From: Corynebacterium sp.
Lineage (GTDB): Bacteria > Actinomycetota > Actinomycetes > Mycobacteriales > Mycobacteriaceae
Direction of reading: 5' to 3'
Length of the DNA: 50,016 nucleotides
Assembly (NCBI RefSeq): GCF_012838985.1
Contig: NZ_DUOE01000181.1
Coordinates: 1-50,016, forward strand
The notes under the pieces were generated by a model, which saw nothing but the letters and a program-made list of their open reading frames with translations, was not told the DNA's origin and ran no database searches. Positions 1 to 50,016 of this stretch are shown one piece after another (the stretch's first letter is position 1; every line of letters begins with the position of its first letter). Both the position numbers and the translations under genes were made by a program.

Positions 1-58
1 CCCGTCCCACCGGGGCGGGTGCCTCGTTCGTGATTCGTGTGGCGTGTGCCGGGAAGGC

Positions 59-490
59 CTAGTGCTTTTCCTTCGGCAGGCCGTACTGCATGCTGAGGTT
101 GTATGCGCCCCAGATCAGCAGGATCGCGCCCATGGCCATGAGCCAGAAGTGCCAGAAGGCGATACCCATGCCCAGGACACCGACGGCGCCGGCCATCCAT
201 GCCGGGTAGACGGAGCCCGGGGAGAAGAAGCCGAGGATACCGGCCTTGTCCTCGACCTCAGCCTCTTCCCAGTCCTCGGGGAGGACGTCAGAGCGGGAGT
301 CGGTGAAGTGGAGGTAGACACCGAGCATGAGAGCCAGTGCGGTGGAGAGAACCAGCGCGGTGATGCCGACCCACTCGGTGCGTCCGCCGTAGCCGTCCTC
401 TGCGATGAAGCCGGTACCGAAGGTGTAGATCACAGCCATCACAGCCAGGAAGGCCGCGATGCCGTACATCAGTTTAGAACCAGAGTTCAT
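59..490 (-). CDS. ctaF: Cytochrome c oxidase subunit IV, actinobacterial type
   Basis: 143 aa; 'MLGVYLHFTDSRSDVLPEDWEEAEVEDKAGILGFFSPGS' typical of actinobacterial CtaF; adjacent to ctaC. Confidence 0.93.
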   Translation of the reverse strand: MNSGSKLMYGIAAFLAVMAVIYTFGTGFIAEDGYGGRTEWVGITALVLSTALALMLGVYLHFTDSRSDVLPEDWEEAEVEDKAGILGFFSPGSVYPAWMAGAVGVLGMGIAFWHFWLMAMGAILLIWGAYNLSMQYGLPKEKH

Positions 491-505
491 TGTGACAATC
501 CTCCG

Positions 506-1600
506 TTAGATGTTGGCGTTGTGGTCGACGTAGTTCTCGCCGTCCCAGGTCTGACGGGACGAGTTGAACGGGTGGGTGGTGGTGGCGTACGGAGCCTCAC
601 CGATCGCCGCCAGTGCCTCGGAGTTCGGGGCATCCGGGTTGTCGATGCGGTACTGCATGTACTGGGTGAAGGCCTCCGGGGAGACGACACGCAGCTCGAA
701 GTTCATCATGGCATGGTAGGTACCGCACATCTCGGCACAGCGGCCGACGAAGGCGCCCTCTTCCTCGATGGCCTCGATCTGGAAGGCACGCTGCTGCTGG
801 TTGGCCTCCGGGTGAGCGTAGGCGTCACGCTTGAAGAGGAACTCCGGGATCCAGAAGGAGTGGGCGACATCGCCGGAGGCGAGCTGGAACTCGACCGGGG
901 TGTTGCTCGGGAGAACCAGGACCGGGATCTCGTCGGTGGTGCCGACGGTCTCGATCAGGTTGTAGTGGAGGTAGGAGTGGTCACCCTTGGACATGCCGTG
1001 AATCGGGTTCGGGTTCTTCACGAGCTCCGGGTCGTCGTACTTGGTCGCCTCGGCCAGGGCCGTGCGCTCCTCGTCGACACCGTTGTACTCGGAGCCGGTC
1101 GGGCTGAGGTTGGCGGCGACGTTCTGGTAGCCGAACTTCCAGTTCCACTGGAAGGCGGTCACGTCAACGGTGACCTCCGGGTTCTTGTCCAGGGCGGTGA
1201 CCTTCTGCTGGGTCTGGACCGTGAAGAAGAACAGGCCCATGACGATGAAGATCGGCATGATGGTCAGGACAAGCTCCAGGGGAACGTTGTACTGCAGCTG
1301 CTTCGGGAACTCGCCCTCGCCGCGCTTCTCAGCCTTCTTGGCGTTCCAGCTGAAGACGGCGACGAGCATGAGAGCCCACATGATGATGCCGATGATCCAG
1401 GCGGTGACCCACACCCAGACCCAGAAGTTGTACATGGCGGTTGCCTCCGGGGTGATACCCGTCGGCCAACCCATGCCGATGATCCTGCCGACGCTCTCCG
1501 GCGGAGCGACGTCACAAGCGGCGAGAGCGAGGCCACCAAGTGCCATCACACCGCCGAGACCCGCCTTACGGGCGAAGCCGCGCTTCTTACGCTGTTCCAC
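506..1600 (-). CDS. ctaC: Cytochrome c oxidase subunit II (ORF open to 1675; GTG start at 1600 preferred)
   Basis: CuA motif 'EEEGAFVGRCAEMCGTYHAMMNF', 'FQWNWKFGY', lipobox-like 'LALAAC'; start VEQRKKRGFARK. Confidence 0.95.
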   Translation of the reverse strand: MEQRKKRGFARKAGLGGVMALGGLALAACDVAPPESVGRIIGMGWPTGITPEATAMYNFWVWVWVTAWIIGIIMWALMLVAVFSWNAKKAEKRGEGEFPKQLQYNVPLELVLTIMPIFIVMGLFFFTVQTQQKVTALDKNPEVTVDVTAFQWNWKFGYQNVAANLSPTGSEYNGVDEERTALAEATKYDDPELVKNPNPIHGMSKGDHSYLHYNLIETVGTTDEIPVLVLPSNTPVEFQLASGDVAHSFWIPEFLFKRDAYAHPEANQQQRAFQIEAIEEEGAFVGRCAEMCGTYHAMMNFELRVVSPEAFTQYMQYRIDNPDAPNSEALAAIGEAPYATTTHPFNSSRQTWDGENYVDHNANI

Positions 1601-2014
1601 GTGTGTCTGCCTTCCTGTCCACACTAAATCCTTGAACACTGGTTTAAGCATTCCTGATACAGCAGGATAGTTCATTCACGGTGGTTATCCATGCTGTTTC
1701 CCTCCTGCCGAGATCTTCCGGATGTCACCGGTGCCCCTCGAAGTACCCCGGATGTTACAGCCCATATGGGCTTACTCACGAATGACGGCCCACCCCCTCC
1801 CGATTCCGTGTTACCCATCTCACAATCCCCAGGTCATGGGATCATCCGAAAGTATCCACCCATATATCCGTCCTTTCTACCCCCTGCCCCACCTGCGGCG
1901 GAACATCCCCGACGGCCTGCCCGGCCGCTATCTCGTGCCGGTGTCGCTTCACGACGCCCCCGGGCCGTATCGTAGGACCGAACACTTCCGTTATATAGAG
2001 GAGAACATTTCCAC

Positions 2015-3937
2015 ATGTGCGGCTTTCTTGGCATGCTCACCGCCGGCGGTGACGCAGAGGCCTTCGTTGACGCTGTGACCCGGGCCCTGCCGTGCATGCG
2101 CCACCGCGGTCCGGACGACGCAGGCACCTGGCACGACGAGGACGTCATCTTCGGCTTCAACCGTCTCTCGATCGTCGACCTGGAGCACTCGCACCAGCCG
2201 CTGGTCTGGGGACCGGAGGAGTCGCCGGAGCGCTACGCCCTCATCTTCAACGGCGAGATCTACAACTACGTGGAACTCCGCGAGGAGCTCAGCGCTGCGG
2301 GGCATGAGTTCCGCACCCGCGGGGACTCGGAGACTATCGTCGTCGGCTACCACCACTGGGGCGAGGACGTGGTCGAGCACCTGCGCGGCATGTTCGCCTT
2401 CGCCATCTGGGACACCGAGGAGAAGGTCCTGTTCGTCGGCCGCGACCAGTTCGGCATCAAGCCGCTGTACTACGCCACGACCCCGGCCGGCACCGTCTTC
2501 TCCTCCGAGAAGAAGTCCATCCTGGAGATGGCCCCGGAGCTCGGTCTCGGCCTGGACCTTGACCGTCGTGCGATCGAGCACTACGTCGACCTGCAGTACG
2601 TGCCGGAGCCGGAGTCGCTCCACTCCTCCATCCGTCGTCTCGAGTCCGGGTGCACGGCGACGCTGCGTGCCGGCGACGAGGTCGTCGCCCGCCGCTACTT
2701 CAAGCCGCGTTTCGACGTCACCCCGGTCCCCAAGGGGAAGGAGCAGGACCTCTTCGACCGGATCGCCCGAGCGCTGGAGGATTCCGTCGAGAAGCACATG
2801 CGTGCGGACGTCACCGTGGGATCCTTCCTGTCCGGCGGCATCGACTCCACCGCCATCGCCACCCTGGCGAAGCGCCACAACCCGGATCTGCTGACCTTCA
2901 CCACCGGTTTCGAGCGTGAGGGCTACTCCGAGGTCGACGTGGCCGCGGAGTCGGCCGCCGCGATCGGCGTGGAGCACATCGTCAAGGTGGTCTCCCCGGA
3001 GGAGTACGCCGACGCGATCCCGAAGATCATGTGGTACCTGGATGACCCGGTGGCGGACCCGTCGCTGGTGCCGCTGTACTTCGTGGCGCAGGAGGCTCGC
3101 AAGCACGTCAAGGTCGTCCTGTCCGGTGAGGGTGCGGATGAACTTTTCGGCGGCTACACCATCTACAAGGAGCCGCTCTCGCTGGCACCCTTCGAGAAGG
3201 TTCCCACCCCGCTGCGCCGTGGCCTCGGCCGCCTCTCCCGCGTGCTTCCCGACGGCATGAAGGGCAAGTCGCTGCTCGAGCGCGGTTCCATGACCATGGA
3301 GGAGCGCTACTACGGCAACGCGCGCTCCTTCAACTTCGAGCAGCTCCAGCGCGTGCTGCCGTGGGCGAAGGAGGAGTGGGACCACAAGGAGGTCACCGCC
3401 CCGATCTACGCGCAGTCCACCCACATGGACCCGGTCGCCCGGATGCAGCACCTCGACCTGTTCACGTGGATGCGCGGCGACATCCTGGTCAAGGCCGACA
3501 AGATCAACATGGCCAACTCCCTGGAGCTGCGCGTGCCGTTCCTGGACAAGGAGGTCTTCGAGGTCGCCCAGACCATCCCGCACGACCTGAAGATCGCCGG
3601 GGGCACCACCAAGTACGCCCTGCGCAAGGCCATGGAGCAGATCGTCCCGCCGCATGTCCTGCACCGTAAGAAGCTGGGCTTCCCGGTGCCGATGCGTCAC
3701 TGGCTGGCCGGCGACGAGCTCTTCGGCTGGGCCCAGGACACCATCAACGAGTCGCAGACCGACGACATCTTCGACCGGAAGGCGGTGCTGGAGATGCTCA
3801 AGGAGCACCGCGACGGCATCTCCGACCACTCCCGTCGCCTGTGGACGGTGCTGGCGTTCATGGTGTGGCACGGCATCTTCATCGAGGACCGGATCGACCC
3901 GCAGATCGAGGAGAAGGACTACCCGGTCGACATCTGA
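2015..3937 (+). CDS. asnB: Asparagine synthetase (glutamine-hydrolysing), LtsA/AsnB type
   Basis: 640 aa; N-terminal MCGFLGM class II GATase, 'SGGIDSTAIA' PP-loop; position opposite ctaC as in C. glutamicum ltsA. Confidence 0.93.
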   Translation: MCGFLGMLTAGGDAEAFVDAVTRALPCMRHRGPDDAGTWHDEDVIFGFNRLSIVDLEHSHQPLVWGPEESPERYALIFNGEIYNYVELREELSAAGHEFRTRGDSETIVVGYHHWGEDVVEHLRGMFAFAIWDTEEKVLFVGRDQFGIKPLYYATTPAGTVFSSEKKSILEMAPELGLGLDLDRRAIEHYVDLQYVPEPESLHSSIRRLESGCTATLRAGDEVVARRYFKPRFDVTPVPKGKEQDLFDRIARALEDSVEKHMRADVTVGSFLSGGIDSTAIATLAKRHNPDLLTFTTGFEREGYSEVDVAAESAAAIGVEHIVKVVSPEEYADAIPKIMWYLDDPVADPSLVPLYFVAQEARKHVKVVLSGEGADELFGGYTIYKEPLSLAPFEKVPTPLRRGLGRLSRVLPDGMKGKSLLERGSMTMEERYYGNARSFNFEQLQRVLPWAKEEWDHKEVTAPIYAQSTHMDPVARMQHLDLFTWMRGDILVKADKINMANSLELRVPFLDKEVFEVAQTIPHDLKIAGGTTKYALRKAMEQIVPPHVLHRKKLGFPVPMRHWLAGDELFGWAQDTINESQTDDIFDRKAVLEMLKEHRDGISDHSRRLWTVLAFMVWHGIFIEDRIDPQIEEKDYPVDI

Positions 3938-3946
3938 CCGGAGACA

Positions 3947-3992
3947 GAAAAAGCGCCCGCACTCCCTCGAAGGGGGAGTGCGGGCGCTTTTC
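3947..3992. terminator. Bidirectional Rho-independent terminator
   Basis: gaaaaagcgcccgcactccc-tcgaag-ggggagtgcgggcgcttttc, long GC stem with A/T flanks, between convergent asnB and the HesB gene. Confidence 0.92.
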
Positions 3993-4011
3993 GTCCCGTG
4001 ACGAATGATTC

Positions 4012-4356
4012 CTAGTTGAAGGAGTCGCCGCAGGCGCAGGCGCCGCCGGCGTTCGGGTTGTCGATGGTGAAGCCCTGGGACTCGATGGTGTCGGCGAAGT
4101 CGATCTTCGCACCGCTGAGGTACGGCACGCTCATCTTGTCGACGACCAGGCGCACGCCGCCGACCTCGTCGACCTTGTCGCCGTCGAGCTCGCGGTCGTC
4201 GAAGTAGAGCTGGTAACGCAGGCCTGCGCAACCGCCCGGCTGGACGGCGATGCGCAGCGCCAGATCATCGCGGCCCTCCTGATCGAGCAGAGCCTTGGCC
4301 TTGGCGGCTGCGGCATCGGTGAGGACTACGCCGGTGCTGGAGGCGGGAGCGGTCAT
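4012..4356 (-). CDS. erpA: HesB/IscA-family iron-sulfur cluster insertion protein
   Basis: 114 aa; C-terminal 'GGACACGDSFN' and 'QPGGCAGLRYQLYFDD'. Confidence 0.9.
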   Translation of the reverse strand: MTAPASSTGVVLTDAAAAKAKALLDQEGRDDLALRIAVQPGGCAGLRYQLYFDDRELDGDKVDEVGGVRLVVDKMSVPYLSGAKIDFADTIESQGFTIDNPNAGGACACGDSFN

Positions 4357-4500
4357 GGTGGTGATCTCCTTGCATACATAGGTGCTTCGTTACGCGCCCA
4401 CCATACTCGCCGGGGACCGGGGTGCGCGCTTACACATTCATAACGCGCGGGTGCCCACCCGTATTCCCGACTCCCCATCTGGCCTTGTAGCCTGGGACTC

Positions 4501-5199
4501 GTGAAACTCCCCTGGCAGAAATCCGATGAATCCTCCCCGGCCGAGCCCGCCGCCTCGCCGACCCCCGCCCCGGCCGAGCCCCAACGCCCGGCGCACCCGA
4601 AGGGCTACACCCCGCCGAAGGGGCGCCCGACCCCGAAGCGTCGTGAGGTCGAGATCGAGCGCGGCATCATCCGCGACCCCCGCGCCCCGAAGTCGGCGGC
4701 GCAGGCCAGCGCGCAGCGCAAGGAACTGAAGAAGTCCATGTCCAAGGAGGAGTGGAAGGCCCACAAGGCCCGCGAGCGCGAGGAGAACCGGAAGCGCCAG
4801 CAGGAGGTCCAGCGGGCCATGGACGACGGCGACGAGCGTTACCTGCTCCCCCGTGACCAGGGGGCGGAGCGTCGTCACGTCCGCGACTGGGTCGACTCCC
4901 GCCGTTTCGTCAACAACTGGGTCCTCCCGGTGGCGCTGGGCCTGCTGGTGACGCTGTTCATCGGCACCTTCGCCCCGGATGTCGCGAACATCATGTCGCT
5001 CATCGCGATGTTCCTCATGCTCATCTTCTTCATCGAGGGTGTGTGGGCCGGCATGGCCGCCAACCGTTCCGTCCGCGAGAAGTTCCCGGAGACCCGGGCG
5101 ACGGGTCTCGGTCTGGGCTTCTACACTTACTCGCGTATGACGCAGCCGCGTAAGTGGCGTTCGCCGAAGCCGCGTGTGAACGTCGGCGACAAGGTCTAG
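4501..5199 (+). CDS. DUF3043-type conserved membrane protein
   Basis: 232 aa; charged N-terminus then two TM segments; actinobacterial synteny. Confidence 0.8.
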   Translation: MKLPWQKSDESSPAEPAASPTPAPAEPQRPAHPKGYTPPKGRPTPKRREVEIERGIIRDPRAPKSAAQASAQRKELKKSMSKEEWKAHKAREREENRKRQQEVQRAMDDGDERYLLPRDQGAERRHVRDWVDSRRFVNNWVLPVALGLLVTLFIGTFAPDVANIMSLIAMFLMLIFFIEGVWAGMAANRSVREKFPETRATGLGLGFYTYSRMTQPRKWRSPKPRVNVGDKV

Positions 5200-5215
5200 A
5201 GCCCAGGAGGCCCCC

Positions 5216-6199
5216 ATGCTTTTCGACGCCGCCGAGCCCCTCACCACCCCGGATCCGCAGATCCGGGACGAGGCACTCGCATCCGCCGCACTCTCCGGCA
5301 CGGGACGTCTCCGTGAGCTCGGGGCGTGGGTCGCCGCCTGCCAGGGCACGTTCCCGCCCCGCCCGCTGGAGCGCTGCCGGGTGGTGGTGTTCGCGGGTGA
5401 CCACGGTGTCGCCGGGCGGGGCATGTCCGTCCTCCCGCCGGAGCACTCGGTGGCCACCGCGGCGGACATCGAACGCGGCGGCGGAGCCGTCAACGTGCTC
5501 GCGCGGGCCGCGGGGGCGTCGGTACGCCTCGTGGACGTCTCCCTCGACCACGACGCCTGGGGGGAGGAGCGCGTGCGTCGCTCCACCGGCTCCATCGACG
5601 TGGAGGACGCCATGGAGGCCGAGGAGCTGGCCCGCGCCGTCGAGATCGGCCGCCGGGTGGCGGACCAGGAGATCGACGCCGGCGCTGACCTGCTCATTCC
5701 GGGTGATCTCGGGGTGGGCAACACCACCGTGGCGGCGGCCGTCCTCGGGGCGTTCACGGCCACCGAGCCCGTCGCCGTCGTCGGCCCCGGCGCCGGCATC
5801 ACCGATGAGCTGTGGAAGATCAAGGTCGAGGCGATCCGCGACGCCATGTTCCGCGTCCGCGGCACCACGGGGAATCCCGAGGAGGTCCTGCGGAGGATCT
5901 CCTCCCCGGACCTGGTGGCGCTGGTGGCCTTCATCGCGCAGGCCGCGGCGCGCCGCACCCCCGTGCTTCTCGACGGCGCCCCCGTCACCGTCGCCGCCTA
6001 CCTCGCCGAACGTCTCTCCCCCGGCACCGCCCCCTGGTGCCAGGCCGGGCAGCTGACCCCGGAGCCCGCGCACCTCATCGCGCTGCAGGCCCTCGAGCTC
6101 ACGCCTCTCGTCGCCCTGGACATGAACGCCGGCCAGGGCACCGGCGCGCTGGCGGCGCTCCCGCTGGTGCGGGCCGCCGCCGAGCTGCTGGCCGACTAG
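5216..6199 (+). CDS. cobT: Nicotinate-nucleotide--dimethylbenzimidazole phosphoribosyltransferase
   Basis: 'FAGDHGVAGRGMSVLPPEHS', 'GDLGVGNTTVAAA', 'LDMNAGQGTGALAALPLVRAA'. Confidence 0.92.
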   Translation: MLFDAAEPLTTPDPQIRDEALASAALSGTGRLRELGAWVAACQGTFPPRPLERCRVVVFAGDHGVAGRGMSVLPPEHSVATAADIERGGGAVNVLARAAGASVRLVDVSLDHDAWGEERVRRSTGSIDVEDAMEAEELARAVEIGRRVADQEIDAGADLLIPGDLGVGNTTVAAAVLGAFTATEPVAVVGPGAGITDELWKIKVEAIRDAMFRVRGTTGNPEEVLRRISSPDLVALVAFIAQAAARRTPVLLDGAPVTVAAYLAERLSPGTAPWCQAGQLTPEPAHLIALQALELTPLVALDMNAGQGTGALAALPLVRAAAELLAD

Positions 6200-7320
6200 G
6201 CGTTCTCCGCCGGGACCAGCGTGTGCACCCAGCCGTGGGTGTCCTCGTGGAGGCCGCGCTGGATGTCGGTCAGGCGCTCGCGCATGGCCATGGTGATCTC
6301 ACCCGGCTGGTTGCCGTTGATCTCGAACTCACCGTGGTTGGACAGGACACGTCCGACCGGGGTGATCACGGCGGCGGTGCCGCAGGCCAGGGCCTCGGTC
6401 ATCTCTCCGGAGGCGACGTCGTCGCGCCAGTCGAACTTGGAGATCTTCCGCTCCTCCGTCCGGTGGCCGAGGTCGCGGGCGACCTGCAGCAGCGAGTCGC
6501 GGGTGACGCCCGGGAGCAGGGAGCCGGAGAGCTCGGGGGTGACCACCGTGGCGTCGTCACCCGAGCCGTACACGAAGAACAGGTTCATGCCACCCATCTC
6601 CTCGATGTAGGTGTGCTCGATGGCGTCGAGCCACACCACCTGGTCGCAGCCCTTCTCCTCCGCCTGTGCCTGCGCGAGCAGGGAGGCGGCGTAGTTGCCG
6701 GCGAACTTCGCGGCACCGGTGCCACCGGGGGCGGCGCGGACGTAGTCCTCGCTCAGCCACACGGAGACCGGCTTGACGCCGCCGGTGAAGTAGGCGCCGA
6801 CCGGGGAGGCGATGACGAAGAAGGTGTACCGGTTCGCCGGGCTGACACCCAGGGAGACCTCGGTGGAGATCATGAAGGGACGCAGGTAGAGGCTGGCCTC
6901 GCCGCCGGCGGCGGGGACCCAGTCACGGTCGACGTCGACAAGCAGTCGGATGGCCTCGAGGAAGTCCGCGGTCGGCAGCGGCGGCATGGCCATGCGCTCG
7001 GCGGACTTCTGCATGCGCTCGGCGTTGCGCTCCGGGCGGAAGGTGGCGATGGAGCCGTCCGGCTGACGGTAGGCCTTGATGCCCTCGAAGATCGCCTGGC
7101 CGTAGTGGAACACCGTGGTGGCGGGATCCATGGGGATCGCCTCGTACGGACGCACGCGGGCGTCGTGCCAGCCCTCGTCCTCGGTCCACTCGATGGTGAC
7201 CATGTGATCGGTGAAGTTCTTGCCGAACCGCGGATTCTGCAGAATCTCCTCGCGCGCCTCATCGGACGTCGGGGTGGTCGTACGGTTCACGGTGAAATTG
7301 AGAGACGTCATGGGGAACAC
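6196..7320 (-). CDS. ilvE: Branched-chain amino acid aminotransferase
   Basis: 374 aa; 'FHYGQAIFEGIKAYRQPDGSIATFRPERNAERM', 'EEMGGMNLFFVYG'. Confidence 0.95.
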   Translation of the reverse strand: MFPMTSLNFTVNRTTTPTSDEAREEILQNPRFGKNFTDHMVTIEWTEDEGWHDARVRPYEAIPMDPATTVFHYGQAIFEGIKAYRQPDGSIATFRPERNAERMQKSAERMAMPPLPTADFLEAIRLLVDVDRDWVPAAGGEASLYLRPFMISTEVSLGVSPANRYTFFVIASPVGAYFTGGVKPVSVWLSEDYVRAAPGGTGAAKFAGNYAASLLAQAQAEEKGCDQVVWLDAIEHTYIEEMGGMNLFFVYGSGDDATVVTPELSGSLLPGVTRDSLLQVARDLGHRTEERKISKFDWRDDVASGEMTEALACGTAAVITPVGRVLSNHGEFEINGNQPGEITMAMRERLTDIQRGLHEDTHGWVHTLVPAENA

Positions 7321-7392
7321 GCTACACCGACGACCCAGAGGTGATCTCTATAAGCTGGGTTCATCGCTTGTCAATCTCAGGAGGAACTTTTC

Positions 7393-8871
7393 ATGGCGAA
7401 CCCCACTTTCACCCTTCCCGCCCGCGGCACCACCCCCGCCGTCGAACTGGCGAAGAAGGCCCCGAAGTCGACCGACGCGCTGCTCGTGCCCGTCCTCTGC
7501 GGGGAGGACGGCCCCGAGCTGCCGGCCTCCACGCTTCTCGACGACACCGCCTCCCGCCAGGTCCTCAACTCCCTCACCGCCGTCGGGGCCACGGGCAAGG
7601 CCAACGAGATCACCCGCGTCCCCTTCGAGGACCGCTCCGTGATCGCCGTCGGCCTGGGTGATCCGGAGGAACTCACCGATGAGATCCTCCGCCGCGCCGC
7701 CGGCTGCGCCGCCCGCGCACTGAAGAAGGTCGGCACCGTCGCCACCACCCTCGGTGTCTTCGGCCTCGCCGCCGCCGTCGAGGGACTCATCCTCGGTGCG
7801 TACCACTACCGCGGCATCCGGAGTGAGGAGGAGGAGAACGGCGGCGTCGAGAAGCTCGTGTTCGTCGGCGGCGACAAGGATGAGTTCGAGACCGCCCGCA
7901 TCACCGCCGAGGCCGTCGTCCTCGCCCGTGACCTGGTCAACACCCCCTCCTCCCACCTCTACCCCGAGTCCTACGCCGGACTGCTCACCGACGAGGGCAG
8001 GGCCGCGGGCCTCAAGGTCGAGGTGCTCGACGAGAAGGCCCTGACCAAGCAGGGCTTCGGCGGCATCCTCGCCGTCGGCCGCGGCTCCGAGCGCGGCCCC
8101 CGCCTGGTCCGCCTGACCTGGTCCCCGAAGAAGGCGAAGAAGACCGTCGCCATGGTCGGCAAGGGCATCACCTTCGACACCGGCGGCATCTCCCTCAAGC
8201 CGGGCGCCAACATGGAGAACATGATCTCCGACATGGGTGGCTCCGCCGCCGTCGCCGCCACCGTCATCGCCGCCGCGCAGCTCGACCTGCCCGTCCGCAT
8301 CACCGCCACCCTGCCGCTCGCCGAGAACATGCCCGACGGCCGGGCCACCCGCCCCGGCGACGTGATCACCCACTACGGCGGCCAGACCTCCGAGATCATC
8401 AACACCGACGCCGAGGGCCGCATCGTCCTCGCCGACGCCCTCGCCCGCGCCTCCGAGGACAACCCGGACTACCTGCTGGAGGTCGCCACCCTGACCGGCG
8501 CACAGATGGTCGCCCTGGGCACCCGCACCACCGGCGTCATGGGCTCCGACGCCTTCCGCGACCGCGTCGCCGAGACCGGCCGGGCCGTCGGCGAGCCCGC
8601 CTGGGCCATGCCCCTCCTCGAGGAGCACGAGGAGACCATCAAGTCCCCCACCGCCGACATGCGCAACGTCGACAACACCCGCTGGGGTGGCATGGAGTAC
8701 GCCGGCCTGTACCTGTCGAAGTTCATCGACGAGGGCATCGAGTGGGCCCACCTGGACATCGCCGGCCCGTCCTTCAACTCCGGCTCCGTCCACGGCTACA
8801 CCCCGAAGCGCGCGACCGGCGTCCCGGTGCGCACCTTCCTGGCGCTGCTGAGCGAGATCGCCGCCGAGTAG
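7393..8871 (+). CDS. pepA: Leucyl aminopeptidase (M17)
   Basis: 'NTDAEGRIVLADALA', 'GKGITFDTGGISLKPGANMENM'. Confidence 0.95.
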   Translation: MANPTFTLPARGTTPAVELAKKAPKSTDALLVPVLCGEDGPELPASTLLDDTASRQVLNSLTAVGATGKANEITRVPFEDRSVIAVGLGDPEELTDEILRRAAGCAARALKKVGTVATTLGVFGLAAAVEGLILGAYHYRGIRSEEEENGGVEKLVFVGGDKDEFETARITAEAVVLARDLVNTPSSHLYPESYAGLLTDEGRAAGLKVEVLDEKALTKQGFGGILAVGRGSERGPRLVRLTWSPKKAKKTVAMVGKGITFDTGGISLKPGANMENMISDMGGSAAVAATVIAAAQLDLPVRITATLPLAENMPDGRATRPGDVITHYGGQTSEIINTDAEGRIVLADALARASEDNPDYLLEVATLTGAQMVALGTRTTGVMGSDAFRDRVAETGRAVGEPAWAMPLLEEHEETIKSPTADMRNVDNTRWGGMEYAGLYLSKFIDEGIEWAHLDIAGPSFNSGSVHGYTPKRATGVPVRTFLALLSEIAAE

Positions 8872-8885
8872 GGGTCCGCAAGGTA

Positions 8886-8944
8886 GAAAGGTGTGCAACT
8901 CCGGCTTTTCAGGGGCCTGAAAAAGACGGAGTTGCACACCTTTC
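8886..8944. repeat. 59-bp near-perfect palindrome (possible bidirectional terminator or palindromic element)
   Basis: Arms gaaaggtgtgcaactccg (8886-8903) / cggagttgcacacctttc (8927-8944), perfect 18 bp, enclosing cttttcagg-gg-cctgaaaaag. Confidence 0.9.
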
Positions 8945-8957
8945 GCCCTCCCCGGAG

Positions 8958-9350
8958 TCAGTCCGGCAGTTCACCCCGCTCGAAGGCCGCCCGACGGCGC
9001 CGCTGCTCCTCCCGCTTACGCAGGATGCGCTCGTACTCGATCCGCTCCCGCATGCGCTGGGGGTACCCGGTCTCCTCCACGTCATAGACCGGGACGCCGA
9101 GCAGCTTCTGCACGGCGTCGATGCCCTTGGGGCCGCCGATACGGCGCCGGGTGAACTCCCCGTTCTCGTCGACGAGCACCACGGACATCTCGTTGACCAC
9201 GGTCTCCGGCTCAACGAAGGCCTCCACGAAGGCCCGCCCCTCGCACCAGCTGCGGAGGTGGTCGGCGTCCTTCTGACGGATGGTCTCGCCGGGGGCGCGG
9301 GGTGGTCGGAGACCGGACCGGGACTTGTTGCGACCGAATAGATTGAACAC
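8958..9350 (-). CDS. Conserved hypothetical protein between pepA and aceF
   Basis: 130 aa ORF, charged C-terminus; intergenic position on both sides. Confidence 0.75.
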   Translation of the reverse strand: MFNLFGRNKSRSGLRPPRAPGETIRQKDADHLRSWCEGRAFVEAFVEPETVVNEMSVVLVDENGEFTRRRIGGPKGIDAVQKLLGVPVYDVEETGYPQRMRERIEYERILRKREEQRRRRAAFERGELPD

Positions 9351-9476
9351 GACTTACAATTGTAGGTGCACCGAAACTTCTAACGGGATACTCGGTGACA
9401 CCAGGCTGATCAAACCCGGTACGCTGGGGTCATTAGCTATCGATCAACTAACGACTTTCGAGGAGTCAGAAACACT

Positions 9477-11462
9477 ATGGCGTTCTCCGTAGAGATGCCC
9501 GAACTGGGCGAATCCGTCACCGAAGGCACCATCACCCAGTGGCTGAAGCAGGTTGGTGACCGCGTCGAGGTCGACGAGCCGCTGCTCGAGGTCTCCACCG
9601 ACAAGGTCGACACCGAGATCCCGTCCCCGAAGGCCGGCGTTCTGCTGGAGATCAGGGCCGAGGAGGACGACACCGTCGACGTCGGCGAGGTGATCGCCAT
9701 CATCGGTGAGGAGGGCGAGGAGTCCTCCGCGGATTCCGCCGAGGCTGAGGCTGAAGCTGAGGAGGCTCCGGCCGAGGAGCCGGAGGAAGAGAAGAAGGCC
9801 GCCCCGAAGGCCTCCGGCAAGGCCACCGACGTGGAGATGCCGGAGCTGGGCGAGTCCGTCACCGAGGGCACCATCACCCAGTGGCTGAAGTCCGTCGGCG
9901 ACACCGTCGAGGTCGACGAGCCGCTCCTCGAGGTCTCCACCGACAAGGTCGACACCGAGATCCCCTCCCCGGTCGCCGGCACCATCATCGAGATCCTCGC
10001 TGACGAGGACGACACCGTCGACGTCGGCGAGGTCATCGCCCGCATCGGTGACGCCGACGCCGCCGAGGCCGATGACGAGGACGTCCCCTCCGAGGAGGCC
10101 ATCGAGGAGGCCGAGTCGAAGGACGAGAACGAGACCGTCGACGAGGCAGCTCCGGCTGAGGAGGACGCCGCAGAGGGCGAGTCCACCGACGTGGAGATGC
10201 CGGAGCTGGGCGAGTCCGTCACCGAGGGCACCATCACCCAGTGGCTGAAGTCCGTCGGCGACTCCGTCGAGGTCGATGAGCCGCTGCTCGAGGTGTCCAC
10301 CGACAAGGTCGACACCGAGATCCCGTCCCCGGTCGCCGGCACCCTGCTGGAGATCCTGGCGGACGAGGACGAGACCGTCGACGTCGGCGAGGTCATCGCC
10401 CGCGTCGGTTCCGGTGCCCCGAAGAAGGCCGAGAAGAAGGCTGAGCCGAAGCCGGAGCCGAAGAAGGAGCCCAAGAAGGAGGAGCCGAAGGTCGAGGAGA
10501 AGGCTGCCCCGAAGAAGGTCGACAACGCCAACGTCCCGTACGTGACCCCGCTGGTCCGTAAGCTCGCCGACAAGCACGGCGTCGACCTCACCCAGGTCGA
10601 GGGCACCGGTGTCGGTGGCCGTATCCGTAAGCAGGATGTCCTGGCCGCTGCCGAGGGTGGCACCCAGGCTGCTCCGGCGGCCGCTGAGAAGGGCGCCCGC
10701 GCGAACTGGTCCACCAAGTCCGTGGATCCGGAGAAGGCGGAGCTGATCGGCACCACCCAGAAGGTGAACCGTATCCGCGAGATCACCGCCGCGACCATGA
10801 TCAACTCCCTGCAGACCACCGCGCAGCTGACGCACGTCCAGGAAGTCGACATGACCCGCATCGCGGATCTGCGTTCGGAGGCGAAGGAGGCGTTCGTCGC
10901 GAAGCATGGCGCGAACCCGACCTACCTGGTCTTCATCGTCAAGGCTGTCGCCGAGGCCCTGGTCTCCCACCCGAACGTCAACGCGTCCTACAACGCGGAG
11001 ACCAAGGAGATGACCTACCACGCGGACGTGAACATCGGCATCGCCGTGGACACCCCGCAGGGTCTGCTGGTGCCGGTGATCAAGAAGGCGCAGGAGAAGT
11101 CCCTGGTCGAGATCGCCGAGGCCATCACCGACCTGGCTGAGCGTGCCCGCAACCGCAAGCTGCGTCCGGACGACCTGTCCGGTGGCACCTTCACGGTCAC
11201 CAACATCGGTTCCGAGGGTGCCCTGCTGGACACCCCGGTGCTCACCCCGCCGCAGGCCGGCATCCTGGGCACCGCGGCCATCGAGAAGCGTCCGGTCGTC
11301 GTCACCGATGACGGCGTCGACTCGATCGCCATCCGCCAGATGTGCTACCTGCCGTTCACCTACGACCACCAGGTCATCGACGGTGCTGACGCCGGTCGCT
11401 TCATCACCACCATCAAGGACCGCCTGGAGACCGCGGACTTCCAGTCCGACCTCGGCCTCTAA
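9477..11462 (+). CDS. aceF: Dihydrolipoamide acyltransferase (E2) with three N-terminal lipoyl domains
   Basis: Three '[18 protein letters not shown]...[12 protein letters not shown]' lipoyl domains, PSBD '[19 protein letters not shown]', catalytic '[21 protein letters not shown]'; often annotated sucB in corynebacteria. Confidence 0.94.
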
Positions 11463-11480
11463 GTTCTCCCGCTGAGAGGG

Positions 11481-11520
11481 ACCGCCATCCGACCTTCCCG
11501 GTCGGGTGGCGGTTTTCTTC
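11481..11520 (+). terminator. Rho-independent terminator after aceF
   Basis: accgccatccgac-cttcccg-gtcgggtggcggttttcttctt. Confidence 0.9.
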
Positions 11521-11533
11521 TTATACTCGGGTC

Positions 11534-14379
<2,846 letters not shown>

Positions 14380-14380
<1 letters not shown>

Positions 14381-15483
14381 TGTCTGACCTGCGTACCAGT
14401 CCCCTGCATGAGCACCACGTGGCGCTCGGTGCCTCATTCACCCCCTTCGGCCCGTGGTCCATGCCCCTGAAGTACGGCAACGAGCTCGACGAGCACCGCG
14501 CCGTCCGCTCCGCCGCCGGGCTCTTCGACCTCTCCCACATGGGGGAGATCCGTGTGCGGGGCGCGCAGGCCGGGGAGTTCCTCGACCATGCGCTGATCTC
14601 CACGTTCTCGACGCTCCCGGTGGGTAAGGCGCGCTACTCGATGCTTGTCGACGCCACCGGCGGCATCCTCGACGACCTCCTCTCCTACCGCCTCGCCGAC
14701 GAGGAGTACCTGGTGGTCCCCAACGCGGCCAACACGGCGGTCGTGTGGGAGGCGTTCCGGGAGCGGGCCGCGGGCTTCGACGTGGACCTGGCCGACGAGT
14801 CCGCCGACACCGCGCTGCTGGCGGTGCAGGGCCCGCGGGCCGAGCAGATCATCGCGGACCTCGTCGCCGGGGAGGACGAGTCGGTCGTGCGCGCCATGAA
14901 GTACTACACGGCGGCCCCGTTGACGGTCGCGGGTGTGGACACGCTTCTGGCCCGCACCGGCTACACGGGGGAGGACGGCTTCGAGCTCTACGTCCCCGCC
15001 GCCGACGCCCCGGAACTGTGGGACGCGCTGCTCAACGCCGGTTCCGCCTACGACATGCTGCCCGCCGGCCTGGCGGCGCGGGACTCCCTGCGGCTGGAGG
15101 CCGGACTGCCCCTCCACGGGCAGGACCTCACCCGCGACATCACGCCCGTCGAGGCGGGCATGGCGGCGGCGTTCCGGAGGAAGGAGTCGGACTTCTTCGG
15201 CCGCGACGCCCTCGTCGACCGGGAGCCGACCAGTGCCCTCGTCGGGCTCCGCGGACTGGGACGCCGCGCCGCGCGGGAGGGGGCCACGGTCCACCTCGGT
15301 GGGGAGCAGGTCGGGGTTGTCACCTCCGGGCAGCCCTCACCGACGCTCGGGCACCCGATCGCGCTCGCCCGTCTGCGTCCCGACGTCACCGCCCCGGGCA
15401 CCGCCCTGGAGGTGGACATCCGCGGGAGGCGTCACCCCTTCGAGATCGTCGAACTGCCCTTCTACCGGCGTCCCGGGCGTTAA
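14380..15483 (+). CDS. gcvT: Glycine cleavage T protein (aminomethyltransferase); GTG start overlapping the gcvP stop (ORF opens at 14332)
   Basis: 'SPLHEHHVALGASFTPFGPWSMPLKYG', 'GEIRVRGAQAGEFLDHALI', 'RTGYTGEDGFELYV'. Confidence 0.94.
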
Positions 15484-15492
15484 AATCACCCC

Positions 15493-15900
15493 ATGAAGAC
15501 CATGAAGGATGAGCACTCCCTGCCCGAGAACTACTCCTACTCCGAGGACCACGAGTGGATCGACGCGATGCCCGAGGAGGCCTCCGGTGCGACCGTGAAG
15601 GTCGGCATCACCTCCGTGGCCGCCGAACGTCTCGGGGAGGTCGTCTACGCGGAGCTCCCGCAGGTCGGCGACCCGGTCACCGCCGGTGAGCCGTGCGGCG
15701 AGGTGGAGTCCACCAAGTCGGTGTCCGACCTCTACTCCCCCGTCACCGGTACCGTCACGGCGGTCAACGACGCCATCCACGACGACTACGCCGTCATCAA
15801 CGCCGACCCCTTCGGCGCGGGCTGGCTCTTCGCGGTCGAGGTCAGCGGGGTCGGACCGCTCATGACGGCCGCCGAGTACGCGGAGGCCAACGGCGTGTGA
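15493..15900 (+). CDS. gcvH: Glycine cleavage H protein
   Basis: Lipoylation site '[19 protein letters not shown]'; 'YSEDHEWID'. Confidence 0.96.
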
Positions 15901-15929
15901 CCGCCCGGGACCGGTACCCTGGTCCCATC

Positions 15930-16685
15930 ATGACTGCACCCCGTGAGCCCTTCTTCCCCGCGGACCGTTCGATCCGTGCGTCCGGTGAGCCCCTCGAGAT
16001 CCGTCACCTCGGTCTCGTCGACTATCAGGAGGCCTGGGATCTGCAGGCCAGGTTGGCGTCGCAACGCGCGGCCGGGGAGATCGGTGACCAGGTCCTCATC
16101 CTGGAGCACCCCAGCGTCTACACGGCCGGCAAACGCACGCAGCCGGAGGACCGCCCGACCAACGGGCTGCCCGTCGTCGACGTCGACCGGGGTGGCCGCA
16201 TCACCTGGCACGGGGAGGGCCAGCTGGTGGCCTACCCGATCATCCGGCTGGCTGAGCCGGTCGACGTCGTCGACTATGTCCGTCGCCTCGAGGAGGCGGT
16301 GATCGCGACGGTGCGGGAGGCGGGCGTCGACAAGGCGGGGCGTATCGACGGCCGTTCCGGTGTCTGGGTCCCCGCCGATGAGACGCGCCGGGACCGGAAG
16401 GTCGCAGCCCTGGGCATCCGCGTCACCCGTGGCGTGACCATGCACGGGCTGAGCCTCAACTGCTCGAACACGCTCGAGCACTACGAGCACATCGTGGCGT
16501 GCGGCATCGACGACGCCGACGTCACCACCCTCAGTCTGGAGCTGGGGCGGGAGGTGGGCGTCGGGGAGGTCACGTCGTCGCTTGTCGACACCCTGACGGC
16601 CGCCCTCGCCGGTGAACTCGCCGTCGCGGACCACACCTTCGCCTCGGCGCCGGATCCGACGAAGATCGCGTCGGCAAGCCGCTGA
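15930..16685 (+). CDS. lipB: Lipoyl(octanoyl) transferase; ATG at 15930
   Basis: '[11 protein letters not shown]', '[19 protein letters not shown]', '[21 protein letters not shown]'. Confidence 0.95.
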
Positions 16686-16728
16686 CCTCTCAGTTTATGC
16701 CTATCAGTAGAAAGAGTATGGTGGCGTT

Positions 16729-17772
16729 GTGACTATCGCACCTGAAGGACGCAAGCTTCTCCGGGTGGAGAAGCGCAATGCGCAGACCCCCATCGAGACC
16801 AAGCCCCGCTGGATCCGCAACGCGGTGAAGACCGGCCCCGAGTACGAGGACATGAAGAAGAAGGTGGCCGGGGCCTCCCTGCACACCGTGTGCCAGGAGG
16901 CGGGCTGCCCCAACATCCACGAATGCTGGGAGTCCCGCGAGGCGACGTTCCTCATCGGCGGAGCCAACTGCTCCCGCCGCTGTGACTTCTGCCAGATCAA
17001 CTCCGCGAAGCCGGATCCGCTGGACCGGGACGAGCCGCGCCGTGTCGCCGAGTCCGTCCGTGAGATGGGTCTGAACTACTCCACCATCACCGGCGTGACC
17101 CGCGACGACCTCGAGGACGAGGGCGCCTGGCTCTACGCGGAGGTCGTCCGCCAGATCCACGAGCTCAACCCGAACACCGGTGTCGAGAACCTCGTGCCGG
17201 ATTTCTCGGGCCGCCCGGAACTGCTGGAGCAGGTCTTCGAGTCCCGCCCCGAGGTCTTCGCCCACAACCTGGAGACCGTGCCGCGCATCTTCAAGCGCAT
17301 CCGCCCGGCCTTCCGCTACGAGCGTTCCCTCGACGTCATCCGCCAGGCCCACGACTACGGGCTGATCACCAAGTCGAACCTCATCCTCGGCATGGGCGAG
17401 ACCGTCGACGAGATCCGCGAGGCCCTCACCGACCTGCACAGCGCCGGCTGCGACATCATCACCATCACGCAGTACCTGCGCCCCGGCCCCATGTTCCACC
17501 CGATCGACCGCTGGGTGAAGCCGGAGGAGTTCGTCGAACACAAGGACTTCCCCGAGGACCTCGGCTTCGGTGCCGTCATGTCCGGCCCGCTGGTACGCTC
17601 CTCCTACCGCGCGGGCCGTCTCTACTCGCAGGCGATGGCCGCCCGCGGCCGGGAGATCCCGGACCACCTCAAGCACCTGGCCGAGACCTCGCAGGGCAGC
17701 ACCGACCAGGAGGCCACCACTCTCCTGGCCAAGTACGGCCCCTCCCAGGACACACCGGTCACCTCGCGTTAG
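16729..17772 (+). CDS. lipA: Lipoyl synthase (radical SAM)
   Basis: 347 aa; '[36 protein letters not shown]'; GTG start. Confidence 0.97.
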
Positions 17773-17805
17773 GCACGCACCGGACCCTGACCTAAAGTAG
17801 AGGCC

Positions 17806-18594
17806 ATGGCAGACGACAAGCAGAAGGCGGCAGCTAAGGCCGCGAAGGCAGAGGCACGGGCCGCCAAGCGGGCGAAGAGCAGGGAGACGCGCTCCCAGCT
17901 CTGGCAGGCGTTCAACATCCAGCGCAAGGAGGACAAGCTCCTCGTCCCGCTGATGGTGCTGTCCGTCGTGGGCGTGGCCGCCCTCTTCTTCCTCATCGGC
18001 CTCGCCTGGGGTGGACAGTGGTTCATGCTCGTCCTGGGTATCGGCCTCGGCGCCGTCCTGGCGATGTACCTCTTCTCCCGCCGCCTGGAGAAGACCATGT
18101 ACGACCGCGTCGGCGATCAGCCGGGTGCCGCCGGTTGGGCGCTGGACAACCTGCGCAACACCGTCGGCATCGTGTGGCACACCAAGCAGGGCGTGGCCAT
18201 GAACCGCTCCCTGTCCGCGATCGTGCACCGCGTGGTGGGCAACCCGGGCATCGTCCTCGTCGCGGAGGGCAACACCAACGCGGCGAAGGAGCTGGTCAAC
18301 CAGCAGAAGCGCCGCCTCGACCGCCTGGCCGGTGACATCCCGGTGTACGAGATGTACGTCGGTGACGGCGAGGGCCAGGTGCCCCTGAAGAACCTGCAGC
18401 GTGAGCTGCTCAAGCTGCCCCGCAACTACCGCAAGAACGAGGTCTACTCGGTCAACGCGAAGATCGAGGCCATGGACACCATCGGTTCCTCGCAGCCGGG
18501 TGGCGGCCTGCCGAAGGGTCCGCTGCCGAAGGGCGGCAACCTGTCCGGCATGAACCGTCGCATGCGTCGCGCCAGCGAGCGCCGCGGCAAGTAA
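17806..18594 (+). CDS. DUF4191-type membrane protein
   Basis: 262 aa; two TM segments, basic C-terminus; conserved position downstream of lipA. Confidence 0.8.
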   Translation: MADDKQKAAAKAAKAEARAAKRAKSRETRSQLWQAFNIQRKEDKLLVPLMVLSVVGVAALFFLIGLAWGGQWFMLVLGIGLGAVLAMYLFSRRLEKTMYDRVGDQPGAAGWALDNLRNTVGIVWHTKQGVAMNRSLSAIVHRVVGNPGIVLVAEGNTNAAKELVNQQKRRLDRLAGDIPVYEMYVGDGEGQVPLKNLQRELLKLPRNYRKNEVYSVNAKIEAMDTIGSSQPGGGLPKGPLPKGGNLSGMNRRMRRASERRGK

Positions 18595-18609
18595 TCTCTC
18601 TGCCTCCCG

Positions 18610-18651
18610 GAACGTCCTGTGATTCCCGTCTAAGGGGAGCACGGGACGTTC
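18610..18651 (+). terminator. Hairpin, possible terminator
   Basis: gaacgtcctgtg ... cacgggacgttc (12 bp, one G-U) in the intergenic gap; no strong T-run. Confidence 0.45.
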
Positions 18652-18686
18652 TGCCGTTCCGGGGTCCGTCTGACACTATGTATTCC

Positions 18687-20306
18687 GTGAACATTTTCGT
18701 GGAGAACCCTCTTCTCGCCCTACTCGTGATCATGGCGGTCGGTCTGTTCCTGGGCCGTCTCCGGATCTTCGGGTTCCGTCTCGGCGTCGCCGCCGTCCTC
18801 TTCGTCGGTCTGGTGATGGCGGCGATCGAGCCCGCCATCCAGATCCCCCCGTTGATCTACATCGTCGGTCTGGCGTTGTTCGTCTACACGATCGGTCTGG
18901 AGTCGGGGCACGACTTCTTCGCGACGTTCCGCTCCAAGGGCCTCCGCAACAACACCCTGGCCATCGGCGTGTTCACCGTCATCACCGCCTCCGCCTACGG
19001 GCTGGTCAAGCTCCTGGACATCAACCCGGTGACGGGTGCCGGCATGTTCACCGGCGCGCTGACGAACACCCCCGCCATGGCCGCGGTGGTCGACGCCCTG
19101 CCCTCGCTCATCACCGACAGCGGTGAGCTGCGTGCAGTGGAGCCCCTGCCGCTGGTCGCCTACTCGCTGGCGTACCCGCTGGGTGTCATCGTCGTCATCA
19201 TCGCCATCGCGGTGCTGGGCAAGATGTTCCGCGTCGACCACCAGCAGGAGGCCATCGACCACGGGGTGGCCATCCACGAGCTCTACACCCGCCGCATCCT
19301 GGTGCAGCGCGATGATCTCCACGCCATCGCCGATCTCCCGGAGGATCTGGGCCTGGAGGTCATCGTCTCCCGCCTCGAGCGCGACGGTGACCAGCGTCTG
19401 CCGGGTAACGGTGCCTGGGCGAAGCCGGGCGACGTGCTCTCCGTCGTCGGCACCGCAGAGGAGCTCGACCGTGCCGTGGAGCTCATCGGTGAGGCCCTGC
19501 CGGGTGATCCCTTCCACGGCCACGACCTGGACTACCGCCGCATCTTCGTCTCCAACAACGACCTGGTCGGCATCCCCCTGTCGAAGCTGCGTCCGCAGCT
19601 CTCGGGCATGCTCATCACCCGTGTGCGTCGCGGTGACCACGACATGGTGGCCACCCCGGAGACCATCCTGCAGCTGGGTGACCGCGTGCGCGTCGTCGCG
19701 GCGCACGAGCGCATGGGCAAGGTCACCCGCCTCTTCGGCGATTCTTATCGACGTCTCTCCGACGTCAACCTCCTCCCCCTCGTCATCGGCCTCGTCATCG
19801 GCGTGGCCGTGGGCATGATCGCCGTGCCGCTGCCGGGTGGGGCGTCGCTCAAGCTGGGTACCGCCGGTGGTCCGCTGGTCGTGGCACTCGTCCTCGGCGC
19901 ACTGGGCCGTTCGGGCCGCATCGTGTGGCAGATCCCCTACGGCGCCAACCTGGCGATGCGTCAGCTGGGCATCACGCTCTTCCTGGCCGCCATCGGCACG
20001 ACCGCCGGCGCGGGTTTCCGGGCGGCGCTCTCCGACCCGACGTCGCTGACGATCATCGGCGTGGGTGCGCTCATCACCCTGCTCATCTCCGTGCTGGTGC
20101 TGGTCATCGGCTACAAGGTGCTCAAGCTGTCCTTCGGTGAGACGGCGGGCATCCTCGCGGGCATGCAGACGCACCCGGCGGTGCTCTCCTACGTCTCTGA
20201 CGTGACCAGGAACGACCTGCCGGCGATGGGGTACACGTCGGTGTACCCGGTCTCGATGGTCGCGAAGATCATCGCGGCGCAGATCCTGCTGTTCATGTTG
20301 ATCTAG
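18687..20306 (+). CDS. sucE: AspT/YidE-family transporter with TrkA_C domains, SucE-like dicarboxylate exporter (ORF from 18678; GTG 18687 is an alternative start)
   Basis: 'GLALFVYTIGLESGHDFF', 'GALTNTPAMAAVVDALPSLI', 'GETAGILAGMQTHPAVLSYVSD'; syntenic with C. glutamicum sucE. Confidence 0.8.
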   Translation: MNIFVENPLLALLVIMAVGLFLGRLRIFGFRLGVAAVLFVGLVMAAIEPAIQIPPLIYIVGLALFVYTIGLESGHDFFATFRSKGLRNNTLAIGVFTVITASAYGLVKLLDINPVTGAGMFTGALTNTPAMAAVVDALPSLITDSGELRAVEPLPLVAYSLAYPLGVIVVIIAIAVLGKMFRVDHQQEAIDHGVAIHELYTRRILVQRDDLHAIADLPEDLGLEVIVSRLERDGDQRLPGNGAWAKPGDVLSVVGTAEELDRAVELIGEALPGDPFHGHDLDYRRIFVSNNDLVGIPLSKLRPQLSGMLITRVRRGDHDMVATPETILQLGDRVRVVAAHERMGKVTRLFGDSYRRLSDVNLLPLVIGLVIGVAVGMIAVPLPGGASLKLGTAGGPLVVALVLGALGRSGRIVWQIPYGANLAMRQLGITLFLAAIGTTAGAGFRAALSDPTSLTIIGVGALITLLISVLVLVIGYKVLKLSFGETAGILAGMQTHPAVLSYVSDVTRNDLPAMGYTSVYPVSMVAKIIAAQILLFMLI

Positions 20307-20779
20307 CCGCGGATGACGGCGGTGCCGGTGGCGCGGTCGTGGAGGCCGCGGCCGTCGGAGTCGACCATGGCGGCCGGGAGGATGAGGCCGGTGAGCAGGG
20401 TGCGCATGACGGCGCGCCAGAGGCCGACCTTGGCGCCGCCGACGTCGACACGCGCGACACCCATGCCGAGCAGCATGTGGCCCGGGGTGCGGGCGAAGAG
20501 CCAGCCGAAGATGATGCCCAGGATGACCCAGAAGATATAGACCACGGTGCCGGTGCCGCCCAGGGCGTGGGAGTAGTTGGTGAACACGATGGCCAGGCCG
20601 AGGCAGATGAACCAGTCGATGAGGACTCCGCCGGTACGGCGGGCCACGGAGGCCAGCGAGCCGGGACCGGTCTCGGGGAGGCCGAGTTTCTCGCCGGGGT
20701 ACCTGCCGGGTGCGAAAGGGTCCTCGTGTTCGCCGGGGATCTGGGGGCCGTCGAGCCAGCTACGCTTGGGGTTCGCCAT
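20303..20779 (-). CDS. RDD family membrane protein
   Basis: 'RRTGGVLIDWFICLGLAIVF', 'FARTPGHMLLGMGVARVD'. Confidence 0.88.
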   Translation of the reverse strand: MANPKRSWLDGPQIPGEHEDPFAPGRYPGEKLGLPETGPGSLASVARRTGGVLIDWFICLGLAIVFTNYSHALGGTGTVVYIFWVILGIIFGWLFARTPGHMLLGMGVARVDVGGAKVGLWRAVMRTLLTGLILPAAMVDSDGRGLHDRATGTAVIRG

Positions 20780-20954
20780 ACCGTAGACATTAGCCGGGGG
20801 CGTGCGGGCAGGGGAAACCCAGTTTTCCCCCGACTATTGATCGGTCAACAGATAACAGTTTAGAATGAGCGACAGGTAATAGGGAGCGGTGCCCGCACCT
20901 GTAGACTGGCTGAGATACCGCACGACCGAGAGCGTCAACAACCAAGGAGTCATC

Positions 20955-22391
20955 GTGGCCTTCAACACGATCGAAGATGTCGTCAAGTACATCAAGGATG
21001 AAAACGTCGAATTCGTCGACGTCCGCTTCACGGACGTCCCGGGCACCGAGCACCACTTCACCATCCCGGCCTCGATGTTCGACGAGGAGGCTGCGGAGGA
21101 GGGCCTCGCCTTCGACGGCTCCTCCATCCGCGGATTCACCACGATCGACGAATCCGACATGAACCTCCTGCCGGACATCAAGACCGCGAAGATCGACCCC
21201 TTCCGTGAGGCCAAGACGCTGAACATCAAGTTCTTCGTCCACGACCCTTTCACCCGGGAGCCCTTCTCCCGCGACCCCCGCAACGTCGCCCGCAAGGCCG
21301 AGGAGTACCTGGTCTCCACCGGCATCGCCGACACCTGCTTCTTCGGTGCGGAGGCCGAGTTCTACCTCTTCGACACCGTGCGTTTCGAGACCTCCACCAA
21401 CGGCGGCTTCTACGAGGTCGACTCCGACGAGGGCTGGTGGAACCGCGGCAAGGAGCGACGCCTCGACGGGCAGCGCAACCTCGGCTACACCAACCGCGTC
21501 AAGGGCGGCTACTTCCCGGTCGCCCCCTACGACCAGACCGTGGACATCCGCGACACCATGGTGCGCCACCTGCGCAACGCCGACTTCGAGATCGAGCGCT
21601 TCCACAAGGAGGTGGGCACCGGCGGCCAGCAGGAGATCAACTACCGCTTCAACACGCTGCTGCACGCAGCCGATGATCTGCAGACCTTCAAGTACATCAT
21701 CAAGAACACCGCCTTCAACGCCGGCAAGACCGTCACGTTCATGCCCAAGCCGATCGCCGGGGACAACGGCTCCGGCATGCACGCCCACCAGTCGCTGTGG
21801 AAGGACGGGGAGCCGCTCTTCCACGACGAGTCCGGCTACGCCGGTCTGTCCGACATGGCCCGCTACTACATCGGCGGCATCCTGCACCACGCAGGTGCGG
21901 TCCTGGCCTTCACCAACCCGACGCTGAACTCCTACCACCGCCTGGTCAAGGGCTTCGAGGCCCCGATCAACCTGGTGTACTCCCAGCGCAACCGCTCCGC
22001 CGCGATCCGCATCCCGATCACCGGCTCCAACCCGAAGGCCAAGCGCATCGAGTTCCGCGCCCCGGACCCGTCCGGCAACCCGTACCTCGGATTCGCCGCG
22101 ATGATGCTCGCCGGCCTCGACGGCATCAAGAACCGCATCGAGCCGATGGCCCCGGTGGACAAGGACCTCTACGAGCTCCCGCCGGAGGAGGCCGCCGCGA
22201 TCCCGCAGGCCCCCACCTCCCTCGAGGCCTCCCTGGCCGCCCTGGAGAAGGACAACGACTTCCTCACCGAGGGCGACGTCTTCACCGAGGACCTCATCGA
22301 GGCCTACATCCAGCTCAAGTACGACAACGAGATCACCCCGGCCCGTCTGCGTCCGACGCCGCTGGAGTTCGAGCTGTACTACGACTGCTAG
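20955..22391 (+). CDS. glnA: Glutamine synthetase type I-beta (GTG start; ORF opens at 20889)
   Basis: 478 aa; '[11 protein letters not shown]', '[17 protein letters not shown]', adenylylation-type '[11 protein letters not shown]'. Confidence 0.96.
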
Positions 22392-22443
22392 TCCCCCGCT
22401 CATCGACGCCCCCCGCGGGGTGTTCAGCCGGGCAACACAACAA

Positions 22444-22489
22444 TACCGCGAAGGCCCCCTGGGAGAGTTCCCAGGGGGCCTTCGCGGTA
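22444..22489. terminator. Bidirectional terminator, 21-bp perfect stem, 4-nt loop
   Basis: taccgcgaaggccccctggga-gagt-tcccagggggccttcgcggta, between convergent glnA and FMN reductase. Confidence 0.9.
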
Positions 22490-22504
22490 CGAAGTGGTTG
22501 ACGC

Positions 22505-23068
22505 TCAGGCCTCGACGGTGGTGGCGGCGCGCTCGGCGGCGTCGATGAGCTCGTCGGCGACGTCCGCGAGCATGGCAGCACCGTGCTCACCCGGGGTGAA
22601 CACGAAGTCCGGGAAGTGGTCCTGGAAGGTGAACTCGACCTGGGCCGGGGTGACGATCATGCCGACGCGGGTGACGATGTCGTTCCAGTGGGAGATGGCA
22701 CTGCGGGCGGCGCCGGATCCGTAGCCGATGAAGCTGACCGGCTTGCCGGTCCACTCGGCGAAGAGGAGGTCGTAGGCGTCCTTCATCGGGCCGGGGATGG
22801 AGGCGTTGTACTCGGGGGTGACGAAGATGAAGGCGTCGTAGCCGCCGATGAGCTCGGCCCAGGCGAGGGTCTTCGGGTCGGTGTAGGCGCCGTTCTCCAC
22901 CATGCGCGGCGGGATGGCTGTGTTCGGGTTGAGGTCCTGCTCGAGGAGGTCGACGATCTCGTAGGTGTGGCCGTCGTTGCGGGCCTCGAGCTGGTCAACG
23001 GCCCACTGGCCGATGCGGCGGCCGTTGCGGCCCTCGCGGATGGAGCCGACAAACACGGCGATCTTCAT
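22505..23068 (-). CDS. NAD(P)H-dependent FMN reductase
   Basis: 187 aa; 'VFVGSIREGRNGRRIGQWAVDQL', 'FVTPEYNASIPGPMKDAYDLL'. Confidence 0.9.
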   Translation of the reverse strand: MKIAVFVGSIREGRNGRRIGQWAVDQLEARNDGHTYEIVDLLEQDLNPNTAIPPRMVENGAYTDPKTLAWAELIGGYDAFIFVTPEYNASIPGPMKDAYDLLFAEWTGKPVSFIGYGSGAARSAISHWNDIVTRVGMIVTPAQVEFTFQDHFPDFVFTPGEHGAAMLADVADELIDAAERAATTVEA

Positions 23069-23081
23069 GTTTTCCCTTTCC

Positions 23082-23099
23082 TTAATGATGCATCAACAT
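23082..23099 (-). promoter_or_regulatory. RosR-like operator upstream of the first FMN reductase
   Basis: Reverse strand ATGTTGATGCATCATTAA; 15/18 to TTGTTGAYRYRTCAACWA (consensus recalled from memory). Confidence 0.5.
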
Positions 23100-23140
23100 T
23101 AACGTCGCTGCGGACCGTCCACCAACTTTCGTGACAACCG

Positions 23141-23710
23141 TCACGCCCCGACCTCGGCGCCGGCCTTGGCGCGGTCGGCGGCATCGACAAGCTCGTCGGC
23201 GAGGGCGTGGAGCATGGCCGCACCCCGCTCGCCCGGGGTGAAGACATGGTCCGGGAAGTACTCGCCGAAGGGGAACATGGCGTCGGCGGCCAGGTTGACC
23301 ATGCCGACGCGCTCGGTGATGTCGCGCCAGTGCTTCACGGCGCCGATACCGCCGCCACCGCCGTAGGAGATGTAGCCGACCGGCTTGTTCTGCCACTCGA
23401 TGTGGAGCTGGTCGTAGGCGTTCTTCATCATCGCCGGCACGGAGGCGTTGTGCTCGCCGTTGACGAAGAAGTAGCCGTCGAAGCCGGCGATGAGCTCGGA
23501 CCAGGCGGTGGTCTTCGGATCCTCGTAGACACCCTGCGCCATGCCCGGGAGCACCTCCGCGGTCAGCGGGTCGATGTCCTGGTCCAGGAGGTCGACGATC
23601 TCGTAGGTGTGGCCGTCGTTGCGGGACTCGAGCTCCCGCAGGGCCCACTCACCGACGGTGCGGGCGTAGCGGCCCTTACGGACGGATCCGACGAAAATGG
23701 CGATCTTCAC
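23141..23710 (-). CDS. NAD(P)H-dependent FMN reductase, tandem paralogue (GTG start)
   Basis: 189 aa; 'VKIAIFVGSVRKGRYARTVGEWALREL', 'FFVNGEHNASVPAMMKNAYDQL'. Confidence 0.88.
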   Translation of the reverse strand: MKIAIFVGSVRKGRYARTVGEWALRELESRNDGHTYEIVDLLDQDIDPLTAEVLPGMAQGVYEDPKTTAWSELIAGFDGYFFVNGEHNASVPAMMKNAYDQLHIEWQNKPVGYISYGGGGGIGAVKHWRDITERVGMVNLAADAMFPFGEYFPDHVFTPGERGAAMLHALADELVDAADRAKAGAEVGA

Positions 23711-23730
23711 GTTGTGACTCCTCAGCATGT

Positions 23731-23748
23731 TTGTTGACGCGTCTACCC
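23731..23748 (-). promoter_or_regulatory. RosR-like operator, copy 1, upstream of the second FMN reductase
   Basis: TTGTTGACGCGTCTACCC; core GTTGA-YRYR-TC. Confidence 0.55.
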
Positions 23749-23758
23749 TAACACCATG

Positions 23759-23776
23759 TTGTAGACATGTCAACAT
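23759..23776. promoter_or_regulatory. RosR-like operator, copy 2
   Basis: Reverse strand ATGTTGACATGTCTACAA; 16/18 to the recalled RosR consensus. Confidence 0.55.
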
Positions 23777-23836
23777 CAGGGGAGCAATTGCGTCACGACG
23801 GTGGCCCGGCGCCAGCGGACACGCTTGAATGGACTT

Positions 23837-24625
23837 ATGAATACACGCACCGCCGCCAACCGCGCGAACCAGCACCCCGCCGTGAAGATGCTGGCCCGGG
23901 GCGGCTTCATCGTCCTGGGTGTCCTGCACATCCTCATCGGCTGGATCGCCGTCCGGATCGCCACCGGCTCCGGCGGCGGGGGGGCCTCGAACTCCGGCGC
24001 CCTGGCCACCATCGTGGAGGCCCCGGGCGGACAGATCCTCCTGTGGGTCGCGGTGGCCGCGCTCGCCGCACTCGCCCTGTGGCGTCTGACGCAGCTGTTC
24101 ACCGAGGAGGAGCTGAAGGACAGGGCCAAGGGCGGCGTCCTCGCCGTCGTGTTCGCCTCCCTGGCCTTCACGACGTCCACCTTCGCCGCCGGCGGCCGCA
24201 CCTCCGACGGCGACACCGCCACCGACGTCACCGCCCGGGCGCTGGCCCAGCCCTGGGGCGCGGCGCTCGTCATCATCGCCGGGCTCGTCGTCCTGGGAGT
24301 CGGCCTCTTCAGCATCTGGCACGGCGCGACGAAGGGCTTCAAGAAGGGACTCGAAGCGGGTGCCGGGGCGGGCGACGTCGGCACCGCCATCGTCGGCGCG
24401 GGCATGGCCGGCTACATCGCCCGTGGCACCGCCTTCGCGATCCTGGGCGTGCTCATCGTCATCGCCGGCTGGCGGTCCGACCCGGAGCAGGCCGCTGGTC
24501 TCGACGCCGCGCTGCGCACCCTCGGCGAGCAGCCTTTCGGCGCGGTGCTGCTCATCATCATCGGCGTCGGCCTGGCCCTCTACGGCCTCTACTCCATCGC
24601 CCGCGCCCGCTACATCCGGATGTAG
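23837..24625 (+). CDS. DUF1206 membrane protein (ATG at 23837)
   Basis: About six TM segments in three paired repeats; 'ARGGFIVLGVLHILIGWIAV', 'ARGTAFAILGVLIVIAGW'. Confidence 0.85.
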   Translation: MNTRTAANRANQHPAVKMLARGGFIVLGVLHILIGWIAVRIATGSGGGGASNSGALATIVEAPGGQILLWVAVAALAALALWRLTQLFTEEELKDRAKGGVLAVVFASLAFTTSTFAAGGRTSDGDTATDVTARALAQPWGAALVIIAGLVVLGVGLFSIWHGATKGFKKGLEAGAGAGDVGTAIVGAGMAGYIARGTAFAILGVLIVIAGWRSDPEQAAGLDAALRTLGEQPFGAVLLIIIGVGLALYGLYSIARARYIRM

Positions 24626-25372
24626 CTAGCACTCCTCGTGGGGGCTGTCGATGAACAGCCCGTCATGCTCGTGGAGTTCGCCGAGGTTGTAGGCGTCCCG
24701 GAGGTTGGCCTCCGTGAGCACCTCCTCCGGCGGCCCGGAGGCCACCACCCGCCCCGACATGAGCACGACGTGATCGGCAGCCCGGGCCTCCGCCAGGTCG
24801 TGCGTGGTGAGCACGACGGTGCGCCCGTGATCCGTCTCGTCGTGGATGATGTCGTCGATGATGCGGGCGGAGACGATGTCGAGGCCGGTGAGGGGTTCGT
24901 CGAGAAGCAGGACGTCATGGTCCTGCGCCATGCCCTGCGCGACGTAGACGCGCTGACGCTGACCACCGGAGAGCTCCTCCAGGTGGCGCCTGCCGAGGTC
25001 GGTGACGTTGAGCCGCTCCATGACCTCGTCGATGCGCCGCCTGTCCGCGCTGCGGAAACGTCCGAACCAGCCGGAGCTCGGGTAGCGGCCCATGCGGACC
25101 ACCTCCCGGACCGACAGGGGCACACCCTCCGGGAAGGACACCGACTGCATGACGTAGCTGATCCGCTCCCGCGGATAGGCCACCTCCAGGGTGCCCGCCT
25201 GCGGCTCGATGAGCCCGCCGATGGCGTGCAGGAGCGTGGACTTGCCTGAACCGTTCGGACCGATGATGGCGGTGAGCCTGCCCAGCGGGATGCTCACGTC
25301 CGAGGGACGGACGGCGACGACACGCTCATAACCGAGCTGCAGGCCGGTGCCGACGGCGAGATCACCCGTCAT
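24626..25372 (-). CDS. Metal (Zn/Mn-type) ABC transporter ATP-binding protein
   Basis: 'IIGPNGSGKSTLLHAI', 'LSGGQRQRVYVAQGMAQDHDVLLLDEPLTGLD'. Confidence 0.9.
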   Translation of the reverse strand: MTGDLAVGTGLQLGYERVVAVRPSDVSIPLGRLTAIIGPNGSGKSTLLHAIGGLIEPQAGTLEVAYPRERISYVMQSVSFPEGVPLSVREVVRMGRYPSSGWFGRFRSADRRRIDEVMERLNVTDLGRRHLEELSGGQRQRVYVAQGMAQDHDVLLLDEPLTGLDIVSARIIDDIIHDETDHGRTVVLTTHDLAEARAADHVVLMSGRVVASGPPEEVLTEANLRDAYNLGELHEHDGLFIDSPHEEC

Positions 25373-26211
25373 GCCGCCACCTCCCTGGTGACGAAGCGAC
25401 GACGCAGGTACTGGTACTCCATGATCACCAGGAAGGCGGCGATCGGGACCAGCGCCATCGTCGCGGCGGCGGCCGTGCCCAGATGGAAGGACAGGACCAG
25501 ACCCGTGACGACCGAGACGGCGCCGATGAGGGCGGACACCGCGATCATCGTGGGGATCGACCGGGACAGCAGCGCCGCCGTCGCCGGCGGGGCGACGAGC
25601 AGACTGAAGACGAGCATCGTACCGACGGCCTGGAAACTGCCGATCACGGACGTCGCGATGAGCACCAGCAGCAGCGCGTGCGTCAGCTTCGGACGCATGC
25701 CCAGCGACTCCGCCTTGACGGGCGAGAACGACAGCGCCATGAGCGGGCGGTAGAGCAGCAGCGAACCGAGGATGACCACCACCGCGAGCACCGCCTGCTG
25801 GCGGATCGCGTCCCACGACACACCCAGGGCGTCACCGAAGAGGATGCTGGTCAGAGAGCCGGAGTAGGAGTCGGAGCGCGAGATGATCACCACACCGAGC
25901 GCCATCATGCCGACGAAGAGCAGGCCGATGGCGGTGTCCTCCTTGAGGTGCGTGTGCCGGTGGATCACCTCCACCGCACCGACCATCACGGCGGCCGCGA
26001 CGGCGGCCCCCAGGAGGGGGCTGAAGTCGAAGACGACGGCGGCCGCGATACCCGGCAGCACTCCGTGGACGAACGCGTCGCCGAAGAAGCTCATGCCGCG
26101 CAGCACGAGCCACACGCCGACGGTGGCGCTCATCACGGCGGCGATGAGCCCACCGATGAGAGCCCGCTGCTGGAAGCCCAGCAGGAACGGGTCAAGAAGC
26201 CAATCAATCAC
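25369..26211 (-). CDS. Metal ABC transporter permease (ZnuB/MntB family)
   Basis: 280 aa; 'FLLGFQQRALIGGLIAAVMSATVGVWLVLRGMSFFGDAFVHGVLPGIAAA'; overlaps the ATPase start (ATGA). Confidence 0.92.
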   Translation of the reverse strand: MIDWLLDPFLLGFQQRALIGGLIAAVMSATVGVWLVLRGMSFFGDAFVHGVLPGIAAAVVFDFSPLLGAAVAAAVMVGAVEVIHRHTHLKEDTAIGLLFVGMMALGVVIISRSDSYSGSLTSILFGDALGVSWDAIRQQAVLAVVVILGSLLLYRPLMALSFSPVKAESLGMRPKLTHALLLVLIATSVIGSFQAVGTMLVFSLLVAPPATAALLSRSIPTMIAVSALIGAVSVVTGLVLSFHLGTAAAATMALVPIAAFLVIMEYQYLRRRFVTREVAA

Positions 26212-26236
26212 GAACTAACTCTAGTCCTCTGCTACC

Positions 26237-27202
26237 TCAGGCCAGTGCCTCGGAGATGAGACGGGCGTTCTCCCTCATCATGCCCTGGTAATCGGCCGCC
26301 GGTCCGTCCTTCGGGCCGACGGAACCCTCGTAGAGGGAGACGACCCGGACCTCGCCACCGACCTCGGCGGCGAGGGCGTCGACCAGGCGCTGGTTGACGG
26401 CGGCGTTGGTGAAGATGACCCGGACGTCTTCCTCGCGGATGACGTCGGCCAGGCCGGCCAGCTCCTGGGAGCTGGGCTGGGCCTCGGTGGAGCCGCCCGG
26501 GATGACGACGCCGGCGGAGTGGAAGCCGTAGGCGTTGTTGAAGTAGCCGAAGGCCTCGTGGTCGGTGACGATGACGCGGCGCTCCTCCGGGATGTCGGCG
26601 AGCGCGTCGCGGACCTCACCGTCGAGGGCGGTCAGCTCCTCGGCGACCTCTGCGCCGCAGGTGGCCCATTCATCACTGCCTGTGAGGGCGGCGACCTTGT
26701 CGCCGACCTGCTGTGCCGCGGCGGCCATGCGGGAGACGTCGAGCCAGAAGTGCGGGTCGTACTCGCCGTGGGCATGCCCCTCGTGACCCTCGTGGCCGTC
26801 GTGCCCGCCCTCATCCCCGTGGTCCCCGGCACCCCAGGGCAGCGGGTCGATGTGCTCGGCCACGCGGAAGACCTCCGTGCCGTCGGCGGCGACCTGCTGG
26901 AGGGAGGCGTCGAGGCCACCCTCGAGGCTGAGTCCGTTGGCGACCACGAGGTCGGCCTTGACCATGTCGGCGACCTGCGCGGAGGAGGCGGAGAACTGGT
27001 GCGGGTCGGCGTTGACCGGCATGAGGGTGTCGGCGGTGCCGCCGGCGCAGGCGGCGATCTGCCCGACGACGGACCCGAGGGGGGTGGTGGTGGCGACGAT
27101 GGAGACATCGGTCGGGCCGCCGTCCTCGGCATTCGAGCAGGCGGTGAGGGCGAGGACTGTGGCAGTGGCGGTGGCCAGGCCGATGGCGATGCGTGCCCGC
27201 AT
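26237..27202 (-). CDS. Metal ABC transporter substrate-binding lipoprotein, probably zinc
   Basis: Lipobox 'LALTACSN'; His-rich loop 'GDHGDEGGHDGHEGHEGHAHGEYDPHFWLD'. Confidence 0.92.
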   Translation of the reverse strand: MRARIAIGLATATATVLALTACSNAEDGGPTDVSIVATTTPLGSVVGQIAACAGGTADTLMPVNADPHQFSASSAQVADMVKADLVVANGLSLEGGLDASLQQVAADGTEVFRVAEHIDPLPWGAGDHGDEGGHDGHEGHEGHAHGEYDPHFWLDVSRMAAAAQQVGDKVAALTGSDEWATCGAEVAEELTALDGEVRDALADIPEERRVIVTDHEAFGYFNNAYGFHSAGVVIPGGSTEAQPSSQELAGLADVIREEDVRVIFTNAAVNQRLVDALAAEVGGEVRVVSLYEGSVGPKDGPAADYQGMMRENARLISEALA

Positions 27203-27232
27203 GGGGGACTCCTTGGTTTCTTATTGAAAAGC

Positions 27233-27253
27233 TACTGAAAACTATTTCCAATA
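27233..27253 (-). promoter_or_regulatory. Zur-like operator
   Basis: 21-bp imperfect palindrome TACTGAAAA-cta-TTTCCAATA, 31 bp upstream of the binding-protein start. Confidence 0.5.
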
Positions 27254-27557
27254 GTACTCCGGAAAGTCGCCCGACACCACCCGGAGCGGGGAAGGTGGCG
27301 TCGCCAAGAAACTCCGCCACCACCACCAGGATGGGGGTGACGTCCGAGGTCTCCCCGATTGCCCACCTCACCTGGATTGATCGCCCACCGCCCCGGCCTC
27401 CCGCCGGAGTCGGAAGGTTTTACTTATGTATGGTGGAGGGCTGAAGACTCCATCGCATGACTTTGTCACCGGGTACACGGCGGTCCACGTCTTCACGGGC
27501 CGCACGCCAGATCCGCGTGCCCGGGAGCGCCGCAGACCCCCTTGGAAAGAGGTATAT

Positions 27558-28718
27558 GTGAGCTCCCCCTACGCAGACACCCCGCGTATCGACACCCTGT
27601 GGCTGTCCGAGCCCGACATGATCGAGGCCGGCGTCACCGACTCCGCCGCGTGTGTCGACACCATGGAGGAGACCCTGATCCTGCTGGCCGACGGCGACTA
27701 CCGCATGGCCGGTGCCTCCGCGAACTCCCACGGCGCCCAGATCAACTTCCCGAAGAATCCCGAGCACGAGGGCATGCCCGCCGACGGCCCCGACCGTCGC
27801 TTCATGGCCATGCCGGCCTACCTCGGAGGCCGCTTCCGCGCCGCCGGAGTCAAGTGGTACGGCTCCAACGCCGAGAACCGCAACCACGACCTGCCGCGGT
27901 CCATCCACATCTTCGTCCTCAACGACGCGGTCACCGGTGCCCCGCTGGCGATGATGTCCGCGAACCTGCTCTCCGCCTACCGCACCGGCGCAGTCCCGGG
28001 CGTCGGAGTGAAGCACCTGGCCGTCGAGAACGCTGAAGAGGTCGGCATCATCGGCCCCGGCGTCATGAGCCGCACCATCTTCGACGCCGCGCTCTCCCAG
28101 CGCCCGTCGATCAGGCGCGTGAAGATCAAGGGCCGCTCCGCCGGTTCCACCCAGCGGGTCGCCGAGTGGTTCACCGAGACCTACCCGCAGCTCGAGTCGG
28201 TCACGGTCGTCGACACGGAGCAGGAGGCCATCGAGAACTCCGACATCCTCATCGCCGGCACCTCCACCTCCCCGGACGGCCCCTCCGGCTTCCCGTACTT
28301 CAAGAAGGAGTGGATCAAGCCCGGCGCGCTCATCCTGTGCCCGGCCGCCGCCCGCTTCGACGAGGACTTCATCACCTCCGACGAGGCCAACCTCGTCGTG
28401 GACTACACCGGCCTGTACGCCGAGTGGTTCAACGAGAACGGCCCCGACGTCACCTACGAGAAGCTCCTCGGCATCCCCGGCAACCGCTGGTGGGACATGT
28501 CCGAGGAGGGCATCCTGCCGAAGGAGCGCCTGGTCAACATCGGCGACATCGCCGCCGGCCGTGCCCCGGGCCGCGAGAACGACGAGCAGATCTTCTGCTA
28601 CTCCATCGGCGGCATGCCCGTCGAGGACGTCGCCTGGGCCTGGGACGTGTACCACAACGCCCTCGAGAAGGGCCTCGGCACCAAGCTCAACCTGTGGGAC
28701 ACCCCCACCCTGAAGTAA
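27558..28718 (+). CDS. Ornithine cyclodeaminase / mu-crystallin family NAD(P)-dependent protein (GTG at 27558; ORF opens at 27426)
   Basis: 'ANLLSAYRTGAVPGVGVKHLAVENAEEVGIIGPGVMSRTIFDAAL'. Confidence 0.85.
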   Translation: MSSPYADTPRIDTLWLSEPDMIEAGVTDSAACVDTMEETLILLADGDYRMAGASANSHGAQINFPKNPEHEGMPADGPDRRFMAMPAYLGGRFRAAGVKWYGSNAENRNHDLPRSIHIFVLNDAVTGAPLAMMSANLLSAYRTGAVPGVGVKHLAVENAEEVGIIGPGVMSRTIFDAALSQRPSIRRVKIKGRSAGSTQRVAEWFTETYPQLESVTVVDTEQEAIENSDILIAGTSTSPDGPSGFPYFKKEWIKPGALILCPAAARFDEDFITSDEANLVVDYTGLYAEWFNENGPDVTYEKLLGIPGNRWWDMSEEGILPKERLVNIGDIAAGRAPGRENDEQIFCYSIGGMPVEDVAWAWDVYHNALEKGLGTKLNLWDTPTLK

Positions 28719-28757
28719 GCACCTGAACACCACCATCTAGGAGCCCTGACACCCGTC

Positions 28758-30194
28758 GTGTCTTTCCCATCCACCGCTGACCTGATCGACTTCATGCGCG
28801 ATGAGGGGGTGGAATTTCTGGACATCCGGTTCACCGATGTCCCCGGAACCGAACACGCGCTGACGGTCCCCGCCTCGGCACTGACCGAGGAGACCGCAGC
28901 CGAGGGCTTCGCCTTCGACGGCTCGTCGATCGCCGGTTTCACCTCGGTCGACGAGTCCGACATGACCCTCCTGCCGGACATCTCGACGGCCTACGTGGAC
29001 CCGTTCCGTCACCGGAAGACGGTGAACATGCAGTTCTTCGTCCACGACCCCTTCACCCGGGAGGCGTTCTCGCGCGATCCGCGCAACATCGCCCGCAAGG
29101 CGGAGGAGTACATGCGTGCCTCCGGCATCGCCGACGAGTGCTTCATCGGCGCCGAGGCCGAGTTCTTCGTCTTCGACTCCGTCCGCTACTCCACTGACGT
29201 GCACCGTTCCTTCCACGAGGTCGATTCCGACGAGGGCTGGTGGAACTCCGACGCCGAGACCATGATCGACGGCTCCCCGAACCTGGGCAACAAGATCCGC
29301 GTCAACGACGGCTACTTCCCCGTCGCCCCCTACGACAAGACGATCCCGGTGCGCGACGAGATCGCACACAACCTCTCCCAGGTCGGTTTCGAGATCGAGC
29401 GTTTCCACCACGAGGTCTCCACGGGCGGCATCCAGGAGGTCAACTACAGGTTCAACACGCTCCTCCACGCGGCGGATGACCTGCAGAAGTTCAAGTACGT
29501 GGTGAAGAACACCGCCGACGCCCACGGCAAGGTCGCCACCTTCATGCCGAAGCCGCTTCTCGACGACGGCGGCTGCGGCATGCACGCCCACCAGTCCCTG
29601 TGGAAGGACGGCAAGCCGCTGTTCTACGACGAGGAGGGCTACGCCGGCCTCTCCGAGACGGCCCGCCACTACATCGGCGGCCTGCTGGCCCACGCCCCGG
29701 CGGTGCTGGCGTTCACCAACCCGACCGTCAACTCCTACCGTCGCCTCTACTCCGGTTTCGAGGCCCCGGTCAACCTCGTGTACTCCCAGCGCAACCGCTC
29801 CGCGGCGATCCGCATCCCGGTGACCGGCCCCTCCGCCGCGGCCAAGCGCATCGAGTTCCGTGCCCCGGACCCGTCGGGCAACCCGTACCTCGGTTTCGCG
29901 GCGCAGCTGCTGGCCGGTCTGGACGGCATCAAGAACCGCATCGAGCCGGGCGACCCGGTGGACAAGGACCTCTACGAGCTGGAGCCGGAGGAGGCCGACA
30001 AGGTCCCGCGCGTCCCGCACTCCCTGGAGTCCTCGCTGTTCGCCCTGGAGAACGACCACGAGTTCCTCACCGAGGGTGACGTGTTCACCGAGGACCTCAT
30101 CGAGGCGTACATCGAGCTCAAGTACGACAACGAGATCAACCCGATGCGCCAGGGCCCGACGCCGAAGGAGTTCGAGCTCTACTTCAACTGCTAG
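28758..30194 (+). CDS. Second glutamine synthetase type I-like protein (GTG start), active-site variant
   Basis: 478 aa, collinear with glnA; '[10 protein letters not shown]', '[12 protein letters not shown]'; variant loops 'EVSTGGIQE' and '[12 protein letters not shown]'. Confidence 0.9.
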
Positions 30195-30205
30195 GTTCGG
30201 CGGTC

Positions 30206-30931
30206 ATGCGGCGCAGTTATGTTCTCGGGGCGACGGAGGCGCTGGACCTGGACGCCGTGCGGCGGGTCCTCGCGCGCCACGACCATGATGCGCCGTGGGT
30301 GCTTCTCGACGCCCGCCCCGTCCTCGACGTCTCCTGGTTCGGGGAGGGGGCGGTGTCGTTCTACGCCACCACTCCCCCGCTGCTCCCCGACGCCGCCCTG
30401 GCCCGTCTCCTCTTCGATCTGGGGTCCTGCGGGCTGCTGCTCGGGGTGTCGCCGGGCCCGCCGGATGTGGTGGTCTGCGGGGGTCACAGCACCCCGGAGG
30501 AGGTGGCCAATCCGGGGGAGATCGTGGTCGCGGTGCATGATCCGGAGCAACTCAATGCAATAATGACCGGCATGAGCGACACTAACTTCCCGCCCTGCCC
30601 GGAATGCAACAGCGAATACACCTACGAGATGGATCCCCTCCTGGTCTGCCCCGAGTGCGGCCACGAGTGGAACCCGGACGCCCCCGCCGCGGATGAGGCC
30701 GCCTCCGATGAGCCGGTGATCCGGGACTCCGTCGGCAACGTCCTCGCAGACGGCGACTCCGTGACCGTGGTCAAGACCCTCAAGGTCAAGGGTGCGAGCC
30801 AGCCGATCAAGGCCGGCACCACCGTCCGCAACATCCGCCTCATCCCGCCGGTCGACGGCCACGACATCGACGCCCGCGTCGACGGCTTCGGCCAGATGAA
30901 GCTGAAGTCCTCGATCGTGAAGAAGATCTAG
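30206..30931 (+). CDS. PhnA/YjdM-type zinc-ribbon protein; PhnA itself is 30572-30931, with a 122-codon in-frame N-terminal extension of unknown family
   Basis: 'PPCPECNSEYTYEMDPLLVCPECGHEWN', 'GDSVTVVKTLKVKGASQPIKAGTTVRNIRL'. Confidence 0.75.
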   Translation: MRRSYVLGATEALDLDAVRRVLARHDHDAPWVLLDARPVLDVSWFGEGAVSFYATTPPLLPDAALARLLFDLGSCGLLLGVSPGPPDVVVCGGHSTPEEVANPGEIVVAVHDPEQLNAIMTGMSDTNFPPCPECNSEYTYEMDPLLVCPECGHEWNPDAPAADEAASDEPVIRDSVGNVLADGDSVTVVKTLKVKGASQPIKAGTTVRNIRLIPPVDGHDIDARVDGFGQMKLKSSIVKKI

Positions 30932-31458
30932 GCGTCGCGCTTGCGGTAGCCCATCCGCGGACGGAATCCGCCCGGGTGCTTCATCTGGGCGACGGCGTCC
31001 GCGATGACCATGCGGTAGCGCGGGGAGATCGGCGGCAGCTGGGAGATCTCGAACCAGCCGACGTCCGTGGACTCCTCGTCGCCGACCGCCGGGGTGTCGT
31101 CACCGACGACGCTCAGACGCATCGACGTGTCCATGTAGCGGGCGACGTCCCCGTTGCCGTAGGTGACCGGCTCGATGGCGCCGACGCCGAGGAGGGCCTC
31201 CACGCGGGCGTCGAGAAGCGTCTCCTCCTTGACCTCCCGCACGGCGGTGACCTGGGGATCCTCCCCGGGCTCGCAGATGCCGCACACCGGCGTCCAGGCG
31301 CCGTCGTCGGCGCGCTTGACCAGCAGCACCTCCGGGACGGCCCACAACGGGGCGCCCGGCGGCACGTCGCGGACGACGACCGCGGTGACGGCGGGCAGCC
31401 ACAGTTCGTCGTGGCCGACCTTCTCGCGGAGACGGAGGATGAAGTCAGGGGTGGGCAC
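30928..31458 (-). CDS. NUDIX hydrolase
   Basis: Nudix box 'GICEPGEDPQVTAVREVKEETLLDA'. Confidence 0.92.
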   Translation of the reverse strand: MPTPDFILRLREKVGHDELWLPAVTAVVVRDVPPGAPLWAVPEVLLVKRADDGAWTPVCGICEPGEDPQVTAVREVKEETLLDARVEALLGVGAIEPVTYGNGDVARYMDTSMRLSVVGDDTPAVGDEESTDVGWFEISQLPPISPRYRMVIADAVAQMKHPGGFRPRMGYRKRDA

Positions 31459-31472
31459 GTGGGGGTCCTTTC

Positions 31473-34400
31473 CTAGAGTCCGAGGATGAGATCGGCGATG
31501 TCGTCCTGCCGGCGGTGCCGGAAACGGGACACGGTGCGACGGCGCGGGGCCCCGGCGTCGAGACCGACGGCCCTGTTCAGCCGCTCGAGGGCCTGCCCGT
31601 CGGCGGCGGTGATCCAGGTGTCCAGGCCGGTGACGTTGAGGATCTCCGCCATCCCCGCCCCCGGGGAGCGCGGGGTGGCGCGCTGGACGTCGAAACGCCC
31701 GTCGGCGGTGAACTGCAGCCAGATGCGCTCGCCCTCCCCGATGCCGGCGGCCTCGAGGAAACGGCGGATGGTGCCGACCGTGGCACTGTTGCGCCCGTTG
31801 GCCACCGCCTGCTCGCCGAGGGCACTGTCCAGTGTCCGCTTCTCCAGCAGGGGGATGTCCAACGCGACCGCCAGACCGCGCGGCACGCCGGAGCCGGAGC
31901 CCCGCAGGTGCTCGGAGGTGACGGTGGTCAACAGGAACCAGTCACCGTGGACGCGGTAGAGATCGGGGGCCTCGTCGGGGTCGGCGTCGATCGCGGCGAT
32001 CTCCTCGGCGCGGCTGACCAGACCGTCGACGGTCTGGAACTCGGCGGAGGACGCGTACTGCCGGATCGTCGACTCGGCCACACCGAGGGCATCGGCGTCC
32101 GCAAGCAGCCGCGGCAGCGGGACGGGCCCGTCCTCGACGCGGCGGCCGATCCACTCCGCCAGCGTGGAGTACTCCTCCATGCCCCAGTCGGCCAGGGCCC
32201 ACCGGTCGCGGCCGACGCGGATGATCCGCGGATCAGCACCCATGGCGTTGTAGAGGGTGCGCGGGTTCGCGTCCCCCAGGCGTGCGACGAGCTCGGGACC
32301 GTCGAGGGGCTCCCCCGCGATGGCCAGCAGCGCCGCCGCCCGGTCCTGCGAGGAGCGGTTCCGGGTGAGCACATGCTCCCCGTCCATGATGAGGTGCCCG
32401 CTCAGACGCTGCGCCAGCAGCTGCCTGCCGACACCCAGGTTCTCCGCCACCGCCGCCAGTGAGACGACACCGAAGTCATCCGCGAAATCGGCCAGCGCCG
32501 CGGAGAGGTCGTCGTCGAAACCGGTGCGCTGGAACCAGCCGTCCTGCAGCTGCCAGTCGTCCGCCAACCAGGCCAGGGTCGTCAGCATGTCGTGGCCGGC
32601 CGCCGGGCCGTCCTCCGCCAGGGCAGGCAGGTCACGCCGCAGATCCGCCGCCGGGGCCAGGGCCCCGTAACGCTGCGGCAGGGCGTCGAGGATGAGGTGG
32701 AGGGTGTCGTCCGGCTCGACGAGCCGACGCTTGAGCTGCGTCTCCAGCTGCCGGATGCGCTCGCGGGTGACGCCGTGGTCGGCGCCGATCTCCTCCAGGG
32801 TGCGGGAACCCATGATGCGGCCGACGAAGATGTCGATGTCCCGCTGGTCGGTGCCGATGCGGCGGAGCAGCTCCGCGCGGGCGCGACGCACGGCGGAGGT
32901 GGCCGGGTCGGACCAGTAGGCGTCCGCCGCCAGGGTCCGCCACGCACGGTGGACCGGGGCCGGGGCGCCGTCCGCGGGGGCGGCGGGCAGGGAGCCGGTC
33001 AGGGCCAGCCACTCGGTGAGGGTCTCCACCTCCCGCTGCGGCGCCGCCCACTCGCCGGTCTCCTCTGCCCCGTCGTCGAGGTAGATGTCCTCGGCGCCGG
33101 CGACCAGGTAGTCCCCGGTCGGGGCGTCGAGGGCCGAGTGCACCACCGCGACGAGCGTGCGGTGTACGCGCAGGCGACCGAAGCCGGGGAGGTCCATGAG
33201 CTGGGTGGCCGAGGCCTCCAGCGGGCGCGGCCACCGGTTGAGCCAGCGGGCGACGACCGTGCCGGTACGCGGCAGGGAGTCGGGGACCTCGGTGGGGTCC
33301 AGGCGCGGGGACAGTTCATGCAGGGGCACGTTGCGGTGGCGCTGCAGCCAGGCCCGGGCGATGTCGTCGGCGCCGGCGGGCTCCACCCCCAGGGAGGCGA
33401 GCCACGGGAAGATCTCGGTGAAGGGGGTGCCCGGGGTGGCGGGTGCGTCCGGGGTCTCCGGGATGTCCAGCGGCGCGAGGTCCCGCAGCATGCGGGCGAA
33501 GGTCGTCTCATCGACGATGGGCACGCCGAACTCCCGGGCCCGGCGGGCCTTGCCGCTCATGGAGTCCGGGTTCGCCGCCACCAGCAGCGCGGAGCGCCGG
33601 GTGACGCCGCCGACGTCGAGTCCCGCGGCCCGGGCGCGCTGCTCCCAGGTGTCCCGGCCCAGGGTGAGGGCACCGGTGAAGGTGACACGGTCGCCGTGCC
33701 GCAGGCCGGTGTCCTCGGCCTCGCCGTAGACCGGCTCCGCCAGCAGCGCGTCGACGGATTCCGGGTCCACGGCCAGCTGCACCGCGATGTCGTGCAGATG
33801 CGCGCGTTCCGCGGCGGTGACCACCCCGTCGGCCCACGCCTCGACGGCGAGCTGACGCAGGTAGTCGAGGTGGATCTCCAGGACCTCGTCGCGGCTGAGG
33901 CCCAGCTCCCCGGCGGCGGCCACGAGCTGCTCGATCTCGCTGCGCGAGAGGTGGTGGTCCAGCAGGGCACCCCGCAGGAGGACACGGTAGCGGTCGATCT
34001 CGGCGACCCCGGTGTCCGGGACGTTCGCGGTCAGCCGCTCGAACCAGTGACCCGCCCCGTCGGAGGCCGGCTCCGTGCCGCGGACGAGGATCGCCTCCCG
34101 CGGCAGGTCAGGCACGGGCCACGACAGGGGTGCCACGTCCTCGCCACGGGCCCCGTGCTTCTCGACGAGCACCCGGAAAAGCTCCGCCGTCGCCGTCGCA
34201 TCAGCCAGCGCCGCGTGCGGCAGCTCATTGTGCAGGCCGGCGCAGCTCAGGCAGTCCGCCAGCCGCTCCGGCGCACCCGGCAGGTGCGCCCGGGACAGGA
34301 CGCGGGTGCACAGGGACCAGGAGCCCGGGTCGGGCAGGTCGACGTCGAGACGCGCGAACTCCGCCGCCAGGAAACGGGTGTCGAAGGGGGCGTTGTGGGC

Positions 34401-34661
34401 GATGAGGACGCGGTCGTCGAGAAGCTCGGCGAGCTCCGCGGCGATGCCCGCGAAACGCGGCGCCGACACCAGCTCCGAGGCGCTGATGCCGTGGACGTGC
34501 GTGTTGTCGATGTCACGGTCCGGCTGCACGAGCGTCTGCCAGGTGGACTCGACGGTGAGGTGTTCGTCGAGAAGCACCACGCCGACCTCGATGACCCTGT
34601 CCGAGGGCCCGAACCCGGTGGTCTCCAGATCGAGGACAGCGGACTTGAAGGGGACGGTCAC
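31473..34661 (-). CDS. Multidomain DEDDh exonuclease (DnaQ-like) - helical (TerB-like?) - BRCT - sigma70-region-4-like HTH protein
   Basis: 'AVLDLETTGFGPSDRVIEVG', 'LIAHNAPFDTRFL', 'HAALADATAT' (exo); 'GDRVTFTGALTLGRDTWEQRARAAGLDVGGVTRRSALLVAAN' (BRCT); 'RTLEEIGADHGVTRERIRQLETQLKRRL' (HTH); GTG start. Confidence 0.85.
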   Translation of the reverse strand: MTVPFKSAVLDLETTGFGPSDRVIEVGVVLLDEHLTVESTWQTLVQPDRDIDNTHVHGISASELVSAPRFAGIAAELAELLDDRVLIAHNAPFDTRFLAAEFARLDVDLPDPGSWSLCTRVLSRAHLPGAPERLADCLSCAGLHNELPHAALADATATAELFRVLVEKHGARGEDVAPLSWPVPDLPREAILVRGTEPASDGAGHWFERLTANVPDTGVAEIDRYRVLLRGALLDHHLSRSEIEQLVAAAGELGLSRDEVLEIHLDYLRQLAVEAWADGVVTAAERAHLHDIAVQLAVDPESVDALLAEPVYGEAEDTGLRHGDRVTFTGALTLGRDTWEQRARAAGLDVGGVTRRSALLVAANPDSMSGKARRAREFGVPIVDETTFARMLRDLAPLDIPETPDAPATPGTPFTEIFPWLASLGVEPAGADDIARAWLQRHRNVPLHELSPRLDPTEVPDSLPRTGTVVARWLNRWPRPLEASATQLMDLPGFGRLRVHRTLVAVVHSALDAPTGDYLVAGAEDIYLDDGAEETGEWAAPQREVETLTEWLALTGSLPAAPADGAPAPVHRAWRTLAADAYWSDPATSAVRRARAELLRRIGTDQRDIDIFVGRIMGSRTLEEIGADHGVTRERIRQLETQLKRRLVEPDDTLHLILDALPQRYGALAPAADLRRDLPALAEDGPAAGHDMLTTLAWLADDWQLQDGWFQRTGFDDDLSAALADFADDFGVVSLAAVAENLGVGRQLLAQRLSGHLIMDGEHVLTRNRSSQDRAAALLAIAGEPLDGPELVARLGDANPRTLYNAMGADPRIIRVGRDRWALADWGMEEYSTLAEWIGRRVEDGPVPLPRLLADADALGVAESTIRQYASSAEFQTVDGLVSRAEEIAAIDADPDEAPDLYRVHGDWFLLTTVTSEHLRGSGSGVPRGLAVALDIPLLEKRTLDSALGEQAVANGRNSATVGTIRRFLEAAGIGEGERIWLQFTADGRFDVQRATPRSPGAGMAEILNVTGLDTWITAADGQALERLNRAVGLDAGAPRRRTVSRFRHRRQDDIADLILGL

Positions 34662-35515
34662 TGATATTCAGCCTCCGGGATGACGCGGTCGATGACCGTC
34701 TGGATGGCGGGCATGGACGTGTAGGACATGGTCATGGGACCGGCCTCCGGGTCCGCGCAGGAGTGGTCCTGCGCGGCGTCGCGGGTGCCCGACACCAGCC
34801 CGATGATGACGCGCTGTCCCTCGAGTTCGGCGTAGACGGGCCCGCCGGAGTCACCGGCCCGGGCACACACCGCCGCGGTGGCGGCGACGGCCCGCAGCTC
34901 GACGCCGTTGTGGTCGGCGAGGATCTCCACGCCGGTGGGGTTGATCGGGGTGCCGCACGTCTCGCCGGTGGTCATGCCATACTTGCAGATCATCGCCGGC
35001 AGCTCACCGACCATCTCCGCGACGACCGTCGGCACCGTCGCCTCCGGGGACATCATGGGGTGCCACGGGTTCGACACCTCGATGATCCCGACGTCGAGAC
35101 GGCTCGAGGCGTCGTCGTAGAGGTCCGAGTACAGGAACCGCCCGACCGGGGCACTGAAGTCCGCGTCGACGCCGTCGACGGTGGCCCACACGTGGTCCCC
35201 CGGCATGCCGCAGTGCGACGCCGTGACCGCGTACGTCTTCTCGTGCGCGGTGAAACTGTAGGCGATCGTGCACTGGCCGACCTGGATCGTCTCCCCCGGC
35301 TCAGGCAGGGTCTTCGTGATGGTCACGGCCGTGCCCGGCGCCCAGGGACTCGCCGTGGGGGCCCGGAACTCAGCCGGGACCTGCGCCGGTGCCGCCGCGA
35401 TCACCTCTGCGATGGGCGTGGGGTGCTGCCGCTGGTCCTCGACGGACCAGACGATGAGGGACCCCACGCCGGCGGTGGTCAGCGCGACCAGACCCGCCCA
35501 GACGCGGATGTTCAC
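34658..35515 (-). CDS. Secreted trypsin-like (S1 family) serine protease
   Basis: N-terminal signal/TM; triad motifs 'TASHC', 'LDVGIIEV', 'AGDSGGPVYAE'. Confidence 0.85.
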   Translation of the reverse strand: MNIRVWAGLVALTTAGVGSLIVWSVEDQRQHPTPIAEVIAAAPAQVPAEFRAPTASPWAPGTAVTITKTLPEPGETIQVGQCTIAYSFTAHEKTYAVTASHCGMPGDHVWATVDGVDADFSAPVGRFLYSDLYDDASSRLDVGIIEVSNPWHPMMSPEATVPTVVAEMVGELPAMICKYGMTTGETCGTPINPTGVEILADHNGVELRAVAATAAVCARAGDSGGPVYAELEGQRVIIGLVSGTRDAAQDHSCADPEAGPMTMSYTSMPAIQTVIDRVIPEAEYQ

Positions 35516-35634
35516 TGCTTGTCGACGCCGTCTTCCTCAGCCGCCGCCTCTTCCGCGGCCTGCGCCCTGATCATCTCGGCGAACTTCTCCGGATCGAAAT
35601 CCTGGAAGTACTCCTGGCTCATCTTGAACTCCAT
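35512..35634 (-). CDS. Small acidic protein, 40 aa
   Basis: MEFKMSQEYFQDFDPEKFAEMIRAQAAEEAAAEEDGVDKQ; between thrC and the protease, overlapping the protease start by 4 nt. Confidence 0.6.
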   Translation of the reverse strand: MEFKMSQEYFQDFDPEKFAEMIRAQAAEEAAAEEDGVDKQ

Positions 35635-35645
35635 GCCCACGGTGG

Positions 35646-37100
35646 CTACACCTCGGTGGTGCGGATGGAGTCGGTGATGAACTTCTTGACGGTTTCCGCG
35701 TCGTTCGGCAGGTCCGTCACGTGGCGCTCGGCATCGAGGATGCCGGCGAAACGCTCCGGGGTCTCCGGACGGCCGCCGGTGGCCTCCTCGATGGTCTCCG
35801 CGAACTTCACCGGCAGGGCGGTCTCCAGGCACACGATCGGACCGTCGACCTCGGAACGCCACTCACGGGCGACCTTGACGCCGTCGGCGGTGTGCGGGTC
35901 GAGCATGATGTTGAGACGCTCCCACACGTCCTTGATCGTGTCGAGGCGGTCCTGGTGGGTGGAGCGACCGGAGGCGAAGCCGAACTTCTCGGCGGCGGCC
36001 GGGAACGCGGGATCGTCGCTCAGCGAGAAACCGTCCGCGCGGACGTCGACGCCGAAGTGCTGCGCGACACGGTCCGCATCGCGGCCCAGCAGATCGAAGA
36101 CGAAACGCTCGAAGTTGGAGGCACGCGAGATGTCCATCGACGGCGAGGAGGTCTCCAGGGTCTCCGAGGCCGGGCGCGGACGGTAGTTGCCGGTGCGGAA
36201 GAACTCGTCGAGGACGTCGTTCTCGTTGGTGGCGACGATGAGACGGTCGATCGGCAGCCCCATCTGACGGGCGATGTGGCCCGCGCAGATGTCACCGAAG
36301 TTGCCCGTGGGCACAGAGAAGGAGACCTTCTGGTCGTTGCTCTCCGTGATCTTCAGCCAGGAGGAGACGTAGTAGACGATCTGCGCCATGAGGCGGGCCC
36401 AGTTGATGGAGTTGACCGCACCGATACGGTTCTCGGCCTTGAACTCCGCGTCCGCCGACACGGCCTTGACCACGTCCTGGCAGTCGTCGAAGACACCGTC
36501 GAGGGCGATGTTGAAGATGTTCGGGTCCTGCAGACCGAACATCTGCGCCTGCTGGAACGGGGTCATGCGACCGGCGGGGGTCAGCATGAAGACACGGATG
36601 CCCTTGCGGCCGCGCATGGCGTACTCGGCGGAGGAGCCGGTGTCGCCGGAGGTCGCACCCAGGATGTTGAGGGTCTCGCCGCGGCGGGCCAGCTCATACT
36701 CGAAGAGCTCACCGAGCAGCTGCATCGCCATGTCCTTGAAGGCGGCGGTCGGGCCCTCGGAGAGGTGGCCGATCCACAGACCGTCCTCCAGCTCGGTCAC
36801 GGGGACGATCTCCTCGTGCGCGAACTTCGGGTGGGTGTAGGCGCGGGCCGCGATGCCCTCGAGGTCCTCCGCCGGGATGTCGTCGACGAAGAGCTTGAGG
36901 ATCTCCGCCGCCAGGGCGGCGTACCCCTTCTCCTGCAGAAGTGTCCGCCACTGCGTCAGCTGCTCATCGCTGATCTGCGGGTACTCGGCGGGCAGGTAGA
37001 GGCCGCCGTCGGGAGCCAGGCCACCGAGCAGGATGTCGGTGAAGGTGGCGGGAGTACGGGAGGAGTCGCGCGTCGAAATGTAATCCACGAGGACAACCAT
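35646..37100 (-). CDS. thrC: Threonine synthase (start around 37082-37100, before 'VDYISTRDSS')
   Basis: Near-collinear with C. glutamicum ThrC: 'HLSEGPTAAFKDMAMQLLGELFEYEL', 'ILGATSGDTGSSAEYAMRG'. Confidence 0.95.
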   Translation of the reverse strand: MVVLVDYISTRDSSRTPATFTDILLGGLAPDGGLYLPAEYPQISDEQLTQWRTLLQEKGYAALAAEILKLFVDDIPAEDLEGIAARAYTHPKFAHEEIVPVTELEDGLWIGHLSEGPTAAFKDMAMQLLGELFEYELARRGETLNILGATSGDTGSSAEYAMRGRKGIRVFMLTPAGRMTPFQQAQMFGLQDPNIFNIALDGVFDDCQDVVKAVSADAEFKAENRIGAVNSINWARLMAQIVYYVSSWLKITESNDQKVSFSVPTGNFGDICAGHIARQMGLPIDRLIVATNENDVLDEFFRTGNYRPRPASETLETSSPSMDISRASNFERFVFDLLGRDADRVAQHFGVDVRADGFSLSDDPAFPAAAEKFGFASGRSTHQDRLDTIKDVWERLNIMLDPHTADGVKVAREWRSEVDGPIVCLETALPVKFAETIEEATGGRPETPERFAGILDAERHVTDLPNDAETVKKFITDSIRTTEV

Positions 37101-37267
37101 ACGTGGCGGAGCCGGGGGCATGCGCAACATCCCACCCGAGGGCATTCTCCCGGAAAGGGAAAAGGAGTTGAGTACGCTACTGGATACTGTCGCTGCCCGC
37201 ACCTCCCGGATGCCGGGCAGCATCGTCAGCACTGCGTCATCGCGTCATACAGAGGAGTGAGCTCCAC

Positions 37268-38149
37268 GTGGCAACCCGAGGAACCGGACGGACCGTCGCG
37301 GCCGTCACCGCCGTGCTGCTGGTACTCGTCATGGCCGTCGCGGTACTGCCCCGCATCAGCAGCGCCGACGACTGCGTACCCACCAGCACCCGGGAATGCG
37401 GCTGCCTCACGGAGAGCGCCGAATTCGAGGGACTGACCGCAACGGACACCAGGACCCTCTCCCCCGGGCAGATGACCTACGAGGAGCACTCCTTCCGTCA
37501 CGCCGGCACGGAGAGCACCTACCGCGTGTTCTCCCACGGCATCGACTGGGACCGGCCGGTCGGCGCCGTCGTCCGCCTGCACGGTGACGGTGCCTACGAG
37601 TACCTGTACTCCAAGCGTCTCTCCTCCTGCCTGGCAGCCGTCGCCGCCGCCCACAACCTCATCCTCGTGCAGCCCCTCACCCCCGCGGAGGACCTGACGT
37701 GGTGGACGGACCTGGAGACCAACACCGACTGGCTGGAGGCCTTCCACGACGAGGAACTCAGCGCCATGGAGGGTGTCGACCCGGACCGTGTGTGGTGGAT
37801 GGGCTACTCCGGCGGGGCGGAGATGATCAGCTACGGGCTGCTCCCCTCCGCCGGCCACGTCATCACGGGCGGGGCGATCCTGGTGGGTGGCGGCGGGGCC
37901 CCGAGCAGGAAGCGTCACAGTGTGCCGGAGGAGCGGGTCGCCGACCTGCCGTTGTACTGGGTGACCGGCCGCCACGACACGGGCGAGGACCCCCGGGAGA
38001 CCTTCGACGCCCTGACGGCGGCGACCGAAGGCGCCGACGCCTACCGGTCCCTGGGCTTCGAGGGGGTGTCCACCGACTTCTGGAGGGACGACAACCACAT
38101 CTCCATCGACCAGGTGGAGATCCTCCACTCGATCCTCCGGGAGCGCTGA
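37268..38149 (+). CDS. Secreted alpha/beta-hydrolase (esterase / PHB-depolymerase-like)
   Basis: Signal peptide-like N-terminus; nucleophile elbow 'WWMGYSGGAEM'; terminal 'DDNHISID'. Confidence 0.72.
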   Translation: MATRGTGRTVAAVTAVLLVLVMAVAVLPRISSADDCVPTSTRECGCLTESAEFEGLTATDTRTLSPGQMTYEEHSFRHAGTESTYRVFSHGIDWDRPVGAVVRLHGDGAYEYLYSKRLSSCLAAVAAAHNLILVQPLTPAEDLTWWTDLETNTDWLEAFHDEELSAMEGVDPDRVWWMGYSGGAEMISYGLLPSAGHVITGGAILVGGGGAPSRKRHSVPEERVADLPLYWVTGRHDTGEDPRETFDALTAATEGADAYRSLGFEGVSTDFWRDDNHISIDQVEILHSILRER

Positions 38150-38277
38150 GCCACCCCTGGACAGGGTGACGGCCCTTTCCTTCAGGCCCTCCGGATATCG
38201 CCCTGGTGTGGCTACGCTGGATGGTATACACAACAACTGTCGCTCGGGCAGCAGACCACACCCAGGGAGCTGTTTTC

Positions 38278-39735
38278 ATGAACCATCAACTCACAGAGCA
38301 GGGGCGCCTCACCCGGAAGCCGTGGCTGGTTGTCCCCGCCTTCGGTGCCACCGTCCTCCTTCTCGCCGGCTGCTCCCAGACGGCGGACGTCGAGGAGCAG
38401 CCGGACCCCTCACGTGAAGCCAGCGGCACGATCTCCCTGGCCCCGTCCCGGGGCGGAATCAGCGGCGGGAACCTGGTCCTGGTGGACACCGGGGACGACA
38501 CCACCGGGCCGGTCACCGCAACGTTCGGCGACTCCCCCGAGGTTGAGTGCCAGTTCGACCAGAGGTCGGCCATGCACGCCTGCACCGCCCCCGGCCACCC
38601 CACCCCCGGGACCGTGGACGTGACCCTCAGCGTCGAGGGGACGCCCCTGCCGCAGCAGCTGCCCTACACGTACACGACCAACGGCACCCAGGCCTCCCCG
38701 ATGATGGTCATCAACACCGAGACGGTGCGGGAGCGGGCCCGGGAGGTCCGTGCCATCTACCCCTACGGGGTGAAGCTCGGCGTGGTCCTGAAGAACGGCG
38801 AGCCGGTGGACGTGTTCGGACGGGTGATCAACGACGCCATCGCCCCGGACCACTTCTTCGTCCCGACCCTGGATGACGCCATTTCCCTGCGCGAAGCCGG
38901 GATCGAGGCCAACATCGCAGTGTTGTACGTGTCCCCGGTGGAGGATCTTCCCCTGCTGCTCCACTACGACATCGAGGCGGCGGCCATCGACTCCGCCTGG
39001 GCGGAGGCCGCGGAACAGGTCGTGGCGAAGAGCGGCAACGGCCCCCTGCGTGTCCACCTCTGGATCGACACTGGCATGGGCCGGGAGGGCGTCGTCCCTG
39101 ATGACGCATTCTCCGTCGCCCAGACCATCGAGAACTCCCCGCACCTGGAACTGGCCGGCATCGCCACCCACTTCAACGCCGTCACGGCAGACGACTCCGC
39201 GGCCATCGCGGCCAACGACACCACGAACCACACGGTGCTCCAGAAGACGCGTTTCGACGGCGCCGTGCAGCAGATCAGGGGCGCCGGCCTGGGGCAGAAC
39301 GCGCTCATCCATGCCGGGGCCACGGACGTCCTGGTCAACGAGATCGAGGAGCTGCACTACGACCTCATGCGGATCGGCGGCGCCTTCTTCGGTGGCTCCC
39401 TCCCCGAGGAACGCATCTACTCCTGGACCACGGAACTCACCCAGGTCAAGACCCTGCCGGAAGGCTGGTGCCTCGACTACAACTGCACCACCCCCACCGA
39501 CCGGCCGCTGCAGGTGGGTCTGGTCCACCACGTCCCCGCCCGGGAGAACGACGTGGTGTTCACCGTGCGCGGCGTCCAGGTGCCGGTCCTCCTCAACCAC
39601 GGAACGGTGGTCACCCTGGATCTGTCCGGGGTGCCGGATGCCGTCGCCGGCGACGAGGTCGAGCTGGACTTCGATCCGAAGGCCTTCTACAACCCGGACG
39701 GTTCCGCCCCCCTGCCCGTCACCACCACCGGTTAG
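38278..39735 (+). CDS. Lipoprotein with alanine-racemase-like PLP domain and N-terminal Ig-like (IPT/TIG) segment
   Basis: Lipobox 'LLLAGCSQ'; 'GVKLGVVLKNGEPVDVFGRVINDAIAPDHFFVPTLDDAISLREAGI' resembles Alr; 'IDTGMGREG', 'GIATHF'. Confidence 0.75.
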   Translation: MNHQLTEQGRLTRKPWLVVPAFGATVLLLAGCSQTADVEEQPDPSREASGTISLAPSRGGISGGNLVLVDTGDDTTGPVTATFGDSPEVECQFDQRSAMHACTAPGHPTPGTVDVTLSVEGTPLPQQLPYTYTTNGTQASPMMVINTETVRERAREVRAIYPYGVKLGVVLKNGEPVDVFGRVINDAIAPDHFFVPTLDDAISLREAGIEANIAVLYVSPVEDLPLLLHYDIEAAAIDSAWAEAAEQVVAKSGNGPLRVHLWIDTGMGREGVVPDDAFSVAQTIENSPHLELAGIATHFNAVTADDSAAIAANDTTNHTVLQKTRFDGAVQQIRGAGLGQNALIHAGATDVLVNEIEELHYDLMRIGGAFFGGSLPEERIYSWTTELTQVKTLPEGWCLDYNCTTPTDRPLQVGLVHHVPARENDVVFTVRGVQVPVLLNHGTVVTLDLSGVPDAVAGDEVELDFDPKAFYNPDGSAPLPVTTTG

Positions 39736-39790
39736 TGCGCCCGCGGAGAGCCGCGGAATGCGTAACGGAACAGGCGGTTTGCCCGATTTT

Positions 39791-39806
39791 ATGTATGGAC
39801 CTACAT
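39791..39806. promoter_or_regulatory. Palindrome ATGTATGGACCTACAT (TGTA-N6-TACA)
   Basis: Inverted repeat in an AT-rich intergenic region. Confidence 0.5.
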
Positions 39807-39854
39807 GAATTCAGATCTTTCTGAGAATGTGTCAAGCCTCTTATCCCCTTCTTT

Positions 39855-39870
39855 TTGTACATATATACAA
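39855..39870. promoter_or_regulatory. Palindrome TTGTACATATATACAA (TGTA-N6-TACA)
   Basis: Same half-sites and spacing as 39791-39806. Confidence 0.55.
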
Positions 39871-39893
39871 GTAAAATACATGACATAGAAAGT

Positions 39894-39954
39894 TTGTGTC
39901 CTGCGGCAGACGTCTGACCATCAGGTTTGCCCCTGAATCGCGTGCAGGACACAA
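39894..39954 (+). ncRNA. Candidate structured 5' leader (three-way junction) upstream of the NRPS-like gene
   Basis: Closing stem ttgtgtcctgc / gcaggacacaa (perfect 11 bp) enclosing cagacgtctg and tcagg-tttgcc-cctga hairpins. Confidence 0.4.
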
Positions 39955-39981
39955 GAAGTCCCGACTCTGCGAAAGTGGGCC

Positions 39982-42900
39982 ATGTCCAGATCAATCCCGC
40001 CCCCCGCATCTCTTCACCTCCGGGAACCAGGTGACTCTGACCACCCCGAACTGGCGATCTACGGAGTCATGCCGGCCTCCCCTCCGCGTACGCTCGTCGA
40101 CATCCTCCGTGCGACGATCGCCGCGCACCCCGAGGTCACCGCCATCGAGGCGGCCGACGCCGCCATCACCTACGGCGAGCTCGAGCAGCTTCTCGACGCT
40201 GAGGCGGCCCGCCTCGCCGACATCGGCGTCACCCGGGGTTCCCGGGTGGGTATCCGGGTCCCTTCAGGAACCACCGACCTCTACGTCGCCATCCTGGCCA
40301 CGATCTGGGCCGGCGCCGCCTACGTGCCCGTCGACTGGAACGACCCCGATTCCCGCGCTACCACCGTCTGGGAGGAGGCCGCCGTCGATGCCGTCTACGG
40401 GCGGGATCTGTCGCTGACCGTCATGCGCGACGATCCCCCCACCGGTGTGACACCCGCGGCCCCGGGGCTTGACGACGACGCCTGGATCATCTTCACCTCC
40501 GGCACCACCGGCAAGCCGAAGGGCGTGGCCATCAAGCACCGGTCCGCCGCCGCCTGGGTGGACGCGGAGTCCCGCATGTTCCTTCTCGACGCCCCGCTGG
40601 GCCCCCGTGACCGCGTCATGGCCGGTCTGTCCGTCGCCTTCGACGCCTCCTGCGAGGAGATGTGGCTGGCCTGGCGTTTCGGAGCCACCCTCGTCGCCGC
40701 CGACCGGGAGACCGTGCGGGCCGGCGACATACTCGGTGACTGGATCATCGAACAGGACATCACCGTCGTCTCCACCGTCCCGACCCTGGCCGCCTTCTGG
40801 CCCTCAGAGGCCTTCGACAAGGTCCGTCTGCTGATCTTCGGCGGCGAGGCCTGCCCGCAGGAACAGGTGGACAGGCTCGTGGCCGACGGCCGTGAGGTCT
40901 GGAACACGTACGGCCCCACCGAGACCACCGTCATCGTCAGTGGCCACATGATGACCACCGAGCCGCCGGTGCGGATCGGCCGGCCGATCCCCGGCTGGGA
41001 GTTGGCCGTCGTCGGCCCGGACGAGGAACCCGTCAAGTGGGGGGAGACCGGCGAACTCGTCGTCGGCGGAGTCGGGCTCGGCCGCTACCTCGACAAGGAG
41101 AAGGACGCCGAGGTCTACGCCTCCCTCCCCTCCCTCGGCTGGGAGCGCGCCTACCGCACAGGCGACCTCGTGCAGGCCGAACGGGAAGGACTCATCTTCC
41201 GCGGTCGCGCAGACGACCAGATCAAGTTCGCCGGACGTCGCCTGGAACTCGGCGAGCTCGACGACCATCTGACCGGACTCAGCGATGTCCGCGTCGGTGC
41301 CGCCGCACTCCATCAGACACCGGCGGGCTCCGACGTGCTGGTCGGCTACCTGGTTCCCGAACCGGGCATGACGATCGACCTCGCGGCTGCACGAGGCCAG
41401 CTGGCCACGACGTTGCCCGGCGGCATCGTCCCCACGCTCTGCGTCCTCGAGGAGATGCCGACCAAGACGTCCGGCAAGGTGGACCGCAAGGCCCTGCCCT
41501 GGCCTCTGCCCCGCGCGAACGAGGACTCCCCCGATCTGCCTCCGGAACTGGTCGGGCTCGCGGAACGCTGGATGGACCAGCTCGGCCCCGTCCCCCTCGC
41601 CCCGGACAGTGACTTCTTCGACATGGGCGGCAGTTCGGTCGCCATCGCCAAGCTCGCCACTGACCTGCGCCAGGATTACCCGGGCGCCAACATCGCGGAG
41701 CTCTACCTCCACCGGACCCTGGAGTCAATGTCCGACTATCTGCGCTCCCTGGAGTCGGAGACCACCGTCCGCCCCATGCCCGAACCACTGCCCTGGTTCA
41801 CCGGACCGGTCCAGGCCGCCACCGTGCTGGGGCTCTACGCCATCAACGGCCTGCGCTACATCGTCGGCGTGATGCTGGTCATCTGGGTCCTCAGTGCCGG
41901 TCTCCACGCCAGCTGGGTGAGGACTCCCGCCCTGCTCACGCTGGCTCCGCTCATCGTGGCGTGGCTCCTGCTGTTCTCCAACCGCGGCAAGTTCCTCGTG
42001 ACGGCCCTCGGAGCCCGCCTGCTCACCTGGAGACTCCGTCCGGGCAGCTACCGACGCGGCGGCATGACACATCTGCGGGTGTGGGCCGCCGAACGGCTGC
42101 TGACGCACCAGCGCCTGGATGCGGTACTGGGCACCCCGCAGATCCGGACGCTGTACCGGCTCCTGGGCAACCGCGTGGGCAAGCGCGCCGAACTCCACAG
42201 TTTCCCCCCGGTCACGGGTCTGCTCACGATCGGTGACGACGTCTCCGTCGAACCGGAGGTCGACCTGAACGGCCACTGGATCGACGGCGACAGATTCATC
42301 GTGGGCACGATCGACATCGAGGACCATGTCCGGGTGGGCACCCGCACGGTCGTCTCCCCGGACACGACCATCAGTGAAGGCGCCGAGATCCTCCCCGGCT
42401 CACACGCCTCCGGTGTCGTCGGAAGCTGGACGCTCTGGGGTGGTTCCCCCCTGCAGCCGCTGGGCGAGTCGGGTCAGAACTGGCCCCTGGAGGATGCGCA
42501 CACCGATCCCGGCGTGCACCGTCTCGGTGGCGTCACCAACCATCTCCTCCATGCCGCAGGCCTCTTCTGGATCACGCTGCTGCCCCTCCTGGCACTCGGC
42601 CCCGGTGTCGGCGTGCTGTTCACGCAGATCCGGGGAATCGAACGCTACCCCGTCCTCTTCCCGGTCCTCTACGCGTGGGTTCCGCTGACCATCCTGCTGA
42701 CCATCACCACCTGGCTCGTGCTGGTCATCACCACGGTGCGTTTCCTGTCGCTGCTCATCAGACCGGGCTACTACCCCGCGCAGAGCGCCACCGGATGGGC
42801 CCTGTGGTTCACACAGGCGCTCATGGAGCGCACCCTGACGTCCACCTACTTCATGTACGCCTCCTGGGTGACCCCCATATTCATGCGTCTGCTGGGTGCG

Positions 42901-43974
42901 CAGGTGGGCAAGGGCACGGAGATCTCCACCCTGGTCTCCATCCCGCACCTGACGCGTATCGACGACCACAGCTTCATCGCCGACCATGCCCTCCTCTCCG
43001 CACCCCGGCACCGGGACGGCTGGGTGCACGTGGGCACCACCACCGTCGGTGAAGGCAGCTTCGTCGGCAACTCAGGCATCGTCGGCCCGGACCGCGACCT
43101 GCCCCCGGAGTCCCTGGTGGCCGTCCTGTCCTCCGCGCCCTACCGTCCGCAGCGGGGCACCTCCTGGCTCGGCCGACGCCCCGTGGAGATCCCGCGGAAG
43201 AAGGTCGAGTCCGACGCGTCGAGCACGTTCGCACCGCTGCGCAGGCTGAAGATCGGCCGTGCCCTCGTCGAGACCCTGCGACTGCTGCCGGCGATCATCA
43301 CGGCCTGGCTCGATCTCGCGGTCGTCTTCGTCGGCACCGTCGTCTTCATGCACTGGTTCTACCTGGGGGAGGCGGCCAAGGGGCTGCTGATCCTCATCCT
43401 CATCTCGGGACCGCTCGTCCTGTGTGCCGGAATGATCGCCTCGCTGATCCCGGTCGTCACCAAGTGGCTGGTGGTCGGTGTGTTCCGGGCGGGTGACCGG
43501 ACCCTGTTCAGCACGTTCGTGTGGCGCAGTGAGCTCGCGGACAACTTCGTCGAACCACTCGCGGTCCCCAGCCTGGTGCGGATGAGCCTGGGCACCCCGA
43601 TGTTCAACGTGTGGGCCCGACTGATGGGCACGCGCATCGGCCGCGATGTCTGGTGCGAAACCTGGTGGCTCCCGGAGTTCGACCTCATCACCCTCGAGGA
43701 CCGCTGCACCGTCAACAGGGGCACCGTCCTCCAGACCCACCTCTTCCACGACCGGGTGATGTCCATCGAGCCCGTGGTTCTCCGACGTGGAGCCAGCCTG
43801 GGACCCAACAGTTTCCTCCTTCCGGGAGCGAGCGTCGGTGAGCGTTCCACCATCGGACCCGTCTCACTCGTCCTCCGGCAGGATTCCATCCCCTCCGACT
43901 CCGTGTGGGAGGGCAACCCGGTACAGCGCGTCACCGTGCCGTCCACTCAGACGAAAGAGGTCAGGGTGTCATGA
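39982..43974 (+). CDS. NRPS-like membrane synthetase of Pls/poly-amino-acid synthetase architecture (A-T-(TM2-LbH)x3)
   Basis: A domain 'IIFTSGTTGKPKGVAIKH', 'NTYGPTETTV', 'YRTGDL'; T domain 'DFFDMGGSSVAIAKL'; three TM pairs alternating with hexapeptide-like modules. Confidence 0.88.
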   Translation: MSRSIPPPASLHLREPGDSDHPELAIYGVMPASPPRTLVDILRATIAAHPEVTAIEAADAAITYGELEQLLDAEAARLADIGVTRGSRVGIRVPSGTTDLYVAILATIWAGAAYVPVDWNDPDSRATTVWEEAAVDAVYGRDLSLTVMRDDPPTGVTPAAPGLDDDAWIIFTSGTTGKPKGVAIKHRSAAAWVDAESRMFLLDAPLGPRDRVMAGLSVAFDASCEEMWLAWRFGATLVAADRETVRAGDILGDWIIEQDITVVSTVPTLAAFWPSEAFDKVRLLIFGGEACPQEQVDRLVADGREVWNTYGPTETTVIVSGHMMTTEPPVRIGRPIPGWELAVVGPDEEPVKWGETGELVVGGVGLGRYLDKEKDAEVYASLPSLGWERAYRTGDLVQAEREGLIFRGRADDQIKFAGRRLELGELDDHLTGLSDVRVGAAALHQTPAGSDVLVGYLVPEPGMTIDLAAARGQLATTLPGGIVPTLCVLEEMPTKTSGKVDRKALPWPLPRANEDSPDLPPELVGLAERWMDQLGPVPLAPDSDFFDMGGSSVAIAKLATDLRQDYPGANIAELYLHRTLESMSDYLRSLESETTVRPMPEPLPWFTGPVQAATVLGLYAINGLRYIVGVMLVIWVLSAGLHASWVRTPALLTLAPLIVAWLLLFSNRGKFLVTALGARLLTWRLRPGSYRRGGMTHLRVWAAERLLTHQRLDAVLGTPQIRTLYRLLGNRVGKRAELHSFPPVTGLLTIGDDVSVEPEVDLNGHWIDGDRFIVGTIDIEDHVRVGTRTVVSPDTTISEGAEILPGSHASGVVGSWTLWGGSPLQPLGESGQNWPLEDAHTDPGVHRLGGVTNHLLHAAGLFWITLLPLLALGPGVGVLFTQIRGIERYPVLFPVLYAWVPLTILLTITTWLVLVITTVRFLSLLIRPGYYPAQSATGWALWFTQALMERTLTSTYFMYASWVTPIFMRLLGAQVGKGTEISTLVSIPHLTRIDDHSFIADHALLSAPRHRDGWVHVGTTTVGEGSFVGNSGIVGPDRDLPPESLVAVLSSAPYRPQRGTSWLGRRPVEIPRKKVESDASSTFAPLRRLKIGRALVETLRLLPAIITAWLDLAVVFVGTVVFMHWFYLGEAAKGLLILILISGPLVLCAGMIASLIPVVTKWLVVGVFRAGDRTLFSTFVWRSELADNFVEPLAVPSLVRMSLGTPMFNVWARLMGTRIGRDVWCETWWLPEFDLITLEDRCTVNRGTVLQTHLFHDRVMSIEPVVLRRGASLGPNSFLLPGASVGERSTIGPVSLVLRQDSIPSDSVWEGNPVQRVTVPSTQTKEVRVS

Positions 43975-45293
43975 CCCTGGACAGTTCCTCTCCCCGCACC
44001 ACCTACGAGGGGGATCTTCCCCCCGGATTCCGCCCCCGTCCGGGCCCGCGGCCCGAGCGCAGCGTGTGGATCGGCGGCGCCGATCCGGTGGCTGACGCCC
44101 CCGAGAAGAAGACCCGCGTCATCGGCATCGACGCCGCCCGTGGTCTGGCGCTCATCGGCATGATCGCGACGCATGTCCTGCCGTCGTTCCACACGGCCAC
44201 CGGTGAGCCGACCCTGCAGTGGTCCCTGTTCGCCGGCAACGCGGCAGCCCTCTTCGCGCTGCTCGCGGGAATCTCCCTCACCATGATGACGGGCCGGACC
44301 ACCCCTCACACGGGACGTCGCTGGGTCCGGAGCGCAGTCGCGATCCTCGTCCGCGCACTGCTCATGTTCTCCGTCTTCGGGCTGGTGCTCAACGTCCTGG
44401 CGATCCCGGTGTACAACATCCTCCCCTACTACGCCCTGCTGTTCCTGCTGGCGATCCCGTTCACGCTGCTCCGACCGCTGCAGCTGCTGGTGGTGTCGAT
44501 CCTGTTCGGGGTGGGTGGCCCGGTGGCGATCTACCTGATCAACAGGAGCGTCGACTACACCGTCTTCTCCAGCCCCACCTTCACCGACCTCAGCGCTGAT
44601 CCCGCAGGTGTGATGCTCAGTCTGTTCTCGGGCGGAGCCTTCCCGGTGCTCACCTGGATGACCTTCATCTGTCTCGGCCTCATGCTGGGGCGGATGGGTC
44701 TGGAGAGGCTCTCCGTCCAGATCCAGCTGGCGGCCTCCGGTGTGATCCTCATGGTCGCCTCGAGCGCCCTGTCCGGATTCCTCCTCAACGCAGGTGGAGG
44801 CTGGCAGCAGATCATGGCCTCCAACCCCGCCATGACCACCGAGGACGCCTTCGACATCTCCGTGTACGGAACGCCGGCGGGCAGCTTCCAGTTCTCCCCC
44901 ACGACGTGGTGGTGGCTGGCGGTCGACGGGCCCCACACCAACACGCCGCTCTCGATCGGGTACAGCGCCGGTGTCGCCCTGCTCATCCTCGGCGGTGCTC
45001 TCCTGGTGAGCCGGGTGTGGGCGGACATGCTCACCCCTCTCATCGCGGCCGGCAGCATGACCCTGACGATGTACACGGCGCACCTGGTCTTCATCACCTT
45101 CGTCGACACGACGACCCTCCCGATGCTCTGGTTCGTCATCCAGATCGGCTTCGCCCTGCTCTTCGCCACCATCTGGAAGATGAGTGTGGGACGTGGACCG
45201 TTCGAGGGCTTCGTCGCCCGGGTCTCCAAGTGGACTGCGGGACTGCTGGTCCCCGGACAGGAATCCCCGGGTAAACACCGCTCGGATTCCTGA
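43971..45293 (+). CDS. DUF418 / heparan-alpha-glucosaminide acetyltransferase-like polytopic membrane protein
   Basis: 'RVIGIDAARGLALIGMIATHVLP'; about 10 TM; ATGA overlap with the NRPS stop. Confidence 0.8.
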   Translation: MTLDSSSPRTTYEGDLPPGFRPRPGPRPERSVWIGGADPVADAPEKKTRVIGIDAARGLALIGMIATHVLPSFHTATGEPTLQWSLFAGNAAALFALLAGISLTMMTGRTTPHTGRRWVRSAVAILVRALLMFSVFGLVLNVLAIPVYNILPYYALLFLLAIPFTLLRPLQLLVVSILFGVGGPVAIYLINRSVDYTVFSSPTFTDLSADPAGVMLSLFSGGAFPVLTWMTFICLGLMLGRMGLERLSVQIQLAASGVILMVASSALSGFLLNAGGGWQQIMASNPAMTTEDAFDISVYGTPAGSFQFSPTTWWWLAVDGPHTNTPLSIGYSAGVALLILGGALLVSRVWADMLTPLIAAGSMTLTMYTAHLVFITFVDTTTLPMLWFVIQIGFALLFATIWKMSVGRGPFEGFVARVSKWTAGLLVPGQESPGKHRSDS

Positions 45294-45368
45294 CCCGGAA
45301 CATTCACGACGGAGAAAAACCCGCACCGCACCCCCTGTGGTCTGACCGATGGGTATAAGGTGTGATGC

Positions 45369-46733
45369 GTGACTCATCCGATACTGACCCCACACCCCCG
45401 CGAACAGGTGACCCCTAAGGCGCTCATCGTCTGGGTGACCGCCGTGATGGTGTACGTCGTCGCCATCACGGGGCGCACCTCCTTCGGTGTCGCCTCCGTC
45501 GACGCGATCGACCGGTTCGGTGTCGACGCCTCCCGCATCGCCGTCTTCACCGCCGTCCAGATCGGCGTCTACGCCTTCGCGCAGATCCCCGTCGGCATGC
45601 TCATCGACCGCTTCGGCCCCCGCCGACTGCTCGTCGCCGGCGCCCTCGTCATGGCCACGGGGCAGGTGCTCCTCGGATTCACCAGTTCCTACTGGGTGGC
45701 CATCGGCGCCCGTGTGCTCATCGGTGCCGGTGACGCGACCGCCTTCCTGTCGGTCATGCGCATCCTCCCCTACTGGTTCCCGCTGAAGAAGACGCCGCTG
45801 TTCACCCAGATGACCGCGGCGATCGGCCAGACCGGCCAGTTCCTCTCCGCCGTGCCCTTCCTCGCGCTGCTCCACGGCCCCGGCTGGACCACCGCCTTCC
45901 TCTCCCTCGGCGCCACCGGAGTCCTCATCGCCATCGCCGCAGGCGTGGCGGTGGCGGACTCCCCGGAGACCTGGGCGGCGTCGAAAAGCACGGCGGACCC
46001 GGATGACGTCCGTGAGAAGCAGGCCCCGCCGCCGAAGATCCCCATCGGCACCCTGCTGCTCACCGTGATGAAGGAGCCGTTGTGCTGGCAGGGCTTCTTC
46101 AACCACTACTCAGCGATGCTCCTGCAGATCGTGTTCACGCTGCTGTGGAGCGCGCCGATCATCACCCTCGGCATGGGACTGGAGCCGTCCGCCATCGGTG
46201 TGATCCTGACGATCAACGTCGTCGCGTCGATCTTCGCCGGCCCGATCCTGGGGCCGATCTCCGCACGACTGGGACGCAACCGTGTCCTCGCGTCGATCAC
46301 GTTCTCGGGATTCATCGGCCTGGCGTGGATCATCTTCTTCCTGCCGGAGGAGCCGCGCGGCCTCACGGCGATCATCATCGTCAACATCATCATGGCGCTG
46401 TTCACCCCCTCCTCGAACTTCGGTTTCGACGACATCCGCGAGGACCTCGACCGCCGCATCGTCGCCACCGCCACCGGCATGTCCAACATGGGCGGATTCT
46501 TCGCCGGCATGATCGCCGCCCAGCTGGTCGGTGTCCTCCTCGACCACTCCTCGCAGGGCGCGGCCTACACGTGGGCCGACTTCCGCTTCGCCTGGTGGGC
46601 CGTCATCGTCACCTGGGCCATCGGCATGGCCGGGCTGATCACCTTCCGGATCATCGTCGCCCGCCGACGCCGTGAACAGGCGGCGTCCGGCCGCGGAACC
46701 GTCCGCATCGTGGACACCTCCGAGGGAGAATAA
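45369..46733 (+). CDS. MFS transporter
   Basis: About 12 TM; 'PVGMLIDRFGPRRLLVAGALVMATGQ'. Confidence 0.9.
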   Translation: MTHPILTPHPREQVTPKALIVWVTAVMVYVVAITGRTSFGVASVDAIDRFGVDASRIAVFTAVQIGVYAFAQIPVGMLIDRFGPRRLLVAGALVMATGQVLLGFTSSYWVAIGARVLIGAGDATAFLSVMRILPYWFPLKKTPLFTQMTAAIGQTGQFLSAVPFLALLHGPGWTTAFLSLGATGVLIAIAAGVAVADSPETWAASKSTADPDDVREKQAPPPKIPIGTLLLTVMKEPLCWQGFFNHYSAMLLQIVFTLLWSAPIITLGMGLEPSAIGVILTINVVASIFAGPILGPISARLGRNRVLASITFSGFIGLAWIIFFLPEEPRGLTAIIIVNIIMALFTPSSNFGFDDIREDLDRRIVATATGMSNMGGFFAGMIAAQLVGVLLDHSSQGAAYTWADFRFAWWAVIVTWAIGMAGLITFRIIVARRRREQAASGRGTVRIVDTSEGE

Positions 46734-46803
46734 GCCCGTCCGCCACCCCCGAAATAGGTGTTCATCTCTTCTTTTCCCTGGTGAGGCACCATGATCCTTA
46801 TCC

Positions 46804-47421
46804 ATGCGTAAGACCATCATCAGCCTCATCGCGGCCACCGCCGTGGCCTTCGGCTCCATTCAGCCGGCAACCGCCCAGTCCTCCTTCAGCTCGGAGGAGA
46901 CCACGGAGACCACCACGTCGATCAGCTCCCTGAGCTCCGCGGACACCTCGTCCGAGGATTCCACGGACGACACGGACACCCCGGCCGACGGCATCTCCGC
47001 CGCCGGCTCCCTCGAGTCCTCTTCCGAGGACGACCTCGCCCTCATCATCGGTGTCGCGGCCGTCACCGGCCTCATCGCCGGTGGCGTCCACTGGGCCGTC
47101 CAGCAGCGCCTGATCCCGAACCCGCTCCCGGGCATCATCCCGGATCCGGCTCCGATCCACGCCCCGGCTCCCGCTCCGGCACCGCAGCCTGCACCGGCTC
47201 CTGCTCCGGCTCCGGCTCCGCAGCCTGCCCCAGCACCGGCCCCTGCTCCGGCACCGGCCCCGGCTCCGCAGCCTGCCCCCGGCCCGGCCCCGGGCGTGCG
47301 CATTGTGTCTGGGGGAGCCTTCTGCAAGAACGCAGAGATCGGACAGCGCGGCCAAACCACCACCGGCAAGCCCATGACCTGCACTAAGTACCCGGGTGAG
47401 ACCCGCGCCCGCTGGCGCTAA
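46804..47421 (+). CDS. Secreted Pro/Ala-repeat protein with short Cys-containing C-terminal motif
   Basis: Signal peptide; PAPAPAPQ repeats; tail '[36 protein letters not shown]'. Confidence 0.8.
47150..47295 (+). repeat. Low-complexity Pro-Ala-(Gln) coding repeat
   Basis: Iterated ccggctcc / gcaccg / cagcct codons. Confidence 0.9.
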
Positions 47422-47477
47422 AGCCTGAGGGCAGTGCCTGCGAGCAATTGCTTTAGTCACTGCGGCGAGTAATCTCA

Positions 47478-47515
47478 TACGTGGACACCTTCCCAGGTGG
47501 CCACGTATTTTTCTG
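47478..47515 (+). terminator. Rho-independent terminator hairpin just upstream of an Excalibur lipoprotein gene
   Basis: tacgtgg-a-cacct-tccc-aggtg-g-ccacgtatttttct. Confidence 0.8.
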
Positions 47516-47540
47516 TGCTTTTCGACGTCAGCGAGGCCCC

Positions 47541-48059
47541 ATGCCCACCAGGCCCCCGTTCTCCCGGTACCGGGTTCTGGCTCTTTCCATCACAGCCTGC
47601 ATGGCGATGTCCGGCTGCGTCATCGACACCGCGGACAGCAGCCCGCAGCAGGCGTCCCTCCCGTTACCGCCGGTGACGACCACGGTGACCGCGACGACCA
47701 CCGCCACCTCCACCTCCACGGTGACTGCCGAACCGGTCACCGAGACGATGTACATCATCCCTGATGCCCTCACCGAGACCGTCACGGTCACCCCGGAGCC
47801 TGTCGTCGAGACGGTATATCCGGAGCCTGTCGTCGAGACGGTGTATCCGGAGCCTGTCGTCGCGACGGTGGTCGTGACAGAAACCGTCGAGGTACACCTC
47901 CAGCAGCAGGGGATGCCCGCCCCTCCCCCGGTGGCGGCGGCCACGTACTACCCGAACTGCACCGCCGCGCGTGCGGCCGGTGTCACCCCCATCTATCAGG
48001 GCGAACCGGGCTACGGCACCCACCTGGACCGTGACGGCGACGGCATCGCCTGCGAGTGA
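47541..48059 (+). CDS. Excalibur-domain lipoprotein (ATG at 47541)
   Basis: Lipobox 'MAMSGCV'; C-terminal 'YYPNCTAARAAGVTPIYQGEPGYGTHLDRDGDGIACE'. Confidence 0.88.
   Translation: MPTRPPFSRYRVLALSITACMAMSGCVIDTADSSPQQASLPLPPVTTTVTATTTATSTSTVTAEPVTETMYIIPDALTETVTVTPEPVVETVYPEPVVETVYPEPVVATVVVTETVEVHLQQQGMPAPPPVAAATYYPNCTAARAAGVTPIYQGEPGYGTHLDRDGDGIACE
47796..47875 (+). repeat. Three tandem 27-nt coding repeats (PEPVVETVY)
   Basis: ccggagcctgtcgtcgagacggtatat repeated with few changes. Confidence 0.88.
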
Positions 48060-48099
48060 CCCCCGTTCCTCTGTGTTCTCTCCCTGACAGCGAGGTCCC

Positions 48100-48879
48100 A
48101 TGACTCCCCTCTCCCCCACCCGGCCCCGGAAGCTCATCCGGAGGATCCTGGCGTTCGCCACGGTCGGTCTCGGTCTGCTCCTGTCGCTCACGTCCTTCGG
48201 CATGGGCGACTGGAGGGACATCCTCGGGGGAATCCTGCTGGGTGTGGCGTTCATGCTTCCCGGCGCGTGGTTCCTGTGGCAGGAGAAGATCGACCGGGAC
48301 AAGCTCGCCGCCTACGACGAGGCCGTTCGGCAGCACTCCTATTACTCCGGTCTCCTCGGTCCGGAGGATCATTCGGTCGTGAGCGGCATGGGGACTCCGG
48401 TACCTCCGCAGCCGACGAATCGCCGCTGGGGTCTGGTCTATCTGGGGGCCGTCGTGATCTTCGCCGTGGGGGCGGCCGTCCTTCCTCCCGTGGAACCGAG
48501 GCCCGATGGCGGGACCACGGTGACCACCACCCCGACCAGCACCTCGCAGGCCCCGGAACGTGTCACAGAGACAGTGGTCGTGACGTCCACGACCGACCCG
48601 GAGCCGACCCCCACGACCGATGCCCCGTCCCCGGTGCAGGCGACGACGCAGGTGATGGAATCCCACCACACCCCCATGCACGTCCCCTCCCCGGAGCAGG
48701 CGGACACGCAGCCCCAGAACTTCCTGGCTCCGGCGCCGGCACCGGAGCCTGCCCCGGCGGCCACGTACTACCCGAACTGCGCTGCGGCCCGCGCCGCCGG
48801 CGTGGCCCCGATCTACGAGGGGCAGCCCGGTTACGGCACACACCTGGACCGTGACCGGGACGGCATCGCCTGCGAGTAG
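48100..48879 (+). CDS. Membrane protein with C-terminal Excalibur domain
   Basis: TM segments; 'YYPNCAAARAAGVAPIYEGQPGYGTHLDRDRDGIACE'. Confidence 0.88.
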   Translation: MTPLSPTRPRKLIRRILAFATVGLGLLLSLTSFGMGDWRDILGGILLGVAFMLPGAWFLWQEKIDRDKLAAYDEAVRQHSYYSGLLGPEDHSVVSGMGTPVPPQPTNRRWGLVYLGAVVIFAVGAAVLPPVEPRPDGGTTVTTTPTSTSQAPERVTETVVVTSTTDPEPTPTTDAPSPVQATTQVMESHHTPMHVPSPEQADTQPQNFLAPAPAPEPAPAATYYPNCAAARAAGVAPIYEGQPGYGTHLDRDRDGIACE

Positions 48880-49584
48880 CTACTCCAGGATGTAGCGGAT
48901 CGTCCCCTGCGGGTCCTCCAGGAACTCCCGGGTGGCGATGACCGCCTCCGCCTCCTCGTAGACCGTCTCCTCCAGGCCGTCCTCGGTGATGTCGATGATC
49001 GCCGCATCGGGGATGGCCAGGATGATCGGCGAATGGGTGGCGATGATGAACTGCGCGCCCCTCTGCACCGCCCGGTGGATCTCGGCGACCAGCGCCATCT
49101 GCCGGACCACGGACAGCCCGGACTCGGGTTCGTCGAAGATGTAGAGTCCCGGGCTGTTGATCTGTTCCCCGAGGATCGACATGACTGACTCACCGTGTGA
49201 CATCTCGTGCCGGGACTCCGCGGCGTCGGGAAGCGTGTCGAAGACCGTCACCGTGTCGTAGTGGGTCTCCGCGCGCAGGAAGTATCCGCGTAACGGGATG
49301 TCGCGGCCCCGCAGGGAGAGCCAGCGGGACAGCGGCGAGTGCGTCGGGTGGACCTGCCCCCGGAAGGCGCGGTCACGGAGCGGACCACCGCCGGCGTCGA
49401 AACCGGCGGCGATGGCGATCGCCTCGACGAGCGTTGATTTTCCGGAACCGTTGTCGCCCACGAAGCAGGTGACCGGTGAGGTCAGACGCAGCGACTCATG
49501 CTGCAGCAGGTGCCGTACGACAGGCACCCGCGTGACGTAGGTGTCCTCCCTGATGGGCTCCACGCGCAGAGATCTGATGAACAT
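48880..49584 (-). CDS. AAA/ABC-type ATPase
   Basis: Walker A 'FVGDNGSGKSTLVEAI', signature-like 'MSHGESVMSIL', Walker B 'GLYIFDEPESGLS', 'FIIATHSPIILAIPDA'. Confidence 0.88.
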   Translation of the reverse strand: MFIRSLRVEPIREDTYVTRVPVVRHLLQHESLRLTSPVTCFVGDNGSGKSTLVEAIAIAAGFDAGGGPLRDRAFRGQVHPTHSPLSRWLSLRGRDIPLRGYFLRAETHYDTVTVFDTLPDAAESRHEMSHGESVMSILGEQINSPGLYIFDEPESGLSVVRQMALVAEIHRAVQRGAQFIIATHSPIILAIPDAAIIDITEDGLEETVYEEAEAVIATREFLEDPQGTIRYILE

Positions 49585-49623
49585 ACCCCCATGTTAGTGG
49601 CGGAGATCACCCTTTGGCTGAGT

Positions 49624-49953
49624 TCAGTCGTTGCGGCGCGGCGGCTCCTGACGTCCGGTGAGGATGTCGATGACGCTGCGGATCGCGGCGTCCCCGATCT
49701 GACTCCCCTGCCCACCCCAGTTTCCGGAACCGAAGGGACCGCGGGGCTGTTCGGTGCGGGGTGTGGCTGCACCGGCGGGTGCGTCGCCGGACCCGTCGCG
49801 GGCGGCGGTGTCGGTGGCGGTGACGAGCAGCGTGGTGTCCTCCAGCTCGAGGCGGACGTCGTCGCTGACGCCGGCGGTGCGGGCGGCGTCGACGAGAGCG
49901 CGCAGGTCGGCGAAGGTGGCGTCGGAAAGATCGATGGACAGGGACAGTGACAT
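49624..49953 (-). CDS. Hypothetical protein
   Basis: 109 aa ORF; no recognised domain. Confidence 0.55.
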   Translation of the reverse strand: MSLSLSIDLSDATFADLRALVDAARTAGVSDDVRLELEDTTLLVTATDTAARDGSGDAPAGAATPRTEQPRGPFGSGNWGGQGSQIGDAAIRSVIDILTGRQEPPRRND

Positions 49954-50016
49954 TGTCGGCTCCTCATGTTTCGGGTTCGGGCCCCAGCGTAAACGCGCGG
50001 GCCCCGAGGTGTCACC

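Follow-up and report, generated by a model that had tools for sequence, protein, structure and literature searches.

The 50,016-nt stretch of Corynebacterium DNA analysed here (hereafter the window) encodes a membrane-bound synthetase, pls-B, that belongs to a second clade of Pls enzymes (class B) absent from the literature found; the experimentally proven Corynebacterium enzyme and the window gene are not orthologues. It is followed directly by the gene of a transmembrane acyltransferase. The best explanation of the whole, to which we assign a probability of about 0.55, is a lysine isopeptide polymer synthetase whose product is capped or neutralised by this acyltransferase. The domains, the lysine code, the clade, the invariable link to the acyltransferase and the catalytic triad of a hydrolase nearby are observed; the product, acyl donor, acceptor and purpose are what we infer.

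Two Pls clades in Corynebacterium

Pls-like genes were already known from Corynebacterium: Jiang et al. 2021 (PMC8117764) detected Pls in 10 of 12 isolates of the genus, described the pls-pldII operon and proved, with S. coelicolor as host, that the enzyme of C. variabile makes epsilon-poly-L-lysine (epsilon-PL); later genome papers label such clusters NAPAA/epsilon-PL. The original prediction recognized the family, but missed both this publication and the position of the window gene in a second clade with an acyltransferase.

Among 201 Corynebacterium genomes (one per species, some fragmented), most hold a Pls copy ∼45% identical to the pls-B protein, and 31 hold a copy that is at least 55% identical (class B). 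The window's own genome carries a second Pls of the canonical clade on another contig (C19), 46% identical to the pls-B protein. The primer used for cloning C. variabile pls in PMC8117764 has an exact match in one genome, at the beginning of a pls copy with 46% identity, and therefore the proven C. variabile enzyme (canonical clade, about 44–46% identical) is not the orthologue of pls-B, although both share genus, family and a lysine code. The genome with this match falls into the same genus as the window, which identifies that genus as Corynebacterium.

The original prediction had proposed a phylogeny against Pls. In a tree of 68 sequences (rooted by midpoint alone rather than by a PosA or poly-Dap outgroup), pls-B does not group with experimentally proven Pls; class B and the canonical group are split with an SH-aLRT of 100. 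Class B consists of the window gene, sequences from other Corynebacterium, Kocuria, Arthrobacter, Nesterenkonia, Citricoccus, Zafaria and Paeniglutamicibacter; the canonical group holds Streptomyces (i.e. the Streptomyces-type full-length Pls), Kitasatospora, Mycobacterium, Nocardia, C. variabile and the common Corynebacterium copy. The C-terminal part of pls-B is only 37–38% identical to canonical coryneform Pls. Within class B, the Corynebacterium sequences nest beside Kocuria, which suggests horizontal transfer.

Epsilon-PL is used industrially to preserve food, and reports describe its synthetases as widespread among the corynebacteria of skin and cheese. Surveys that score every Pls match as epsilon-PL appear to lump two different systems.

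In the relatives examined, the C19-type Pls has neither pldII nor the acyltransferase adjacent, and in the single relative scanned for it (L142) a MarR-type regulator lies directly upstream. A similar upstream gene accompanies the common Corynebacterium Pls at loci L004, L142, L153 and L155; this pls is also often preceded by a small rhodanese-like gene and lacks an adjoining pldII.

Domain organization of pls-B

The pls-B gene is a single ORF of 1330 aa on the + strand (39982..43974), exactly where it had been predicted, with a coding-type third-position GC of 0.87. From 5' to 3' on that strand, it encodes (i) an A domain (about 40108–41517; Pfam AMP-binding, aa 43–366), (ii) a T domain (41557–41742; PP-binding, aa 526–587) with its Ser in GGSS and (iii) a six-TM/C1–C3 region (41812–43923; Hexapep, aa 1265–1293). 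Residues 611–1314 match the NCBIfam model TIGR02353 'Pls/PosA family NRPS' with 550 bits (cut-off 423 bits), and hydropathy reveals hydrophobic pairs at ∼615–669, 854–930 and 1098–1170, which give six TM helices. The protein thus has an A-T-(TM pair + C domain) ×3 layout with the TIGR02353 terminal domain, and the Pfam search found no condensation or thioesterase domain in it. These results agree with the original prediction, which had described adenylation and thiolation (GGSS) domains, three TM pairs and the lack of condensation and thioesterase domains.

The top PDB match of the pls-B protein is 7wew, the crystallised A domain of Streptomyces albulus epsilon-poly-L-lysine synthase, to which its own A domain is 57% identical. 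The S. albulus Pls has the same domain order and six TM helices, lacks C/TE domains and differs in its pocket code by one Val/Ile change. C-domain residues are common to class B and the canonical clade (in C3, 37 near-invariant positions including QTHLF/DR), so condensation by pls-B is probably intact. As a membrane-bound single-module synthetase, pls-B would activate L-lysine in its A domain and hold it as a thioester on the T domain, while the three C domains between the TM pairs would link lysines via the epsilon-amine and export the chain, as in Streptomyces Pls.

The partner acyltransferase

The stop codon of pls-B overlaps (ATGA) the start of a gene for a 440-aa membrane acyltransferase of the HGSNAT/Acyl_transf_3 superfamily (43971..45293, + strand), and the two genes are probably translationally coupled because of this overlap. 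Pfam gives an HGSNAT_cat match of 55.3 bits (cut-off 22) and, alongside it, a weaker Acyl_transf_3 match. Since a profile search of PDB sequences returned no match for the acyltransferase, we turned to fold comparison: the predicted model (pLDDT 87) matches human HGSNAT, a lysosomal transmembrane N-acetyltransferase, with a Foldseek probability of 1.00, a distant match with a TM-score of ∼0.5 and ∼13% identity. HGSNAT transfers acetyl from cytosolic acetyl-CoA to an amine on the opposite side of the membrane. Arg57 and His68 are invariant in the acyltransferase, consistent with a predicted CoA-to-amine acetyl transfer across the membrane.

The acyltransferase gene adjoins pls-B in the window, at each of 25 further loci from Corynebacterium and at the Micrococcaceae loci examined, where it follows a dapA-type gene in several cases and is divergent in L047 (neighbouring genes at all loci were called with a simple ORF script). 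By contrast, at other actinobacterial Pls loci it is adjacent in none of 67, while pldII is nearby in 62 of them. No pldII lies beside pls-B in the window, where the acyltransferase holds the place that pldII has in the published operons of S. albulus and C. variabile; at loci L043 and L047, a pldII homologue is found 3.4–3.8 kb downstream, past the class-B genes. A PldII-like M1 peptidase is encoded elsewhere in the window's genome, unlinked to pls-B, so degradation-based protection may coexist.

Genome-wide, the acyltransferase is present in all 31 class-B Corynebacterium genomes and in 3 of the 170 others (Fisher p ∼2e-33, a value that ignores shared ancestry and rests on genome counts taken by hand from two tables). 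Two of these three contain a broken or partial pls-B adjoining the acyltransferase; pls-B is dispensable in some genomes, because it is broken there. G088 contains an orphan acyltransferase gene, as does a second contig of G154. Our search of the open-access literature found no paper linking the acyltransferase to Pls, though a subscription paper could exist.

From the modelled fold, we infer that the acyltransferase acylates the polymer. It would take an acyl group (acetyl from the acetyl-CoA of the cytosol is the simplest case) through the membrane and place it on polymer amines, and acylation at the outer face would cap or neutralise the polymer as a form of tailoring or self-protection. 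The enzyme would then fill the position that the degrading peptidase PldII has beside canonical Pls, which suggests that an antimicrobial-type polymer of class B is made or disarmed in another way. If the acyltransferase does modify the polymer, class-B bacteria either make a cationic homopolymer not yet described or have a new route of self-protection.

The acyltransferase superfamily also includes O-acyltransferases, and given the TM-score of ∼0.5 the acceptor could instead be a glycan or lipid. The strongest alternative, to which we would give roughly one chance in four, is accordingly that pls-B is a plain epsilon-PL synthetase, its polymer left untouched, and that the acyltransferase modifies the envelope for producer protection. 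It would fit the lysine code conserved in class B and the Acyl_transf_3 match, as enzymes of that type in the superfamily modify envelope glycans. However, the best fold matches are to HGSNAT, an N-acetyltransferase, and the tie between the acyltransferase and pls-B holds both in Corynebacterium, with its mycolate envelope, and in Micrococcaceae, which are without mycolates. A shared polymer target therefore fits better than a shared envelope target.

Probable lysine specificity

The pocket code of pls-B, aligned to 7wew with columns placed by hand from core motifs, reads DAESIGTVIK, as had been predicted. This is the lysine code DAESIGTVVK, found in the canonical clade (including the C19 Pls), with one conservative change at position 331. 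Class-B codes are DAESIGT[V/I]IK or DAESIGSVIK, with Ile at position 331, in every sequence but L043 (DAESIGTVVK). A published structural study of PosA (PMC10522769) reported that Ala at code position 2 accompanies Lys and that Glu contacts the side-chain amine, and gave DMEHNGTVSK for PosA (Orn) and DGESISVVNK for a beta-lysine enzyme. In five Micrococcaceae, a gene of the dihydrodipicolinate-synthase (DHDPS) family lies immediately 3' of class-B pls. This family belongs to the lysine pathway, but also contains other aldolases. The dapA-type gene after pls-B points to lysine, which the code, the structural paper and this linkage together make a well-supported substrate of class B.

A basic amino acid other than L-lysine (ornithine, Dab, Dap or beta-lysine) is an unlikely substrate of class B. 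Such a substrate could account for the separation of class B from the clade of proven lysine enzymes, the low identity of its C-terminal part to canonical coryneform Pls and the almost constant Ile 331. Against it, the Ala at code position 2 is kept, unlike in the beta-lysine enzyme and in PosA, the delta-poly-L-ornithine synthetase of Acinetobacter baumannii that shares family and architecture with pls-B, and DHDPS-family genes adjoin pls-B in Micrococcaceae.

Taken with TIGR02353, the 7wew match and the dapA-type neighbours, the code supports the part of the original prediction that assigned pls-B as a Pls-like, lysine-type isopeptide polymer synthetase. The same product as Pls should not be assumed, because class B is a separate clade and has its own acyltransferase partner.

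The alpha/beta-hydrolase

Upstream of pls-B, the window encodes a membrane-anchored or secreted alpha/beta-hydrolase of 293 aa (37268..38149, + strand) without Pfam or NCBIfam matches. Its Ser154-Asp210-His250 triad is invariant, and its esterase/S9-type fold suits an esterase, amidase or peptidase. The hydrolase is near pls-B at 15 of 26 Corynebacterium loci and also in Kocuria, lies directly 3' of the acyltransferase in three genomes and is missing near ∼40% of the Corynebacterium class-B loci. A secreted hydrolase of this kind may release the product, remove its acyl groups or contribute to its turnover.

Together, pls-B and its partners could form an undescribed system of two or three genes: a lysine isopeptide polymer would receive N-acyl groups across the membrane during its emergence, and a dedicated secreted hydrolase would process it later. 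This is a tentative proposal to which we give somewhat less than even odds. If true, it would represent either a new acylated or 'masked' epsilon-PL or a new self-immunity to epsilon-PL. The product is unlikely to be a short lysine oligomer bound to an acyl group (a lipopeptide or a conjugate linked to the envelope) in place of a long free polymer: the constant acyltransferase, the frequent hydrolase and the more divergent C-terminal region of pls-B, where the linkers may set Pls chain length, would allow it, but the condensing-domain residues are those common to long-chain enzymes. The 'short amidated product' of the original prediction finds no support in our data.

Possible gene decay, probable duplication and other features of the locus

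Decay or errors of assembly may have altered some class-B copies. In the nearest relative (G019), the acyltransferase gene is split across two frames (L116, 10027–11310), while pls-B is split or frameshifted, with its neighbours still in place, at L159, L160, L166 and L167 (G150, G103, G012 and G100, respectively), possibly due to decay or assembly error. Genome G085 has two class-B pls genes with identical scores (C1:55817–59722 and C1:141722–145627), each with its own acyltransferase, ∼86 kb apart and oppositely oriented; the pair probably arose by recent duplication. Locus L044 of Paeniglutamicibacter antarcticus combines a canonical-type pls with a nearby class-B pls on the other strand; a dapA-type gene and the acyltransferase come after the class-B copy.

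Two other neighbours were considered as members of the system. Between the hydrolase and pls-B (38206..39735, + strand) lies an unusual exported racemase-like protein, with a lipoprotein-like signal and then an alanine-racemase N-terminal domain. It raised the idea of D-lysine but, as only the nearest relative shares it at this position, it is probably a bystander. The same probably applies to a downstream MFS transporter (45369..46733, + strand), considered as an exporter, which only the closest relatives have in the vicinity of class-B pls.

The pls-B leader contains a perfect 11-bp inverted repeat (39894..39954, + strand; arms TTGTGTCCTGC/GCAGGACACAA) that ends 27 bp 5' of the start codon, with a fold z-score of −1.9. 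A search of the leader against Rfam found no lysine riboswitch or other RNA. The repeat is possibly a regulatory hairpin; in the sister species (L116), the block TAAAATACATGACATAGAAAG upstream of it is unchanged and its arms are retained in part.
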